Positions 1 through 64,000 of a DNA stretch of 64,000 nt are shown here, piece after piece. The notes under the pieces are model-generated. The model searched no databases. It saw only the letters and a list, made by a program, of their open reading frames with translations, and was not told where the DNA came from. The stretch covers positions 62,001-126,000 of the forward strand of contig JAUSJX010000097.1 in the NCBI GenBank assembly GCA_030647435.1. The letters are read 5' to 3'. A program made the translations under genes and the position numbers. This stretch comes from Candidatus Rokuibacteriota bacterium (lineage in GTDB: Bacteria; Methylomirabilota; Methylomirabilia; Rokubacteriales; CSP1-6). Position 1 is the first letter of the stretch. Every line of letters starts with the position of its first letter.

Positions 1-2
1 AG

Positions 3-1945
<1,943 letters not shown>

Positions 1946-1949
<4 letters not shown>

Positions 1950-2743
1950 GCGAAGAGACCGCCTTCTTCATCCTCGAAGGCGAGCGCCTCGTCCCTACGG
2001 TGCTCACCCGGGGGCCGTGGAGCCCTATCCACCAGCATGGCGGGCCGCCCTCGGCCGTCATGGCGCGCGCCATCGAGCAGGCCGCGGGCGAGCCGGATTC
2101 GCTCCACATGACCCGCTTCACGATCGACTTCGTCCGGCCCGTGCCGATGGAGCCGCTCACCGTCAGCGTGGAGCGGGTGCGCGACGGCCGCCGCGCGCGC
2201 GGCTATGCCGCCGTGCTCTCGGCCGGGGGGCAGGCCGTGGCGCGGGGCACCGCGCTCGTGGTCCGCACCGAGCCGGTGACGCCGCCGCCCGTGCCCGTCC
2301 AGGAGCCGCTGCTTCCGCTCCCCGATGAGGCCGCGCCCTTCCAGTTCCCGTTCTTCCGCGATCCGGTCGGCTACCACACCGGCGTGGAAACACGAATGGC
2401 GCGCGGCAGCTTCGGCTCGGGGCGGGCGGCGGCGTGGATGCGTCTGCGCGTGCCGCTCGTCCAGGGCGAGACTCCCTCGCCGGCCCAGCGCGTCCTGGCC
2501 GTGGCCGATTCGGGCAGCGGCGTCGGCGCGGCCTTCGACCCGGCGCGCTTCGTTCCGTTCATCAACGCCGATCTCACCGTGGCGCTCCACCGCCTCCCGG
2601 ACGGCGAGTGGATCGGGCTCGACGCCGTGACCGCGCTCGAGCCCCACGGCATCGGGCTCACCCGCACCGGCCTCTACGACGTCCGCGGACCGATCGGAGA
2701 GGGGCTGCAGGGCCTCGTCATCGGCCGGCCGGTCGCGCGCTGA
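1946..2743 (+). CDS. Thioesterase-like (double hotdog) acyl-CoA thioesterase family protein
   Basis: A 265-residue protein whose start overlaps the clpB stop (ATGA), so it is probably translationally coupled to clpB. The N-terminal half has the TesB/PaaI-like hotdog pattern: an [16 protein letters not shown] helix start, a [16 protein letters not shown] strand and an [14 protein letters not shown] strand. The C-terminal half ([12 protein letters not shown], then [12 protein letters not shown]) looks like the second hotdog of TesB-type thioesterases. It would hydrolyse an acyl-CoA in the cytoplasm; the substrate cannot be read from sequence. The length fits the thioesterase-like superfamily (4HBT_3 type). 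Confidence 0.8.
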
Positions 2744-2798
2744 CGAATCCCTCGGCGGCCCCGCAGCATCGCAACAGGAAACTCCCACAGGAGGCTAC

Positions 2799-4088
2799 GT
2801 GACCGACGCCCGGAAGCGGCTCTACTACGGCTGGATCGTGCTGGCCGCGGTCGTTTTCGTCATGCTGGGCGCCTCGGGGATCCGTGCCATCTTCGGCGTC
2901 TTCATCAAGCCGATCGAGGCGGAGTTTGGCTGGACGCGCCAGCAGCTCTCGGGGGCCGCGGCCTTGTCGCTCTTCGTGCTCGGCGCAGTCGGACCCACGG
3001 TGGGCTGGCTCGCCGACGTCTGGGGCCCACGCCGCGTGATGCTCCTCGCCACGGCCGTCCTTGGTGTCGGCACCGTCCTGGCGTCCTTCGTCGGCCACCT
3101 CTGGCAGATGTACGTCACCGCCGGGGTCCTGATGGCCGCCGGCGCCGGCGGCCTCGGCATCGCCACCACGTCCACCGTGGCCGCGCGGTGGTTCGTCGCG
3201 CGCCGCGGCCTCATCCTGGGCATTCTCGGCGGCGCCATGTCGGCGGGCCAGATGCTCGTCGTCCCGCTTTCGATGCTCCTGATCAGCTTCTACGGCTGGC
3301 GGGCCTCGCTCCTCTGGCTGGGCGTGGGCATCCTCGTGCTGGCGCTGCCCGTGATCCTGGCCTTCGTGCGCGACGACCCGGCCGACAAGGGGCTCCAGCC
3401 ATACGGGGCGGGCACGGCGAGCGGCGCGGCGTTCGGCGCGGTGGCGGACACCCGACGCGTGCCCGTCTCCGAAGCCATGCAGGTGCCGGCGTTCTGGCTC
3501 CTTGCCTCCACCTTCTTCGTCTGCGGCTACACGTCGAATGGTCTCGTGCTGACCCACCTCGTGCCGCACGCGGCGGAGCACGGCTTCTCGGAGATGCACG
3601 CCGCCCAGGCGCTCGGCCTCATGGGCGCCATGAACATCGTGGGCACGGTGCTCTCCGGCTGGATCTGTGACCGCTTCGGGAGGAAGGGGCCGCTCGCCTT
3701 CTACTACTGCGTGCGCGGGTTGTCGCTCATCTTCCTGCTCTACGTCTGGAACGTGCCGTCGCTCCACATCTTCGCGGCGGTCTTCGGGCTCAACTACATC
3801 TCGACGGTGCCGCCCACGACGACGCTGACCGCGAACATCTTCGGCCGGCTCTCGGTGGGCACGCTCTCCGGCTGGATCTTCTTCTCGCACCAGGTCGGCT
3901 CGGCCATCGGCGCCTGGGCCGGCGGCGCCATCTTCGACGCCACCGGCTCCTACTCCTGGGCCTTCCTGTCGGCGGCGGTGCTCGCTTTCATCGCGTCCGG
4001 CCTTTCCCTCCTCATCAAGGAAGTGCCGATCAGCGCCCAGCCCAGACGGCGCCCGACGCCGGCCGGCGCGCCGGTCGCCGCGGGCTAG
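2799..4088 (+). CDS. MFS transporter, monocarboxylate/oxalate-antiporter-like
   Basis: A 429-residue integral membrane protein with about 12 hydrophobic segments. The opening YYGWIVLAAVVFVMLG and FGVFIKPIEAEFGWTR pattern is typical of the OFA/monocarboxylate branch of the major facilitator superfamily. Loop 2-3 carries a GWLADVWGPRRV signature and loop 8-9 carries a CDRFGRKG motif. The GTG start is supported by a strong AGGAGG at 2789-2794, five bases upstream. Its 3' end overlaps the convergent neighbour's 3' end by 4 bp. The likely role is carboxylate uptake or exchange; the substrate is unknown. Confidence 0.9.
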   Translation: MTDARKRLYYGWIVLAAVVFVMLGASGIRAIFGVFIKPIEAEFGWTRQQLSGAAALSLFVLGAVGPTVGWLADVWGPRRVMLLATAVLGVGTVLASFVGHLWQMYVTAGVLMAAGAGGLGIATTSTVAARWFVARRGLILGILGGAMSAGQMLVVPLSMLLISFYGWRASLLWLGVGILVLALPVILAFVRDDPADKGLQPYGAGTASGAAFGAVADTRRVPVSEAMQVPAFWLLASTFFVCGYTSNGLVLTHLVPHAAEHGFSEMHAAQALGLMGAMNIVGTVLSGWICDRFGRKGPLAFYYCVRGLSLIFLLYVWNVPSLHIFAAVFGLNYISTVPPTTTLTANIFGRLSVGTLSGWIFFSHQVGSAIGAWAGGAIFDATGSYSWAFLSAAVLAFIASGLSLLIKEVPISAQPRRRPTPAGAPVAAG

Positions 4089-6594
4089 CCGCAGTCGCCT
4101 TCGCGTGGAGCCCCGCGGCGGTGCGCTTCGGCCGGGGCGGCCGCCGATCCGTCCGTCCCGGCCGACGCCCACGCGAACGCAATGAGCGCGGCGCCGTAGC
4201 ACGCCACGCCGGTCCAGAACGCGGCGGAAATGCTGGAGCTCAGCGCGATCACGATCGCGAGAACCGATGCGCAGACGGACGTGGCCCCGTTGATTCCCCA
4301 GAGCCACGGCGTCAAGGCCGGCGTGCGTCCGGAGGCCAGCCGCATGCCGAGCGGAAAGGCCATGCCCATGAACAGGCCCAGCGGAAACAGCATCGCCGTC
4401 ACCAGCAGAACGCGCACCGGTGTCGTCGACTCCTGGTACGCGCGGATGACGCCGGGACTCACGATCCCGAACACGAAGAGGACGACCAGGAGAAGCAGCA
4501 GGAGCCGCGCCGCCGGGCCCATCGCGCCGCGCACCTCGACTCTGCTGGTCAGATAGCTGCCCACGCCGCTCAACACGAGCAGAGAGAAGAGAACCACGGA
4601 CAGGCTGTAGGTCGGGTGGCCGAGGAAGACGATCAGCCGCTGCATTTGGGAGATCTCGACGAACATGAACCCGAGCCCGATGCCGGCGAAGAAGACCATG
4701 AGAGGGACGCTGCCCCGGAGATCGGCCCGCTCGGTCGTCATCGCCAGCGGCACCACAATGCAGAGACCCGTCAGCACGATCACGACGATGAGCAGCGCGC
4801 CCAGAACGGACACGGCCTTCATGTTGATGTGATCGAACTCCTGCCCCGAGCTCGCCCGATTGAACACGTTGCGGAGCCGAAGCGTGTGAAAGAAGAACGG
4901 GCTGTCATCCGTGGGGGCGGCGATGTTGACCGGAAAGCCCGCCAGGAACCGGCTCGGATCGCCTGCCGAAGCGAGCGTGGTGAACGTGTCGTCGGCGGAA
5001 TACCGGGGGCTGAGGACGACCTCGAATTGCATCCTGCGCGTCACCGCTTCGATGGCGTCGATGTCGAGATCGGAGAACGGAGCCCGGCCGACGAGGATCG
5101 TCGCGATGCCGACCGGCGTGCGGTCGCCCGGATCCATCTGCTTGACGATCACGATGTGACCGCGGGGATCCTTCACCCCTGACTGCGTCAGCGCCGTGTG
5201 GGCCAGCGACGTCAGGCGGTATGTTTCGTCGGGCCTCGATCGAAAGTGATACCGCGAGACCGCGAGGACCCCGTTCGGGCTGAGGCGGTCCAGGGAGAGC
5301 TTCCAGGCCTCCGCCGTGTACAGCGAGTTCTCGGTGAGGACGAATGCCCCGGCGGCGGTGGCGGCCCACGTGTCGATGAGGGATATCTGGATGATATCGA
5401 ACCGCTCCTGCTGCCGGGCGATGTAGCTCCGCGCTTCATCGTTCACGAACCGGACCTGCGGCAGGCGGTCCAGATGCCCGGTAAACCCTCCAAACCGGCC
5501 GTTCACCGTCGCGATGATGTCTTGATTGATCTCGACCCCGAGCACCGAGCGCTGCCCGAACAGGATCGCCGACAGGAGGTCCCGCCCCCCGCCGACCCCG
5601 ATCACGGGGACCCGCGCGCCGCGCCGCACGTAGTGCACCAGGTTCGTGACGTCGTATTTCAAGTGCTCGAGGTCGGCCGGGTTGCCGTCAAACCCGGTGA
5701 GGACGGTGCCGGCGCTGGCGTCCATGAACAATGACAGCTGCGGACGCCACGCTCGGGGCGGAAGGCGGCGCTCAATCCCCAGCCGGCCGGCGCCGAGGCG
5801 CGAGTCGGGTCGCCGTACACCGTGAGGCGCGAGAAGGAGTTCCATTTCTCGTAGAGGGGGCGGGGCTCGGCCCTGCCCTTGACCCATTGGAGCCGGATGA
5901 GCGGCGACTGCTCTCGGACGAGCACGGTGTGAAGCGCGGCGAAGGCTGCTAAGACCAGCGCGACCGTCACCGTGACCTGTTTGAGCCGGGGGCGCGCCCG
6001 CGCTCCGAAGAGCGCCGCCGCGACCCCGGCAAGGCTCCCGACAACGATCACCGCGGTGGGACCGTCGGTCACGTTGAGCGTGACGATGACCCAGAGACAT
6101 CCCATCGCGGCGCCGATGAGATCGGCCGCGTACAGCTTGCCCACCCGCCGCGGGAACTTCGTGAGCGCCAGGGCCACACACACTCCGCTGAAGACGAACG
6201 GCACGGCCATGATCGCGTACGTGACGCCGGTCGAGGCGACCCCCGACACCGTCATATCTCCATCGAAGGGCACGAAGAGCGAAATGAAAAAGCTCACGAC
6301 GGCGGACACGGCGAACAGGACCGCGCTGAGCGCCAGATGCTCGCTCACCCGTTCCTGCGTGAAGAACGCCGGCCGGAGGTAGACGATGATGGCACCGACC
6401 GTCATGCCGAACATGGCGATGGAGATCGCCACGAACGCGAAGTGGTACCACATGGTCACGCTGAAGATGCGGGTGAGGACGATCTCGTACATCACCGTCG
6501 CGAGCGCGACGAAGAAGAGCCCGAGATAGGTGGTCGCCGTCGGGTCGCGATCCGTGTTCACGGTGGCGTCAGCCCCCTGTTGACCTGCCCCCAC
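4085..6594 (-). pseudogene. Spermidine-synthase-like membrane protein, frameshifted near 5743
   Basis: One ancestral gene read in two frames. The 5' part (about 6594 to 5745) encodes six or seven membrane helices starting TTYLGLFFVALATVMYEIVL. The 3' part (about 5742 to 4085) encodes a SAM-binding, spermidine-synthase-like domain (DASAGTVLTGFDGN, VIGVGGGRDLLSA, VLGVEINQDI) followed by about seven more helices. Adding one C to a short C run at about 5742-5745 would join PERGV to PQLSLFMDA in one frame. This is either a recent 1-bp deletion or a sequencing error; each half is otherwise well conserved, so the damage is recent. The start may be the GTG at 6594 or the GTG at 6561, which has an AGGGGG upstream. 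The family is widespread fused MFS/aminopropyltransferase-like proteins of uncertain substrate. Confidence 0.8.
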
Positions 6595-6639
6595 CGCGCC
6601 CGGATCGCTGCGCGGCGGGGCCCGCAGTGGTGAATCGGT

Positions 6640-7422
6640 CTACGCCTTGAGATACTTGTCGAAGAACGCGTGCGGCGCCCCCGGGTAGAGGATGAACTCC
6701 GCCGCGACGCCCCGCCTCTTGAGCTCCGTCTCGAACCGCTTCACGTCGTCCGCCGGGATGCCCGGGTCCGCCTCGCCGTAGAGCCCCAGCACCGGCGCCT
6801 TGATCTTGTCGGCGAGGCTGAAGGCATCCACGCCGGGGACGTCGGAAAAGGTGCGCTTGAGGTGACCGTACCACGGCACCGCCGCCGCGACGCCGGGGTA
6901 CTCGGCGGCGAAATGGAGCGTCAGCGCGCCGCCGCCGCAAAAGCCGGTCACGCCGAGCCGGTCCGCCCGCGCCCAGGTCTGCTGCTCGGCGTAGTCGGCC
7001 GCGGCGCGGATGTCGCCCAGATACTGGGCGCGCGTCACCTTGCCCGAAATTTGCCCCATCTCCTGGAAGTTCTTCCCCTGCATGCCGCCTTCCCGGTGGT
7101 AGAGCTCCGGGGCTATGGCGTAGAAGCCGGCCTGGGCGAAGCGGCGCACGACGTCCTTGTTGTACTCGTTGTTGCCGGTGAAGCCGCAGATCACGACCAC
7201 GATCGGGTACCGCCCGGCGCGCTCGGGGCGGGCGTCGTAGGCGGGGATGGCGGTGCCGCCGACGGTCAGCTGGATCTCCCGGGCGACGATGCCCTTGGTG
7301 TCCGCCGTGACCGCCTGGGCCATCGAGATCCCGGGCGTGAGGACCCCGCCCACGGTGGCGAAGGCGCCGAATTTCAAGACTTCCCGGCGGGATAGTGGGT
7401 TGTGCAGAGACGGATCGTGCAT
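6640..7422 (-). CDS. Dienelactone hydrolase family protein, TAT-exported
   Basis: A 260-residue alpha/beta hydrolase. The N-terminus has a twin-arginine signal (SRREVLKFGAFATVGG, residues 12-27) with a likely cleavage after SMAQA, so it acts outside the cytoplasm. The dienelactone-hydrolase nucleophile elbow GFCGGG (Cys nucleophile), the Asp in GEADPGIP and the His in GAPHAFF form the expected Cys-Asp-His triad. It would cleave ester or lactone bonds, possibly of aromatic-degradation products. AAGGAAGG lies just upstream of the ATG. It is transcribed away from the histidine kinase at 7507. Confidence 0.92.
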   Translation of the reverse strand: MHDPSLHNPLSRREVLKFGAFATVGGVLTPGISMAQAVTADTKGIVAREIQLTVGGTAIPAYDARPERAGRYPIVVVICGFTGNNEYNKDVVRRFAQAGFYAIAPELYHREGGMQGKNFQEMGQISGKVTRAQYLGDIRAAADYAEQQTWARADRLGVTGFCGGGALTLHFAAEYPGVAAAVPWYGHLKRTFSDVPGVDAFSLADKIKAPVLGLYGEADPGIPADDVKRFETELKRRGVAAEFILYPGAPHAFFDKYLKA

Positions 7423-7506
7423 GGACCTTCCTTTCCTGGCTTGGTGAGGGCGATAAGTTCCCTTGCGGAATCGCCCACCGCGATTCTACAGTAGACAGAA
7501 CCAGCG

Positions 7507-9585
7507 ATGAAGCTCTCCGGTTTCGTGTCCAAAGCCATGAGCCTCCGCGAGGCGGCAGCGGTCATCTTCGTGCTGGTCGCCCTGCTGCCGCTCCTCCTCT
7601 TCGTCGCCTTCCTCTCGGTCTCGAACCTCATCTCCAAGACCGAGGCCCAGTTCGCGGCTTTCATGGCGCTCATCATCGCCTGCCTGGGGTTCGTCGTTTT
7701 CCGCCGCTTGGTGGACCAGATCGCCAGGCTGGCGGCCGACGTCACGCTGCCCATCCCCGCGGACCGGGATTTTCCGGACGCCGACGAGGCGGCGGTGCGC
7801 GTGCCGGGCCTGGGCCAGATCGCCGAGATCGGCCAGCTGGCGGGCGCCTTCCACCAGATGCTGGAGGACCTCCGGACCTCGACACAGCGGCTCGAGGACC
7901 TGGTGTTCAAGCTGGGCACGCTCAACGAGCTGGTCGAGATGTCCACCCACATCCCGAGGATCCAGGATCTCCTGGCCTCCGTCCTGCAGAGCACGATGCG
8001 GGCCGTGCACGCCAACATCGGCTCGATCATGCTGCTCGATCAGCAGCGGGAAACGCTGCGCATCGCGGCCTCGCGCGGGCTGCCCGACGAGGTCCACGAA
8101 CAGGCGGAGGTGAAGCTCGGGGAAGGTGTGGCGGGCAAGGTCGCCCAGCTCGGGGACGCCGTTATCGTGGACGACATCGAGAAGGACGCGCGCTTCGCCA
8201 AGGTCAACGACCCCAAGTACGGTACGGGCTCCTTCATCTGCATGCCCGTTCGCGTAGGCGACCGCGTCATCGGCGTGATCAACCTCGCCAAGAAGGAAGA
8301 CGCGAGCACCTCACCGCCGACGCCGCGGCCGTTCAGCCCGACCGATCTCCAATTCCTGAGCGCGCTCCTGACGTACATCGGCTACGCCGTGGACAACGCG
8401 CGCCTGCTCCAGGAGGCGCAGCAGTCGGCGACGCGGCTGCAGAACGTGGTGGACGACCTGCGGGCGACCCAGGCCCAGCTGGTGCGCGGGGAGACGCTCT
8501 CCGCCATCGGCAAGCTCGCCTCGGGCATGGCCCACCACTTGAACAACCTCTTCGCGGTCATCCTCGGCCGACTCGAGACCCTGCAGGCCAAGGTGCCCGA
8601 CCCCGAGGCGCGTCGCTACCTCGAGATCGTCCAGCGGGCCGCGCAGGACGGCGCCGAGGTGGTGCGCCGCGTCCAGCGCTTCAGCCGCGTGCAGCCGGTC
8701 TCGCGCACCATGCCGGTGGACCTCAACCAGTTGGCGCAGGAGGTGCTCGACCTGACGCGCCCGCGCTGGCACAACGAAGCGCTGCTGCGCCAGATCCATA
8801 TCGACACCGCCCTCGACCTGGGCGCGATCCCGCCCGTGGCCGGGGAGCTCGCGCCGCTGCGCGAAGTCCTGATGAACCTCGTGCTCAACGCCATTGACGC
8901 CATGCCGGACGGAGGGCGGCTCGGGGTGAGGACATGGGCCGACGGCCAGGGCGTGCACTGCGAGGTGTCGGACTCCGGCGCGGGCATGTCGGAGGAGGTG
9001 CGGCAGCGGGCGCTCGACCCCTTCTTCACCACCAAGGGACCCAAGAGCACGGGGCTGGGGCTCTCGGTCACCTACGGGATCATCCAGCGCCACAACGGCA
9101 AGCTCGAGATCGACAGCACCCCGGAACGCGGGACCACGGTGCACATCACGCTGCCTGCGGCCGGTGCGGCTGCGGGCGCGCCCGCATCCTCGACGCCGGC
9201 GCCGGCGTCACCGACCCAGCTGCGCGTGCTGCTCGTGGACGACGAGCCCGAGGTGCGCTCCGCCCTGGCCGACGTGCTCAGCATGTCGGGCCACACGGCC
9301 TTTCAGGCCGCGGGCGGGAGAGAAGCGCTGGCGTGGCTCGAAGCGGGCCAGCCCGTCGACCTCGTGCTCACCGACCTCGGCATGCCCGGGATGACGGGCA
9401 CCGACCTCGCCCGCGCGGTCAGGGCGCGCTGGCCGCACCTGCGCGTCGGGCTGATGACCGGCTGGGACGAGACCGAAGCGCCGGTCGGCGAGGCCAGCGC
9501 GGTCGTGGACTTCGTCATCGCGAAGCCCTTCAAGCTCTCCGCACTGCTCTCCGCCTACGCCACCGGCCCCCGCGCGGTCGCCTGA
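7507..9585 (+). CDS. Hybrid sensor histidine kinase (2 TM, GAF, kinase, receiver)
   Basis: A 692-residue signalling protein. Two hydrophobic segments lie at about residues 15-40 and 46-66 with almost no periplasmic loop, so sensing is probably cytoplasmic. A GAF domain follows (about 140-290), then a dimerisation/phosphoacceptor helix with the H-box in GMAHHLNN (about 340), an HATPase domain (NAIDAMPDGG, DSGAGM, STGLGLSVTYG) and a C-terminal receiver (VDDEPEV, phosphoacceptor Asp in LTDLGMPG, Lys in AKPF). The design resembles the smaller kinase at 22640-23971. No partner regulator is adjacent, so the output may be phosphotransfer. A TACAGT hexamer at 7487-7492 is a possible -10. Confidence 0.92.
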   Translation: MKLSGFVSKAMSLREAAAVIFVLVALLPLLLFVAFLSVSNLISKTEAQFAAFMALIIACLGFVVFRRLVDQIARLAADVTLPIPADRDFPDADEAAVRVPGLGQIAEIGQLAGAFHQMLEDLRTSTQRLEDLVFKLGTLNELVEMSTHIPRIQDLLASVLQSTMRAVHANIGSIMLLDQQRETLRIAASRGLPDEVHEQAEVKLGEGVAGKVAQLGDAVIVDDIEKDARFAKVNDPKYGTGSFICMPVRVGDRVIGVINLAKKEDASTSPPTPRPFSPTDLQFLSALLTYIGYAVDNARLLQEAQQSATRLQNVVDDLRATQAQLVRGETLSAIGKLASGMAHHLNNLFAVILGRLETLQAKVPDPEARRYLEIVQRAAQDGAEVVRRVQRFSRVQPVSRTMPVDLNQLAQEVLDLTRPRWHNEALLRQIHIDTALDLGAIPPVAGELAPLREVLMNLVLNAIDAMPDGGRLGVRTWADGQGVHCEVSDSGAGMSEEVRQRALDPFFTTKGPKSTGLGLSVTYGIIQRHNGKLEIDSTPERGTTVHITLPAAGAAAGAPASSTPAPASPTQLRVLLVDDEPEVRSALADVLSMSGHTAFQAAGGREALAWLEAGQPVDLVLTDLGMPGMTGTDLARAVRARWPHLRVGLMTGWDETEAPVGEASAVVDFVIAKPFKLSALLSAYATGPRAVA

Positions 9586-10096
9586 GCCCGTCGCTCTGAG
9601 GAGTACGAGGCTTGTGCGATGAATTGGCCCGTCTCCGAGGGTGAATCTGGGGGAATCGTGCCTCCTGCTGGAGTTCGGTCTGAGATGTTTTGCTGTCTTC
9701 GGTGTCGAAGAGCTTTCGCCGTCCTGTACCGGGAGGCGCTTACAGCGGAGCCGATGGTCGCGACTCTTGCGTCGCATGAACAAAGCCCATCAGGACGAAT
9801 GTGAGGAAGTCCAAACTGACGAGTAGGGAGTTTTTGGGCTCAGGTTGACGAAGACCGGGCGAGTTCAGATCATCCAGTTCTCCCATTTGAGACTGTTGAC
9901 ATCAATTGCCGTCATGGTGATCGCAATCACGCTCGTCATCCTCGCGTTGGAATGACTTCACAGGTGGATCTTCGATTAGTTTGACGTCCTCCGCGTTCCA
10001 CGGTCCGAGATGATATGAGAAGGCCCCGAAAAGGAAACGAGGGCGATCGGCGCCCAAAACCAGACTATTTTCAGGCTAAGGATTTCCTGCGGGGAA
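9586..10096. other. 511-bp gap with no recognised gene; one small hydrophobic ORF
   Basis: Between two 3' ends (kinase on +, gamma-glutamyltransferase on -). It is visibly more AT-rich than its surroundings. No known family was recognised. The only suggestive reading is a short + ORF, TTG at 9845 to TGA at 9953-9955 (36 residues), ending in a hydrophobic stretch (TSIAVMVIAITLVILALE) that could be a single membrane helix. Its ribosome-binding site is poor (AGGGAG 14 nt upstream), so it may be a remnant rather than a gene. Confidence 0.4.
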
Positions 10097-11866
10097 CTAC
10101 CAGCCGATGGCGTGGGCTCCGCGGCGCGGGTCGGCACCGCCCATCAGGATGCCGTCGGGCCCCACCACCACGCAGCAGACGGCCCCCGCGCGCCAGTCCC
10201 ACTCCGGCCAGTCGGCCATGCGGTGTCCGAGGCCGGCCAGCGCGGCGCGCGTCTCGGAGCTCACGCGCTTCTCGGCCTCGAGGAGCCCCGGGGCGTGCGC
10301 GTGAGGCCAGAAGGAATCGGGGAAGCTCCGCGTGGCGACGCGCGGCGCCTCGACGGCCTGCTGCGGCGCCATGCCGTGCGCCGTGATGTTCAGGAACACC
10401 TGGAGCATCGCCTGCTGCTGAACGTCGCCTCCGGGGGTTCCGAAGGGCATGAATGCGCGGCCGTCGCGGAGCACCATGGACGGCGCGGGCGTGAGCCTCG
10501 GCCGCTTGCCGGGGGCGACCACGCTCGGATGTCCCGGCGCGAGCCATCCCTGTGAGCCCCGGGGCGAGACCACGCAGCCCACGCCCGGGATAACCGGAGA
10601 ATCCACGCCCGGGTCGCTCGGGGTCGCGGAGAAGGCGTTGCCCTCCGCGTCCACGACCGAGACATAGGACGTGTCGAGAGAGCCCCCGGGCCGCATCGTG
10701 ACAGGACCGGAGACGCCGTGGCCGCCGTTGGCGACCGCTCGCAGCGAGTACGGATCGCCGGCAGGCGGCAGGTCGGGCCAGGCACGGTCCTCCCTGATCA
10801 GCGCGCGCCGCGCCTTGGCGTACTCCTTCGACAAAAGCCCGTCGGCGGGCACTTTCACGTGGAGCGGGTCGCCGTAATACGCCTCGCGGTCGGCGAACGC
10901 GAGCTTCATCGCCTCGGTCAGGATGTGCAGGGCGCGTGGCGTGTTGTGGCCGAGAGCGCGCCAGTCGTAGCCCTCGATCAGGTTCAGCATCTGCAGCAGC
11001 ACGGGCCCCTGGCACCAGAAGCCGCACGCCGCGATCTCATAGTCGCCGAACGAGGTCTTGAGCGCCGGGGCGATCTCAACGGAAAAGTCGGCGAGATCCT
11101 CGGCAGTCAGCAGGCCGCCTTCGCGCGCGTGGTACTCGGCGATGCGCTTCGCGATGTCGCCCTTGTAGAAGGCGTCCCGGGCGGCGCGGATCGCTCCCGC
11201 GCGGCCCTGCGCGCGCGCATTGAGTTCCGCCGCGGCCATGGTCTTGATGGTTTGCGCGAGCTCGGCCTCGACGAGAAGATGCCCTGGCGGCGGCCCCTGC
11301 CCGTCCTTCAGGTAGAGCGCGGCCGAGGTGGGGAATTTCCTGATCTTGTCGGCAGCGCGGCCGAACTGGTACGCGGAGAAGACGGACAGCGGGAACCCGT
11401 GCTCCGCGCACTCCATGGCGGGCGCCGCCACGTCGGCGAAGCTCTTGGTGCCCCAGCGCTCGAGCGCGGCGCACCACGCGTCCGGGGAGGCCGGCACGAC
11501 GGTGCGCAGCAGGCCGGTGGGGATCTGGCCCCCGCAGCGCTCGCGGAAGAACTCGGCCGTCGCCCGCTTCGGATACGGCCCGACGCCCGAGACCTCGAAC
11601 GTCTCGCCGGTGCGCCCGAGATGCACGAGGATGGGCGCCACGCCGGCGAAGCTCACCATGTCCGGGTGGACGACGCCGAGCATGAACCCCGCGGCGACTC
11701 CGGCGTCGATCGCGTTGCCGCCGGCCTCGAGGATCCGCGCGGCCGCCTGCGCTGCTAACGGGTGGCCCGCCGCCACCATCCAGCGACGGCCCATCACCTG
11801 GTGCATCGGGCCCGCTGCCGGCGCTGTGCCCACGTCTTTTTGCGAGGAGGCGGAGTCGAGGCTCAT
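10097..11866 (-). CDS. ggt: Gamma-glutamyltransferase family protein
   Basis: A 589-residue Ntn-hydrolase of the gamma-glutamyltranspeptidase family, which cleaves or transfers the gamma-glutamyl group of glutathione and related amides. Seen: the N-terminal GHPLAAQAAARILEAGGNAIDA block, the autoprocessing Thr in LDTSYVSVVDAEGNAFS, and the substrate-loop GTPGGDVQQQAMLQ (the family usually has SPGG). The length is typical. No export signal is obvious at the N-terminus, so it may be a cytoplasmic GGT-like enzyme. The ATG lies 23 bp from the divergent gamma-glutamyl hydrolase gene, suggesting joint function in gamma-glutamyl compound turnover. No Shine-Dalgarno is visible; a TATGCT -10 lies 12 nt before the ATG. 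Confidence 0.93.
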   Translation of the reverse strand: MSLDSASSQKDVGTAPAAGPMHQVMGRRWMVAAGHPLAAQAAARILEAGGNAIDAGVAAGFMLGVVHPDMVSFAGVAPILVHLGRTGETFEVSGVGPYPKRATAEFFRERCGGQIPTGLLRTVVPASPDAWCAALERWGTKSFADVAAPAMECAEHGFPLSVFSAYQFGRAADKIRKFPTSAALYLKDGQGPPPGHLLVEAELAQTIKTMAAAELNARAQGRAGAIRAARDAFYKGDIAKRIAEYHAREGGLLTAEDLADFSVEIAPALKTSFGDYEIAACGFWCQGPVLLQMLNLIEGYDWRALGHNTPRALHILTEAMKLAFADREAYYGDPLHVKVPADGLLSKEYAKARRALIREDRAWPDLPPAGDPYSLRAVANGGHGVSGPVTMRPGGSLDTSYVSVVDAEGNAFSATPSDPGVDSPVIPGVGCVVSPRGSQGWLAPGHPSVVAPGKRPRLTPAPSMVLRDGRAFMPFGTPGGDVQQQAMLQVFLNITAHGMAPQQAVEAPRVATRSFPDSFWPHAHAPGLLEAEKRVSSETRAALAGLGHRMADWPEWDWRAGAVCCVVVGPDGILMGGADPRRGAHAIGW

Positions 11867-11889
11867 GCGGCGTATGGTAGCATAGCCGC
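11867..11889. promoter_or_regulatory. Symmetrical bidirectional -10 region between ggt and gamma-glutamyl hydrolase
   Basis: The whole divergent spacer is 23 bp. It contains TATGGTAGCATA (11873-11884), which reads as a -10-like hexamer on both strands: TATGGT (+, 11 nt before the ATG at 11890) and TATGCT (-, 12 nt before the ATG at 11866). Transcription starting about 7 nt downstream of either would give nearly leaderless messages in both directions. Neither gene has a visible Shine-Dalgarno. Confidence 0.5.
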
Positions 11890-12633
11890 ATGCTTCGCGA
11901 TCCGCTCGTGGGCGTGACCACGTCGATCACCGTCGACGGGAGTCTTGGGCAGACGGCCGGGCAGACTCCCGAGCGCGCCTACGTCAACTCGGCGTACCTC
12001 CACGCCGTCCAGCAGGCGGGCGGCGTGCCGGTGCTCCTGCCGCCCCAGCTCTCGAAATCATCCCTTGAGCGCCTCGTGCGCGGCCTCGACGCGCTCCTGC
12101 TCACGGGCGGCGGCGACATGGACCCGGCCTCCTTCGGCGAGACGCCGCACCCGACGCTCTACGAAGTCGCCCCCTCGCGCGACGCGCTCGAGACGCAGGT
12201 GACGCTCATGGCGCTCGAGAAGCGGACTCCGCTCCTCGCGATCTGTCGCGGCGTCCAGGTGCTCAACGTCGCCCTCGGCGGCAGCCTCCACCAGGACGTG
12301 GCGACGAACCCCGGGACCGAGATCCGGCACAGCCAGAAGGAGGCGCGCGATCAGGCGACCCACAAGGTGACGGTCGCGGCGGGGAGCCGCCTGTCACGGG
12401 TGCTGGGCGGCGAGGACATCGAGGTCAACAGCTTCCATCACCAGGTCATCAACTCTCTCGGCCGCGGCCTCGTCCCCGTCGCGTGGGCGCCCGATCAGCT
12501 GATCGAAGGCGTCGAACTGGACGACGACTCGCGGTGGGTGCTCGGCGTCCAATGGCATCCCGAGCACCTCGTCGGCAATTCCGAGCCGGCCCGCCGCCTC
12601 TTTTCCGCTCTCGTCACCGCCGCCCGCACGTAA
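11890..12633 (+). CDS. Class I glutamine-amidotransferase-like gamma-glutamyl hydrolase (peptidase C26, PuuD-like)
   Basis: A 247-residue protein of the C26 family, which hydrolyses gamma-glutamyl amides such as gamma-glutamyl-GABA. The catalytic Cys lies in LLAICRGVQVLNVALGG and the His-Glu pair in VQWHPEHL; GGGDMDPASFGE is the usual substrate-side loop. It is divergent from a gamma-glutamyltransferase across 23 bp, so the two probably share a promoter region and a gamma-glutamyl substrate. No Shine-Dalgarno precedes the ATG, fitting leaderless translation. Confidence 0.93.
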   Translation: MLRDPLVGVTTSITVDGSLGQTAGQTPERAYVNSAYLHAVQQAGGVPVLLPPQLSKSSLERLVRGLDALLLTGGGDMDPASFGETPHPTLYEVAPSRDALETQVTLMALEKRTPLLAICRGVQVLNVALGGSLHQDVATNPGTEIRHSQKEARDQATHKVTVAAGSRLSRVLGGEDIEVNSFHHQVINSLGRGLVPVAWAPDQLIEGVELDDDSRWVLGVQWHPEHLVGNSEPARRLFSALVTAART

Positions 12634-12660
12634 GCGCCGGCGCGGCAACCGGAGATCTCC

Positions 12661-13335
12661 ATGCCCAAGACGCGCGGCACCGGACTCCTGATGCTGTGGA
12701 CGGACGTCGACCCGGAGCACGAGGTCGAGTTCAACCGCTGGTACAACGAGGAGCACATCCAGCACCTCCTCAAGGTGCCGGGCTTTCTCAGCGCGGGGCG
12801 CTACGCGGCACTGTCCGGCGGGCCCAAGTACCTGGCGATGTACGAGCTCGAGGAGCCGAGCGTGCTGCGGACGCAGGCCTTCCTCGACGAGGTGCGCTTC
12901 CGCCCGTCACCATGGCGCACCAAGACCTCGGGCGGCCACGTCGGGCGCAACTACCTCCTCCAGGCCTACCGCCAAATCCATCCGGCGCGGACCACCCCTG
13001 TCGAGCTGACGATGGGGCCGTCGCCGTATCTGCAGATGGGACGGATGGACATCCCCGCCCACATGGAGGAGGAGTGGAACGCCTGGTACAACACCGTCTA
13101 CATTCCGGACTACCTGACCGTGCCCGGCGTCATACGGGTGCGCCGCTTCATGGTGGTCGAGGGCCAGCCGAAGTACCTGACGGTGTACGAGTTCGAGCGG
13201 CCCGACGTGCCGAAGAGCGAGGCGTGGAACCAGGTCCGGGACAAAAATCCCTGGACCCACCGGATACGGCCCTTCATGAAGCTCGACGCGGGCTCGCCCG
13301 CCGTCTTCAAGCGCATCTATCCCGACCCCGTCTAG
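12661..13335 (+). CDS. Tandem EthD-like / dimeric alpha-beta barrel protein
   Basis: A 224-residue protein made of two similar halves. Each has a strand-helix pattern with a near-identical motif: FNRWYNEEHIQHLLKVPGF in the first half and WNAWYNTVYIPDYLTVPGV in the second, each followed by PKYLxxYE. This is the ferredoxin-like EthD/DUF4286-type fold, duplicated in one chain. Members are small ligand-binding or degradative accessory proteins; no catalytic function can be assigned. It starts 27 bp after the gamma-glutamyl hydrolase with a CCGGAGAT ribosome site and may be co-transcribed. Confidence 0.75.
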   Translation: MPKTRGTGLLMLWTDVDPEHEVEFNRWYNEEHIQHLLKVPGFLSAGRYAALSGGPKYLAMYELEEPSVLRTQAFLDEVRFRPSPWRTKTSGGHVGRNYLLQAYRQIHPARTTPVELTMGPSPYLQMGRMDIPAHMEEEWNAWYNTVYIPDYLTVPGVIRVRRFMVVEGQPKYLTVYEFERPDVPKSEAWNQVRDKNPWTHRIRPFMKLDAGSPAVFKRIYPDPV

Positions 13336-13382
13336 GTCGGCGTGGTCACGGGCCACAGCGCGCGAGGCGGGCGGGGCCTGTC

Positions 13383-13503
13383 GTCGGGGGCGGCCGCTGC
13401 GGGGCCGGCTTCGCCACCCTACGCCGGCGTGAATCGCAGCCCTGCGGGCTGCGGACACTTGCGAAGGGGGAACGAGGCCGGCCCCGCAGCGGCCGCCCCC
13501 GAC
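13383..13503. repeat. Long inverted repeat (26-bp perfect arms) with inner hairpin, convergent intergenic
   Basis: Arms at 13383-13408 and 13478-13503 are perfect reverse complements (core GGCCGCTGCGGGGCCGG) and extend a few bases with one mismatch. A second hairpin (8-bp stem, 3-nt loop) sits inside at 13435-13453. The element lies between two converging genes, so it can serve as a two-way terminator, but it lacks T tracts and looks more like a REP-type palindromic repeat. Confidence 0.75.
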
Positions 13504-13555
13504 GCCACCCGCCCGGTTTCGGTTGCCCCGATCGAGTGTGAGGGGGTTAAGGGGG

Positions 13556-14410
13556 TTAGTTCAGGAGGGTCCAGCGGGACGGCGCGCTGGTGATTCGCTC
13601 CTCGGCAACGCGGCCGTCCTTCTTGAGCTTCTTGAGGTGGGAGTGGACCGACATGCCCGCCATCGCGTGGAGCTTCTCCGGGATGTCGGCATAGATGACC
13701 TTGACCATCTCCGGGATGGTGCGGGCGCCGTTCCCGAGAGCGTCCACGATCTGCCGCTCGCGCTCCATCCGGTGGTCGATGTACTCCTGGATCTTCGCGG
13801 GGGCGTCCTCGATGACGGGCCCGTGGGCGGGATAGATGCGCCGGACGCCCAGCGCCTGCACGCGGCGCAGTGACGCCATGTAGTCGGCGAGGTCGCCGTC
13901 CTCGTCGGGGATCACGCTGGTGGAGCCGTTCAGGATCAGGTCGCCGCTGAAGAGCGCGCGCTCTTCCTCGAGGTAGTAGCACAGGTGGTCCGACGCGTGC
14001 CCCGGCGTGTGGACGGCACGGAGGGTCACGCCGTCGCCCTCCACCACCTGTCCGTCGCGCAGGTCGGCGGTGCCCTCGGGCAGTCCGGTGTCCTTGTGGA
14101 TCATCTTCGAGACGGATAGTCCCGGAAAGCGCTCGCGCAGGTGCGGCACGCCGCCGAGGTGATCGTGATGGCGGTGGGTCAGGATCACGCGGGAGGGCTG
14201 GCGCCACCCACGCTCGCCGAGATAGTCCTCGAGCACGCCCACGTACCCGGTCACGCCCGCGCCCGTGTCGATCAGGACCGGATCGCTCCGCCCGACCAGG
14301 TAGGTGTTGGTGCCGGGGCCCGTCATCATCCCCGGGTTGAGACCGAGCACGCGCCCGACGCGATCGCTCGGCGTGGCGCGCGTGGGAAAATCAGGATCGA
14401 TCCAGCTCAT
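13556..14410 (-). CDS. Metallo-beta-lactamase-fold hydrolase (LACTB2-like)
   Basis: A 284-residue MBL-fold hydrolase. It has the zinc signature THRHHDHLGG, the downstream His in HTPGHASDH, FSGDLIL and the last His in YPAHGPVI; a C-terminal winged-helix-like tail follows (SHLKKLKKDGRV). This arrangement matches the LACTB2/glyoxalase II-like group. The ATG at 14410 overlaps the livF stop by 4 bp, so it is the last gene of the aromatic-acid/Liv run. It may hydrolyse a thioester or lactone intermediate; that is inference. Confidence 0.88.
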   Translation of the reverse strand: MSWIDPDFPTRATPSDRVGRVLGLNPGMMTGPGTNTYLVGRSDPVLIDTGAGVTGYVGVLEDYLGERGWRQPSRVILTHRHHDHLGGVPHLRERFPGLSVSKMIHKDTGLPEGTADLRDGQVVEGDGVTLRAVHTPGHASDHLCYYLEEERALFSGDLILNGSTSVIPDEDGDLADYMASLRRVQALGVRRIYPAHGPVIEDAPAKIQEYIDHRMERERQIVDALGNGARTIPEMVKVIYADIPEKLHAMAGMSVHSHLKKLKKDGRVAEERITSAPSRWTLLN

Positions 14411-15096
14411 GCGACCCCCAAGTACCGGCGCTTGACGTCCTCGTCCGCCTCGAGGCCGGCGGGCGTGCCCTCCCAGACGATCTGCCCCTTGTTCATCACG
14501 TAGACACGGTCGGCGACCTGGAGCGCGAGGTGGTAATTCTGCTCCACCAGCAGGATGGACAGCCGCCCGCCCTTGAGCCCCCGCACGATGCGCCCGATCT
14601 CGCGCACGACGATGGGCGCCAGCCCCTCCGACGGCTCGTCGAGCACCAGCATACGCCCGTTGGTCATGAGGGCGCGGGCGATCGCGAGCATCTGCTGCTC
14701 GCCTCCCGAGAGAGTACCCCCCGGTTGGAGTGCCCGCTCTCCTAAGCGCGGGAAGAGCGCGTGGACGCGCTCGAGCGTCCACTCTCCCGGTCGCGCGCCA
14801 AGCGTGAGGTTCTCGCGCACGGTCAGCGGCGAGAAGATGCGCCGCCCCTGGGGCACCAGCGCCAGCCCCTGCCGCGCGATGCGGTACGCGGGCCACGCCT
14901 GCACCGGCCGGCCGCCGAAGACCACGCGCCCCTCGCGGGGCGGCGTGAAGCCGGCGACGCTGCGGATGAGGGTCGTCTTGCCGGCGCCGTTGCGTCCGAG
15001 GAGCGCCACGGCTTCGCCCTCGCTCACCCGGATCGACACGCCGTGCAGGATGTGGCTCTCGCCGTAGTAGGTCTGGATGGCCTCGACGTCGAGCAT
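14407..15096 (-). CDS. livF: Liv-type ABC transporter ATPase LivF
   Basis: A 229-residue ATPase. Walker A is GRNGAGKTT, the signature is LSGGEQQM, Walker B/D-loop is MLVLDEPSEGLAP, and the switch His region was seen near LLVEQNYHLA. The SEGLAP sequence and short length are typical of LivF. It forms the nucleotide-binding heterodimer with LivG on the inner membrane face. Start and stop overlap the neighbours by 3-4 bp. Confidence 0.95.
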   Translation of the reverse strand: MLDVEAIQTYYGESHILHGVSIRVSEGEAVALLGRNGAGKTTLIRSVAGFTPPREGRVVFGGRPVQAWPAYRIARQGLALVPQGRRIFSPLTVRENLTLGARPGEWTLERVHALFPRLGERALQPGGTLSGGEQQMLAIARALMTNGRMLVLDEPSEGLAPIVVREIGRIVRGLKGGRLSILLVEQNYHLALQVADRVYVMNKGQIVWEGTPAGLEADEDVKRRYLGVA

Positions 15097-15845
15097 CAGG
15101 CCGAGCCCAGGTAGACTTCGTAGACACGCGGGTCGCGCTTCACCTCGTCGAACGTGCCCTCGACCAGCACCTCGCCGTAGTGCAGCACGGTGACGCGCTC
15201 GGCCAGCGAGCCGACCACGTCCATATCGTGCTCGATGATCAGCATAGTCACGTCGCGCGGCAGCCCTTCGAGCATCCGCGTCATGCGCGCTGTTTCTTCG
15301 GGCGACATGCCGGCCGTGGGCTCGTCGAGCAGCATGAGCTTGGGCCCTGTCGCCAGCACCACGCCCACCTCGAGCTGGCGCTGCTCGCCGTAGGAGAGCG
15401 TGCCGGCAAGCTCACCCAATCGGCCGGCAAGGCCGACCGCCTCGGCCGCCCCGCGCGCGCGCTCGAGCGGCGCCCGCAGCCGCTCGACGCTGCCGAGGAG
15501 ATCGTAGCTTCCGCGCCCGTCGGCGGCGGCGGCCAGCCTGAGGTTCTCCAGCACCGTGAGCTTCAGGAAGAGGTTCGTGCGCTGGAAGGAGCGCCCCATC
15601 CCGCGCCGCGCCAGCGCGTGCGGCGGCAGCCCCGCGATCGGCTCGCCGTCGAAGAGGATCCGTCCAGCCGAGGGCGCGAGCTGTCCCGTGATGACGTTGA
15701 AGAGCGTGGTCTTCCCTGCCCCGTTGGGCCCGATGATGGCGCGCCGCTCACGCGGTGCCACCGCCAAGGACACGCCGTTGAGCGCGGAGAGCGCGCCGAA
15801 GTGGCGCACGAGGCCTTCGATGGCGAGGAGAGGCGCTGGACTCAC
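15096..15845 (-). CDS. livG: Liv-type ABC transporter ATPase LivG
   Basis: A 249-residue ATPase. Walker A is GPNGAGKTT, the signature LSYGEQRQLE is the LivG-type variant, Walker B is LMLLDEPTAGMSPEE, and the switch region is IIEHDMDVV. The GTG start at 15845 overlaps the livM stop (GTGA), which rejects the longer reading upstream. It pairs with LivF to power uptake through LivHM. Confidence 0.94.
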   Translation of the reverse strand: MSPAPLLAIEGLVRHFGALSALNGVSLAVAPRERRAIIGPNGAGKTTLFNVITGQLAPSAGRILFDGEPIAGLPPHALARRGMGRSFQRTNLFLKLTVLENLRLAAAADGRGSYDLLGSVERLRAPLERARGAAEAVGLAGRLGELAGTLSYGEQRQLEVGVVLATGPKLMLLDEPTAGMSPEETARMTRMLEGLPRDVTMLIIEHDMDVVGSLAERVTVLHYGEVLVEGTFDEVKRDPRVYEVYLGSA

Positions 15846-16765
15846 GAGCGGATCCCCACGCGGCCGCGCAGCACTCCGAGGATGCCGCCCGGCGCGAAGA
15901 GCACCAGGAGGACGAAGGTCAGCCCGAGGATGAGCATCCAGCGCTCGGTGTAGGAGCTGACCATGCTCTGGAGAAGAATGAAGGCGGCGGCGCCGAGCAT
16001 CGAACCGCCGAGCGTCCCCGTACCGCCGATGATGACCATGAGGAGGGCCTCGCCCGAGGTCGTCCACAGGAAGGCGTCGGGCGAGATCGAGCCGACGAGC
16101 TGGGCGTAGAGCGAGCCGGCGACGCCCGCCACCGTCCCGCCGATGACGAACGCCAGGAGCTTGTAGCGGTTCACGGGGTAGCCGACCGCCTGCATGCGCC
16201 CCTCGTTGTCGTGGATGCCGCGGAGCACGTGGCCGAACGGCGAGCGGACGATGCGCCACAGGAAGAGCGTGGAGAGAGCCACGATCACCAGGAGGTAGGC
16301 GTGGAAGGCAGCGGGGCTCGCCGGGCTCCAGCCGAGCACGGACGGCCGCGGGACGCCCACGAGGCCATCTTCGGCGCCCAGCCACGCGGCCTGGAAAGCG
16401 ACGGCGTAGAACATCTGGGAGAAGGCGAGCGTCAGCATGATGAAGTAGACGCCGCTCACGCGGATCGAGAAGAAGCCGATCACGAGCGCCGCCGCCGCGG
16501 CCGCCAACGCCGGGAGCAGCAGGGCCGATACCAGACCGGACGACTTGACCAGAGCCAGCGCCGCGACGTAGCCGCCGATGCCGAAGAAAGCGGAATGCCC
16601 GAAGGAGACCATGCCAGCGTAGCCCATGAGGAGGTCGAGGCTCATGGCGAAGATACCCCAGATCAGGATCTCCTGGAGGAGCTTGACGGGGTAGTTGCCG
16701 GCGAAGAGCGGGAAAGCGGCGACGATCGCCACCAGCGCAGCGAAGCCAAGAGCGCGGGGAATCAC
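15842..16765 (-). CDS. livM: Liv-type ABC transporter permease LivM
   Basis: A 307-residue permease with about ten hydrophobic segments. LLMGYAGMVSFGHSAFFGIGGY is the LivM loop that contacts the ATPase, and GGTGTLGGSMLGAA is the conserved C-terminal loop. It sits in a 4-bp-overlap chain with livH and livG. The substrate is set by the binding protein at 17689-18903 and by the aromatic-degradation genes upstream, so an aromatic acid is more likely than a branched-chain amino acid. Confidence 0.93.
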   Translation of the reverse strand: MIPRALGFAALVAIVAAFPLFAGNYPVKLLQEILIWGIFAMSLDLLMGYAGMVSFGHSAFFGIGGYVAALALVKSSGLVSALLLPALAAAAAALVIGFFSIRVSGVYFIMLTLAFSQMFYAVAFQAAWLGAEDGLVGVPRPSVLGWSPASPAAFHAYLLVIVALSTLFLWRIVRSPFGHVLRGIHDNEGRMQAVGYPVNRYKLLAFVIGGTVAGVAGSLYAQLVGSISPDAFLWTTSGEALLMVIIGGTGTLGGSMLGAAAFILLQSMVSSYTERWMLILGLTFVLLVLFAPGGILGVLRGRVGIRS

Positions 16766-17634
16766 TTGAGAGCCCTACCGAAGAGCCCCTGCGGGCGGAA
16801 GAGAAGGATGAGGGCCATGACGACGTAGATCATCAGCATGGAGGCGCCCGGCAGCCACACCTTCCCGAAGGTCTCGGCCTGGCCGATGATGAGGCTGCCC
16901 GCCAGCGAGCCCTTGAGGCTGCCGAGGCCGCCGACGACGACGACGATGAGCGCCGGCACCAGGATCGAGGCGCCCATCGGGGGATACGCCGACTGGATGG
17001 GCCCCGCGATGACACCCGAGAGTCCCGCCAGCGCGGCGCCGAAGGCGAAGACGCCCGTGAACACGCGGTCGATGTTGATGCCCATGCCCGCCGTCATCTC
17101 GGAGTCGAACACGCCCGCGCGGATGATGGCGCCAAGCCGCGTCTTTTCGATGAGCGCCCACACCGCCACGGCTATCGCCAAGCCGAAAACGATGACGAAG
17201 AGCCTGTAGGACGGAATGGTGGCGCCGAAGACCGTGACCGAGCCGGAGAAGAGGGCCGGCGTGGGGATCGAGCGAATGCGCCCGCTCCAGATCCACTTGA
17301 CCAGGTCCTCGAAGACATAAATGAGCCCGAAGGTCAGGAGCACCTGGTCGAGCGGGCCGCGCCGGTAGAGCGGGCGGAGACACGTCCGTTCGATGCCGGC
17401 GCCGATCAGCGCGACCGCGGCGGGCGCCACGAGGAGGGCCAGCCAGAAGTTACCCGTCACCGCGATGAGTGTCAGCCCCGCGTAGGCGCCCAGCATGTAG
17501 TAGGAGCCGTGGGCGAGGTTGACGACGTCGAGCATGCCGAAGATGAGGGTGAGGCCGACCGAGAGGAGGAAGAGGAGGACGCCGTAGGCCAGGCCGTTCA
17601 GCGCCTGGCCGAAGACGTCAGGGAGGAAGGCCAC
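16762..17634 (-). CDS. livH: Liv-type ABC transporter permease LivH
   Basis: A 290-residue permease with about eight hydrophobic segments. Family features are LTLIFGMLDVVNLAHGSYY near the N-terminus and VVVVGGLGSLKGSLAGSLI near the C-terminus. It pairs with LivM as the membrane pore. Its stop overlaps the livM start. It is separated from the binding-protein gene by a 54-bp gap holding a strong hairpin. Confidence 0.94.
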   Translation of the reverse strand: MAFLPDVFGQALNGLAYGVLLFLLSVGLTLIFGMLDVVNLAHGSYYMLGAYAGLTLIAVTGNFWLALLVAPAAVALIGAGIERTCLRPLYRRGPLDQVLLTFGLIYVFEDLVKWIWSGRIRSIPTPALFSGSVTVFGATIPSYRLFVIVFGLAIAVAVWALIEKTRLGAIIRAGVFDSEMTAGMGINIDRVFTGVFAFGAALAGLSGVIAGPIQSAYPPMGASILVPALIVVVVGGLGSLKGSLAGSLIIGQAETFGKVWLPGASMLMIYVVMALILLFRPQGLFGRALK

Positions 17635-17651
17635 GAGCGGGTGCGACGCGA

Positions 17652-17677
17652 CGGACCGGGCCTCCGGGCCCGGTCCG
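17652..17677 (-). terminator. Hairpin between binding-protein gene and livH
   Basis: An 11-bp GC-rich perfect stem (CGGACCGGGCC with its complement) and a 4-nt loop, 12 bp after the binding-protein stop and before livH. It has no T run. In transporter operons such a stem usually acts as a partial terminator or 3' stabiliser, giving more binding protein than permease. Confidence 0.55.
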
Positions 17678-17688
17678 CCAGGGCTCCG

Positions 17689-18903
17689 TCACGCCGGCAG
17701 GGTGCAGCCGGTGCCGGGGTCGCGCACGTCGGCGACCTTGTCGAACGGCACGTTGTTCAAGCCGAGCGCCGTCTCCTTCACCTCGCGGATGTAGATGAAG
17801 GGCTGGATGACGTTGTGCGTCTTGGGGTCGAAGCGGAAGCGCCCGCGCGGGCTGTCGAACTCGACTTTGGTGATGGCGTCCACCCACTTGTCCTTGTCCT
17901 GCGTATTGCCGTTGAGCGTCTTGAGCGTGCGAACGATGACCTCGGCCGTGTCATAGCCCTGGCAGGCGAAGCCGTCAGGCACCTTGCCGCCGTAGGCGGC
18001 CCTGAAGTCCCTGACGAATTTCTTGTTGGTCGGGTTGTCGAGAAGCGGCGAGTAGAAGTGGCCCGTGATGATCCCGAGCGCCGACTGTCCCTGAGCGGGC
18101 AGCACGTCGGGCTCGGTCAGGAAGCCCGCGCCGGTGAGCTTGGTCGTCTTCTTGAGGCCGAACTGGTCGTACTGCTTCACGAAGTTCACCGCGTCCGTAC
18201 CGGAGAAGAAGGCGAAGACCGCCTTCGCCTTGGACTGGCGGATCTTGGTCAGGTACGGCGCGTAGTCCGTCTCGCCGAGCTTGGGGTAGTCCTCGTCGAC
18301 GATCTTGCCGCCCGCGGCCACGAAGCTCTCCTTGAAGGCGTTCATCATGTCCTTGCCGGCCTGGTAGTTGGGGGCGATGAGGAACGCCTCCTTCGAGAGG
18401 TTCTTCGCGACCCAGGTGCCCATCGGGTGGCAGGGCTGCCAGTTGGAGAACGACGTCCTGAAGATCCACTTCGAGCAGCGCTCGCGGCTGATCGCGTCTG
18501 CGCCCGCGTTGGAGACGATGAGGATGGTCTTCGAGTTGTGGACCTTGTCCCGCATGCCCATTAGGATGCCGCTGTGCACGGGCCCGGTGAGGATGTCGAC
18601 CTTGTCCGAGTCGATGAGCTTCTCCATCTTGCGGATCCCCACCGGCGGCTTCATCTCGTCGTCTTCCTGGATCATCTCGATCTTGCGCCCGGCGACCATG
18701 TCGTTCTCGCGGGCGAAGACCAGCTTCATGCCCTGGGTGATGCTCACGCCGAGCTCGGCGTAGACACCCGTGTAGGGCAGGATAACACCGACCTTCAAGG
18801 GTCCCGACTGGGCCTGGGCGCGCAGCACCCACGGGCCGGCCGCGGCCCCGGCTGCCGCCACCGATGCTGTGGCGAGGAATTTCCGACGCGTGACTTCTCT
18901 CAT
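17689..18903 (-). CDS. ABC transporter substrate-binding protein (LivK/Peripla_BP_6 type)
   Basis: A 404-residue periplasmic binding protein. The ATG at 18903 is chosen because GAGGAGG lies 6 nt upstream and the N-terminus then begins MREVTRRKFLATAS, a twin-arginine signal with cleavage near LRAQAQ. The mature part starts PLKVGVILPYTGVYAELG and has the two-lobe Peripla_BP_6 pattern. It delivers substrate to the LivHMGF complex encoded just downstream. TAT export of a binding protein is less common than Sec export. The ligand is unknown; the context suggests an aromatic carboxylate. Confidence 0.93.
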   Translation of the reverse strand: MREVTRRKFLATASVAAAGAAAGPWVLRAQAQSGPLKVGVILPYTGVYAELGVSITQGMKLVFARENDMVAGRKIEMIQEDDEMKPPVGIRKMEKLIDSDKVDILTGPVHSGILMGMRDKVHNSKTILIVSNAGADAISRERCSKWIFRTSFSNWQPCHPMGTWVAKNLSKEAFLIAPNYQAGKDMMNAFKESFVAAGGKIVDEDYPKLGETDYAPYLTKIRQSKAKAVFAFFSGTDAVNFVKQYDQFGLKKTTKLTGAGFLTEPDVLPAQGQSALGIITGHFYSPLLDNPTNKKFVRDFRAAYGGKVPDGFACQGYDTAEVIVRTLKTLNGNTQDKDKWVDAITKVEFDSPRGRFRFDPKTHNVIQPFIYIREVKETALGLNNVPFDKVADVRDPGTGCTLPA

Positions 18904-18982
18904 GGCGCCTCCTCTTTCATTGAAGCTGTCTGGCTTCATTGGAGCGATGTGGACAGACACCGACAAAAGCCTCACAAGACTA

Positions 18983-19831
18983 CTAGGCCCGTCCCTCGCG
19001 AGCAAGCAGCGAGATGACATAGTTGCCGCTGCCCGAGGAGGGGCCGTAGGCGTGGACTGTCGCCTCGAAGCCCTGCGCGGATTCGAGGATGGCCCCCAGC
19101 ATCATGGCCAGGTGCCGGCCTCCCATCTCGGGCTCGGCGGCTTCGGCGAACTCGGGCAGCCACTCCCAGGCCTGGCGGTACTCGCCGGCGGCCAGCATCT
19201 TGGCCAGGCGGTGGTCGAGCTCCTCGTCGGCGGGCTTGGGCCCCTTCTCGGGTCCGCGGACGAGCTTGTGAGAGACGCTGCCGCTGGCGACGAAGCCGAC
19301 ACGCTTCCCGCTCTCCCGCGCAGCCTTGGCGATGTGGCGCCCCCACTCGAAGGATTCCTTGAGATCGGCCGCCAGGCACACCGAAACCGGCACCATCGGC
19401 AGCTCCTGCGCGCGATCGAGGTAGCAGACCATGGGCATGACCGTGCCGTAGTCGAGCGGGTAGTGGACGTCGTTGGCGAGCACGCTCTGGAGGCCAGCCG
19501 CCTTGCCGCGGGAGACGATGGCCGCCGCCAGCTCGTAGTCGCCGGGGTAGTCGTAGGCGACACCGTGGATGATCTCGGGCGCCTCCTGCGCCGTCAGCAC
19601 GCCTCGATGGCGCGGCGTCCCGTCCACCACGGTCGGAAACGTCGTGATCAGGTGGCAGGAGTTGACGACCATGACGTCGAGGCGGGCTCTCCCGACCTCC
19701 TTGCCCTGCGCGACCAGGCCGTCGCGGACCGGCCTGAACGCCTCCGAGGCGAGCTTCCCCTCGACGGCGGCCTCGAGCGTGCAGTAGCGCGGCGTGTGGC
19801 TCGACAGGTAGACGGAGGCCAAGCTTCCCAT
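18983..19831 (-). CDS. LigB-type class III extradiol ring-cleavage dioxygenase family protein
   Basis: A 282-residue protein from the ATG at 19831, which has GGAGAGG upstream (an alternative GTG at 19855 is less supported). It has the LigB-fold opening VYLSSHTPRY with a candidate metal His, then MVVNSCHLITTFPT with a second His, and a C-terminal GPSSGSGNYVI segment. The family holds protocatechuate 4,5-dioxygenase beta chains and related non-haem Fe(II) enzymes that open catechol-like rings. It is flanked by a thioesterase, a benzoate-CoA-ligase-like enzyme and a Liv importer, supporting aromatic catabolism. The exact substrate is not determined. Confidence 0.82.
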   Translation of the reverse strand: MGSLASVYLSSHTPRYCTLEAAVEGKLASEAFRPVRDGLVAQGKEVGRARLDVMVVNSCHLITTFPTVVDGTPRHRGVLTAQEAPEIIHGVAYDYPGDYELAAAIVSRGKAAGLQSVLANDVHYPLDYGTVMPMVCYLDRAQELPMVPVSVCLAADLKESFEWGRHIAKAARESGKRVGFVASGSVSHKLVRGPEKGPKPADEELDHRLAKMLAAGEYRQAWEWLPEFAEAAEPEMGGRHLAMMLGAILESAQGFEATVHAYGPSSGSGNYVISLLAREGRA

Positions 19832-19871
19832 GGCTCTCACCTCTCCGGGATGCACGCGACAACTTCCGGCT

Positions 19872-20306
19872 TCATGCGTAGATGCCTCCCTGTCCCTTCA
19901 GGCGCGCGGCGACCTCCTCGGGAAACGGCCTGGCCTTGAGCGGCCCGCGGGGCTCCGCCGGGCACCCGACCCAGGCGCGCACCTCGAAGCCGGAGGCGCA
20001 CTGCCGGTCCCCCACCGCCACCTCGTGCTCGACGCGGAAGGTCTTTGCCCGCACCTCGGTCACCGTCGAGCGGATCCGCACCACGTCGCCGTAGCGCACC
20101 GGCGAGCGGAACCGGGCGCTCGACTCCATGATCGGCACGCCGACGACGCGGAACATGGGGAAGATCTCGGCCCACGCCAGCCCGAGGGACTCGAAGAGCG
20201 CCTCGGTCGCGAGGTCGAACCACTCGAAGAAGCGCGGGTAGAAGACGATCCCGGCGGGATCCGCCTCGGACCAGCGCACCTTGACCTCGATCGCGTGGCT
20301 AACCAA
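19872..20306 (-). CDS. 4-hydroxybenzoyl-CoA-thioesterase-like hotdog protein
   Basis: A 144-residue single-hotdog thioesterase. The catalytic signature VRWSEADPAGIVFYPRFFEW is the 4HBT/YbgC motif with the key Asp. The TTG at 20306 overlaps the end of the ligase gene by 8 nt and is the only start that keeps the full first strand; the next candidate (GTG at 20279) would cut it. It probably releases an aromatic acid from its CoA ester, acting with the adjacent ligase. Confidence 0.88.
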   Translation of the reverse strand: MVSHAIEVKVRWSEADPAGIVFYPRFFEWFDLATEALFESLGLAWAEIFPMFRVVGVPIMESSARFRSPVRYGDVVRIRSTVTEVRAKTFRVEHEVAVGDRQCASGFEVRAWVGCPAEPRGPLKARPFPEEVAARLKGQGGIYA

Positions 20307-21804
20307 GGGCTTTGACGTGCTCCTTGAGCTTGAAGCGCTGGAGCTTGCCCGTGGCGGTGCGCGGCAGCTCCTGCACGACGAGTATCTCGCGCGGCCGCTG
20401 GTGACTCGGCAGCATCTTCTCGGCATGCCGCATGAGCTCGGCCTGGAGCGCGGCGGCATCGACCGTGGCGTCGCGGGGCACGACAAAGACGAAGGGCTTG
20501 ACGAGGCCCGAGGCCTCCTCGGCGCCGACCACGCCCGCCTCGAGCACCGCGGGATGCTTCATCAGCGCCGCCTCGACGTCGGCCGGCACGACCCACTGCC
20601 CGGCGACCTTGAAAAAATCGTCCTCGCGCCCGCAGTGGGTGTAGAAGCCGCCGGCGTCGCGCACGTAGACGTCGCCGGTCCGGAACCACTCGCCGACGAA
20701 GGTCCGCCGCGAGTGATCGAGGCGCTGCCAGTAACCGGCCGCGGTCGAGGGCGTCTTGGCCCAGAGGACTCCCTGCTGCCCGTCCGGCACGGGCTGGCCG
20801 GCGTCGTCGAGCAGCTTGACCTCGCTTCCCTCGACAACCGTGCCCGTCGAGCCCGCGCGGCTTCGGCCGGCATGGTTCGAGACGAAGATGAACACCGTCT
20901 CCGAGGCGCCGATCCCGTCGAGGATCTCGACGCCGAAGCGCTCCTTCCAGGCGTGGTAGACCTCGGCGGGAAGCCGCTCCCCCGCCGAGATGCAGAGGCG
21001 CACCGAGCGGAAGGCGTCGGGCGGCAGGTCCGCGCGCAGCAGCCGCGCGTAGACCGTGGGCACGGAGAAGTAGATCGTCGGACGGTAGCCGCGCAGCACT
21101 TCGAGCACCACCGGGGCCTCCGCCCAGGCGGGGTGGAGGAAGCAGCTGCCCCTGGCCGCGAGCGGGAGGGCGAGCACGTTGCCGAGGGCATAGGCGAAGA
21201 AGAGCTTGGAGGTCGCGAACACCCGGTCTTCAGGGCCGATGGCCAGGACGTCCTTGGCGTAGTGATGGCTGTTGAGCAGCGTCCGGTGACAGTGGACGGC
21301 GGCCTTGGGCGTCCCCGTCGTCCCCGACGTGTAGAGCCAGAAGGCCATGGCGTCGCGGCCGACGGGCTCGGCGGTGACGGCGCCCGCCGGGGCGTCCCGC
21401 ACGAGCACCTCGAACTCGACGACGGTCGCGCGCTCGATGTGGTCGAGCGAGGCGGCCAGCTCCCGGTCCGCGACCACAACCCTGGCGCGGCAGTCCGCGA
21501 GGATAACGTGGAGCTCGCGGGCGGCGAGCCGGGTGTTGAGGGGGACCGCGACGGCGCCCAGCTTGAGCGCGCCCAGGAAGGTGGCGGCGAAGCCGATACC
21601 GTCATGCATGAGGAGCGCCACGCGCTGCTCGGACTCGACGCCGAGCCGGCGGAGCCCGCAGGCTGCGCGGTCAGAGAGCGCGGCGAGCTCACCGTACGTG
21701 TACGTCCGCTCGGGAGTCACGACGGCCGCGCGGGAGGCCAGCCCCTCGGCGAGCGGCTGGTCGATCAGGAAGGAGACGACGTTGTCGACGTCGAGATCAG
21801 CCAT
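20299..21804 (-). CDS. Benzoate-CoA-ligase-family acyl-CoA synthetase
   Basis: A 501-residue adenylate-forming enzyme that activates a carboxylic acid with ATP and CoA. Seen: the P-loop-like LYTSGTTGTPKAAVH, the A5 region GIGASETVFIFVSN, GEWFRTGDVY, and the C-terminal lysine motif PRTATGKLQRFKL. The GIGASE and HCGREDDFFKVAGQWV blocks match benzoate-CoA ligases rather than fatty-acyl ligases. It heads the aromatic/Liv run and overlaps the thioesterase start, so an aryl acid imported by LivKHMGF is the most likely substrate. Confidence 0.9.
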   Translation of the reverse strand: MADLDVDNVVSFLIDQPLAEGLASRAAVVTPERTYTYGELAALSDRAACGLRRLGVESEQRVALLMHDGIGFAATFLGALKLGAVAVPLNTRLAARELHVILADCRARVVVADRELAASLDHIERATVVEFEVLVRDAPAGAVTAEPVGRDAMAFWLYTSGTTGTPKAAVHCHRTLLNSHHYAKDVLAIGPEDRVFATSKLFFAYALGNVLALPLAARGSCFLHPAWAEAPVVLEVLRGYRPTIYFSVPTVYARLLRADLPPDAFRSVRLCISAGERLPAEVYHAWKERFGVEILDGIGASETVFIFVSNHAGRSRAGSTGTVVEGSEVKLLDDAGQPVPDGQQGVLWAKTPSTAAGYWQRLDHSRRTFVGEWFRTGDVYVRDAGGFYTHCGREDDFFKVAGQWVVPADVEAALMKHPAVLEAGVVGAEEASGLVKPFVFVVPRDATVDAAALQAELMRHAEKMLPSHQRPREILVVQELPRTATGKLQRFKLKEHVKALG

Positions 21805-21839
21805 AGGCGGTCAGAGTAAGCCTTCGGAGCACCCGCGTG

Positions 21840-22643
21840 TCAAGGCGCGGCGGGCGTCCGTCCGTCGGCGCCCCGCCGGATCTCCACGCCGGCGGCTTGG
21901 ACGCGGTCGAGGATGCCGTGGAACTTGTGCCTGCCGTCTTCATGGGCGCGCCAGACCTCGGCGAGCGTATCGAATTGGGCGATATAGCCCAGCCCGCAGT
22001 CGGCCGGCTCGGCCATGGCCCACTCCCCGCTCCGGTGACGACGGAAGCCCTCGGCCGGGTCGATCCAGAAGCTCTCCGAGGCCTCCTCGCGAAAGAGGCG
22101 CGGGCTCTGGCCCACGGGAACGGGGGCGAGAAAAAAGCGCGCCGTGAAGCGGATGGGGCTCGAGGGCGGCGTGATGAAGTGCGAGAGGTAGCGGAAGGGT
22201 CCGAGATCGAGGTACCAGCCCTCCGTCTCGAGCAGCGCGGCAAGCGGCGCGCGCTTTGCCATGTGTGCGGCGCGGAACGCCTCGAGCCGCGCGGCCGCCG
22301 TCGCGTCCGCCGACGCCACGGGGCGCCCGGCGCTGTCGCAGCCCGGCAGCACACCCGTCTCCTCGAGCAGCTCGCGCGCCGCCGCCACCCAGAAGGCCAG
22401 CGCCGGCAGGCCGTCCTCCGACGGCACGAGCCGCTCGGCCTGGGCCGCCGTGATGCCGCGGCAGCGGGCCAGGATTTGGGGCTCGCCGTCCTCGGGATCC
22501 ACCTTGCCGCCCGGGAACGCGTAGAAGCCGCCGAGGAAGCGCATGCTCTTCTGCCGCCGGATCATGTAGACCTCGGCCGGCGACTGCGACCCCGGGCGGA
22601 CGAGGAGGACGGACGACGCGGGCTTGGGCCGGACGGGCGTCAC
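21840..22643 (-). CDS. Nudix hydrolase (NUDT7/8/19-like)
   Basis: A 267-residue Nudix protein. The Nudix box is split by an insert as in NUDT19-type CoA diphosphatases: FPGGKVDPED, then after about 30 residues AARELLEETGVLPG. The opening is ASSVLLVRPG. Such enzymes hydrolyse CoA or acyl-CoA diphosphates or other nucleotide diphosphates. The GTG start at 22643 overlaps the kinase stop (GTGA), so it is the second gene of that operon. The neighbouring acyl-CoA genes make a CoA-type substrate plausible, but this is inference. Confidence 0.87.
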   Translation of the reverse strand: MTPVRPKPASSVLLVRPGSQSPAEVYMIRRQKSMRFLGGFYAFPGGKVDPEDGEPQILARCRGITAAQAERLVPSEDGLPALAFWVAAARELLEETGVLPGCDSAGRPVASADATAAARLEAFRAAHMAKRAPLAALLETEGWYLDLGPFRYLSHFITPPSSPIRFTARFFLAPVPVGQSPRLFREEASESFWIDPAEGFRRHRSGEWAMAEPADCGLGYIAQFDTLAEVWRAHEDGRHKFHGILDRVQAAGVEIRRGADGRTPAAP

Positions 22644-23971
22644 GGGGCCGGAGCGCGCGTGCGATGCAGCTCGGCCAGCTGCTCCATCAGGGCTTCGGCG
22701 GAGACCGGCTTGGCGACCACGCGGTCCACGAACTGGCTGCCCTCGTGAGCGGCCACGCTCTCGCCCCAGCCCGTCAGGAGGAACACCGGCGTCTCCGGCG
22801 ACTGCGCCTTGATGCGCTCGGCGACCTCCCAGCCGTTCATGCGCGGCATGCCGAGGTCCGTGATGACCACGTCGTGCAAGGTCGGGTCGAACATCTGCAC
22901 CGCCTCCTCGCCCTTGGCAGCCGTGGTGACGGCGTGCCCGTAGGACTGGAGCATGTCGGAGAGGACGGTGAGCAGACGCGGGTCGTCGTCCACGAGCAGG
23001 ATCCGCGAGGCCTGCTCCGGGTGCACGGGCGCCACGACGCCCTCGGTGGGCGGGATGATCTGAAAGCGGCTCGCGTGCAGGCGGAGGCGGACCACCGTGC
23101 CCCGGCCCGGCTCGCTCTCGATGCTCATGCTGCCCCCGTGCCGCTCGATGATCTCGGCGACTTCCGCCAGCCCGCGGCCGCCGCGGCCGGTCGGGGCCTT
23201 CTCGAGCGCGCGGTTGGCCACGAGCCGCGAGTGCTCTTCTGTCATCCCGATACCCGTGTCGCGCACCTCGATGACGATCCAGCCCGACTCTTCGCTGGCG
23301 GCGCGGATGCCGAGCGTACCGCCCTCGTCCATCGCCTGGACGGCGTTGAGGATGAGGCGCACGAGAGCATCGCGCAGCTCGAAGGCGATGCCCTCGACGG
23401 GCGGCAGCGCTTCCATGTCCTGCGTGACGGTGATGACGACGCCGCGGCGCTCGGCGTCGTCGCGCCAGCGCGGCGCCGTCAGGTCGAGGGCTTCCTGGAT
23501 GACGGCCGGGAGACCGACGGGGCCGAAGGCGACCTCCGGCTGGCGCGAGACGAAATCCTGGAGCCGCCGCACCGTCGCCGACGCCTCGAGCGCAACCTCG
23601 CGGACGACCACGAGCCGGCGGTGGGCGGTCGAATCCTTGGGCGCGTCGCGGAGGAGCAGCTCGGTGTAGGCCAGGATGGCCGCGAGCGAGTTGTTGAAAT
23701 TGTGCGCGAGACCGCCCACGGTTTCGCCGAGCGAGCGAAGATCGTGGCCCTGGTCGAGCCCCCCGCCGCTCTCGGCCACGCGGCGGGAGATGTCGCGGGC
23801 CCAGCTCCTGAGCGTCAGGATGGAGCGATCGAGCTCGACCTTGGTGCGCGCCATCTGGCGCGCGATGTCCTGTATCTCTTCGTGGTCGGCGAACAGCAGG
23901 GGATTCTTGGGAGGCGCCGGCGCGGCGCCCCGACGGATCCATTTGCCGAACCGCTCTCGGACCCGTCCCAC
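22640..23971 (-). CDS. Soluble hybrid histidine kinase with C-terminal receiver
   Basis: A 443-residue protein with no membrane segment. An N-terminal coiled coil is followed by a phosphoacceptor helix with GGLAHNFNNSLAAILAY, an HATPase domain (LNAVQAMDEGG, DTGIGMTEE, GRGGRGLAEV) and a receiver (VDDDPRL, phosphoacceptor Asp in ITDLGMPRMNG, Lys in VAKPVS). It is built like the kinase at 7507-9585, including the unusual HNFNN/HHLNN H-box, so the two may be paralogues. A repeat element fills the gap upstream of its GTG start. Confidence 0.9.
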   Translation of the reverse strand: MGRVRERFGKWIRRGAAPAPPKNPLLFADHEEIQDIARQMARTKVELDRSILTLRSWARDISRRVAESGGGLDQGHDLRSLGETVGGLAHNFNNSLAAILAYTELLLRDAPKDSTAHRRLVVVREVALEASATVRRLQDFVSRQPEVAFGPVGLPAVIQEALDLTAPRWRDDAERRGVVITVTQDMEALPPVEGIAFELRDALVRLILNAVQAMDEGGTLGIRAASEESGWIVIEVRDTGIGMTEEHSRLVANRALEKAPTGRGGRGLAEVAEIIERHGGSMSIESEPGRGTVVRLRLHASRFQIIPPTEGVVAPVHPEQASRILLVDDDPRLLTVLSDMLQSYGHAVTTAAKGEEAVQMFDPTLHDVVITDLGMPRMNGWEVAERIKAQSPETPVFLLTGWGESVAAHEGSQFVDRVVAKPVSAEALMEQLAELHRTRAPAP

Positions 23972-23982
23972 TCAACTACCCG

Positions 23983-24108
23983 GCAGGCCGTCGAGAAGGG
24001 CCCAGATGCGAGGCGGCGCCCGATGGCTGCATGCGAGGCGTACTCCTGTACGTTGAGCGTGCAGCCGAGGGCGTCAACGAAGCAGATGGGCCCTTATCGG
24101 CGGCCTGC
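23983..24108. repeat. 126-bp MITE-like element, copy A
   Basis: The 27-bp ends (23983-24009 and 24082-24108) are inverted repeats with 23 of 27 matches. Between them lie three short blocks, GATGCGAGGCGGCGCCC, GCATGCGAGGCGTAC and CGTGCAGCCGAGGGCG. All recur in the same order in copy B at 41812-42040 (opposite orientation). It contains no coding capacity. It lies 3 bp past the acyl-CoA dehydrogenase stop and just upstream of the kinase start. Confidence 0.8.
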
Positions 24109-24111
24109 ACG

Positions 24112-25272
24112 CTAGAGGTTGACCAACTGGGCGACCCGCTCGCGATGCCACGTGGCGTCGCCGAAGGTGAATTCCGACCCCTTGGCCCGCTTGAAGTAGA
24201 GGTGCAGGTCGTGCTCCCAGGTGAACCCGATGCCGCCGTGGAGCTGGATGCCGAGGCCGGAGACCCGGCGGTACGCGTCCGAGACGTAGGCCTTGGCCAT
24301 GCTGACCGCGAGTTGGCCTTCGGGCACGCCCTCGTCCATGGCCCACGCGGCGTAGTACGTGATCGACTTGCTGTTCTCGACGTCCACCAGCATGTCCGCC
24401 GCCTTGTGCTTGACGCCCTGGTAGGAGCCGATGGGCCGGCCGAAAGCCTGCCGGATCTTCGCGTACTCGACCGTCATCTCGAGCACCTTCTGCGCGCCGC
24501 CGCACATCTCGGCGCAGAGGGCGACCGTGGCACGGTCGATGACGCGGGCGAGCGGTGCCCAGCCCGAGCCGGCCTGCCCCATGAGCGCCTCGGCTCCGAG
24601 CGCGACGTCCTTGAGCCCAACCTCGCAGAGCTTCCGCGTCTGATCCATGGTCGGCAGGAGCGTGACGCTCAAGCCGGGCGTGCCCTTGGGAACGAGAAAG
24701 AGGGACACGCCGTCTTCGGGATTTTGCCCGCCCGCTGGGGGATTTTGCCCGGAGGACGTGCGGGCCGCGACGACGATCACGTCGGCGGTGTGGGCGTCGT
24801 GGACGAAGAGCTTGGTGCCGTTCAGCGTGAAGCCCGCGCCCTTGGCCGTCGCCTGGAGCGTGATGCCGCGGGCGCCGAGATCGGCGGAGGGTTCCATCCA
24901 GGCGAGCGTCGCGCGCGCCTCGCCCGAGGTGATCTTCGGCAGCCAGGCCTTCTTCTGCGCGTCCGTGCCGGCCTCCCGGACCGCGAGACCACCCAGCAGC
25001 ACGGTGGAGAAGAACGGTCCGGGCACGACCGCGCGGCCCATCTCCTCCATGAGCACCACGAGGTCGACGAAGCCCAGCCCCATGCCGCCGTGCTCGTCGG
25101 CGAAGATGAGCCCGGTCCACCCCTGCTCGGCGATCTTCTTCCAGAGGTCGGGCGTCATGCCTTCGGGGCCGTCCATGAGCTTGCGGACGGTCACCGAGGC
25201 GCACTCGTTGTCGAAAAACTTCCGGGCGGTGCTCCGCAGCAGCTCCTGCTCTTCATTGAACCCAAAGTTCAT
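24112..25272 (-). CDS. Acyl-CoA dehydrogenase family protein
   Basis: A 386-residue flavoprotein of the acyl-CoA dehydrogenase fold: N-terminal helical domain (FGFNEEQELLRSTARKFF), middle beta domain, C-terminal helical domain with RQAFGRPIGSYQGVKH and the FAD/tetramer motif LGIQLHGGIGFTWEHDL. The usual catalytic Glu near the C-terminal signature is not obvious, as in many accessory ACAD paralogues. It starts 3 bp after a second ACAD gene, so the two may form a heteromer. A 13-bp direct repeat (24718-24730 and 24739-24751) encodes two copies of the short peptide QNP in a surface loop. Confidence 0.92.
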   Translation of the reverse strand: MNFGFNEEQELLRSTARKFFDNECASVTVRKLMDGPEGMTPDLWKKIAEQGWTGLIFADEHGGMGLGFVDLVVLMEEMGRAVVPGPFFSTVLLGGLAVREAGTDAQKKAWLPKITSGEARATLAWMEPSADLGARGITLQATAKGAGFTLNGTKLFVHDAHTADVIVVAARTSSGQNPPAGGQNPEDGVSLFLVPKGTPGLSVTLLPTMDQTRKLCEVGLKDVALGAEALMGQAGSGWAPLARVIDRATVALCAEMCGGAQKVLEMTVEYAKIRQAFGRPIGSYQGVKHKAADMLVDVENSKSITYYAAWAMDEGVPEGQLAVSMAKAYVSDAYRRVSGLGIQLHGGIGFTWEHDLHLYFKRAKGSEFTFGDATWHRERVAQLVNL

Positions 25273-25275
25273 GGT

Positions 25276-26472
25276 CTAGCCTTTCGGAAGGCCGAGCACG
25301 CGCTCGCCGATGATGTTCTTCTGGATCTCGGTTGTCCCGCCCTCGATGGAGTTGGCGCGCGAGCGGAGGAAGCTGTACTGCCACACGCCGCCGTCCACGG
25401 CCCACCGGCTGCCCCGGCCGAGCTGGGAATACGGACCCTGGATCTCCATTGCGAGCTCCTGGAGCCGCTGGTGGCCCTCGACCCACATCATCTTGCCGGC
25501 CGAGGCCTCGGGGCCGGGCAGCTCGCCCTTGAGCAGCTTGGTGATGGCGCGCGCCCCGGTGTACTTGAACACTTCGGTGTCGATCCACATCTGCGCCAGC
25601 TTCTGGCGCACGTTGGGGTCCTGCGTGGCCGGCGCGCCGTTCTTCTTCGTGCGCTTGGCCAGGTCCACGAGTCCGTCGAGGGCGATCCGGAGCCGCACCT
25701 GAAGGCCGAAACCCAGGGCCAGCCGCTCGTACATCAGCGTGGTCATGCCCACCGCCCAGCCGTTGTTGAGCCCGCCCAGGATATTGGCCTCGGGCACCTT
25801 GACGTTGTCGAAGTAGACCTCGTTGAACTCGTCGTCGCCGGTGAGCTGCTTGAGCGGCTTCACGGTCACGCCCGGGCTGTGCATGTCGAGCAGGAAGTAC
25901 GTGATCCCCTTGTGCTTCTCGGCCTTCCCGTCGGTGCGCGCCAGCAGCATCATCCAGTCGGCCTGGTGCGCGATGGACGTCCACACCTTCTGGCCGTTGA
26001 CGACGTAGTGGTCGCCCACCTTCTCGGCGCGCGTCTGGAGCGAGGCCAGGTCCGAGCCCGAGTTGGGCTCCGAGTAGCCCTGGCACCAGATCTCCTCACA
26101 GGACAGCATCTTCGCCGGATAGCGCCGCTTCTGCTCCTCGGTGCCGTAGGCCATGATGGTGGGACCGGCCATGCCGATGGCCAGGATGTTGAGCACGGGG
26201 GGCGCCTTGGCCAGCGCGATCTGCTCCTGGAGGATCATCTCCTCCATGAAGGTGAGCCCGCGGCCGCCGTAGTCCTTGGGCCAGGTCAGGCCCATGAAGC
26301 CCGCTTCGTACATCTTGCGCTGCCACGTGCGCAGGAAGTCGTAGACCTCCGGCCGGGGCACGTCGGACCCCACCCGCATCCGGTCGCTCCAGTCCTTGGG
26401 CAGGTTCTTCGCGAGCCAGGACCGGACCTCTTCCCGGAAGGATGTCTGTTCAGGCGTCAGCGCAAAATCCAT
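25276..26472 (-). CDS. Acyl-CoA dehydrogenase family protein
   Basis: A 398-residue ACAD. Seen: GFMGLTWPKDYGGRGLT, the FAD-binding QGYSEPNSGSDLAS, KVWTSIAHQADW, and the C-terminal SIEGGTTEIQKNIIGERVLG. This form is common among soil-bacterial ACADs that act on branched, aromatic-chain or steroid-side-chain acyl-CoAs. A GGGAGGG ribosome site precedes the ATG. It is the first gene of a two-ACAD operon driven by the promoter at 26535-26564. Confidence 0.93.
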   Translation of the reverse strand: MDFALTPEQTSFREEVRSWLAKNLPKDWSDRMRVGSDVPRPEVYDFLRTWQRKMYEAGFMGLTWPKDYGGRGLTFMEEMILQEQIALAKAPPVLNILAIGMAGPTIMAYGTEEQKRRYPAKMLSCEEIWCQGYSEPNSGSDLASLQTRAEKVGDHYVVNGQKVWTSIAHQADWMMLLARTDGKAEKHKGITYFLLDMHSPGVTVKPLKQLTGDDEFNEVYFDNVKVPEANILGGLNNGWAVGMTTLMYERLALGFGLQVRLRIALDGLVDLAKRTKKNGAPATQDPNVRQKLAQMWIDTEVFKYTGARAITKLLKGELPGPEASAGKMMWVEGHQRLQELAMEIQGPYSQLGRGSRWAVDGGVWQYSFLRSRANSIEGGTTEIQKNIIGERVLGLPKG

Positions 26473-26534
26473 AAACCCTCCCTCGGGTGAGGACTTCGAG
26501 ACACGGCTGCGTCACTGAACGACAATTCATTTCC

Positions 26535-26564
26535 ATGATACGGGCCGCCCGCGAAGGGTGTCAA
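26535..26564 (-). promoter_or_regulatory. Sigma-70-type promoter for the two ACAD genes
   Basis: On the minus strand a perfect TTGACA (26564-26559) is followed after 18 bp by TATCAT (26540-26535). The predicted start near 26528 gives a leader of about 56 nt with a good Shine-Dalgarno. It is the best canonical promoter in the window. Confidence 0.65.
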
Positions 26565-26605
26565 GACCGCATCCGCGGCGGGTTTTCCCTCCGGAAGCGC
26601 TGGGG

Positions 26606-26611
26606 TATACT
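26606..26611 (+). promoter_or_regulatory. -10 hexamer TATACT 10 nt before the carbamoylase ATG
   Basis: TATACT lies 10 nt before the ATG at 26622, with only a weak -35 (TTTTCC at 26583-26588). There is no ribosome-binding site between it and the start codon, so the mRNA would be nearly leaderless. Confidence 0.5.
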
Positions 26612-26621
26612 GCGGCCCGCC

Positions 26622-27857
26622 ATGGCCGCCCCGCTCGCGATCTCCCTGCCGCGCCTCAGGACCCATCTCGAAGCCCTCTCGCGCTTCGGGCGCAACCCCG
26701 ACGGCCGGGGCATTACGCGCTCCTGCTGGAGCCCGGCGCACGAGGAGGCCCGCGCCTGGCTGCTGGGGCGGATGAAGGAGGCCGGGCTCAGCACCTGGGT
26801 GGACGAGGCGGGCAACACCTTCGGCCGTCTCGGCAACGGCGGTCCGTCGGTCATCACGGGCTCGCACATCGACACGGTGCCCAACGGCGGCCCGCTCGAC
26901 GGGGCGCTGGGCGTCCTCGCCGGCCTCGAGTGCCTCCAGGCCATCCACGAGTCGGGCGTGCGCACGCGGCTGCCGCTCATGGTCGCCGCGTGGAGCGACG
27001 AGGAGGGGCGCTACGCGGGGCTCTTCGGCTCGAGCGCCTTCGCCGGCAAGCTCGACGCCAAGCAGATCCCGCGCCTCCGTGCCGCTGACGGCGAACGGCT
27101 CGTGGACGCCATGGCGCGGGCGGGCTTCAACGCCTACGACGCTCCCAAGGCGCGCTGCAACCCCAAAACGCTCTCGGCCTATGTCGAGCTGCACATCGAG
27201 CAGGGTCCGCACCTCGAGGCGGCGAAGATCCCCATCGGCGTCGTCGAGGGTATCGTGGGCAACCGCCGAAGCTGGGTGACCTTCAGGGGCCAGGCCGACC
27301 ACGCCGGCACCACACCCATGGCCTGGCGCCGGGACGCCTTCATGGCGGCGGCCGAGTATGCCCTGCGCGCGCGGCGGCTGATCATCACGAAGGGCAGCGG
27401 CCGCAGCGTCACCAACTTCGGTCGGGTCGAGGTCGGCCCGGGCGTCTCCAACATCGTGCCGGACCGCTGTGTCCTCCTCCACGAGATGCGCGAGCTCGAC
27501 CCGAGGGTGCTGGCCCGCCTCGAGCGCCAGTGTCTGGCCCTCGCCAGGAGCGTCGCGAAGAAGTGGAAGCTCAAGGTGACGGTCGACCCGATCTCGAAGA
27601 GCCAACCCGCGCGCTGCGCGCCGCGCGTGATGCGGGCCGTGGAGGCCGCTGCGGCCGGGCTCAAGCTCAAGGTCAAGCGGATGCCCTCCGGCGCGGGCCA
27701 CGACGCCCAGAATCTCGCCCTCGTGACGGACTCGGGCATGCTCTTCATCCCCTCGCAGGGCGGGCGCAGCCACCGCCCAGACGAGACGAGCGACTGGCGG
27801 GCCATCGAGCGGGGCGCCAACACGCTCCTGTACACCCTGCTCGAACTGGCCGGCTAA
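26622..27857 (+). CDS. M20 family hydantoinase/carbamoylase (N-carbamoyl-L-amino-acid hydrolase type)
   Basis: A 411-residue di-zinc amidohydrolase that removes the carbamoyl group from N-carbamoyl amino acids or ureido compounds. Metal ligands are in GSHIDTVPNGG (His, Asp), WSDEEGRY (Glu), YVELHIEQGPHLE (His) and HRPDE near the C-terminus; GAGHDAQN is the substrate-side motif. The ATG at 26622 is preferred over the GTG at 26487 because homology begins there and a TATACT box lies just before it. It is divergent from the ACAD operon. Confidence 0.93.
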   Translation: MAAPLAISLPRLRTHLEALSRFGRNPDGRGITRSCWSPAHEEARAWLLGRMKEAGLSTWVDEAGNTFGRLGNGGPSVITGSHIDTVPNGGPLDGALGVLAGLECLQAIHESGVRTRLPLMVAAWSDEEGRYAGLFGSSAFAGKLDAKQIPRLRAADGERLVDAMARAGFNAYDAPKARCNPKTLSAYVELHIEQGPHLEAAKIPIGVVEGIVGNRRSWVTFRGQADHAGTTPMAWRRDAFMAAAEYALRARRLIITKGSGRSVTNFGRVEVGPGVSNIVPDRCVLLHEMRELDPRVLARLERQCLALARSVAKKWKLKVTVDPISKSQPARCAPRVMRAVEAAAAGLKLKVKRMPSGAGHDAQNLALVTDSGMLFIPSQGGRSHRPDETSDWRAIERGANTLLYTLLELAG

Positions 27858-27858
27858 T

Positions 27859-27902
27859 TGTGAAGTTTCACACTTGGTTTTCCCGCCTCCCTCAAGTAGA
27901 CT
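27859..27902 (+). promoter_or_regulatory. CRP/FNR-like dyad and promoter of the caa3 oxidase operon
   Basis: A dyad TGTGA-N4-TCACA (27859-27872) abuts a promoter-like TTGGTT (27874-27879), 17-bp spacer, TAGACT (27897-27902). The dyad centre would lie about 43 bp before the start site, close to the class II activator position used by CRP/FNR proteins. Half-sites resemble CRP; the N4 spacing resembles FNR. Confidence 0.45.
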
Positions 27903-27939
27903 TCCGGGCTAACGCTCTGATCACCGCACCGAGGGGGCT

Positions 27940-28212
27940 GTGCCGACCATAACGCACCTACTGCTGGCCGTCGTGCTGACCGTGTTCCTGGCCGCTCAGG
28001 CCCGCTCCTTCGCCTACGTCATGCGCTGCCGCCGCGCCCAGGAGCCCGGGCGTCGCCGGCGGCGCTCCGACGTCCTATGGACCTCGATCCCGGTGATCAT
28101 CGTGCTCGTGCTGGCCGCCCGCAGCTGGGTGGCTGTCTTCGACCTGCAGCGTCCGGCGGCGGCTTCCGCCGTCGTGGCCCCCGCCCCGGATCCGGGCGTA
28201 CCACCCAGGTAA
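27940..28212 (+). CDS. Small subunit II-like membrane protein at head of caa3 operon
   Basis: A 90-residue protein with two hydrophobic helices (LLLAVVLTVFLAAQA and IPVIIVLVLAARSW). The second helix is preceded by RRRSDVLWTSIP, which mirrors the KxxxxLEVSWTIVF hairpin of cytochrome oxidase subunit II (compare coxB downstream). It has no CuA domain. It may be a shortened subunit II membrane anchor or an assembly protein. The GTG start has GAGGGGG immediately upstream. It ends 8 bp before coxB and is probably co-transcribed. Confidence 0.65.
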   Translation: MPTITHLLLAVVLTVFLAAQARSFAYVMRCRRAQEPGRRRRRSDVLWTSIPVIIVLVLAARSWVAVFDLQRPAAASAVVAPAPDPGVPPR

Positions 28213-28220
28213 AGGGCCTT

Positions 28221-29240
28221 ATGCGCAAGAGCCTCCTCTCCCGCATCCCCGCGGCGCTCCTGCTGCTGGCCGTGGCACTGCTGCTCTCCTCGTGCGGCTG
28301 GTCGATGTGGGACTCGCCCATGACCACGGTGAGGCCGAAGTCGGGGTTCGGCCGGGTCACGCACGAGATCTTCATGCTGATCTCGTGGTGGACGCTCGGC
28401 ATCGGCATCGCCGTCGAGGCCGGGCTCCTGTGGGTCTGCTTCCGCTACCGCGAGAGGCCCGGCGCGCCCATCCCGAAGCAGGTCCACGGCCACACGGTCC
28501 TCGAGGTCTCCTGGACGATCGTCTTCGCGCTGATCCTGCTCATCTTCGCCATCCCGACGATCTCCGCGATCTTCAAGACCCAGGAGGCGCCGGCGGCGAC
28601 GGCGCTGCGGGTGGACGTCGGCGGGCGGCAGTGGTGGTGGGAGTTCAAGTACCCCGACCTCAAGGTGGTCACGGCCAACGAGCTGCACCTCCCGGCGGGC
28701 CAGACGGTCGCCCTCAACCTCCACGCTCCCGACGTCATCCACTCCTTCTGGGCGCCCCGGCTGGGCGGCAAGCGGGACGTGGTGCCGGGCCGCGTCAACC
28801 GCATCACGCTGGCGCCCGACGAGCCCGGCGAGTACCCGGGCCAGTGCGCCGAGTACTGCGGCATGTCGCACGCCAACATGCGCTTCCGCGTCATCGTGCA
28901 CACCAAGGCCGACTTCGAGAAGTGGGTGGCGGCCCAGCAGAGGCCGCCCGTCCAGCCCACGGATCCCCTCGCGCAGAAGGGCCAGGATCTCTTCAGCCAG
29001 TCCGCCTGCGTGGGCTGCCACACGATCGCGGGCATCTCGGGCGGCGTGCTGGGGCCCAACCTGACGCACTTCGGCAGCCGGAAGACCATGGGCGCCAACC
29101 TGATGGTGAACACGCCGGAGAACCTGGCCAGGTGGATCGAGAACCCGGGCCACATGAAGCCGGGCGTGCTGATGCCGGACCTGGGCATGCGGGGCGAGCA
29201 GTCCAAGGCGCTCGCCGCCTATCTCCTGAGCCTGAAATAA
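28221..29240 (+). CDS. coxB: Cytochrome c oxidase subunit II with fused cytochrome c (caa3 type)
   Basis: A 339-residue lipoprotein-like subunit II: signal with lipobox LLLSSC, two membrane helices, a periplasmic CuA domain (HSFWAPRLGG, then GQCAEYCGMSHANM with the copper Cys, His and Met ligands) and a C-terminal c-type haem domain (CVGCH, distal Met in PGVLMPDLGM). It accepts electrons from cytochrome c and passes them to CoxA. The ATG at 28221 gives a proper signal sequence; the longer frame upstream is unrelated. Confidence 0.96.
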   Translation: MRKSLLSRIPAALLLLAVALLLSSCGWSMWDSPMTTVRPKSGFGRVTHEIFMLISWWTLGIGIAVEAGLLWVCFRYRERPGAPIPKQVHGHTVLEVSWTIVFALILLIFAIPTISAIFKTQEAPAATALRVDVGGRQWWWEFKYPDLKVVTANELHLPAGQTVALNLHAPDVIHSFWAPRLGGKRDVVPGRVNRITLAPDEPGEYPGQCAEYCGMSHANMRFRVIVHTKADFEKWVAAQQRPPVQPTDPLAQKGQDLFSQSACVGCHTIAGISGGVLGPNLTHFGSRKTMGANLMVNTPENLARWIENPGHMKPGVLMPDLGMRGEQSKALAAYLLSLK

Positions 29241-29250
29241 GAGGACTTCC

Positions 29251-31119
29251 ATGGCGACACACGCGGCGTACATGCACGGCACGAAGTTGAGCGTCGGGAG
29301 CGTGCTCTGGTCCTGGATCACGACCGTGGACCACAAGCGCATCGGGCAGCTCTACGGCGTCTCGGCCTTCTTCTTCTTCCTGGTGGGAGGCATCGAGGCC
29401 GTGATCATGCGCCTGCAGCTGGCGCAACCCGACAGCACGCTGGTCGGCGCCCAGCGCTTCAACGAGCTGTTCACCATGCATGGGACTACCATGGTGTTCC
29501 TGGCGATCATGCCGATGAGCGCGGCTTTCTTCAACTACATGATCCCGCTCCTGATCGGGGCGCGGGATGTGGCCTTCCCCCGGCTGAACGCGCTCTCTTA
29601 CTGGGTCTTCTTCTCGGGCGCCCTGCTGCTCCACCTGAGCTTCCTCGCGGGCACGGTGCCCGACGCCGGCTGGTTCGGCTACGCGAACCTGACCTCGGCC
29701 CAGTTCTCGCCCACGCACAGCATCGACTTCTGGATGCTGGGCCTGCAGGTGCTCGGTATCTCCTCGCTGATGGCCGGCTTCAATTTCATCGTGACCATCA
29801 TCAACATGCGCGCCCCCGGCATGACGCTCATGCGGATGCCGCTGTTCGTCTGGATGAGCTTCGTGGTGCAGTTCCTGGTGATCCTGGCCTTCCCGGCCAT
29901 CACGGTGGCGCTGATCCTCCTGATGTTCGATCGCTTCTTCGGCACGCTCTTCTACGCCCCGGCGGGCGGCGCCGACCCGCTGCTCTGGCAGCACCTCTTC
30001 TGGATCTTCGGCCACCCCGAGGTCTACATCCTGATCCTGCCCGCCATGGGCATCGTATCCGAGGTGCTGCCGACCTTCTCGCGCAAGCCGCTCTTCGGCG
30101 CCCCCGTGGTCATCTACTCGGGAATCATGATCGGCTTCTTGGGCTTCGGCGTGTGGAGCCACCACATGTTCTCCGTGGGCATGGGCCCGATCGCCGACTC
30201 GGCCTTCTCCATCTCGACCATGCTGATCGCGGTGCCGACGGGCGTGAAGATCCTGAACTGGATCGGCACGCTCTGGGGCGGCAGGATCCAGTTCTCGAGC
30301 CCGCTCTACTTCTCGCTGGGCTTCATCGCCATGTTCACCCTGGGCGGCCTATCGGGCGTCATGCACTCCTCCCCGCCGGTGGACCTGCAGCAGACCGATT
30401 CCTACTTCGTCGTCGCCCACTTCCACTACGTGCTCTTCGGCGGCTCGATCTTCGGGCTCTTCTCGGGCGTCTACTACTGGTGGCCGAAGATCTTCGGCAA
30501 GCTGCTCGACGAGCGGCTGGGCAAGGTGCACTTCTGGCTGATGCTGATCGGCTTCAACGTCACCTTTTTCCCGATGCACTTCCTGGGACTCATCGGCATG
30601 CCCCGGCGGATCTACACGTACGCGCCCGACCTCGGCTGGAACTTCTGGAACATGGTCTCGACGATGGGCGTGTTCGTGATCGTGCTCTCGTTCCTGGTCT
30701 TCATCTGGAACGTGATCGCGACCACGCGCTCGGGCGCCCCCGCCCCGGCGGACCCCTGGGACGGGCGCACGCTGGAATGGACCATCCCCTCGCCGCCGCC
30801 CGTGTACAACTTCGCCACCGAGCCCGTGGTCCACGCCCGCGACGACTTCTGGGTGCAGAAGCACGGCGACGGCCACGGCGCCCCGCCCCGGAAGGGCGCG
30901 CCGGCGGCCCACGTGGACACGGCGTCCATCCACATGCCTCCGCCGTCCTACTGGCCCATCCTCCTGGCGGGCGCCCTCTTCGTGATGTTCTCGGGCGCCC
31001 TCGTGAGCATCTACCAGGTGGTCGGGGGCGGCCTCTTGACGCTCTACTGCATGATCCGGTTCATGCTCGAGTACCATCATCAAACGGATGTGGGGCCGCC
31101 CGCGGGAGGGCCCCATTGA
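29251..31119 (+). CDS. coxA: Cytochrome c oxidase subunit I (caa3 type)
   Basis: A 622-residue haem-copper oxidase core with at least 12 helices. Haem and CuB ligands are visible in TMHGTTMVF (haem a His), IFGHPEVYI (CuB His and cross-linked Tyr, with the K-channel side), SHHMFSVG (CuB His pair) and VAHFHYVLFGG (haem His pair). A C-terminal extension of about 110 residues has two more helices. It reduces oxygen to water and pumps protons. It sits 10 bp after coxB and overlaps coxC by 1 nt. Confidence 0.97.
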   Translation: MATHAAYMHGTKLSVGSVLWSWITTVDHKRIGQLYGVSAFFFFLVGGIEAVIMRLQLAQPDSTLVGAQRFNELFTMHGTTMVFLAIMPMSAAFFNYMIPLLIGARDVAFPRLNALSYWVFFSGALLLHLSFLAGTVPDAGWFGYANLTSAQFSPTHSIDFWMLGLQVLGISSLMAGFNFIVTIINMRAPGMTLMRMPLFVWMSFVVQFLVILAFPAITVALILLMFDRFFGTLFYAPAGGADPLLWQHLFWIFGHPEVYILILPAMGIVSEVLPTFSRKPLFGAPVVIYSGIMIGFLGFGVWSHHMFSVGMGPIADSAFSISTMLIAVPTGVKILNWIGTLWGGRIQFSSPLYFSLGFIAMFTLGGLSGVMHSSPPVDLQQTDSYFVVAHFHYVLFGGSIFGLFSGVYYWWPKIFGKLLDERLGKVHFWLMLIGFNVTFFPMHFLGLIGMPRRIYTYAPDLGWNFWNMVSTMGVFVIVLSFLVFIWNVIATTRSGAPAPADPWDGRTLEWTIPSPPPVYNFATEPVVHARDDFWVQKHGDGHGAPPRKGAPAAHVDTASIHMPPPSYWPILLAGALFVMFSGALVSIYQVVGGGLLTLYCMIRFMLEYHHQTDVGPPAGGPH

Positions 31120-31718
31120 TGGCCGCGGAGCACACCGCCGTCGCGCACGACCCGAACATCGGCTGCACCGGGCTCGACCATCGCAAGATGGGGATGTGGG
31201 CCTTCCTCGGCTCCGAGTGCATGTTCTTCGGCTCGCTGATCGGCACGTACCTCGCCTACAAGGGCAAGAGCATCAACGGGCCGGGCCCCCACGAGATCCT
31301 GAACATCCCGCTGACGTCGCTCAGCGCCTTCGTCCTACTCATGTCGTCCCTGCTGATGGTGCTGGCGCTGGCCGCTGTCCAGCGCAACGACATGAAGTGG
31401 GGCAAGATCTGGCTCTTCATGACGGCGGTGTTAGGCGCGGGCTTCGTCGGCTTCCAGATCTTCGAGTTCACGCACTTCGTCCACCTGGGCCTGACGCTCC
31501 AGACGAACCTCTTCGGCTCCACCTTCTTCGTGCTGACGGGCTTCCACGGCGCCCACGTCACGGGCGGCGTCATCTGGCTCCTCTCGCTCTGGGTGCTGGC
31601 GCTGCGCGGCAAGCTCGGGGCGCAGGACTCGCTCAAGGTCGAGATCTGCGGCCTGTACTGGCACTTCGTGGACATCGTCTGGATCGCCATCTTCACCCTC
31701 ATCTACCTGATCCCGTAG
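31119..31718 (+). CDS. coxC: Cytochrome c oxidase subunit III
   Basis: A 199-residue subunit III with five hydrophobic helices, the short caa3/SoxM-type form. Conserved motifs are KMGMWAFLGSECMFFG, GFHGAHVTGG and LYWHFVDIVWI near the C-terminus. It stabilises subunit I and proton uptake. The ATG overlaps the coxA stop by one base (TGATG). Confidence 0.95.
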   Translation: MAAEHTAVAHDPNIGCTGLDHRKMGMWAFLGSECMFFGSLIGTYLAYKGKSINGPGPHEILNIPLTSLSAFVLLMSSLLMVLALAAVQRNDMKWGKIWLFMTAVLGAGFVGFQIFEFTHFVHLGLTLQTNLFGSTFFVLTGFHGAHVTGGVIWLLSLWVLALRGKLGAQDSLKVEICGLYWHFVDIVWIAIFTLIYLIP

Positions 31719-31731
31719 GAGGCCGAGGGTT

Positions 31732-32070
31732 ATGGATTCGAGCCACGCCGCTCCCACAGCAGCCCACGCCCCGGGCGGGGGCCATGCCACGGTCCAGACC
31801 TATATTCGGGTGGCCGTGGTGCTAGGCCTTCTCACCGCCATCGAGATCGGCGCGCTGTACGTGCCGGGCATCCCGAGCCACGCCCTGGTCGCGCTGCTCC
31901 TCGTCTTCTCCGTCTTCAAGTTCGGGCTGGTGGTCGCCTTCTTCATGCACCTGCGCTACGACAACAAGCTGCTGACCGTGCTCTTCGTCGGCCCACTCAT
32001 CATCGCCGTCACCATCATCCTCGCCATCATGGCGCTCTTCGGCGCCTACATCCTGCTCGCGCGCGGGTAG
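31732..32070 (+). CDS. coxD: Cytochrome c oxidase subunit IV (CoxD/COX4-like)
   Basis: A 112-residue protein with three helices and the prokaryotic subunit IV pattern YIRVAVVLGLLTAIEIG, FKFGLVVAFFMHLRYD. The FFMHLRYD motif is the family mark. It is a small accessory subunit of the same oxidase. A GGAGG precedes the ATG, 13 bp after coxC. Confidence 0.93.
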   Translation: MDSSHAAPTAAHAPGGGHATVQTYIRVAVVLGLLTAIEIGALYVPGIPSHALVALLLVFSVFKFGLVVAFFMHLRYDNKLLTVLFVGPLIIAVTIILAIMALFGAYILLARG

Positions 32071-32074
32071 AAGC

Positions 32075-32935
32075 ATGGCGCACGTAGTGCCCGGGCCCGC
32101 GGGGCCGCCGCCCCTCGGGCCCGACGGCTTTGACTGGACCGCGTGGCACCCCGATCTCACCGTCGTCGCGGGCGTCGCGGCGCTCGGCGGCGTGTACGTA
32201 GCCGCGCTCCGCCGGGGGCGCGCCCAGGGCCGGCGCGTGAAGGGCGTCAAGGTGGTCTCCTTCTTCGCGGGGCTCGCGGTGCTGCTGGGCTCGCTGACCG
32301 GGCCGCTCCACGATCTCTCGGACCACTACCTCTTCAGCGCCCACATGGTCCAGCACCTCCTGCTGGTTTTCGCCATGCCGCCGCTCCTGCTCTACGGCAC
32401 GCCGGGCTGGATGCTCTCGCCGCTCCTGCGCCACCCGCTCGTGCTGAGCCTCGGGCGCCGCCTGACGCGGCCCTCGGGGGCGTTCGCGAGCTTCAACCTC
32501 GTGCTCGTGGCCTGGCACCTGCCGCCGCTCTACAACCTGGCGATGGATCACCACGGCGTGCACATCGTCGAGCACCTCATGATCATGGTCGTATCGGTCA
32601 TCCTGTGGTGGCCGGTGATGTCGCCCTCGCACGAGCTGCCGCGCGCGCCCTATCCCGTGCAGATGCTGTACCTGTTCGTGGTCGGCTTGCCCATGGTCGT
32701 CGTCTCGATCTTCATCACGATGGCCGGGAGCGTGCTCTACCCCTACTACGCTGCGGCGCCCCGGGTGTGGGAGGCGCTCACGCCGCACACCGACCAGCAC
32801 CTGGGCGGCCTCATCATGTGGATCCCCGGGGGGCTCGTCTTCCTGATCGCGATCAGCGTCGTCTTCTTCCGCTGGCAGGCCGCCGGTGGCCAGGACGGCG
32901 CCATCGCCCCGCTCGGAGCCTCGCATGGCGGGTAG
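32075..32935 (+). CDS. ctaG: Cytochrome c oxidase assembly factor CtaG (caa3 type)
   Basis: A 286-residue membrane protein of the CtaG_Cox family with about seven helices. Family motifs are HDLSDHYLFSAHMVQHLLL and HHGVHIVEHLMIMV with several His residues, thought to handle copper for the CuA/CuB centres. It starts 4 bp after coxD and overlaps ctaA by 11 bp. Confidence 0.93.
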   Translation: MAHVVPGPAGPPPLGPDGFDWTAWHPDLTVVAGVAALGGVYVAALRRGRAQGRRVKGVKVVSFFAGLAVLLGSLTGPLHDLSDHYLFSAHMVQHLLLVFAMPPLLLYGTPGWMLSPLLRHPLVLSLGRRLTRPSGAFASFNLVLVAWHLPPLYNLAMDHHGVHIVEHLMIMVVSVILWWPVMSPSHELPRAPYPVQMLYLFVVGLPMVVVSIFITMAGSVLYPYYAAAPRVWEALTPHTDQHLGGLIMWIPGGLVFLIAISVVFFRWQAAGGQDGAIAPLGASHGG

Positions 32936-33848
32936 CCCGCCGCGCGCCTGCCCGCCGCGCGCCTGGGCGTGGGCGGCTATCGTCGCCCTCTCCCTGCTCA
33001 TGACCATGGGCAACATCGTGAGCGCCACCGGCTCCGGCCTCGCTTGCCCCGACTGGCCGCTCTGCCACGGGCGCCTCCTGCCGCCCGCGCAAACTGAGGT
33101 CCTGATCGAGTTCAGCCACCGGCTCAAGGCCATCCCGTTCACCCTGCTGCTGCTCGTGACCGTGGTCCTGACGTGGCGGCGCACGACGGCGCGCGCGCCG
33201 CGACGCTTGAGCCTCATCCTGGTCGCCCTCCTCGCGGCACAGATCGGCCTGGGCGGCGTAACGGTGCTTTTCAAGCTGCCTGATCTCGTGAGCACCGCCC
33301 ACCTCGTGAACGCGCTCCTGATCCTCGCCGGGCTCATCATCCTGGCCGAGGGCACGCGGGCGCACCCCCCGGTGCCGGCGCGGCTCAAGCGGCTGGCCAT
33401 GGCCGGCCTGGCGGCGCTCCTCCTCCAGCTGGCGCTCGGCGGATACGTGCGCCACGCGGGGGCGGGGCTCGCCTGCCCCGACTTCCCGCTCTGCAGCGGC
33501 AGCCTCCTGCCGCACCACTGGGAGAGCGGGGTTCACTGGACCCACCGGTGGCTCGGAGTGGTGTTCCTCGGGCTCTTCGTCCACCTCGCGCTGACGGCGC
33601 GGCGTACGGCGCTGGCAAGGCCCGCGGCGGCGGCGGCGGTGCTCGCCGTCCTGCAGGTGGCGCTGGGGATCATGGCCGTGCTCGGAGGGCCGGCCGTGCC
33701 GCTCCGTGCGGCGCACGCCGTGGTCGCCTACGCGCTGTGGGGAGTGCTCGTCTGGCTCTCGGCTCACGCCGAGGGGTGGATTGCCGTCGCGCGGGGCGCG
33801 GAAGCCCCGACGCGCGAGATCATCGGCGGGGTCGCCCGTGCCTCCTAG
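32925..33848 (+). CDS. ctaA: Haem A synthase CtaA/COX15 family
   Basis: A 307-residue, eight-helix protein that oxidises haem O to haem A. Paired helical bundles each carry ACPDWPLCHG or ACPDFPLCSG (the conserved Cys pair), EFSHRLKAIP and HWTHRWLGV (haem-ligand His). The ATG at 32925 lies within the end of ctaG; a GTG upstream would add 13 unlikely residues. It works with CtaB just downstream. Confidence 0.95.
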   Translation: MAGSPPRACPPRAWAWAAIVALSLLMTMGNIVSATGSGLACPDWPLCHGRLLPPAQTEVLIEFSHRLKAIPFTLLLLVTVVLTWRRTTARAPRRLSLILVALLAAQIGLGGVTVLFKLPDLVSTAHLVNALLILAGLIILAEGTRAHPPVPARLKRLAMAGLAALLLQLALGGYVRHAGAGLACPDFPLCSGSLLPHHWESGVHWTHRWLGVVFLGLFVHLALTARRTALARPAAAAAVLAVLQVALGIMAVLGGPAVPLRAAHAVVAYALWGVLVWLSAHAEGWIAVARGAEAPTREIIGGVARAS

Positions 33849-34773
33849 GGCTTTAAGCCCGACCGCCCGCGCGTGGGCGGCCACGGGCCTCGGCGAGCGC
33901 GTCGGCGCCTACGCGGAGCTGTCCAAGTTCGGCATCGTGCTGCTCGTGCTGGTCTCGGCGGCGGCCGGCTTCATGCTGCGCGCGCCGCTCGGCGCCGACT
34001 TCCCCTGGGCGCACGGCCTGGTCGTGCTGGCGGGCGTGATGCTGCTCTCCTCGGGCGCGTCGGCCCTCAACCAGGTGCAGGAGCGAGACAAGGACGCGCT
34101 GATGGCGCGGACGGCGAACCGTCCCCTGCCCTCGGGGCGTCTCTCGCACGCCCAGGGCCTCGCCTTCGCCGCCCTTGCCACGGTCGGGGGCGCGGTCGTG
34201 CTGTGGCTCGGCATCGGCCGCACCGCGGGCGTGCTCGGGATCATTGCGGCGGTTTTCTACAACGGGGTCTACACGCCGTGGCTCAAGCCGACTTCGCCCT
34301 TCGCCGCCGTGCCGGGCGCCATCCCCGGCTCGATCCCGCCCGTCATCGGCTGGGTGGCGGCCGGCGGCAGTCTCACGGACGCCGGCGCCATCATCCTCTT
34401 CGGCATCCTCTTCCTCTGGCAGATGCCCCACTTCTGGGCGCTGGCGCTCCGCTACCGCGCCGACTACGCCTCGGGCGGCTTCCCCATGGTCAGCGAGGTG
34501 GTGGGCGTCGAAGGCACGGCGCGGCTCATCCTGCTCTACGCCTCGGGGCTGACCGCGTGGTCTCTTGCGGCGCCGACCTTCGGCGTCGGCGGGCCGGTAA
34601 CCTTCGTGATCGCGGCGCTGCTCGGCGGGCGGCTCATGTGGCTCGCCGTCAAGTTCGCCCGCGAGCCCCACGACCAGCGAGGCTGGCTCAAGCTCTTCCT
34701 CTTCTCGAACTTCTACCTCCTGTTGCTTTTCGCCGGGATGGTCGCCGAGCGCCTCCTGCTGCGCCTCTTCTGA
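33838..34773 (+). CDS. ctaB: Protohaem IX farnesyltransferase (haem O synthase) CtaB
   Basis: A 311-residue UbiA-family prenyltransferase with about nine helices. The first Asp-rich motif is NQVQERDKDALMARTANRPL; the second loop carries LKPTSPFAAVPGAIPGSIPP, typical of haem O synthases; LWQMPHFWALALRYR is also diagnostic. The GTG at 33838 overlaps ctaA by 11 bp. It closes the oxidase operon, followed by a long palindromic repeat that could end transcription. Confidence 0.96.
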   Translation: MPPRALSPTARAWAATGLGERVGAYAELSKFGIVLLVLVSAAAGFMLRAPLGADFPWAHGLVVLAGVMLLSSGASALNQVQERDKDALMARTANRPLPSGRLSHAQGLAFAALATVGGAVVLWLGIGRTAGVLGIIAAVFYNGVYTPWLKPTSPFAAVPGAIPGSIPPVIGWVAAGGSLTDAGAIILFGILFLWQMPHFWALALRYRADYASGGFPMVSEVVGVEGTARLILLYASGLTAWSLAAPTFGVGGPVTFVIAALLGGRLMWLAVKFAREPHDQRGWLKLFLFSNFYLLLLFAGMVAERLLLRLF

Positions 34774-34774
34774 C

Positions 34775-34860
34775 GGGGTCAGGTCTTGCATTCCTACATT
34801 GCCTACGCGCTGAGACATACCCCGCCAAGGAACCAATGTAGGAATGCAAGACCTGACCCC
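34775..34860. repeat. Perfect 27-bp inverted repeat (86-bp palindromic element)
   Basis: Arms 34775-34801 and 34834-34860 are exact reverse complements beginning GGGGTCAGGTCTTGCATTCC, with a 32-bp loop. It starts 2 bp after the ctaB stop and ends 38 bp before the ugd ATG. The arms are AT-richer than the genes. It may terminate the oxidase operon, but the length and perfection point to a mobile palindromic element of REP/RAYT or IS-end type. Confidence 0.8.
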
Positions 34861-34898
34861 AAGGTTTGGTATCCTAGGATGCTCGCAAGCGCGCACCC

Positions 34899-36209
34899 AT
34901 GAACATCTGCGTCGTCGGCACAGGGTATGTCGGGCTCGTCACCGGGGCGGTCTTCGCCGACCTGGGCAACGACGTGGTCTGCGTGGACAACGACCGCGCC
35001 AAGATCGACGCCCTCAAGGCCGGGCGCATGCCCATCTACGAGCCGGGCCTCGAGGAGATGGTCGCGCGCAACGTGGAGGACCGGCGGCTCTCGTTCACCA
35101 CGGACCTGGGCGCGGGCATCCGCCATGGGGACGTGATCTTCATCTCCGTCGGCACGCCGCCCAAGGACAGCGGCGAGACCGACCTCTCGCACGTCGAGGC
35201 GGTCGCGGCCGAGATCGGCCGCTCGATGGACCGCTACAAGGTGGTCGTCAACAAGTCCACGGCCCCGGTCGGCACGGGCGAGCTCGTCCGCGAGGTCATC
35301 GGGCGCCACCAGCCGCGCCCGGTCGAGTTCGACGTCGTGTCGAACCCCGAGTTCCTGCGCGAGGGCTCGGCCATCGAGGACACGCTCCGCCCGGATCGCA
35401 TCGTGATCGGCGCGCCCTCCCAGCAGGTGGCGATGACGCTCGTCGAGCTCTACGCGCCGCTCGAGCGACCCATGATCATCACCGACCTGCCGTCGGCGGA
35501 GGTCATCAAGTACGCGTCCAATGCCTTCCTCGCCGCCAAGATCTCCTTCATCAACGCCATCGCCAACATCTGCGAGGCGGCCGGCGCCGACGTGACGCAG
35601 GTCATGAAGGGCATGGGGCTCGACCCGCGCATCGGCGGGGCGTTCCTCCAGGCGGGGCTGGGCTACGGCGGCTCCTGCTTCCCCAAGGACGTGGACTCGC
35701 TCATCCACACGGCCGGCCGCCTCGGCTACGACTTCAAGCTCCTCCGCTCGATCGTGGAGATCAACCGCGAGCGCGCCGCGCATCTCGTCGAGACCGTCGC
35801 CAAGGCCCTGGGCCCGCTGGACGACACGACGATTGCGGTGCTGGGCCTCGCCTTCAAGCCGAACACCGACGACATGCGCGAGGCCAAGAGCGTGGAGGTC
35901 GTCCAGCTCCTGCACGCGGCCGGCGCCAGGATCCGCGCCTACGACCCGGCGGCCATGGACAACGCCAGGCGGCTCCTGCCGGCCGGCGTCACCTTCAGCG
36001 CCTCGCCCTACGAGGCGGCCGAGGGCGCGCACGCGGTCGTGCTGGTGACGGAGTGGAACGAGTTCAAGTACCTCAACCTCGAGCGGCTGCGCGGCCTGCT
36101 CAAGCGCCCCGTGATCTTCGACGGGCGCAACCTCTGGGAGCCGGAGCGGATGCGGCGCCTCGGCTTCGAGTACTACTCGGTCGGACGGAAACCCGTCCTG
36201 CCGGCCTGA
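34899..36209 (+). CDS. ugd: UDP-glucose 6-dehydrogenase
   Basis: A 436-residue NAD-dependent enzyme making UDP-glucuronate from UDP-glucose. N-terminal Rossmann motif [13 protein letters not shown]; active-site Lys in [13 protein letters not shown]; catalytic Cys in [11 protein letters not shown]-terminal domain [18 protein letters not shown]. The length is typical. It supplies UDP-glucuronate for the decarboxylase encoded next. A TATCCT at 34870-34875 could be the -10. Confidence 0.97.
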
Positions 36210-36219
36210 GGGCGCCCGC

Positions 36220-37151
<932 letters not shown>

Positions 37152-37155
<4 letters not shown>

Positions 37156-38081
37156 AGGTGCTCGTCACGGGGGGAGCGGGCTTCATCGGCTCCCACGTCG
37201 CGGACGCCTTCATCCGCGCCGGGCACGCGGTGGCCATCGTGGACGACCTCTCCACCGGCAACCGCGCGTGGCTCCCCCCGCAGGCGGCCTTCCACGCGCT
37301 GGACATCCGGAGCGGGCAGCTCAGCGAGGTCTTCGCGGCCGAGCGTCCCGACGCGGTGGCGCACCTGGCCGCCCAGGCCTCCGTCGGCCGTTCCGTCGCC
37401 GATCCGGCCTTCGACGCGTCGGTCAACATCGGGGGCGGGCTCAACCTGCTTGACTGCTGCCGGCGCTTCGGCGTGCGGCGGATGATCTACTCCTCGAGCG
37501 GCGGCGCCGGCTACGGCGACACGGACCTGATCCCCACGCCCGAGGAGCACCCGGCCCGGCCCGCCTCGCCCTACGGGATCACCAAGGTCGCGATGGAGCA
37601 GTACGTCGAGGCCTGGGGCGCCCTCTGGGGCATGAGCGGCATCTCTCTCCGCTACGCCAACGTGTACGGTCCGCGCCAGAACCCCCACGGCGAGGCGGGC
37701 GTGGTGGCCATCTTCTGCCGCCGCGTCCTGGCCGGCGAGGCGCTGGTGATCAACGGCGACGGGCTCCAGACGCGCGACTTCGTCTACGTGGACGACGTGG
37801 CGGCGGCCAACCTGCTGGCCCTCGAGCGCGCGGACGTCACCGGGCCGGTGAACATCGGGACGGGAGTGGAGACCTCGGTGAACGCCATCTGCGTCGCGCT
37901 CAGCAAAGCCGCGGGATCGAGCGTCGACGCCGTCCACGCCCCGGCGCGACCCGGCGAGCAGCGGCGCAGCTGCCTGAGCCCCAAGCTCGCCGAGCGCGTG
38001 CTCGGCTGGCGTCCGACCGTGCCTCTCGGCGACGGCTTGATCCAGACTCTCGACCATTTCAGGAAGGAGACCAAACGATGA
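37152..38081 (+). CDS. NAD-dependent epimerase (UDP-glucose 4-epimerase-like SDR)
   Basis: A 309-residue extended [41 protein letters not shown] (where many have Ser-Ser-x-xVYG), catalytic [10 protein letters not shown], and [16 protein letters not shown], the usual bacterial GalE-like pattern. It probably interconverts UDP-hexoses or UDP-pentoses for polysaccharide. The GTG at 37152 forms a 4-bp overlap with the upstream gene and its stop overlaps the next ATG. Confidence 0.92.
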
Positions 38082-38248
38082 TCGACGAGGAGCTGCGGGC
38101 CATCCTGGCCTGCCCGGCCTGCAAGGGCAACCTCATCTTCGAGGAAACGCGCATTATCTGCCAGCGGTGCCAGAAGGCCTACCCGATCCGCGACGGCATC
38201 CCGGTCATGCTCATCAGCGAGGCGCAGCCCTGGACACCGGACACATAA
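38078..38248 (+). CDS. Trm112-like zinc-ribbon protein
   Basis: A 56-residue protein starting in an ATGA overlap with the epimerase. It reads [19 protein letters not shown], then [19 protein letters not shown], the Trm112p/YcaR zinc ribbon with four Cys in two CxxC pairs. In other organisms Trm112 activates methyltransferases; short bacterial copies often sit in lipid or polysaccharide operons. Partner unknown here. Confidence 0.88.
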   Translation: MIDEELRAILACPACKGNLIFEETRIICQRCQKAYPIRDGIPVMLISEAQPWTPDT

Positions 38249-39309
38249 CCGCCGTCATCCTGGCCGGGGGCCAAGGCACGCGCCTGCGCCCCCTGACGAG
38301 CTCCCGCCCGAAGCCTGTCGTCCCGCTGCTCAACATCCCGTTTCTGGCCTACCAGCTGGCCCTGCTGCGTCGGCACGGGGTCGAGCGCGTCGTGCTGTCG
38401 TGCTCCTATCTCGTGGACGAGGTTCGGCGGACCATGGGCGACGGCGCCGGCTGGGGCGTCGGGCTCCACTACGCCGTCGAAGCGGAGCCGTTGGGGACGG
38501 CGGGCGGCGTCCGGAACGCGGCCGATCTCGTGAGCGGCCTCGTCGTCGTGCTCAACGGCGACGTCCTGACCGACGTCGACCTCTCCGCCATGCTGCGCTT
38601 CCACGCCCAGCGCGGGGCGCGGGCCACGATCTTCCTGACGCGCGTGGAAGACCCCAGCCCCTACGGCCTGGTCGAGGTGGCGGGCGACGGGCGCGTGACA
38701 GGATTCGTGGAGAAACCAAGCGCGGCGCAGCGCACGGCCGACACGGTCAACGCCGGGATCTACGTGCTCGACGGCGCCCTGCTGGCGCGAATCCCGCCCG
38801 GCCGCGTCGCGTCCATGGAGCGCGAGTTCTTCCCGGGGCTCCTGGCCGACGGCCTGCCTTTCTTCGGGTGGGTCGGCGACGGCTACTGGATTGACATCGG
38901 CAGCCCCGAAAAGTACCGCCAGGCCCAGCTCGACCTGCTGGAGGGCCGGGTGGCGACGGACGTGGGCCCGGCGGGCGCGGGCGGCGACCGGCTATCGATC
39001 GCGACCGATGCAATCTTGGGCGCGCGCGTCTCCGCCGTGGCGCCGGTCGTGATCGGCGCGGGGTGCCGGCTCGCGGACGACTGTCGCGTCGGCCCGTCCG
39101 CCGTCCTGGGCCCGGGATGCGCCGTTGGAGCCGCGGCAGCCGTCGAGGGCGCCGTCCTCTGGGAGCGCGTCTCGGTGGGCGCCGGCGCCGTGCTCCGCGA
39201 CTGCATCGTCGGCGCGGACGTCCGCATCGGCCCGCACGCCCACGTCGGCCCCGGCGTCGTGCTCGAGGACGGCGCCGTCGTGGCCTCGCACGCCCGCCTC
39301 GTCCGCTGA
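38167..39309 (+). CDS. Sugar-phosphate nucleotidyltransferase with C-terminal beta-helix
   Basis: Encodes a nucleotidyltransferase like mannose-1-phosphate guanylyltransferase or glucose-1-phosphate thymidylyl/uridylyltransferase. Motifs: [73 protein letters not shown], then hexapeptide repeats (about residues 270-380). The start is unclear. Homology begins at 38245, where the codon is ATA; the nearest canonical in-frame start is the GTG at 38167 (82-bp overlap with the Trm112-like gene). A CTG at 38230 would suit better. The end is certain. Confidence 0.9.
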
Positions 39310-39331
39310 CGCATCGCGGCTCAGCGCGTGA

Positions 39332-39337
39332 TATCCT
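39332..39337 (+). promoter_or_regulatory. -10 hexamer TATCCT 7 nt before the lepA ATG
   Basis: TATCCT ends 7 nt before the lepA ATG (39345). Transcription would begin at or next to the A of the start codon, giving a leaderless lepA-lepB message. No clear -35 and no Shine-Dalgarno were seen. Confidence 0.5.
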
Positions 39338-39344
39338 GAGACAG

Positions 39345-41135
39345 ATGACCACGGACCGCATCCGCAACTTCTCCATCGTTGCCCACATCGACCACGGCAA
39401 GTCCACCCTGGCGGACCGCCTGCTGTCCCTCACCGGCACCATGGACGCCAAGAAGGCCGTGGGGCAGGTCCTCGACTCGATGGACCTCGAGAAGGAGCGC
39501 GGCATCACCATCAAGGCCCACACCGTGCGCCTCCTCTACGCGGCGCGCGACGGCCACGAGTACACGCTCAACCTGATCGATACGCCCGGCCACGTGGACT
39601 TCTCCTACGAGGTGTCGCGCTCACTGGCCGCGTGCGAGGGCGCGCTCCTGATCGTGGACGCGGGCCAGGGCGTCGAGGCCCAGACGCTGGCAAACTTCTA
39701 CCTCGCGCTGGACGGCGGGCTCGAGATCATCCCGGTCATCAACAAGATCGACTTGCCGGCGGCGGACGTTCCCGGCACGCGGGCGCAGATCACCGAGATC
39801 CTGGGGCTCGACGGCGACACGGCGCTCACGATCTCGGCGAAGCACGGTACGGGCGTGCCCGAAGTGCTGGAAGCCATCGTGAGCCGCATCCCGCCACCGA
39901 AGGGAGACGCGGAGGCGCCGCTCAAGGCGCTCGTCTTCGACTCCTTCTACGACTCGTACCAGGGCGTCGTCGTCTACGTCCGGCTGATCGACGGGCGCGT
40001 GCGGGCGGGGATGCGCGCCCTGTTGATGTCGAACGGCAAGACGTACGAGGTCCAGCAGGTCGGCGTCTTCGCCCCCGACATGCGCGCGGTCGACGAGCTC
40101 AGCGCGGGCCAGGTCGGCTTTCTCACGGCTTCCATCAAGCGCGTGGCCGACGCGAAGATGGGCGAGACGATCACGGATGTGCTGAAGCCGACGGCCGAGC
40201 CCTGCCCCGGCTACCGCGACGCCAAGCCGATGGTCTTCGCCGGTCTCTACCCCATCGAGGACACCGAGTACGAAGGCCTGCGGGACGCGCTCGAGAAGCT
40301 GCGCCTCAACGACTCCGCCTTCAACTTCGAGCCCGAGACCTCGCTCGCGCTCGGCTACGGCTTCCGCTGCGGCTTCCTGGGCATGCTCCACCTCGAGATC
40401 GTCCAGGAGCGGCTCGAGCGCGAGTTCAACCTCTCGCTGATCGTCACGGCCCCGAGCGTGCGCTTCCGCATAGTCACACCCCGAGGCGAGACCATCGAGA
40501 TCGACAACCCGTCCAAGCTGCCGCCGCCGGACAAGATCGAGAAAATCGAGGAGCCCTACGTCCGCGGCTCCATCTTCGTGCCGACGGAGTTCATGAGCGA
40601 GATCTACAAGCTCGCGCAGGAGAAGCGGGGCGAGCACAAGTCGCTCGAGTACCTGGGCAAGCGCTGTCACATCCAGTTCGACTTCCCGCTCTCCGAGATC
40701 GTGGTCGACTTCTACGACAGGCTCAAGTCCATCTCGAAGGGCTACGCGTCTTTCGACTACGACTTTCTCGAGTTCCGCGAATCGGACATGGTCAAGCTGG
40801 ACATCCTCCTCAACGGCGACCCCGTGGACGCGCTCTCCGTCATCGTCCACCACGAGAAGGCCTACGAGAAGGGCAAGGCGCTGGCGGAAAAGCTCCGAGC
40901 CGTCATCCCGCGGCAGCTCTACGAGGTCGCCATCCAGGCGGCCATCGGCAGCCGGGTCATTGCCCGCGAGACCGTCAAGGCCATGGGCAAGAACGTTACC
41001 GCCAAGTGCTACGGCGGCGATATCTCGCGAAAACGCAAGCTGCTCGAGAAGCAGAAGGAGGGCAAGAAGCGCATGAAGCAGGTCGGCAAGGTCGAGGTGC
41101 CGCAGGAGGCGTTCCTGTTGGTCCTCAAGAGCTGA
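39345..41135 (+). CDS. lepA: Elongation factor 4 (LepA)
   Basis: A 596-residue translational GTPase that back-translocates ribosomes. G1 is [15 protein letters not shown]2 lies near [15 protein letters not shown]3 is DTPGHVDF, and G4 is NKIDLPAAD. The LepA-specific C-terminal domain ends [26 protein letters not shown]. The length is typical. It is directly followed by lepB, as in E. coli, with which it is probably co-transcribed. Confidence 0.97.
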
Positions 41136-41142
41136 GCGTCAG

Positions 41143-41811
41143 ATGAGCCCCACCGAGACCCAACCCGAAGCGCCCGCGCCCGTCGAGGCGGGGGCCCCCG
41201 CGCGCCGCAAGTCGCTCGTCCGCGAGTACGCCGAGGCCATCTTCATCGCCGTGCTGCTGGCGCTCGTGATTCGCCAGTGCGGGGTCCAGGCCTTCACCAT
41301 CCCGTCGGGCTCCATGATGGAGACCCTGCTCGTGGGCGACTACATTCTCGTCAACAAGTTCCTTTACGGCGCCGAGCTGCCGTTCTCGGACACCCACCTG
41401 CCGGGCTTCCGCACGCCGGACCGCGGCGACATCGTCGTGTTCAAGTACCCCAACGACGAGAGCCGCGACTTCATCAAGCGCATCATCGCGGTCGGGGGCG
41501 ACACCGTGCAGGTGCAGGACAACCGCGTCAAGCTCAACGGCCGGCCGATCGAGGAGCCCTACGTCCGACCCGGCTCGATCCCCGCCGTCCCGTCGGGCCA
41601 CTGCGGCTACCTCTACGGATGCGACCCGCTCGTGGTGCCGTCGGGCTCGTACTTTGTCATGGGCGACAACCGGGACAACTCGCAGGACAGCCGCTACTGG
41701 GGCTTCGTCCGGCGCGAGAAGATCCGCGGCAAGGCCTTCCTGATCTACTGGTCGTGGAACGGGGAGAGCCACTGGCCGCGTTGGGGCCGCCTGGGCAACT
41801 GGCTGCCCTAG
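41143..41811 (+). CDS. lepB: Signal peptidase I
   Basis: A 222-residue membrane serine protease that removes Sec signal peptides. One N-terminal helix (AIFIAVLLALVIRQ), catalytic Ser in FTIPSGSMMETL, catalytic Lys in DFIKRIIAVGGDTV, and box E GDNRDNSQDSRYWG. It has a single transmembrane segment, as in many non-enteric bacteria. It starts 7 bp after lepA, and a repeat element begins right after its stop. Confidence 0.97.
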   Translation: MSPTETQPEAPAPVEAGAPARRKSLVREYAEAIFIAVLLALVIRQCGVQAFTIPSGSMMETLLVGDYILVNKFLYGAELPFSDTHLPGFRTPDRGDIVVFKYPNDESRDFIKRIIAVGGDTVQVQDNRVKLNGRPIEEPYVRPGSIPAVPSGHCGYLYGCDPLVVPSGSYFVMGDNRDNSQDSRYWGFVRREKIRGKAFLIYWSWNGESHWPRWGRLGNWLP

Positions 41812-42040
41812 GCAGGCTGCCGATAAGGGGCCATCTGCGCCATTTAGCAAAAAGATTGTTGGGGCGCCCTCGGCCGCACGTTCGTGGCCGTTCGAGCTGA
41901 GGGGCGGGGCCCCGAGGCGAGGGCTGAGATGATGGTTCGTACGCCTCGCGTGCGGATCAACTCAGCCCTCGTCTCGCGACGGCCGCTCAACTCGAACGGC
42001 GGGGCGCCGCCTCGCATCTGGACCTTTTTGAGGAGCCTGG
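41812..42040. repeat. 229-bp MITE-like element, copy B, with nested palindromes
   Basis: The terminal repeat 41812-41838 matches 25 of 27 bases of the right end of copy A (24082-24108). The other end 42014-42040 is a diverged inverted match. The three inner blocks of copy A recur in order. Copy B has two extra inner segments that are inverted copies of each other: 41887-41901 with 41986-42000, and 41914-41928 with 41961-41975, each with one mismatch. It starts at the base after the lepB stop and ends 10 bp before hemW. Confidence 0.8.
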
Positions 42041-42050
42041 GGATTAGGTA

Positions 42051-43274
42051 GTGATGGCCTCATTTGACTCGTGGATTCCGCGCTCGGGCTCGATCGGCGC
42101 GTATCTGCATGTCCCCTTCTGCACGAAGCGCTGCGGCTACTGCTCCTTTAACACAGCGCCCGTTTCGCCCGGCGCCGTCGCGCGCTTCCTCCCGACGCTC
42201 CTCGGCGAGATGGATCTCGTCGCCCGCGCCCCGTGGGCGGGCGCCGTCGACCTTCGCAGCGTCTTCCTCGGCGGCGGCACGCCTTCGCTGCTGCCCGCCG
42301 AGGCGATGGCGGAGATCCTCGATCGCCTCCGGTCGCGCTTCGGCATCGAGGCCGGCGCCGAGATCACGGTCGAGTGCAATCCCGAGAGCGTGAGCCTCGA
42401 GCGGCTGTCGGGCTATCGCCGGGCGGGCGTCACGCGCATCAGCCTGGGTGTCCAGAGCCTGGACGACCGCATCCTGCCGACGCTGGACCGGCTCCACACG
42501 GCCGCGCAGGCGTGCCGTGCCTTCGATGCCGCGCGCGCCGCGGGCTTCGAGGATGTCAGCGTCGATCTGATCTACGGCCTGCCGGCGCTCGACCTCGCGA
42601 CCTGGGAGGAGACGGTCAAGGGTGCGCTCGGCTGGGGGCCCGATCACCTCTCGGCCTACGCCCTGACGCTCGACGAGGGCAGCCTCTGGCACGCGGCGGC
42701 GTCCGCAGGGCGAGCCGCAGGACGTCGCGGGGCTGGGGCCCCGCCGACCGAGGCGAGCGAAATTTCAATAGTCCTCCCGCCGGAGGACACGGTGACCGCG
42801 CAGTACACGCGCCTCACCGAGCTCGCGGCGGAGGCGGGCTTCGAGCACTACGAGGTCTCCAACTACGCCCGCCCGGGGCACCGCTCGACGCACAACCAGA
42901 TCTACTGGCGCGCCGAGGAGTACCTGGGCCTGGGCCCGGGCGCCTGCGGGTTCCTCGGCGACGTGCGCTACGGCAACGTCAAGTCCGTCGAGCGCTACGG
43001 CGCCATGGTCGCGGGCGGTGAGCCGCCCGTCGGGACGCACGAGACGCTGACGCCGCGCCAGCGCATGGCCGAGCGCCTGATCCTGGGTCTCAGGCTCGGC
43101 GACGGCGTGCCGGCAGCGTGGCTCGACGAGCGCGCGGCGCTGGGACCGGCGCGGCTCCAGGCCACGCTCGCGGCGTGGCGTGAGCGCGGGCTCCTCGGCG
43201 GGCGGGACGGGCGCGTCCGCCTGACCGAGGCGGGCTTTCTCCTCTCGGACGCGCTCTTCATCGATCTCCTTTAA
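42051..43274 (+). CDS. hemW: HemW-like radical SAM protein (coproporphyrinogen III oxidase-like)
   Basis: A 407-residue radical SAM protein. The cluster motif is VPFCTKRCGYCSF (CxxxCxxC), followed by FLGGGTPSLLP, ECNPESV, SLGVQSLDD and NQIYWRAEEYLGLGPGACG. HemW is a haem chaperone rather than a true oxidase. An insertion of about 20 residues (about bases 42705-42780) is not seen in typical HemW and contains a perfect 7-bp stem palindrome. The start may be the GTG at 42051 or the ATG directly after it. Confidence 0.92.
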   Translation: MMASFDSWIPRSGSIGAYLHVPFCTKRCGYCSFNTAPVSPGAVARFLPTLLGEMDLVARAPWAGAVDLRSVFLGGGTPSLLPAEAMAEILDRLRSRFGIEAGAEITVECNPESVSLERLSGYRRAGVTRISLGVQSLDDRILPTLDRLHTAAQACRAFDAARAAGFEDVSVDLIYGLPALDLATWEETVKGALGWGPDHLSAYALTLDEGSLWHAAASAGRAAGRRGAGAPPTEASEISIVLPPEDTVTAQYTRLTELAAEAGFEHYEVSNYARPGHRSTHNQIYWRAEEYLGLGPGACGFLGDVRYGNVKSVERYGAMVAGGEPPVGTHETLTPRQRMAERLILGLRLGDGVPAAWLDERAALGPARLQATLAAWRERGLLGGRDGRVRLTEAGFLLSDALFIDLL

Positions 43275-43279
43275 TCGGG

Positions 43280-43285
43280 TACGAT
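43280..43285 (+). promoter_or_regulatory. -10 hexamer TACGAT 9 nt before the hrcA ATG
   Basis: TACGAT ends 9 nt before the hrcA ATG, with no Shine-Dalgarno in between; a nearly leaderless message is predicted. No CIRCE operator (TTAGCACTC-N9-GAGTGCTAA) was found here or before grpE. Confidence 0.4.
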
Positions 43286-43294
43286 ACGGCCACC

Positions 43295-44344
43295 ATGGCT
43301 CTGCCCCTTCTCGACCAGCGCCTGCGGCAGGTGCTCCTGGCTGTCATCGCGGAATACGTGGAGACCGCTCAGCCCGTGGGGTCGCGCTCCGTCTCGCGCC
43401 GTCACGTCCGGGGGCTATCGCCGGCGACCATCCGCAATGCCATGGCCGACCTCGAGGAGCAGGGCTTTCTCACCCACCCTCACACGTCGGCCGGCCGCGT
43501 GCCGACGGACAAGGCCTACCGCTTCTACGTCAGCGCCCTGGGCGAGGTGCCGTGGAAGGCCGCCCCGGCCGGTGCCAAGACCGCGGAGACCGCCGCCCCG
43601 CCGGCGGACGCGGGCGAGCGACTCATGTCGGAGACACCCACGCGCCTCTCGGACGGCACGCACATGACCGGGATGCTCCTCGCCCCGCCGCTCCGCCGCA
43701 CCGCGCTGGACCGGATCGAGCTGGTCGGCCTGGGCGAAGACCGCGCGCTGGCCGTGGTCGTCACGGATACGGGCTGGGTCACGGCCCGCGCCATCACGCC
43801 GCTGCCCCGCCCGGGCGTCGAGGAGCTGCGGGAGATCGGCCGGACCCTGACGCGGCGCTACCGCGGCAAGACCTTCCAGGCCATCCTCGACGACATCGAG
43901 CACCCGGCCGACCCGCTCGACCCGCTCTGGACCAGGAGCCGTGGCGTCCTCGACGAGATCGCCGGGCTGCTGCGCGACCGCAACCTCTACATCAGCGGCG
44001 CCATCAACGTGCTCGACCACCCCGACTTCAGCGATGTCGGCACCATGCGCGGGCTGCTCAAGGCCTTCGAGGACAAGGCGCGCCTCGTGGACCTCCTGAC
44101 GCGCATGGCCGAGGAGCGGGGCGTGCAGGTCCTGATCGGAGGGGAAAATCCGGTCGAGGAGATGCGCGAGTGCAGCCTCATCACCTCCACGTACACCTAC
44201 CGCGGTCAGGTGCTGGGCGTGCTGGGAGTGGTCGGGCCGCGACGCATGGCCTACGGCGACGTCATCGCCATCGTGGACGAGACCGCGCGGCTCGTCTCCG
44301 ACTCGTTATCGCGGGTGCAGAGAGAACTGTACCTCCCATCCTGA
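43295..44344 (+). CDS. hrcA: Heat-inducible transcription repressor HrcA
   Basis: A 349-residue repressor. N-terminal winged helix: VIAEYVETAQPVGSRSVS, LSPATIRNAMADLEEQGFL, HPHTSAGRVPTDKAYRFYV, all HrcA hallmarks. The C-terminal GAF-like domain ends GPRRMAYGDVIAIVDETARLVS. It normally binds CIRCE to repress chaperone genes; no CIRCE is visible in this window, so the operator may lie elsewhere or differ. It is followed by grpE and dnaJ. Confidence 0.96.
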   Translation: MALPLLDQRLRQVLLAVIAEYVETAQPVGSRSVSRRHVRGLSPATIRNAMADLEEQGFLTHPHTSAGRVPTDKAYRFYVSALGEVPWKAAPAGAKTAETAAPPADAGERLMSETPTRLSDGTHMTGMLLAPPLRRTALDRIELVGLGEDRALAVVVTDTGWVTARAITPLPRPGVEELREIGRTLTRRYRGKTFQAILDDIEHPADPLDPLWTRSRGVLDEIAGLLRDRNLYISGAINVLDHPDFSDVGTMRGLLKAFEDKARLVDLLTRMAEERGVQVLIGGENPVEEMRECSLITSTYTYRGQVLGVLGVVGPRRMAYGDVIAIVDETARLVSDSLSRVQRELYLPS

Positions 44345-44518
44345 TGCGGTGCCGGCCGCAGGTCCTTGTTCATCAGCGGGGGCCTCGACTAGTCTCAGCC
44401 CTCGCGCCTCGCCTTCGGCAGCGGCTCACACCGCGTGCCCCCGCACTCCCCCCGTCCGCAGGTCAAACCGGTGCCTGCCGCAGGTCAACCTGCTCCCGTC
44501 TGCTATACTTTCTGTGTC
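44345..44518. promoter_or_regulatory. hrcA-grpE spacer: short repeats and -10 TATACT before grpE
   Basis: A 174-bp spacer. TATACT at 44504-44509 lies 9 nt before the grpE ATG, with no Shine-Dalgarno. Three copies of a CCGCAGGTC motif occur at about 44356, 44455 and 44477. CTCAGCCCTCG (44394-44404) is shared with the nested palindromes of copy B (41961-41971), suggesting a related repeat fragment. Confidence 0.5.
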
Positions 44519-45055
44519 ATGAACGACCACATCCTGGACCCTGACAACGGCGGTATTTCGCTCGAGCCCGAGGAAGAGATCCGGCGCCTCCGCGACGCCC
44601 TCGAAGCCAAGACAGGCGAGGCCGAGGAGCACCGCGACCGCTACCTCCGGGCTGCCGCCGAGTTCGACAACGCCCGCAAGCGCGCCGCCCGCGAGCGCGA
44701 GGAGTACACGCGCTACGTCAACGAGTCGCTCCTGCGCGAGCTCCTGCCGGTCCTCGACAATTTCGAGCGGGCGCTCCAGGCGGCCCGCGGCGAGCCCGCG
44801 GCGGCGGCCGTCACGGCCGGGGTGGAACTGACCCAGCGCGAGCTCCTGCGCGTGCTGGAGAAGTTCGGCGTGACCCCCTTCCCCTCCGTCGGCCAGCCCT
44901 TCGACCCCGAGCGGCACGAGGCCATCGCGCGCGTGCCCGCCCAGGGCCGGCCCGAGGGCACGGTGGTGGACGAGACGGCGCGCGGCTATCTCCTCAACGG
45001 GCGCGTCCTCCGCCCGGCCATGGTCACCGTGGCCTCGAGCCCCGACCCGTCCTAG
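44519..45055 (+). CDS. grpE: Nucleotide exchange factor GrpE
   Basis: A 178-residue cochaperone that releases ADP from DnaK. It has the long N-terminal coiled coil (residues about 10-75), RYLRAAAEFDNARKRAARER, LLPVLDNFERAL and the C-terminal beta domain ending in NGRVLRPAMVTV. The ATG at 44519 is chosen because a TATACT promoter lies between it and the upstream alternative. It is followed 1 bp later by dnaJ, with no dnaK between. Confidence 0.95.
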   Translation: MNDHILDPDNGGISLEPEEEIRRLRDALEAKTGEAEEHRDRYLRAAAEFDNARKRAAREREEYTRYVNESLLRELLPVLDNFERALQAARGEPAAAAVTAGVELTQRELLRVLEKFGVTPFPSVGQPFDPERHEAIARVPAQGRPEGTVVDETARGYLLNGRVLRPAMVTVASSPDPS

Positions 45056-45056
45056 C

Positions 45057-46154
45057 GTGGCGTCCAAGGACTACTACTCGGTCCTCGGCGTGGGCCGGGG
45101 CGCCGACGACGCCCTACTCAAGAAGGCCTACCGCGCCCTCGCCCGGCAGCACCACCCTGACAAGAACCTCGGTGACGCCCGGGCCGAGGAGCGCTTCAAG
45201 GAGATCAGCGAGGCGTACGCCGTGCTCTCCGATCCGGACAAGCGCGCGCACTACGACCGCTTCGGCACCGTCGCTGGGCCCGGCGGCGGCCCCGGCGACG
45301 TCGGCTTCGGCACCATCATCGAGGACCTCTTCGAGGGGTTCTTCGGCGGCGGAGGCGGAGCGCGCCGCGCGCGCGCACGGCGCGGCGAAGACCTCCAGTA
45401 CCGGCTCGAGATCTCGCTCGAGGAGGCCGCGCACGGGATCGAGACCAAGCTCCAGGTTCCCCGCCACGAGACCTGCGAGGCCTGCCGCGGCTCGGGCCAG
45501 GAGCCCGGCACCACGCCCGAGACGTGCGGGACCTGCCGCGGCCAGGGGCAGGTCCGCTTCTCCCAGGGCTTCCTCACCGTCGCGCGCCCGTGCCCGGCCT
45601 GTGGAGGCGCGGGCCGCGTCAACCGCCACCCGTGCGCGGGCTGTCGTGGCGAAGGCCGCGTGGCGCGCGAGCGACTGCTCACGGTGACGATCCCCGCGGG
45701 GATCGAGGACGGCAACCAGCTGCGCCTCTCGGGCGAGGGAGAGGGTGGTCTCAACGGCGGCCCCCCGGGCGACCTCTACGTGCTGCTCCAAATCCGGCCG
45801 CACGAGATCTTCGTGCGGCAGGGCACCGACCTCGTCTGCGCCCTGCCGCTGACCTATCCCCAGGCCTGCCTCGGGGACGAGGTCGACGTGCCCGTCCTCG
45901 ACGGCAAGGCGCGGCTGACGGTGCCGCCCGGCACCCAGCCGGGCCAGCGCTTGACGCTCAAGGGCAAGGGGATGCCCCACTTCAGAGGGCGGGGGCACGG
46001 CCATGCGGTCTACGAGGTGGTCATCGAGGTGCCGAAGAAGCTCTCGCAGCGGGAGCGGGAGCTCCTCGAAGATCTCCGCGAGGCATCGAAGGCGTCCTCG
46101 GGCCCGCTGCTCTCCTCTTTCCTCGAGCGGATGAAGAAGCTCTTCGGCAGTTGA
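45057..46154 (+). CDS. dnaJ: Chaperone DnaJ
   Basis: A 365-residue Hsp40. J domain with HPD (RQHHPDKNLGDA), a Gly-rich linker, a zinc domain of four CxxCxGxG-like repeats (CEACRGSG, CGTCRGQG, CPACGGAG, CAGCRGEG), and C-terminal peptide-binding domains. The GTG start lies one base after the grpE stop. The stop overlaps prmA (TGATG). Confidence 0.96.
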   Translation: MASKDYYSVLGVGRGADDALLKKAYRALARQHHPDKNLGDARAEERFKEISEAYAVLSDPDKRAHYDRFGTVAGPGGGPGDVGFGTIIEDLFEGFFGGGGGARRARARRGEDLQYRLEISLEEAAHGIETKLQVPRHETCEACRGSGQEPGTTPETCGTCRGQGQVRFSQGFLTVARPCPACGGAGRVNRHPCAGCRGEGRVARERLLTVTIPAGIEDGNQLRLSGEGEGGLNGGPPGDLYVLLQIRPHEIFVRQGTDLVCALPLTYPQACLGDEVDVPVLDGKARLTVPPGTQPGQRLTLKGKGMPHFRGRGHGHAVYEVVIEVPKKLSQRERELLEDLREASKASSGPLLSSFLERMKKLFGS

Positions 46155-47035
46155 TGGCCTTCTGGCAGATCACCGTCCCGACCTCGCCCGAAACCTCCGA
46201 AGGCCTGACCAACTTCCTCTGGGAACAGGGCGCCCTGGGCGTGGTGGAGGAGGAGAGCCCCGTCTCTGCGGCGAGGCTTCGCGCCTTCTTCTCCGACAGC
46301 GCCTCGTCCACCGCCCTCGTAACCTCGGTGCGGGAGTACGCGGCCGGCCTCAGCACCCTGGGCTTCCTGACGGCGCCGGGCGATGTGGAGATCGCGCCGC
46401 TCCTCGAGGAAGCCTGGGCCAGCGCGTGGCAGCAGTGCTTCCCTCCGCGGGCTGTCGGGCGGAGGCTCTGGGTAAAGCCGCCGTGGGAAGCGGCAGAGGC
46501 GACGGATCGAATCGCGGTCGTGATCGAGCCCGGGCGCGCCTTCGGCACGGGACACCACGGCAGCACCGAGGGATGCCTGGCGCTCCTCGACGAAGCCATC
46601 GCCGACACACGGCCCGAGCGGGTCCTCGACATCGGCACCGGCACGGGCATCCTCGCCGTCGCCGCCGTCAAGCTGGGCGCGGGACTCGTCGTGGCTCTGG
46701 ACGTGGATCCGGACGCCATCGCGGCCGCGCGGGTCAACGCCGCCCGCAACAGCTGCGCCGAGCGCATCGAGCTCCTCATGGCTGGGCCCGAGTCGCTCCG
46801 CGACGTCCCGCCCTTCCCGCTCGTCCTCGCCAACCTCCTCGCCCACACCCATCTGGCGCTCGCTCCGCACTATCGCCGGCTGGCGGCGCCGGGCGGCGCG
46901 CTGATCCTCGGCGGCATCCTCGAACACGAGGACAAGGACGTGATCGCGGCGCTCGAGCCGGCGGGCTTGGCGCTCCGCGGGCGGCTCGTGATCGAGGGCT
47001 GGTCCTCGCTGCTTCTGGAAGCGGCCGCCGCGTGA
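46154..47035 (+). CDS. prmA: Ribosomal protein L11 methyltransferase PrmA
   Basis: A 293-residue SAM methyltransferase. The N-terminal substrate domain begins FWQITVPTSPETSEGLTNFL; AFGTGHHGSTEGCLALL, LDIGTGTGILAVAAVKLGA and VLANLLAHTH are PrmA motifs (NILA in most). It trimethylates L11. The ATG overlaps the dnaJ stop by one base, and its stop overlaps rsmE, matching the common dnaJ-prmA-rsmE gene order. Confidence 0.94.
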   Translation: MAFWQITVPTSPETSEGLTNFLWEQGALGVVEEESPVSAARLRAFFSDSASSTALVTSVREYAAGLSTLGFLTAPGDVEIAPLLEEAWASAWQQCFPPRAVGRRLWVKPPWEAAEATDRIAVVIEPGRAFGTGHHGSTEGCLALLDEAIADTRPERVLDIGTGTGILAVAAVKLGAGLVVALDVDPDAIAAARVNAARNSCAERIELLMAGPESLRDVPPFPLVLANLLAHTHLALAPHYRRLAAPGGALILGGILEHEDKDVIAALEPAGLALRGRLVIEGWSSLLLEAAAA

Positions 47036-47778
47036 CCCGCTTTCTCATCCGCCACGAGGGCATCGCCGGGGAGCGCGTCACCTTCGACGCCGAGGAGACG
47101 CGGCACCTGACGCGCGTGCTGCGCCTGGGCCCGGGCGACATCGTCGAGGCCTTCGACGGCATGGGCAACGTGCTGACGGTGCGGCTCGAGCGCCTGAGCG
47201 GCCGCCTCGCCTACGGCACCCTGCTCGCGCGTGCGGCGCTGCAGAGTGAATCCCCCCTGCACCTGACTCTGGCGCAGAGCATCCCCAAGGGCGACAAGAT
47301 GGAGGGCATCATCCGCATGGCGACTGAGCTCGGCGCTGCGCGCGTGGTGCCGCTCGTGACGGCGCGCACCGTGGTGCGCGTCGAGCCGGGGCGGCCGGGG
47401 CCGCGCCTCTCCCGGTGGCAGCGAGTGGCCAAGGAAGCCGCCAAGCAATGCGGCCGCGCGCTCATTACCGAGGTGACGCCGCCCCAGAGCTTGGCCGCGT
47501 GGATCGCGGCCCGCGAGACCGACGGGCTGCTCGTCTGCCTCTGGGAAGACGCGCCCGAGCCCCTCGGCCCCCAGCTGCCGCCGCGGCCCGTGAGCCGCGC
47601 CACGGTCGTGGTCGGACCCGAGGGCGGGCTCGAGCGGGCCGAGGCCGACACCCTCCGCGTCGCGGGCGCGGTGGTCGGGGGCCTGGGCCCTCGCATCCTC
47701 CGGACCGAGACCGCGGGGCCCGTGGGGCTGGCTATCCTACAGGCGCGCTACGGCGATCTCGGCGGAGACGGCGCCTGA
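47032..47778 (+). CDS. rsmE: 16S rRNA m3U1498 methyltransferase RsmE
   Basis: A 248-residue SPOUT methyltransferase. N-terminal PUA-like part RHLTRVLRLGPGDIVEAFDG; family motifs LAQSIPKGDKMEGIIRMATELG, WQRVAKEAAKQCGR, VVVGPEGGLERAEAD and LGPRILRTETAG. It methylates N3 of U1498 in the decoding centre. The GTG start overlaps the prmA stop (GTGA). Confidence 0.95.
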   Translation: MTRFLIRHEGIAGERVTFDAEETRHLTRVLRLGPGDIVEAFDGMGNVLTVRLERLSGRLAYGTLLARAALQSESPLHLTLAQSIPKGDKMEGIIRMATELGAARVVPLVTARTVVRVEPGRPGPRLSRWQRVAKEAAKQCGRALITEVTPPQSLAAWIAARETDGLLVCLWEDAPEPLGPQLPPRPVSRATVVVGPEGGLERAEADTLRVAGAVVGGLGPRILRTETAGPVGLAILQARYGDLGGDGA

Positions 47779-48269
47779 GCCCAGCCTTTACCCCAGCGTT
47801 CACGTATTTCGAGGCTGGCACCTATGTCGAGGCCGGCGGAGGCAGGGGCGTGGTCGGCCGCGGCGCGACGTTGCCGGAGGCCTTCGCGCAGGTGGCCCTC
47901 GGCGTGTTCGCCCTCCTGGCGGATCCGGCCTCGGTCGAGGAGCGTGACGCGCGCGAGGTCCGTGCCCACGGTGGAGCACCCGAGACTCTCCTCGTGAATT
48001 GGCTCAACGAGTGCCTGTACGTGCTGGACGTCGAGGGCTTCGTCCCACGGCGAGTCGAGTTCACGATCTTCGCTCTCGATGCTTCCGCCCCGGGCGGCGA
48101 GCCGCTGCGCCTGCACTGCCGCCTCCACGGGGAAGATCTCGACCCGGCCCGCCACATCCCGCGGGAAACGGTGCGCGGGATCAGCAAAGACGGTGCCGCG
48201 GTGCTCGCAGTTGGCGACGGGTCTGAAGCGCGTGTCATCATCCAGGGCGGTGGTGGCCCGAATGCGTAG
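47775..48269 (+). CDS. Archease-like protein
   Basis: A protein of about 164 residues with the archease fold pattern: TLPEAFAQVALGVFALLAD, then ETLLVNWLNECLYVLDVEGFVPRRVEFTIF, then DPARHIPRETVRGIS. Archease helps the RNA ligase RtcB. Unusually, the N-terminal HTAD-type motif is absent and replaced by a Gly-rich stretch (FEAGTYVEAGGGRG). The only upstream in-frame start near the homology is the CTG at 47775, which overlaps the rsmE stop (CTGA). Either it uses CTG or the N-terminus is damaged. No rtcB is in the window. Confidence 0.62.
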   Translation: MSPAFTPAFTYFEAGTYVEAGGGRGVVGRGATLPEAFAQVALGVFALLADPASVEERDAREVRAHGGAPETLLVNWLNECLYVLDVEGFVPRRVEFTIFALDASAPGGEPLRLHCRLHGEDLDPARHIPRETVRGISKDGAAVLAVGDGSEARVIIQGGGGPNA

Positions 48270-48406
48270 CCTAAATGAGACAAGCGGGCCCGGGTGGCGT
48301 GTCCTACAGTCATCGGAACGCGGGCTCGCTGGCCGGTTCGATGCAGGAACAGTCAGATAAAACAAAAGGTTATGTCATGTTGTCCGGGATGGCATCTCAC
48401 TTGCTC

Positions 48407-48412
48407 TATACC
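48407..48412 (+). promoter_or_regulatory. -10 hexamer TATACC 9 nt before the lpxC ATG
   Basis: TATACC ends 9 nt before the ATG at 48422. The 152-bp spacer behind it is AT-rich for this window. No Shine-Dalgarno lies between hexamer and ATG. Confidence 0.45.
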
Positions 48413-48421
48413 CGCCGCGGT

Positions 48422-49363
48422 ATGAGCTACCAGCGGACGATCAGGCGGCAGGTTTCGGTGGAAGGTATTGGGCTTCATTCCGGCGAACCGGTCAAGCTCA
48501 CGCTGTCCCCCGCCGCCGCTGACACCGGCATTCTCTTCCGAGCGGCTGACGGGACCCTGGTCCCGGCCGACATTGAGCATGTCGTAGACGGGCGTGCGGC
48601 AACCACGCTCGGCGCCTTCGGCGTGCGGGTGCGCACCATCGAGCATCTGATGGCCGCCGCCGCCGCGCTCGGCATCGACAACTTCGTGGCCGACGTCAGC
48701 GCCGAGGAGGTCCCCGCCCTCGACGGCAGCGCCAAGCCCTTCGTGGACCTGCTCTACTCTGCGGGCGCCGTCACGCTGCCAGTTCCGCGCCGCGCGGTCA
48801 CCGTCCGCGAGCCCGTGCGCGTCGGGGACGGCAACCGCTGGCTCGAGATCGCCCCTTCGGACGTCTTCCGCATCACCTACACGCTCGACAACCCGCATCC
48901 CGTCGTGGGCTGCCAGGTCGTCTCCCTCGATGTGAGCGAGAGTGTGTTCGTGGACGAGCTGGCCCCGGCCCGGACCTACGGCTTCCTGAAGGACGTGGCG
49001 GCCATGCGGAAGAACGGGCTGGCACGCGGCGGCTCCCTCGACAATGCCGTCGTGGTCGGCAAGCGTTCGGTGCTCAACGACAGCCTCCGCTTCGAGGACG
49101 AGTTCGTCCGGCACAAGATGCTCGACCTGGTGGGCGACCTCTGGCTCCTGGGCCGCCCGCTCACGGGTCACATCACGGCCAGGAACGCCGGCCACGCGCT
49201 CAACCACGAGCTGGTCGCCGCCATGATGGACGCCCTCGCCGCCGAGCGGCGCCAGCGGGTCGCGCGGCCGCAGACGCAAGCCCCGGGGACCCTCGCAGGT
49301 CGCCTGGAGCGGCTCGTGCCGGGCAACGGCCTCTCGTCCCACCCCGGCATCGCAGCCCTCTAG
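48422..49363 (+). CDS. lpxC: UDP-3-O-acyl-N-acetylglucosamine deacetylase LpxC
   Basis: A 313-residue Zn-dependent deacetylase of lipid A synthesis. Motifs: QRTIRRQVSVEGIGLHSGEPV, TIEHLMAAAAALGIDN (metal His), ARTYGFLKDVAAMRKNGLARGGSLDNAVV, EFVRHKMLDLVGDL (metal His and Asp) and ARNAGHALNHELV. This shows the organism makes an LPS outer membrane. The start at 48422 is chosen for the conserved SYQRTIRRQ N-terminus; the frame is open further upstream. Confidence 0.96.
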   Translation: MSYQRTIRRQVSVEGIGLHSGEPVKLTLSPAAADTGILFRAADGTLVPADIEHVVDGRAATTLGAFGVRVRTIEHLMAAAAALGIDNFVADVSAEEVPALDGSAKPFVDLLYSAGAVTLPVPRRAVTVREPVRVGDGNRWLEIAPSDVFRITYTLDNPHPVVGCQVVSLDVSESVFVDELAPARTYGFLKDVAAMRKNGLARGGSLDNAVVVGKRSVLNDSLRFEDEFVRHKMLDLVGDLWLLGRPLTGHITARNAGHALNHELVAAMMDALAAERRQRVARPQTQAPGTLAGRLERLVPGNGLSSHPGIAAL

Positions 49364-49388
49364 CAGCCGACTCAAACCCCTCCAAGCT

Positions 49389-49405
49389 GCCCGGCTTTCC
49401 CGGGC
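49389..49405 (+). terminator. Small hairpin after lpxC
   Basis: GCCCGG / CCGGGC stem of 6 bp with a 5-nt loop, 25 bp after the lpxC stop and 20 bp before a TATAAT. It has no T run, so termination is only a possibility. Confidence 0.3.
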
Positions 49406-49424
49406 TCCTGGCCCCGCCCGACGC

Positions 49425-49430
49425 TATAAT
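49425..49430 (+). promoter_or_regulatory. -10 consensus TATAAT before the DUF4390-ntrYX operon
   Basis: A perfect TATAAT, 9 nt before the GTG at 49440 used here as start. It has no good -35 and no Shine-Dalgarno, matching the spacing seen at lepA, hrcA, grpE and lpxC. Confidence 0.55.
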
Positions 49431-49439
49431 GACGTGTCC

Positions 49440-50033
49440 GTGGGAAGACCTCCAGCCGTGAGCCACCAGGCTAGCCCCTGGGTGATCGCCCTGGTCGCCC
49501 TGCTCGTGGTCTGTCTCCCGGCCCCGGCCGCCCGGGCCGAGAGTGACCTCCGCATCAGCAACCTCTCCATCTTCCTCAACGATTTCGACGTCACCGTCCA
49601 GGGCGTGCTCTTGGGCGCCGTGCCGTCCACGCTCACCGAGAGCTTGCACAGCGGCGTGCCCGTGCACGTGCGCTTCCTCGTAGAGCTTTGGCAGCAGCGC
49701 TTCCGCAACCGGCTCCTGCAATCGCGCACGATCGAGCGCCAGGTGACGTACAACCCCGCGACCAAGGAGTACAAGGTCGTGTCGCTCGGCGGCGAGGAGC
49801 GCGAGCCCTTCATGACCAAGAAGTTCCGCGAGGCCCAGCGCGTCGTCTCCGAGCTCCGCGCCGGCAAGCTCGCCCCGGACGCCGCGCTCGACCCCCAGGA
49901 GCTCTACTTCATCCGGGTCCGCGCCGACGTCTCGCTCAACGGCGTCAACTCGTGGATCGCCCGGTTCAGCGGAGAGGCGGCCGAGTCGGACTGGGTCCAG
50001 TCGCCGCTGCTCACACCCACGAGGCGCCAGTGA
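49440..50033 (+). CDS. DUF4390 domain-containing exported protein
   Basis: A 197-residue protein with a Sec signal (SPWVIALVALLVVCLPAPAARAE) and a soluble body: LRISNLSIFLNDFDVTVQGVLLG, LHSGVPVHVRFLVELWQ, RQVTYNPATKEYKV and DVSLNGVNSW. This matches the DUF4390 family found next to NtrY-like kinases, which suggests a periplasmic partner of that kinase; the function is not established. The GTG at 49440 is chosen from the -10 spacing; GTGs at 49434 and 49458 are alternatives. The stop overlaps the kinase start. Confidence 0.8.
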   Translation: MGRPPAVSHQASPWVIALVALLVVCLPAPAARAESDLRISNLSIFLNDFDVTVQGVLLGAVPSTLTESLHSGVPVHVRFLVELWQQRFRNRLLQSRTIERQVTYNPATKEYKVVSLGGEEREPFMTKKFREAQRVVSELRAGKLAPDAALDPQELYFIRVRADVSLNGVNSWIARFSGEAAESDWVQSPLLTPTRRQ

Positions 50034-52297
50034 GCCCGCTGATCGACACCCCGGCCGAGCAGCGGGGCCATTACCGGCGCAACCTGCTCATCGTCTCCGG
50101 CGGGCTCGCGCTCCTGGCCCTGGCGTGGTGGGGGTTCAAGGTCTGGCTTCATACGCCACAGGTTCCCCTCGCCTCCAACCTGGCCGTATTCGCGCTCTTC
50201 AACCTGAACCTGATCGTCTTCCTGCTGCTCGTGCTCCTGCTCTTCCGCAACCTGGTCAAGCTCGCCTTCGAGCGGCGGCAGAAGGTCCTGGGCGCCCGGT
50301 TCAAGGCCAAGCTTGTCCTCGCCTTCCTGTCGCTGTCGCTGACGCCGGCCATCCTCATCTTCATCATTGCGTCGAACTTCATCAACACGTCGATCGAGGG
50401 CTGGTTCAAGCCGCAGGTGGAGCGGCCGCTCGACCAGGCCCTCGAGGTCGCGCAGACGTACTACCAGGGCCAGGAGGCCATGGCCCTGCGCCACGCGCGC
50501 TACATGGCCGACGTGCTCGCGCGCGAGGGTTTCATGGCCCCGAACCAGCGCCCGGTGCTGCAGACGTACCTCAACGGCCAGCAGGAGCGGCTCGGGCTCG
50601 CCGCCATCACGGTCTTCAACCGCGGCGGCCAGCTGATCGTGCACGCCAGGGACGCGACGATCGGGCCCGCCGTGCCGACGAAGTCGGTGAACAAGGAGCA
50701 GGTGAGACAGGGGCTCGCCGGGAAGGAAGTGACGACGGTCCACGAGCTCGATCGGGGCGACATGATCCAGGCCATCGTGCCCATCAAGAGCAGCGACCGC
50801 GGAGTCGCGGGCGCGCTCGTCGTCGGCAGCTACGTGACGCAGCGGCTCGAGTCCCGCCTGCGGGGCATCAGCCAGTCCTTCCAGGAGTACAAGCAGCTTC
50901 GGCTGCTCAAGCAGCCGCTCAAGGGCATCTACATCCTGCTCTTCCTCCTGATGACCCTCGTCATCGTCTTCTCGGCGACGTGGTTCGGCCTCTACCTCGC
51001 GCGCGGCATCACGGAGCCCATCCAGATGCTCGCGGAGGGCACGCGGGCGGTCGCCGCGGGCAACCTGAACTACAAGGTCCTGGTCCGCGCCGACGACGAG
51101 ATCGGCGTCCTCGTCGACTCCTTCAACCGGATGACGAGCGACCTCGCCTCCTCGCAGACCAAGCTCGAATACACGTACCGCGATCTCCAGGCCAAGCACG
51201 AGGAGGTCGAGCAGCGGCGCCGCTATACGGAGACCGTCCTCGAGGCCGTCGCCACGGGCGTGCTCTCGCTCGACCCGGCCGGGCGCATCACGACCATCAA
51301 CGGCGCCGCCGAGCGCATGCTGGGCGTGCCGGCCGCGTCGGCCCAAGGCCAGCCCGCTTCGGCCGTGCTGCGGCCGCCGATGCACTCCGAGCTCGCCGCG
51401 CTGATCCAGCGCATGAACCGGCTGCGCGAGGGCGCGCTCGAGCGCGAGGTCCACCTCCGTCGCGATGGCCACGCGGTCACGCTGCTGGCCTCGGCGACGG
51501 TCCTCAAGGGGCCCGAGGGCGCCTACCTGGGCATGGTGCTCGTCTTCGACGACCTGACTGAGCTCCTCAAGGCCCAGCGCCTGGCGGCCTGGCGCGAAGT
51601 CGCACAGCGCATCGCGCACGAGATCAAGAACCCGCTGACGCCGATCCAGCTCTCGGCCCAGCGACTCCGGCGCCGGCTGTCCACCGACCGGAGCCCGGAG
51701 GAGAAGCAGCTCCTCGAAGAAGCCACGGCCACCATCGTGCAGGAGGTCGAGGGGCTCAAGCAGCTGGTCGACGAGTTCTCGCGCTTCGCGCGGATGCCGG
51801 CGCTCCAGCCCCGCGCCACGGACCTCGGGCGCCTGCTCGAGGGCGTGGTCGTCCTCTACCGCGAGTCCCATCCCGGGCTCGCCATCAAGGCGTCGTTCTC
51901 GCCCGACATGCCGCCGGTCGAGGTCGACCCGGACCAGATCAAGCGCGCGGTGCTGAACCTCGTGGACAACGCGGTCGAGGCGGTGGGCGGCGTGGGCGCC
52001 GTCACGGTCGAGACCATCTGGCTGCCGGAGAGCCGGCGCGCGCGCATCGTCGTCGCAGATGACGGCCCCGGTATCCCGGCCGAGGACAAGGAGCGGCTCT
52101 TCCTGCCGTACTTCTCGACCAAGGCCGGCGGCACGGGCCTGGGCCTCCCCATCGTGCACCAGATCGTCACCGACCACGGCGGCACCATCTGGGTCGAGGA
52201 CGCCGTGCCGCAGGGTACGCGCTTCGTCGTGGAGCTGCCCGTTGGCCGCCTGGCGGTCGCCCCGGCCGAGCCCGAAGCGACAGTGAAGGCCGGCTAG
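50030..52297 (+). CDS. NtrY-like membrane histidine kinase
   Basis: A 755-residue NtrY-type kinase: N-terminal membrane helices (LLIVSGGLALLALAWWG, LAVFALFNLNLIVFLLLVLL, KLVLAFLSLSLTPAILIFI), an extracytoplasmic region of about 200 residues, another helix, HAMP (LARGITEPIQMLAEGTRAVA), PAS (VLEAVATGVLSLDPAGRITTIN), H-box REVAQRIAHEIKNPLTPIQL, and HATPase (NLVDNAVEAVGG, DDGPGIP, GTGLGLPIV). It phosphorylates the NtrX-like regulator encoded next. The GTG start overlaps the DUF4390 stop (GTGA). Confidence 0.95.
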   Translation: MSPLIDTPAEQRGHYRRNLLIVSGGLALLALAWWGFKVWLHTPQVPLASNLAVFALFNLNLIVFLLLVLLLFRNLVKLAFERRQKVLGARFKAKLVLAFLSLSLTPAILIFIIASNFINTSIEGWFKPQVERPLDQALEVAQTYYQGQEAMALRHARYMADVLAREGFMAPNQRPVLQTYLNGQQERLGLAAITVFNRGGQLIVHARDATIGPAVPTKSVNKEQVRQGLAGKEVTTVHELDRGDMIQAIVPIKSSDRGVAGALVVGSYVTQRLESRLRGISQSFQEYKQLRLLKQPLKGIYILLFLLMTLVIVFSATWFGLYLARGITEPIQMLAEGTRAVAAGNLNYKVLVRADDEIGVLVDSFNRMTSDLASSQTKLEYTYRDLQAKHEEVEQRRRYTETVLEAVATGVLSLDPAGRITTINGAAERMLGVPAASAQGQPASAVLRPPMHSELAALIQRMNRLREGALEREVHLRRDGHAVTLLASATVLKGPEGAYLGMVLVFDDLTELLKAQRLAAWREVAQRIAHEIKNPLTPIQLSAQRLRRRLSTDRSPEEKQLLEEATATIVQEVEGLKQLVDEFSRFARMPALQPRATDLGRLLEGVVVLYRESHPGLAIKASFSPDMPPVEVDPDQIKRAVLNLVDNAVEAVGGVGAVTVETIWLPESRRARIVVADDGPGIPAEDKERLFLPYFSTKAGGTGLGLPIVHQIVTDHGGTIWVEDAVPQGTRFVVELPVGRLAVAPAEPEATVKAG

Positions 52298-53665
52298 ATG
52301 TCGGCCGAGCACATCCTGATCGTGGACGATGAGCGCGCCATCCAGACGTCCCTGCGGGGCGTGCTCGAAGACGAGGGATATCGGGTCACGGCCGTGGGCT
52401 CCGCCGAGGAGGCGCTGGCGCGCCTCGCCGACGACGCGCCGGATCTGGTCTTCCTCGACATCTGGATGCCCGGCATGGACGGCCTCGAGGCGCTGGCCGA
52501 GATCAAGCAGCGGCGGCCGGAGACGGCCGTGGTGATGATCTCGGGCCACGGCACCATCGAAACCGCCGTCAAGGCGACCAAGCTCGGCGCGTACGACTTC
52601 GTGGAAAAGCCGCTCTCCCTCGAGAAGACGCTCCTCGTCGTGGAGCGCACGCTCGAGCATGCCCGCCTGGAGCAGCAGCATCGCCAGCTGCGGGAGCGCG
52701 TGGAGCGCGGCCAGGAGATCGTCGGCAAGTGCGCCGTGATCGAGGAGCTGCGCCAGCAGATCGCGGTCGCGGCGCCGACAACGGGGCGCGTCCTCATCCA
52801 CGGCGAGAGCGGCTCGGGCAAGGAGCTGGTCGCGCGCGCCATCCACGCCCGCTCTACCCGTGCCGAGGGGCCCTTCGTCGAGGTCAACTGCGCCGCGGTA
52901 CCGGAGGAGCTGATCGAGTCCGAGCTCTTCGGCCACGAGCGGGGCGCCTTCACCGGCGCCGTGGCGCGCCGCCGGGGCAAGTTCGAGCTGGCGGACGGCG
53001 GCACGCTCTTCCTCGACGAGATCGGGGACATGAGTCTCAAGACCCAGGCCAAGGTGCTGCGCGTCCTGGAGGAGCAGGCGTTCGAGCGGGTCGGCGGCAA
53101 GGAGACGATCCGCGTGGACGTCCGCGTCATCACCGCCTCGAACCAGAACCTCCAGGAGCAGATCGGCGCCGGCCGCTTCCGCGAGGATCTCTTTTATCGG
53201 CTTAACGTCATCCCGATCGAGGTGCCGCCGCTCCGCAAGCGCAAGGAGGATATCCCGGCGCTGGTGGAGCACTTCATCGCGCTCTTCTCGGCCGAGAACG
53301 GGCGGCGCCCGAAGACCATCGCCGCCGAGGCGCTCGCCTACTTCCTCACCTACGACTGGCCGGGCAACGTGCGCGAGCTCCGCAACATGGTCGAGCGGCT
53401 GGTCATCATGGCCCCCCGCGACGTCATCGGTCCAGAGGACCTGCCGCCACCGCTCCGCACCCGCGAGGAGGCGGAGGCCGGCGACGGCCCGCAGCGCGAC
53501 CGGAAGCTCAAGGACGCCCGCGACGCCTTCGAGCGCGCCTACATCCTGGGCGAGCTGCGCGCGCACGAGTGGAACATGACCCGCACGGCCGAGAAGCTCG
53601 GCATCGAGCGCAGTCACCTCTACCGCAAGCTCAAGACCTACGGCATCAGCCCGCCCAAGCCGTAG
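52298..53665 (+). CDS. NtrX-like sigma-54-dependent response regulator
   Basis: A 455-residue NtrC-family activator. Receiver (VDDERAI, phosphoacceptor Asp in LVFLDIWMPGMDG, Lys in VEKPLS), AAA+ domain with Walker A GESGSGKE, the sigma-54-contact loop GAFTGA, Walker B GGTLFLDEIGDM, and a Fis-type HTH (TRTAEKLGIERSHLYRKLKTYGI). It starts at the base after the kinase stop. It should activate sigma-54 promoters in response to NtrY-like signalling, possibly nitrogen status or envelope redox; targets are unknown. Confidence 0.95.
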   Translation: MSAEHILIVDDERAIQTSLRGVLEDEGYRVTAVGSAEEALARLADDAPDLVFLDIWMPGMDGLEALAEIKQRRPETAVVMISGHGTIETAVKATKLGAYDFVEKPLSLEKTLLVVERTLEHARLEQQHRQLRERVERGQEIVGKCAVIEELRQQIAVAAPTTGRVLIHGESGSGKELVARAIHARSTRAEGPFVEVNCAAVPEELIESELFGHERGAFTGAVARRRGKFELADGGTLFLDEIGDMSLKTQAKVLRVLEEQAFERVGGKETIRVDVRVITASNQNLQEQIGAGRFREDLFYRLNVIPIEVPPLRKRKEDIPALVEHFIALFSAENGRRPKTIAAEALAYFLTYDWPGNVRELRNMVERLVIMAPRDVIGPEDLPPPLRTREEAEAGDGPQRDRKLKDARDAFERAYILGELRAHEWNMTRTAEKLGIERSHLYRKLKTYGISPPKP

Positions 53666-53796
53666 CGGGCGTTTCCTTCAGCGGGGTTTCGTGATACCTA
53701 GGTAGGGCCCCTGCCGCGCCAGTGCCGTCGTGGAACAGCCGGGCACAACCTGGGACAAGATTCCACTCGGGTCTCGACCCGCCAAGGAGGATCAGG

Positions 53797-54975
53797 ATGC
53801 GACGTGTCTCCGGGCTTCTCTCCATCGTGCTGGCTGTCGCGCTCAGCGCCGTCGGTCCGGCGCTTGCCCAATCGAAGGAGCCCGTCAAGATCGGGCTGTC
53901 GGCCGCCGTCTCCGGCGGCTCCGCCGCCTCGGGTGAGGCGATCAAGCGCGGGCTCCTGATCGCCATCGACGAGATCAACGCCAAGGGCGGCGTGCTCGGC
54001 GGGCGCAAGCTCGAGCTGGTCATTCGCGACGATGAGGGCAACCCCCAGAAGGGCGTCACCATCGCGCGCGAGCTCGTCGAGCGCGAGAAGGTCGCGGCGA
54101 TCTTCGGCGGCCTGCACACGACGGTAGCGCTCGCGCAGGTGCCGGTCTGGCAGGAGCTCAAGACGCCGTACATGGGCGCCTGGGCCGCCGGCACCAACAT
54201 CACGCGCAACGGGCAGACGCCGAACTACGTGTTCCGCGTCTCGGCCAACGACGACTACGTCGACCGGTTCCTGTCGCGCTACGCGATCGAGGTGCTGAAG
54301 AAGAGCAAGCCGGGCCTGCTGCTCGAGAACACGCCCTGGGGGCAGTCCAACGAGGCCGGCTTGACCAAGTGGTTCGGCGAGAAGGGCATCAAGGCGGTCG
54401 GCGTCGAGCGCTTCAACTGGAACGACCCCGACATGAGCCCGCAGCTCCTCCGCCTCAAGAGCGCGGGCGCCGACCACATCGTGCTCGTGGCCAACGCGCC
54501 CGAGGGCGCGCAGGTCCTGCGCTCCAAGGCCAAGCTCGGCTGGGACACGGCCATGATCTCGCACTGGGGCATCTCGGGCGGCCGCTTCGCCGAGCTGACA
54601 GGCGACCTGTCCGAGGGCGTCACCTTCCTCCAGACGTACACCTTCTCCGGCAAGCAGAGCGACCGCGGCCAGTACGTGCTCAAGATGCTGCGCGAGAAGT
54701 ACGGCGTGAAGGAGCCGGGCGACGTCATCGCGCCGGTGGGCACGGCGAACGCCTACGACGGCCTCCACCTCGTCGCGCTCGCCATCGACCAGGCCGGATC
54801 CACCGACGGGCCCAAGGTCCGCGATGCGCTCGAGAACCTCAAGGGCGAGTACAAGGGGCTCATCAAGACCTACAAGCGGCCGTTCACGCCCGAGCAGCAC
54901 GACGCGCTGACCGACGAAGACTACGTCATGGTCGTCTGGAAGAGCGGCAAGATCGTCCCGGTGACTATGAAGTAA
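53797..54975 (+). CDS. ABC transporter substrate-binding protein (LivK-type), second Liv system
   Basis: A 392-residue periplasmic binding protein with a Sec signal (LLSIVLAVALSAVGPALAQ) and the Peripla_BP_6 fold: VKIGLSAAVSGGSAASGEAIKRG at the mature end, LVIRDDEGNPQKGV, AIFGGLHTTVALA. The ATG at 53797 has AAGGAGG 6 nt upstream. It heads a livKHM-GF operon. The ligand is unknown; the downstream DUF2877 and amidohydrolase genes suggest a nitrogenous compound. Confidence 0.94.
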   Translation: MRRVSGLLSIVLAVALSAVGPALAQSKEPVKIGLSAAVSGGSAASGEAIKRGLLIAIDEINAKGGVLGGRKLELVIRDDEGNPQKGVTIARELVEREKVAAIFGGLHTTVALAQVPVWQELKTPYMGAWAAGTNITRNGQTPNYVFRVSANDDYVDRFLSRYAIEVLKKSKPGLLLENTPWGQSNEAGLTKWFGEKGIKAVGVERFNWNDPDMSPQLLRLKSAGADHIVLVANAPEGAQVLRSKAKLGWDTAMISHWGISGGRFAELTGDLSEGVTFLQTYTFSGKQSDRGQYVLKMLREKYGVKEPGDVIAPVGTANAYDGLHLVALAIDQAGSTDGPKVRDALENLKGEYKGLIKTYKRPFTPEQHDALTDEDYVMVVWKSGKIVPVTMK

Positions 54976-54976
54976 C

Positions 54977-55846
54977 TTGCTCGTCCAGCTCGTCGTCACC
55001 GGCTTGGCCCTGGGCAGCATGTACGGGCTGGTCGCCCTCGGGTACCACATCACCTGGGCGACCAGCCGGACCATGAACTTCTCCCAGGGCCACGCCGTGA
55101 TGGCGGGCGCGGTGGTCGCCTACACCGTCTTCGTAGCGCTGGGCTGGCCCTTCCCCCTGGCCCTCGTGATCACGCTGGCCGCGCTCGCCGGCTACGGCGC
55201 CCTCGTCGAGCGCATCGCCGTCCGCCCTTTCTTCCTCCGCGCCTCGCCCGCCTGGCTGCTCGCCACCATCGCCGTCGGCATCATCGCGGAGAACGTGGCG
55301 CAGCTGACCTTCGGCAAGGACGCGCGCGCCTTCCCCTCGCCGCTCATGCAGAAGCCCATCTTCGTGGGCTCGGCCGGCTTCTATCCTCAAGAGCTCCTGG
55401 TGCCGGTAGTGGGGCTCCTGCTCATGGGCGTGGTCCAGCTCTTCTACCACCGGACCTCGTACGGCAAGCAGCTCAAGGCCGTGGCCTGGAACCCCGAGGC
55501 CGCCGGGCTCATGGGCATCAACATCCCTCGCGCGGTCATGGCCTCCTACGCGCTCTCGGCCATTCTGGCCGGCGTGGCCGGAGTGCTGCTGGCGCCGCTC
55601 CTCAACGTGGCGCCGCAGATGGGCACCATCATCGGGCTCAAGGCCTTCGCCGTCGCCATCATCGGCGGGCTCACCTCCGCGCCCGGCATCGTCATCGCGG
55701 GCCTCGGGTACGGGCTCGTCGAGGCCTTCACTGCCGGCTATATCTCCACCCGCGCCCGCGAGATCGTAGGCTTCGGGCTCGTGATCCTGGTGCTGATCCT
55801 GAAGCCGTGGGGACTAATGGGCGATAAGCCGTCGAGGCGGGTGTAG
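54977..55846 (+). CDS. livH: Liv-type ABC transporter permease LivH, second system
   Basis: A 289-residue permease with about eight helices. Motifs: GLALGSMYGLVALGYHITWATS, MNFSQGHAVMAGAVVAY, and VAIIGGLTSAPGIVIAGLGYG. It starts with TTG one base after the binding-protein stop. The stop overlaps the next GTG by one base. Confidence 0.92.
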   Translation: MLVQLVVTGLALGSMYGLVALGYHITWATSRTMNFSQGHAVMAGAVVAYTVFVALGWPFPLALVITLAALAGYGALVERIAVRPFFLRASPAWLLATIAVGIIAENVAQLTFGKDARAFPSPLMQKPIFVGSAGFYPQELLVPVVGLLLMGVVQLFYHRTSYGKQLKAVAWNPEAAGLMGINIPRAVMASYALSAILAGVAGVLLAPLLNVAPQMGTIIGLKAFAVAIIGGLTSAPGIVIAGLGYGLVEAFTAGYISTRAREIVGFGLVILVLILKPWGLMGDKPSRRV

Positions 55847-57606
55847 TGGACCGGCTGGGCTGGGCCGCCCTCGCCGCGGCGGCTGCCATCATTCCGCTCC
55901 TCACGTCCAACACGTACTACCTCTACGTCGCTATGTCCGTCGGGCTCCTGACGATCGTGACGGCCGGGCTCAACGTGCTGGTGGGCTTCACCGGCCAGAC
56001 CTCGCTCGGCCACGCGGGCCTCTACGCCTTCGGCGCCTACACGGCCGCGCTCTGCGCCACTCGCGCGGGGCTGGGAGAGTGGGCGGCCATCGCCGCGGCC
56101 ATCGCCGTCACCTCCGTCGTCGGCGCCGCGGTCGCCGCCGCCGCGCTCCGTGTCTCCGGGCCCTATCTCGCGATGGTCACCATCGCCTTCGGCCTGATCG
56201 TCGAGGGGGTGCTGATCGAGTGGGGCTCGGTCACCGGCGGGCCCGGCGGGATCTTCAACATCCCCAAGCCCGCGCTCCGCACCCACTACTGGACCGTGAT
56301 GCTGGCGGCCGCGCTGGCGCTCTGGCTCACCGCCAACCTTCGCCGCTCGGCCTGGGGGCGCGCCTTCCTCGCGGTCAAGAGCAGCGAGGTCGCCGCGGAG
56401 TCGCTGGGGCTGTCCTCCTACTACGTGCGCATCGCCGCGTTCACCGTCTCGGCCGCGTTCACGGGCGCGGCAGGGGCGCTCTTCACGTTCCTGAACGGCT
56501 ACATCTCGCCCGACAGCTTCACGCTGCAGACCTCGATCGTCTTCCTCCTGGCCCTCCTCTTCGGCGGGCTCGGGCGCATCGCCGGCCCCGTCGCGGGCAG
56601 CCTCGCGCTCACCATCCTGCCGGAGCTCCTGACCAGGCTCCTGGACTACCGTCTCATCCTCTACGGCGCGCTCTTGCTCGTGTCGATCTACTGGCTGCCC
56701 GAAGGCGTGATAGGCAAGGTCTCGAAAGCGCGGCGCGCAGGAAGTCGCACCCCCTCACCCAGCCCTCTCCCCCTCGCGGGGAGAGGGTCCAAGACTCCCT
56801 CTCCCCGCTGGGGAGAGGGCCGGGGTGAGGGGCAGCCGCACGGTCCGCTGCTCACCGCGAGCGGAGTGAGCCTCGCGTTCGGCGGCGTCACGGCCCTCGC
56901 CGAAGTTAACGTCGCGGTCGACGGCGGAAGCGTCCACGCCCTCATCGGGCCGAATGGCGCCGGCAAGACCTCGCTCCTTAACCTATTGTCGGGCTTCTAC
57001 GCCGCCGACGCCGGAAGCATCGCGCTCGCCGGCCGCTCCATCGTCGGCCTGCAGCCCTATGCGGTCGCGAGGCGGGGCATCGCCCGCACCTTCCAGACAG
57101 CGCAGGTCTTCGGCGGTCTCTCGGCGAGGGAGAACGTCGCGGTGGGCGTCGCGGGCCCTCGGCTCGGTACCGTCCTCGGCGCGCTCGCCGGGACGCCCGG
57201 CGCCCGCGCTCGCGAAGCCGCGATCCAGGCGCGCGCCCAGGCGCTGCTCGAAGCGCTCGGGCTCGGCGATGTCGCCGAAGAGCCCGCCGAGGCGCTGGCG
57301 GCCGGCCTCCGGCGCAAGCTCGAGATCGCCCGGGCGCTCGCCACAGGGCCCCTGCTCCTGATGCTCGACGAGCCGGCAGCGGGCCTCTCGCCCGCTGAGA
57401 TCGCGGCGCTGGACGAGCAGTTGACCGCGCTCCGCGAGCAAGGCGGCCCGGCCGTGATCCTCGTGGAGCACCACATGGATCTCGTGATGGCCGTCTCGGA
57501 CCGGATCACGGTGCTCGACTACGGGCGGGTCATCGCCGACGGAGCTCCTGACGCGATCCGCCGCGACCGGGCGGTGATCGAGGCCTACCTGGGCTCCGCG
57601 TCATGA
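55846..57606 (+). CDS. LivM-LivG fusion (permease plus ATPase)
   Basis: A 586-residue fusion. Residues about 1-290 are a LivM permease (GLNVLVGFTGQTSLGHAGLYAFG, FGGLGRIAGPVAGS); residues about 340-586 are a LivG ATPase (GPNGAGKTSLLNLL, GLRRKLEIARAL in the signature position, LMLDEPAAGLSP, VEHHMDLVMAV). The linker (about 300-338) is Ser/Pro/Gly/Arg-rich and is encoded by the palindromic repeat at 56751-56832. The ATPase signature lacks the usual LSGGQ (AAGLRRK). LivM-LivG fusions occur elsewhere; the repeat-coded linker is the oddity. Confidence 0.93.
   Translation: MDRLGWAALAAAAAIIPLLTSNTYYLYVAMSVGLLTIVTAGLNVLVGFTGQTSLGHAGLYAFGAYTAALCATRAGLGEWAAIAAAIAVTSVVGAAVAAAALRVSGPYLAMVTIAFGLIVEGVLIEWGSVTGGPGGIFNIPKPALRTHYWTVMLAAALALWLTANLRRSAWGRAFLAVKSSEVAAESLGLSSYYVRIAAFTVSAAFTGAAGALFTFLNGYISPDSFTLQTSIVFLLALLFGGLGRIAGPVAGSLALTILPELLTRLLDYRLILYGALLLVSIYWLPEGVIGKVSKARRAGSRTPSPSPLPLAGRGSKTPSPRWGEGRGEGQPHGPLLTASGVSLAFGGVTALAEVNVAVDGGSVHALIGPNGAGKTSLLNLLSGFYAADAGSIALAGRSIVGLQPYAVARRGIARTFQTAQVFGGLSARENVAVGVAGPRLGTVLGALAGTPGARAREAAIQARAQALLEALGLGDVAEEPAEALAAGLRRKLEIARALATGPLLLMLDEPAAGLSPAEIAALDEQLTALREQGGPAVILVEHHMDLVMAVSDRITVLDYGRVIADGAPDAIRRDRAVIEAYLGSAS
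56751..56832. repeat. Palindromic repeat inside the livM-livG coding sequence
   Basis: Arms 56751-56787 and 56797-56832 are near-perfect inverted copies of a CCCTCACCC-x-GCCCTCTCCCC motif with a GGGGAGAGGG partner and a 9-bp centre. Each arm itself forms a hairpin. This pattern is a well-known dispersed repeat in high-GC proteobacterial genomes. It is in frame and encodes the linker PSPLPLAGRG / PSPRWGEGRGEG. Confidence 0.8.
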
Positions 57607-58343
57607 GCGCGCTCGCGGTCTCCGGGCTCCGCGTCTCCTACGGCGCCGTCGCCGTCCTCCACGACGTCACGCTGGACGTCCGGCCGGGGGAGATCGTCTG
57701 CGTCATCGGGGCCAACGGCGCGGGCAAGACGACCTTGCTGAAGACCATCGCCGGTGTCCTCCGTCCCGTCGCGGGTCAGGTCGTCGCGGACGGCCGGGAC
57801 ATCGCCGGCCGGCCCTCGTGGTGGGTGGCGCGGCACGGCATCGCGCTCGTGCCCGAGGGGCGCGGCGTCTTCGCGGACCAGAGCGTGCGCGACAACCTCA
57901 TGCTGGGCGCCCTGGCGCGCTCGAGCGGGCGCGACGCTGCGGCGGTCCGCGCGGACCTCGAGAGCGCCCTCACCCTCTTCCCCGCCCTCGCCGAAAAGCT
58001 CGAGCTTCCCGCCGGCGCCCTCTCCGGCGGCCAGCAGCAGATGCTGGCGGTGGCGCGCGGGCTCATGGCCAGGCCGCGCGTGCTGCTGCTCGACGAGCCG
58101 TCATTGGGCCTGGCGCCCATCCTCGTGCGGGAGATCTTCGCCGCGATCGAGCGATTGAGAACCCAAGGCGTGACGGTTTTGCTGGTCGAGCAGATGGCCG
58201 CACAGGCCCTGGCACTGGCCGACCGCGCCTATGTCCTCGAGCGCGGGCGCATCACGCTCGAAGGCCCCGCCCGGGAGGTTCGAAGCAATCCGGCGGTGAT
58301 CGACGCGTACCTCGGGCGCCGCGCCAACGCGGGCGCGCCTTGA
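57603..58343 (+). CDS. livF: Liv-type ABC transporter ATPase LivF, second system
   Basis: A 246-residue ATPase: Walker A GANGAGKTT, signature LSGGQQQM, Walker B LLLDEPSLGLAP, VLLVEQMAAQAL. The ATG overlaps the fusion gene's stop by 4 bp (ATGA). It completes the second Liv importer with the LivG half of the fusion. Confidence 0.95.
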   Translation: MSALAVSGLRVSYGAVAVLHDVTLDVRPGEIVCVIGANGAGKTTLLKTIAGVLRPVAGQVVADGRDIAGRPSWWVARHGIALVPEGRGVFADQSVRDNLMLGALARSSGRDAAAVRADLESALTLFPALAEKLELPAGALSGGQQQMLAVARGLMARPRVLLLDEPSLGLAPILVREIFAAIERLRTQGVTVLLVEQMAAQALALADRAYVLERGRITLEGPAREVRSNPAVIDAYLGRRANAGAP

Positions 58344-58362
58344 AGGCCCGGCCGACGGCGAC

Positions 58363-58368
58363 TATGAT
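58363..58368 (+). promoter_or_regulatory. -10-like TATGAT 10 nt before the DUF2877 ATG
   Basis: TATGAT ends 10 nt before the ATG at 58379, giving this gene a possible own promoter within the Liv operon and a nearly leaderless message. Confidence 0.35.
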
Positions 58369-58378
58369 GCCATCCGCC

Positions 58379-59194
58379 ATGCCTGCCACGCCTCCGCGGT
58401 CCGCCGTCCTCGATCCCCTGCGCGTGATGCGGCTGGGAAGCGCCTCGCTGGAGCGGCTCTCGCGCGAGCCCGAGAAGACGGGCCGCGTCCACTCAGTCTT
58501 CGAGCGCGCGGTCAACGTCCTCTGGCGTGACGGCCGCCTGCTGACGCTCCACGGCCCGGGACCGCTCGCGGCGCCGTTCGCCGTCGCGCTCGATCGGCTG
58601 CCCCCGCGCGGAACCGTGGCGCCCGGGATGCCGATCGGGAGCTGGAACTTCGATTGGCGGGACGCCGAGCGCGTGGCGCTCGAGATGCCGGACGGCCCGC
58701 TCGGCTTCGCCGCGGATGCCCTACCCGAGCGGGCGGGCGCGCAGGCTCTGCGCTCCCCGGCCGGCGCGCGGGCGCGGCAGGCGCTCGCCCGCGGCATCGC
58801 GGCGGGCGACGCCCGCGCATACGCCGACGCCGCCTGCGCGCTCATCGGGTTCGGCGAGGGTCTCACGCCCGCGGGAGACGACTGCGTGCTCGGCGCGCTA
58901 GCCGCGGTTCACCGCCTGGCGCCCGGCTGGCTCGCGGCGCACGCGGGACAGCGCGACCGGCTCGCCGAGGCGGCCCGGACCCGGACTACCGACTTGGCGC
59001 GGGACTTTCTCCTTGAGGCCCTCGACGGGCGATTCGCCGAGCCCGTCCTCGCCCTCCTGACCGCCCGCTCCGACGATCTCGCCGGGAACGCGGCCAGACG
59101 GCTCCTCGCGATGGGGGCGACCTCCGGCGCCGACACCCTCTGCGGCATCCGCCTCGGGTGCCGCGCGCTCGAGGCCCGCGTGGCCCGGCGATAG
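58379..59194 (+). CDS. DUF2877 (AllH-like) protein
   Basis: A 271-residue protein with the DUF2877 hallmarks: LIGFGEGLTPAGDDCVLGAL in the middle and MGATSGADTLCGIRLG near the C-terminus. Members include AllH-like proteins of allantoin/oxamate metabolism, which act with carbamoyltransferase-like partners; that partner is not seen here. It lies between a Liv importer and an amidohydrolase, fitting breakdown of an imported nitrogenous compound. Start from the -10 spacing; ATGs at 58364 and 58367 are alternatives. Confidence 0.75.
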   Translation: MPATPPRSAVLDPLRVMRLGSASLERLSREPEKTGRVHSVFERAVNVLWRDGRLLTLHGPGPLAAPFAVALDRLPPRGTVAPGMPIGSWNFDWRDAERVALEMPDGPLGFAADALPERAGAQALRSPAGARARQALARGIAAGDARAYADAACALIGFGEGLTPAGDDCVLGALAAVHRLAPGWLAAHAGQRDRLAEAARTRTTDLARDFLLEALDGRFAEPVLALLTARSDDLAGNAARRLLAMGATSGADTLCGIRLGCRALEARVARR

Positions 59195-60439
59195 ATGATC
59201 CCGTCCTTCGATCTCCTGCTGCAGGGCTGTCGCCTGCCCGACGGGCGGCTCGTGGACCTCGGCACGCTCGAAGGCAAGATCGCCGAGATCGGCTCGCTGA
59301 CGGGCCACCCGGCCCACCGCGCCGTGGACTGCGGCGGCCGGGTCCTCACGCCGGGGCTCGTGGACGCTCACATCCATCTCGACAAGGCGCTCCTTTCCGA
59401 GCGGGCGCCCTCGATCGAAGGCACGGTGGCCGAGGCGCTCCGGGTGACCGCAGAGGCCAAGCGGCGCTTCACGGTCGAAGACATCGGCGCCCGCGCCCGC
59501 CGGGTCCTCGACCAGGCCGTGCGCGCCGGCACCACGGCCATGCGCAGCCACGTCGAAATCGACCCCATCGTAGGGCTCAAGGGCCTCGAGGCGCTCACCA
59601 AGCTCAAGCGCGAGTACGCGCCGGCCATCGACCTCCAGCTCTGCGCCTTTGCGCAGGAGGGCATCCTCCGCTCGCCCGGGACGGAAGGCCTGCTCGCCCA
59701 AGCGCTGCGGAACGGCGCCAATCTGATCGGCGGCTGCCCGTACAACGACACGGACGCCCACGCCCAGATCGACATCGTCTTCCGCCTCGCGCGCGAGTTC
59801 GACGTGGACGTGGACTTCCACATCGACTTCTTCGACGAGCCCGAGCATATGGACGTCCTCTACGTCGCCGAGCAGACCGTGCGCTTCGGCTGGCAGGGGC
59901 GCGTCGCCGTCGGGCACGCGAGCGAGCTCGCGGCGCTCCCGCTGGACGAGCTCGACCGGGCCGCCGCGATCCTCAAGGACGCGGGCGTCGGCGTCATCAT
60001 CCTGCCCGCGACGGACCTCTACCTCATGGGGCGGAAGGACGTCAGGAACGTCCGGCGCGGCGTGGCGCCGGCCAAGCGGCTCCTGGCGGCGGGCGTGACC
60101 GTGGCGGCGGCGACCAACAATATCCTGAACGCCTTCACCCCGATGGGCACGGGCGACCTCGCCCTCATGGGCTACCTGATGACGGCGGCCGCGCACATGG
60201 GCACCGAGCGCGACGTCGCCGACATCCTGGCCATGCTGACCGAGCACCCCGCGCGGATCCTCCGGCTGCCCGACTACGGCCTCCGCGTGGGCGCCCGGGC
60301 CGACCTCGTGCTCTGGGAGACAGAGCGGGCGGCCGAGGTCGTGACGACCATGGCGCCCCGCCGGCTCGTCGTCAAGGCCGGGCGGCTGTCCCTCGAGCAC
60401 GAGCGCACCTGCAGGGAGTTCTGGCGCAGCGGCGCGTGA
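59195..60439 (+). CDS. Cytosine-deaminase-like amidohydrolase
   Basis: A 414-residue amidohydrolase-superfamily protein. Metal motif LVDAHIHLDKAL, DFHIDFFDEPE (metal His and acid), VGHASEL (His), matching the cytosine deaminase/N-isopropylammelide hydrolase branch. In this branch the last metal Asp is in a SDN-type motif; here that position reads ATNNILNAFTPMGTGD, with Asn in place of Asp. The ATG follows the DUF2877 stop directly. It probably acts on a cyclic or linear amide taken up by the Liv system. Confidence 0.88.
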   Translation: MIPSFDLLLQGCRLPDGRLVDLGTLEGKIAEIGSLTGHPAHRAVDCGGRVLTPGLVDAHIHLDKALLSERAPSIEGTVAEALRVTAEAKRRFTVEDIGARARRVLDQAVRAGTTAMRSHVEIDPIVGLKGLEALTKLKREYAPAIDLQLCAFAQEGILRSPGTEGLLAQALRNGANLIGGCPYNDTDAHAQIDIVFRLAREFDVDVDFHIDFFDEPEHMDVLYVAEQTVRFGWQGRVAVGHASELAALPLDELDRAAAILKDAGVGVIILPATDLYLMGRKDVRNVRRGVAPAKRLLAAGVTVAAATNNILNAFTPMGTGDLALMGYLMTAAAHMGTERDVADILAMLTEHPARILRLPDYGLRVGARADLVLWETERAAEVVTTMAPRRLVVKAGRLSLEHERTCREFWRSGA

Positions 60440-60462
60440 TCATGCCAGACTGAGAACCCGAT

Positions 60463-61944
60463 ATGGACGCGCTCCGGACCCTCGAGATCCTCATCACCTC
60501 CCGCACGCCTCTCATCGCCATCGAAACGCTCGAGGAGGAGCGTGTCGAGCAGGCGCTCGAGCGCGTCGCCCAGCGGCTCAGGATCCCGCTCTTCGTCTGG
60601 ACCATGACGCGCGGCCTCCGGCGCGCCGGCGCGCTCGACGCCCTCTACGACACCAAGGAGCCGCTCAAGGCGCTCCGCAACCTCGCCGACCTGCCCAACG
60701 AGGGCATCTATCTCATGAAGGACCTCTACCGCTCGCTGGGCGACGCGGCCGTGGTCCGGACGCTCCAGGACCTGGCGCGCACCTTCGCGCGCGACCGGCG
60801 CGCCATCGTGCTCACGGCCCCGCGCGTAGAGCTGCCCTCGGAGCTGGCCGCCCTGGCGAGCCTCGTCAAGCTCGAGCTGCCGACCGAGGCCGACCTCCGC
60901 GCGCTCGCGCAGGAGGTCTTCGGCAATCTCGCGCGCCAGCACCGGCTCGGGCCGCCGCCCGCTCCCGACATCCTCGACAAGATGGCCGCGGCGCTCCGGG
61001 GCTTGACGCTCTTCGAGGCGGAGCGCGCGCTGACGCGCGCCGTGCTCGACGACCTGACGCTCGGCCCCCGCGACATCGAGGTGATCGCCGGGATGAAGAA
61101 GGAGATCCTCTCGCGCGAGCGGGTGCTCGACTGCGTGCCGCAGAAAGAGGGCCTCGACGACGTGGGCGGCCTGCGCGGCCTCAAGGCCTGGCTCGAGAAG
61201 CGCCGGAATGCCTTCACGCCCGAGGCCAAGCAGTTCGGCGTCGAGGCACCGCGCGGCATCCTGCTCCTGGGCGTCCAAGGCTGCGGCAAGAGCCTGGCGG
61301 CCAAGGCCGTCGCCAAGACGTGGGAGCTGCCGCTCCTGAGACTCGAGCCGGGCCGGCTCTTCGACAAGTTCGTCGGAGAGTCGGAGAAGAACCTCGACCG
61401 GGCGCTGGCCACGGCCGAGCGCATGGCGCCCTGCGTGCTGATGATCGACGAGATCGAGAAGGGCTTCGCGTCGGTCGTGAGCTCCGAGTCCGACGGCGGG
61501 CTCTCGCGCCGCATCCTGGGGCGCCTGCTTGGCTGGATGCAGGAGCGCGAGGCGCCGGTCTTTCTCGTGGCGACGTGCAACCAGATCACCGCGCTGCCGC
61601 CTGAACTCATGCGAAAGGGCCGCTTCGACGAGATCTTCTTCATCGACCTGCCCGCCGCCGATGAGCGCCGCCAGATCTTCGCCATCCATCTCATCCGCAG
61701 GCATCGCGACCCCGCGGGCTTCGACCTCCCCGCGCTCGCCGCGGCGTCGGAGGGCTTCAGCGGCGCCGAGATCGAGCAGGCCGTCGTGGCCGCGCTCTAC
61801 ACGGCCTTCGCGCGGCGCACGGAGCTTTCGACCGAGCACATCCTGGAGGAGCTCAAGGCGACCAAGCCCCTGTCCGTCACGCGGGCCGAGGAGGTCGGGG
61901 ACCTGCGCGAGTGGGCGCGGGGCCGGGCGGTGCCTGCCTCGTGA
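60463..61944 (+). CDS. Ycf46-like AAA family ATPase
   Basis: A 493-residue protein. An N-terminal Ycf46-type domain ([39 protein letters not shown]) is followed by an AAA+ module: [18 protein letters not shown] (Walker A), [25 protein letters not shown] (Walker B), [22 protein letters not shown], and [14 protein letters not shown]. The family is known from cyanobacterial and plastid genomes and linked to inorganic-carbon use; its role here is unknown. Its stop overlaps the CoA-transferase start (GTGA). Confidence 0.9.
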
Positions 61945-63146
61945 CCATGCTCGACGGCATCCGCGTCCTCGACCTCTCGCGCGTGATCGCGGGACCGTAC
62001 TGCGCCGCGCTCCTGGGCGACCTCGGCGCCGACGTGATCAAGGTCGAGCGCCCCCCGGCGGGCGACGACCTGCGCGTGCTCCGCGGGCGGAATGGGATGA
62101 GCGCGTCCTTCGGCGCCATCAACCGCAACAAGCGGGGCATTGCGCTCGACCTCCAGAACCCCGAGGGGAGCAAGGTCGCCTTCGAGCTGGCGCGCCGGGC
62201 CGACGTGGTCGTGGAGAACTTCCTGCCCGGAGTGGCCGCCAAGCTCGGCCTGGGCTACGAGGCGGTGAGCGCCGTGAACCCGGCCGTCGTGTACGTCTCG
62301 GTCACGGGCTTCGGCCAGACGGGGCCGCATGCGAAGCGCCCCGGCTACAATACCATCGCCCAGGGCATGAGCGGCCTGATGGCGCTCACCGGCCACCCCG
62401 GCGATCCGCCGACGCGGGTGGCCGGCTCCACGTCGGATCTCTCGGCGGCCCTCGTGGCCTTCGGCAGCGTCTGCGCCGCGCTCGTCTACCGCTTCCGCGC
62501 CGGCCGCGGCCAGTACCTCGACGTGAATCTATTGGCTTCCAGCCTGTCGCTGCTGCCCGATCCCACCGCCATCTACTTCGACACGGGCGTCCGGCCCACG
62601 CGCCAGGGCAACCGCAACCCGGCGATCGCCCCGGGCGGGGCGTACAAGACGCAGGACGGCTACATCAACATCGTGATCATGAACACGAACCAGTGGGGGC
62701 GCTTCTGCGGCGCGCTCGGCGAGCCAGAGCTCGAGACCGATCCGCGGTTCGCAACGAACGCCGAGCGGATCTCGCGCTACGACGAGTTCCAGGCGTACGT
62801 GGACACGCGGCTCAGCAAGGCGCCGACGGCCGAATGGGTCGAGCGCTTCGAGGCCGCCTCCATCGCCGCCGGTCCCGTCTACGAATTCCACGAGGTCTTC
62901 GAGGATCCTCAAGTTAGGCACCTGGGGCTCGTCACGGAGATGGACCAGCCGGGCCTGGGTCCGGTGCACGCGCTGGGCTTCCCCGCCCGCGCGTCGCTGA
63001 CTCCCGCCTCGATCCGCCGCCCCGCCCCGCTCCTCGGCCAGCACACCGCCGAGGTCCTGCGCGAGCTGGGCTACGCCGAGGACGAGATCAAGCGCCTGGC
63101 CGAGATGGGCGCCGTCGCCCTCGGCGCCGTGATGCCTCGGAAGTAG
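61941..63146 (+). CDS. CaiB/BaiF family III CoA-transferase
   Basis: A 401-residue CoA-transferase. N-terminal [30 protein letters not shown], catalytic-region [43 protein letters not shown], and a C-terminal [13 protein letters not shown] are all family marks. It moves CoA between carboxylic acids without ATP. The GTG at 61941 overlaps the ATPase stop; an ATG two codons later is equally possible. Followed by a hairpin at 63263-63286. Confidence 0.93.
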
Positions 63147-63262
63147 GTGTTACCGAACGGCGAGGGTGATGCCTCACAAATATGTTACCCATGGGCGGCC
63201 TCGTCCATGCCGCTCGGGTATCACGGGCGCCGGGAGCGGTCAACGTCCAGAATTAGATTCAG

Positions 63263-63286
63263 AGAGGGGGACAGCACCCCTCTTTG
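63263..63286 (+). terminator. Terminator-like hairpin after the CoA-transferase
   Basis: AGAGGGG / CCCCTCT stem (63263-63269 and 63277-63283), 7-nt loop, then TTGGGG. It lies 117 bp after the CoA-transferase stop. The remaining stretch 63147-63262 holds no gene that I recognise. Confidence 0.45.
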
Positions 63287-63306
63287 GGGGACTCCGGGAG
63301 GGGAAC

Positions 63307-63335
63307 GCGGGCGCCGGGGGCTTCCCGGCGCCCGC
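63307..63335 (-). terminator. Strong hairpin after the CMD selenoprotein gene
   Basis: A 12-bp perfect stem GCGGGCGCCGGG (63307-63318) with its complement (63324-63335) and a 5-nt loop, 8 bp past the minus-strand stop at 63343. The stem is GC-rich without a T run on either strand. Confidence 0.5.
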
Positions 63336-63342
63336 TTGGTCG

Positions 63343-63858
63343 TCAGTCCACTTCGATCTTCAGCGCATTGCAGATGCGCGTGGTGGCGTTGGCCGTGGCG
63401 ACCGTCACCGCCAGCTCGACCAGCTCCCGGTCCGAGAGGTGCTTCCGGAGATCCGCGTCCAGCGCCTCGTCCGTGGCGGCAGTGGCCGTGAGCTGCTCCG
63501 CATAGCGGATCACCAGATGCTCGAGCTCACTGTATTCGGCTGGATTGTCCCCATGGGTGGCCAGTCCTTCCATCTGCGCCTTCGTGAGCCCCACCCTCTG
63601 ACCGAGGGCGATGTGCAGGGCGACTCAGTAGTCGCAATGGTTGAGCTGGGCGGTCCTGAGATAGGCCAGCTCCCGCAGCTTGCGGTCCAGCCGCATCTCC
63701 TTGAGCGCCACGCTGAGCGTCACGTAGCCCTCGAGCGCTCGGGGGGAATGCGCCACCACTTTGTGGAAGTTCAAGACGTGCCCGACCACCTTCTGGGCCG
63801 TGTCGTACGGGTGATCCGTCGGAACCTGGTCACGCTCGAGAAACGGTACAAGCGCCAT
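63343..63858 (-). CDS. AhpD/carboxymuconolactone decarboxylase-family protein with in-frame TGA (candidate selenoprotein, CxxU)
   Basis: Two minus-strand frames join in one phase across a single TGA (63627-63625) into a 171-residue protein. The N-part ends RKLRELAYLRTAQLNHCDY, then TGA, then VALHIALGQRVGLTKAQMEGL. AhpD/CMD enzymes have a CxxC-xxx-H redox motif exactly here, so TGA replaces the second Cys: C-D-Y-U-V-A-L-H (Sec at residue 78). The rest (NPAEYSELEHLVIRYAEQLT, ELVELAVTVATANATTRICNAL) is intact and typical of the peroxidase-related branch. A SECIS-like hairpin follows the TGA. GGGGAGGA precedes the ATG. A DsrE-like gene lies upstream. The alternative is a nonsense mutation or sequencing error. 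Confidence 0.85.
63591..63611 (-). promoter_or_regulatory. SECIS-like hairpin of the CMD gene
   Basis: Minus-strand stem UCGCCCUC (63611-63604) with GAGGGUGG (63598-63591), 8 pairs including two G-U, and a 5-nt loop GGUCA (63603-63599). The loop starts 22 nt after the UGA. E. coli fdhF has its GGUCU loop 19 nt after the UGA, so position and loop sequence fit a bacterial SECIS. Confidence 0.6.
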
Positions 63859-63871
63859 GTCTTCCTCCCCC

Positions 63872-64000
63872 CTAAATCGAAATTACGTGTTTCGCCTGGT
63901 AGCACTTTTCGGCGAATTCATCTGACTTCATCCTCGTCGCCTTGCCTTTTATGTCGTTGTCGTCGACCTCACGGGCCGTCATGCAGGTGTCTCAGCAGTG
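63872..64000 (-). CDS. DsrE-like protein C-terminus with in-frame TGA (candidate selenoprotein, cut by window end)
   Basis: The minus strand from 64000 reads, through one TGA (63994-63992), H-C-U-D-T-C-M-T-A-R-E, then DDNDIKGKATRMKS, DEFAEKC and YQAKHVISI before a TAG at 63874-63872. The pattern CxxC-x-x-AR-x(n)-DI-x-G, then an amphipathic helix and a final VISI strand matches the C-terminus of DsrE/TusD-like proteins, which carry sulfur or thiol redox chemistry at this loop. The UxxC motif makes Sec plausible. It lies 13 bp before the CMD start and shares its direction. The assignment is from 42 residues only. Confidence 0.55.
63964..63978 (-). promoter_or_regulatory. SECIS-like hairpin of the DsrE-like gene
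   Basis: Minus-strand stem CGGCC (63978-63974) with GGUCG (63968-63964), one G-U pair, and a loop CGUGA (63973-63969) beginning 19 nt after the UGA. The G in the second loop position fits bacterial SECIS rules. The stem is short (5 bp). Confidence 0.45.

Follow-up and report, generated by a model that had tools for sequence, protein, structure and literature searches.

Does a single in-frame TGA in an otherwise open AhpD-like gene interrupt the protein, or does it encode selenocysteine (Sec)? This question is raised by a CMD-family gene at positions 63343..63858 on the minus strand of the 64,000-nt stretch of DNA that we analyzed (the window). As defined by its translation and its orthologues, the gene encodes 171 residues (MALVPFLERD...LNHCDYUVALHIALGQ...KIEVD) between an ATG start and a TGA terminator, and it is preceded by a ribosome-binding site, GGGAGG, at 63864..63869 (minus strand), 5' of the ATG at 63858. 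The only internal stop in the frame is a TGA at codon 78 (63625..63627, minus strand). The Pfam CMD model (PF02627), for which the cut-off is 23 bits, spans this TGA and scores 52 bits, bearing out a preliminary description in which AhpD/CMD sequence continued on both sides of one TGA in a minus-strand frame that was otherwise open. Likewise, the model of the AhpD core domain, TIGR00778, scores 40.1 bits against a cut-off of 27.8, with Sec standing for the second Cys. A blind scan of the whole 64,000-nt window found no other TGA with coding-like flanks and a nearby Cys.

The position of the TGA within the protein is informative. Alignment of the motif E63-x11-C75-D-Y77-U78-xxx-H82 places it exactly at the second Cys of CxxC-xxx-H, as had been described, so that the Cys-x-x-Cys and His of the AhpD relay are all represented, with Sec replacing the second Cys. 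The closest solved structure is that of PA0269 of Pseudomonas aeruginosa, an AhpD-like peroxidase (PDB 2ijc, 2o4d) whose relay consists of Glu36-Cys48-Tyr50-Cys51-His55 (PMC3141380). The catalytic stretch of the protein described here (63613..63672, minus strand) has the identical Glu-x11-Cys-x-Tyr-Cys-xxx-His spacing, and Sec78 corresponds to Cys51 of PA0269 and to Cys133 of the M. tuberculosis protein. PA0269 differs in having Cys where our protein has Sec and in having a shorter N terminus. A structure predicted from six sequences has a pLDDT of 47.6, which is low confidence, and our conclusions are instead drawn from sequence. None of the named NCBIfam families has the protein as an equivalog. 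The best-scoring NCBIfam model, NF053654 (GroundWater_YciW, a YciW-related (seleno)protein), aligns to residues 19-168, yet its 68.7 bits lie far under the curated cut-off of 310, and the peroxidase-related subfamily TIGR01926 reaches 57.3 bits against a curated cut-off of 81.8.

Conservation of the TGA was assessed among relatives. All 14 Sec relatives compared in detail (90 to 39% identity) have TGA at residue 78, and among the loci retrieved the TGA aligns there at identities from 89 down to about 30%; the nearest of these relatives come from several genera and families. Cys is found at this residue in four outgroup or paralogous proteins: L004, encoded on contig 141 of the same genome, L033 from Acidobacteria, L034 from Andreprevotia and L035 from Saprospiraceae. 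The in-frame UGA thus lies where homologues have Cys, and both types of homologue that the preliminary description had proposed to look for, with Cys or with TGA at residue 78, were found. A class-wide search of 95 genomes returned matches in 68 of them, and among the matches listed, internal stops occurred singly and were always TGA. Since the same TGA occurs in independent genomes, a sequencing error is very unlikely. The codons 5' and 3' of the TGA give dN/dS values of 0.094 and 0.107, respectively, for a pair with 89% identity and of 0.12 and 0.16 for a pair with 75% identity. These ratios are equally low on both sides, indicating that the part after the TGA is translated and under selection. 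The AhpD-like gene is almost certainly a selenoprotein gene and not a pseudogene.

Insertion of Sec in bacteria would be expected to involve a bSECIS hairpin, and one with the sequence CGCCCUC-GGUCA-GAGGGUG is present at 63592..63610 (minus strand), identified by its fold, by synonymous constraint and by conserved pairing. Its stem begins 14 nt, and its loop 21 nt, after the UGA. One of the 7 bp in the stem is a G-U pair; counting a closing U-G wobble as well gives 8 bp, and on that count the earlier claim of an 8-bp hairpin with loop GGUCA at the right distance is acceptable. The published bSECIS model specifies a loop of 3-9 nt, a stem of 4-16 bp, a G in the first two loop bases, a UGA-to-loop distance of 16-37 nt and an MFE of at most -7.5 (PMC13188914). 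With a 5-nt loop starting with G, 7 bp, 21 nt and -18.4 kcal/mol, the hairpin falls within each of these limits, which was a further check proposed in advance.

The raw fold energy is unremarkable when compared with shuffled sequences (z about -1), and the argument that the hairpin is real is therefore made from its conservation and not from its energy. In an alignment of 15 sequences, the strongest synonymous constraint is seen at codon 88, where AGG or AGA is used in 14/14 sequences with Arg against 17% expected, and at codon 86 (GGT in 11/15 against 15% expected), and codons 85 and 84 are likewise within the top seven of 124 sites; as the compared sequences are related, the underlying z values serve as ranks and not as probabilities. 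Pairing of the stem is retained in 92.4% of cells in these 15 sequences, compared with at most 56% when the stem is slid. At two stem pairs, substitutions occur in both arms of the stem, one case being the exchange of C-G for U-A in L051. Covariation is modest since the hairpin hardly varies, and most of it traces to the basal pair, whose bases do not pair in 6/15 sequences. One sequence, L052, is mismatched within the stem.

A paralogous clade has a hairpin of its own, CCGCUUC-GUC-GAAGCGG, which is intact in 8/8 of its Sec sequences and has 4/7 pairs broken in L004, the Cys paralogue. A hairpin that acts as a SECIS should be lost where Sec is lost, as it is here, and L004 appears, from its sequence, to have undergone replacement of Sec by Cys with loss of the SECIS. 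L004 groups weakly (80/93) with L054 and L055, Sec relatives from the same genus.

The host genome (5.79 Mb, 98.5% complete), whose lineage we take to be the phylum Methylomirabilota, encodes the machinery that Sec insertion would call for. The genes selA (584 bits) and selB (380 bits) adjoin tRNA-Sec (71 bits; anticodon UCA according to ARAGORN) on contig 56, and selD (343 bits) is found on contig 98 (L072). The selD gene has an in-frame TGA of its own (SYAACAGUASKMGPGDL) and is itself a selenoprotein gene. Every one of the components that the preliminary description had proposed to seek in the same genome is therefore present. Its reading of the gene as a functional selenoprotein is favored by the sel genes and tRNA-Sec, by TGA or Cys at residue 78 and by the SECIS comparison, and the outcomes it had named as contrary and that could be computed did not occur. 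Among named records, Candidatus Rokubacteria CSP1-6 comes closest, at 89% identity, followed by Candidatus Rokuibacteriota AR22 at 70%, and the host genome shares its family with a genome bearing the CSP1-6-like sequence (L037, the same match as L031).

Three explanations that do not involve Sec were weighed against these results. A change of TGC to TGA takes one substitution, and a usable GTG stands at the start of the 3' fragment, as might be found in a decaying pseudogene whose Cys codon (TGC or TGT) had mutated. Such a gene would not be expected to keep the same TGA across genera and families, down to approximately 40% protein identity, to be under purifying selection after the TGA equal to that before it, to be free of other damage or to reside in a genome with full Sec machinery. 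The conserved TGA and the low downstream dN/dS rule this explanation out, and we regard it as extremely improbable. Genome-wide reassignment of TGA, for example to Trp or Gly, would account for the open frame and nothing further. It conflicts with a tRNA-Sec bearing the UCA anticodon and with aligned homologues that, where they do not have TGA, have Cys and not Trp or Gly; moreover, TGA serves as the terminator in the AhpD-like gene, in the contig 169 paralogue and in selD. We rejected reassignment and assign it a negligible probability.

It could also be proposed that two fragments are made separately, the second from the GTG at 63594, 3' of the TGA, and associate as two proteins without Sec. 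This arrangement would divide the active site, with C75 and H82 on different polypeptides. It is likewise at odds with the conservation, as protein, of residues 79-88, which lie 5' of the GTG, and it leaves the synonymous constraint in the hairpin unexplained. On these grounds separate fragments were rejected, being very improbable. Standard gene callers do split or truncate genes of this kind, which leads to underestimates of the selenoproteome in uncultured bacteria from soil and the subsurface.

A second gene may bear on the function of the AhpD-like selenoprotein. The 3' part of a DsrE-like gene occupies 63872..64000 on the minus strand, and the gene continues past the edge of the window to equivalent position 64234 (L066:1875-2234). 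Its TAG stop lies 13 nt 5' of the AhpD-like ATG. The product scores 52.4 bits against PF02635 (cut-off 22.7) and has a UxxC motif (U-D-T-C) whose first residue is encoded by a TGA at 63992..63994 (minus strand), as in known DsrE-like selenoproteins. In its own genome the motif reads IHC-U-DTC. The TGA is conserved in L031/L037, L032/L039 and L038; the L038 protein has HA-U-DSC, without Cys before Sec, and we therefore give the motif as UxxC. A candidate bSECIS, GGCC-CGUGA-GGUC, is located at 63965..63977 (minus strand), 18 nt after the UGA. Its fold energy in the window is weak, and it recurs in L037 and L038 with the same stem and the loop CGUGG. The DsrE-AhpD pair with both TGAs is present in four genera, represented by the host genome, L037/L031, L038 and L039/L032, which form one clade with 100/100 support. 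No DsrE neighbor was found within 1.5 kb upstream of the more distant AhpD-like relatives.

Taken together, we are highly confident that the locus is a probable two-gene Rokubacterium operon encoding two selenoproteins, in which UGA78 of the AhpD-like gene is decoded as Sec by way of the hairpin to yield a likely AhpD-like peroxidase or disulfide reductase. The DsrE-like UxxC gene and the AhpD-like CxxU gene would be co-transcribed. SelB-GTP and Sec-tRNA(Sec) would bind the hairpin 14 nt 3' of UGA78 and deliver Sec to the ribosome, and the terminal UGA, without such a hairpin context, would stop translation. In the protein, Sec78 would replace the catalytic Cys51/Cys133 of known AhpDs as the attacking residue, with Cys75 as its resolving partner and with E63, Y77 and H82 forming a proton relay. 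Given that the AhpD relay residues are kept, a thiol/selenol peroxidase or disulfide reductase is the most likely function predicted for this protein, and the DsrE-like protein may be its reducing partner.

DsrE proteins are sulfur-transfer proteins, and this raises a possible but less favored role in which Sec is inserted for something other than peroxide reduction, the two selenoproteins together handling persulfide, selenium, metal or metalloid species. The adjoining UxxC protein, kept in four genera, is in keeping with such a role; retention of all AhpD catalytic residues and the lack of a DsrE neighbor within 1.5 kb of other AhpD-like relatives speak against it. More specifically, and only tentatively, the DsrE-like UxxC and AhpD-like CxxU proteins could constitute a dedicated relay that passes sulfur, selenium or oxidizing equivalents between two Sec centers and is specific to one Rokubacteria clade. 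The pair of selenoprotein genes forms a well-defined unit that can be tested by experiment.

That AhpD-like selenoproteins had already been reported, as the preliminary description stated, is confirmed by the literature. AhpD-like or CMD-domain selenoproteins with CxxU were described from the Sargasso Sea in 2005 (PMC1088965) and from Global Ocean Sampling data in 2008 (PMC2398784), and a 2026 review lists both AhpD-like/CMD-like selenoproteins, with PF02627 and TIGR01926, and DsrE-like UxxC selenoproteins (PMC13188914). The gene described here shares with the former the family, the Sec at the second Cys of CxxU and a SECIS just downstream, and differs in having a DsrE-like partner upstream; its DsrE-like neighbor, in turn, differs from the latter in being followed directly by an AhpD-like selenoprotein gene. 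Because the CxxU type dates back to 2005, and the review (PMC13188914) cites a Methylomirabilota genome for which 63 selenoproteins are predicted, the AhpD-like gene adds to an already known kind of selenoprotein. New relative to the literature examined, in which we found no report of it, is the DsrE(UxxC)-AhpD(CxxU) pair, of which an earlier description is possible.

The TGA-containing genes seen in the host genome are in line with the report of that 63-selenoprotein genome. Six of its 17 CMD-family matches have one TGA each, in 6/6 cases at the second-Cys position; five are CxxU, and one, on contig 169, is NTHU, without the first Cys. The five besides the gene in the window are on contigs 29, 38, 106, 167 and 169 (L067, L068, L070, L071 and L069, respectively). 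A single genome thus combines six CMD genes in which TGA occupies the redox Cys position with a selD gene and two DsrE-like genes that each have an in-frame TGA. The other DsrE-like gene with an in-frame TGA, L074 on contig 48, has the motif U-G-S-C.

Follow-up and report, generated by a model that had tools for sequence, protein, structure and literature searches.

Two adjacent putative selenoprotein genes of the DsrE and CMD/AhpD types in a conserved three-gene unit of some Rokubacteria

Both DsrE-like proteins with UxxC and CMD/AhpD-like proteins with CxxU have counted among the selenoproteins since 2005 (PMC1088965, PMC2398784), and the Prx/SelW, Prx-like/AhpD-like, SAO and Tso operons each bring together at least two adjacent selenoprotein genes (PMC13188914). 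For many selenoprotein families, only single genes are known, and their functions are guesses. In A. vinosum DsrE, the active Cys78, the sulfur-binding residue of DsrE/TusD, carries persulfide sulfur and passes it on (PMC3397948). The phylum Methylomirabilota is reported to hold the largest bacterial selenoproteome predicted (PMC13188914), and our literature search on selenoproteins of Methylomirabilota and Rokubacteria returned only a 2026 review, which cites a Methylomirabilota MAG with 63 selenoproteins. Here we describe a locus with a DsrE-like and a CMD/AhpD-like gene side by side, each interrupted by an in-frame TGA. With a probability of roughly 85% on the sequence evidence, we regard both as real selenoprotein genes lying next to each other, at the end of a three-gene unit conserved in some Rokubacteria: gene integrity, Sec/Cys conservation, the Sec machinery, hairpins, selection and shared gene order all point this way.

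The analysed DNA (the window, 64,000 nucleotides) comprises bases 62001-126000 of a 155,297-bp contig (C97) from a 5.79 Mb genome that is 98% complete (G000). A DsrE-family gene on the minus strand crosses the window end, and the contig sequence past position 64000 completes its reading frame, which runs from an ATG at C97:126234, 234 bases beyond the window end and preceded by an AGGAG-type signal, to a TAG at window positions 63872-63874. The gene is intact, with 120 codons, no frameshifts and a single in-frame TGA; its 3' part, encoding residues 79-120 and the stop, lies within the window (63872..64000, minus strand). Residues 7-119 match Pfam DsrE (PF02635) with 52.4 bits against a cut-off of 22.7 (E=7e-14). 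The TGA (63992..63994, minus strand) is codon 81, in the context TIHC-U-DTCMTAR, placing U81 in an HCUDTC (UxxC) motif. The best NCBIfam match, TIGR03527 (YedF, selenium metabolism), stays below threshold at 15.8 bits against a cut-off of 110, and the protein has no TusA domain and falls outside that family. The first-pass annotation, made from the window alone, had taken the open frame leaving the window for a DsrE C-terminus with a TGA inside a C-U-D-T-C motif, 13 bp upstream of a CMD gene on the same strand, and the complete gene bears out each of these points.

The DsrE TAG is separated by 13 nt from the start (63858) of the CMD/AhpD-like gene (63343..63858, minus strand), which encodes 171 aa. 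Matches to PF02627 (52 bits against a cut-off of 23) and to the AhpD core model TIGR00778 (40.1 against 27.8 bits) assign the product to the AhpD-like/CMD proteins, while it scores below the curated NCBIfam cut-offs of NF053654 (YciW-related (seleno)protein; 68.7 of 310 bits) and TIGR01926 (peroxidase-related; 57.3 of 81.8 bits). Its in-frame TGA (63625..63627, minus strand) is codon 78, in the context HCDYUVALH, giving U78 in a CDYU (CxxU) site; a second TGA, at 63343-63345, is the ordinary stop. The DsrE and CMD domains both continue intact across the TGA. Several CMD relatives occur per genome. Two other CMD-domain genes of G000, L125 (contig C167) and L126 (C106), contain an in-frame TGA in the CxxU-type sites CPFU and CRYU, hinting at a larger set of AhpD-like selenoproteins in this genome. 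Relatives from Planctomycetota MAGs (L131 and L132, about 39% identity) have the TGA in CHYU, with no DsrE neighbour in the flanks examined.

To determine how the TGA codons are conserved, relatives were sought in 95 genomes of the phylum Methylomirabilota, 54 of which contain DsrE relatives. Profile alignment of the 65 distinct DsrE relatives covering the TGA column gave Sec in 47, Cys in 18 and no other residue; three partial matches stop short of the column and are not counted among the 65. Since all 65 relatives have Sec or Cys at this position, the occurrence of TGA at the thiol redox sites of two neighbouring genes is not due to chance, as the first-pass annotation had suspected. In the CMD column, 36 relatives have Sec and 6 have Cys; a single one, a distant Caballeronia protein, has Glu. 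The codons 3' of the TGA stay constrained, clearly in CMD and more noisily in DsrE. Between G000 and Candidatus Rokubacteria CSP1-6 (G070), the CMD gene gave a dS of 0.58 and a dN of 0.06 after the TGA, and 0.60 and 0.06 before it; for DsrE after the TGA, the same pair gave a dS of 0.25 and a dN of 0.21, a noisy estimate from 39 codons only. Position 84 of DsrE, after the TGA, is invariably Cys (48 distinct relatives) or Sec (17, UxxU), and is followed by a conserved ARGV-like tail.

In many DsrE relatives, chiefly of family f10/genus g33, a second in-frame TGA lies nine bases from the first (VUGGU, UxxU). The 17 distinct double-Sec proteins include L105:5853-6212 (minus strand), L064, L065, L061, L040 and L042, and the literature consulted gives DsrE selenoproteins as UxxC only. 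A candidate TusA gene behind one UxxU DsrE gene (L060) was discarded, being a mere in-frame CPxP string past the stop that is not repeated at other loci.

The genome encodes the full machinery for Sec insertion. Genes for selA (584 bits), selB (380 bits) and tRNA-Sec (71 bits) lie within 5 kb on contig 56, and selD (343 bits) is on contig 98, so that SelA, SelB, SelD and tRNA-Sec, the set expected of a bacterial selenoprotein producer, are all present. The selD match (G000:C98:94090-95046, L206) itself holds one in-frame TGA, and SelD of G000 may be a selenoprotein too. With selA in 83 of the 95 genomes, its co-occurrence with Sec-DsrE in the phylum carries no information. In two genomes with a TGA-bearing DsrE gene (G060 and G076), no selA was found, perhaps owing to incomplete assemblies.

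If the TGAs were ordinary stops, both genes would be truncated or decaying pseudogenes, and what is left of their frames would have stayed open by chance. TGA does serve as a stop in G000, including at the end of the CMD gene itself, but the column restricted to Sec and Cys, the constraint after the TGA (clear in CMD), the invariant Cys/Sec at residue 84 and the conserved tail of DsrE, and the complete Sec machinery led us to reject this explanation as very improbable. The same use of TGA bears on a reassignment of the codon to Trp or Cys in G000 with no role for selenium, which would account for in-frame TGAs in several genes. The second TGA of the CMD gene is a real stop and argues against it: in each of the four genomes sharing the unit described below, the CMD gene terminates at TGA, at the same place where Cys homologues end, and the upstream cyclase gene stops at TGA as well. 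With TGA stops inside the same operon, and selA, selB, selD and tRNA-Sec present, we reject reassignment and assign it a negligible likelihood. Selenocysteine insertion remains the preferred reading of both codons.

Consistent with selenocysteine insertion, a candidate bSECIS hairpin follows each TGA on the minus strand. In the DsrE gene, a CGGCC/GGTCG stem with additional outer pairs encloses CGTGA (63961..63981), and in the CMD gene, a stem surrounds a GGTCA loop (63591..63611). The loop lies approximately 20-26 nt after the UGA in both genes, matching the about equal distances given in the first-pass annotation, and each apical loop contains a G (GUG in DsrE, GGUCA in CMD), as expected of a SECIS element 3' of the UGA. 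Comparison of folding energy with shuffled sequences gave z = -2.85 for the CMD hairpin and z = -0.06 for the G000 DsrE hairpin, the latter no better than shuffled and with mismatches in its stem. The DsrE hairpin of G000 is unexceptional by itself, unlike that of CMD; what supports it is its conservation in other DsrE genes. In 13 DsrE relatives, the stem is paired in 77.6% of cells, a value that sliding the partner strand lowers to 49% at most; the GUG apical loop is kept in most of them, with paired changes at four positions. The corresponding values for the stem around GGUCA in CMD relatives are 93% and at most 58%, likewise with paired changes. The hairpin regions also encode conserved residues, and selection on the protein may explain part of this conservation.

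Directly upstream of the DsrE gene lies a gene for a 1,241-aa protein with a double zinc ribbon, a class III nucleotide cyclase, an AAA_16 ATPase and TPR repeats. The order cyclase-DsrE(Sec)-CMD(Sec) was found in four genera of one family, represented by G000, CSP1-6 (G070, LDXP01000085.1), Candidatus Rokuibacteriota AR22 (G056, QHSV01000147.1) and a fourth genome (G040), whose contig lacks all of the cyclase but its C-terminal part and in which the cyclase frame extends 8 nt into that of DsrE. The expectation that the DsrE and CMD genes would co-occur elsewhere is thus borne out by their lying side by side in four genera. The suggested selenium redox operon stands as a conserved adjacent pair, enlarged by the cyclase/AAA/TPR gene in front; its co-transcription is presumed from the arrangement. 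Zinc-ribbon/cyclase/AAA/TPR proteins (L009:1298-5020, minus strand) are very numerous paralogues in the phylum, and each genome has dozens of first-look candidates; the size of this family, like the several CMD relatives per genome, speaks against the functional reading proposed below. A scan of genome contigs with the DsrE protein alone retrieved no relatives, and one with the CMD alignment did; a plasmid search with DsrE gave no match.

Real selenoproteins could also act in separate pathways, with their adjacency inherited or coincidental. The unit occurs in four genomes only and is patchily distributed, being absent from other species of the same genera; other Sec-DsrE genes are not adjacent to a CMD gene of this type, and, conversely, the nearest other CMD relative (G082, 66% identity) has no DsrE and further cyclase relatives are also found without the unit. 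Against this, all four members found of the DsrE subgroup, from four genera and with 47-66% identity to the G000 DsrE, keep the three-gene order with tight spacing, and in one case the 8-nt overlap. We regard unrelated functions as unlikely, though far from negligible. The patchiness of the unit would reflect loss or transfer, and its functional coupling is suggested by few cases, namely the four genomes.

To gain insights into the possible function of the unit, the active sites of both selenoproteins were compared with those of characterized homologues. In CMD, the residues E63, C75, Y77, U78 and H82 match the AhpD proton relay Glu36, Cys48, Tyr50, Cys51 and His55 of Pseudomonas PA0269 in kind and spacing (PMC3141380), with Sec as the second Cys of CxxC, the peroxidatic position. 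An AF2 model of CMD (pLDDT 89) superposes on PA0269 with an rmsd of 1.4 Å. In DsrE, U81 aligns directly with the first Cys of the YchN LCKTC motif, and an AF2 model of low confidence (pLDDT 71) places the Sec at a strand end before a helix. From knowledge of the family and this low-confidence model, U81 may correspond to Cys78 of DsrE/TusD. A Foldseek search with the DsrE model retrieved DsrE-family structures, including DsrEFH, YchN and a putative sulfurtransferase DsrE.

On the basis of this anatomy, which agrees with the earlier description as a sulfur/selenium carrier plus a peroxidase-like protein, a selenol-based relay is proposed. In this scheme, the cyclase, DsrE and CMD genes would be co-transcribed, and CMD would reduce a peroxide- or persulfide-like substrate through selenolate attack by U78 and resolution by C75. 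DsrE would be the partner of CMD, accepting or delivering electrons or sulfane sulfur via U81/C84, and the cyclase/ATPase protein would sense or control the process. Such a relay tied to the cyclase/ATPase is plausible, at somewhat less than even odds, as an assignment of function from sequence and models. More tentatively still, a two-selenoprotein relay under a cyclase/AAA/TPR sensor might constitute a signal-controlled, selenium-dependent system for persulfide or peroxide, previously undescribed and restricted to some Rokubacteria.

The DsrE protein may instead be a true sulfur/selenium carrier, bearing persulfide or selenopersulfide on U81, with CMD as the releasing reductase, so that the two would not form a peroxide-detoxifying pair. 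The alignment of U81 with the first YchN Cys, the Foldseek matches, the sulfur borne by Cys78 in A. vinosum DsrE and the sub-threshold match to YedF all favour a carrier, whereas the conserved second Cys/Sec (UxxC, UxxU) fits a dithiol-type redox site better than a single-Cys carrier, the unit contains no TusE/DsrC/TusA partner gene, and the structural comparison depends on a model of pLDDT 71 only. We consider the carrier role a serious contender, if a doubtful one.

Gene callers that read TGA solely as a stop split the DsrE and CMD genes, and the unit is therefore easily overlooked in annotation. Our literature search, of incomplete coverage, found no description of a DsrE-CMD selenoprotein pair, and an earlier description is possible. 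The DsrE-like selenoproteins of the Sargasso Sea and GOS sets ('DsrE-like', 'DsrE 2'; PMC1088965, PMC2398784, PMC13188914) share the Pfam DsrE domain and the Sec in first position of UxxC. The subgroup described here differs in an extra Cys before the Sec (CUxxC) in three of its four members, in lacking a dedicated NCBIfam model, and in its fixed CMD and cyclase neighbourhood. E. coli YchN (1JX7), A. vinosum DsrE and E. coli TusD have the DsrE fold in common with it but no Sec; YchN has an active-site Cys aligned with the Sec and likewise a CxxC motif (CKTC). DsrE and TusD act in DsrEFH/TusBCD complexes, whereas the immediate neighbours here are the cyclase/AAA/TPR gene and CMD, with no E/F/H or DsrC/TusE gene, which sets the locus apart from the DsrEFH/TusBCD relay. 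The CMD protein shares its domain, the CxxU motif with peroxidatic Sec and the AhpD relay with the described CMD/AhpD-like selenoproteins (PMC1088965; TIGR01926, NF053654), but scores under the cut-offs of these named families; the AhpD-like PA0269 (2O4D, 2IJC), with the same relay, has Cys in place of Sec and a shorter N-terminus. The Prx/SelW, Prx-like/AhpD-like, SAO and Tso operons (PMC13188914) have other partners, and none in the literature consulted contains a DsrE-CMD pair or a cyclase/AAA/TPR gene. Both selenoprotein families were known already, and what appears to be new is the pairing of DsrE with CMD behind a cyclase/AAA/TPR gene. Two Sec proteins with complementary sites, UxxC of carrier type and CxxU of peroxidase type, together with a putative sensor, provide a testable partner hypothesis for both families.
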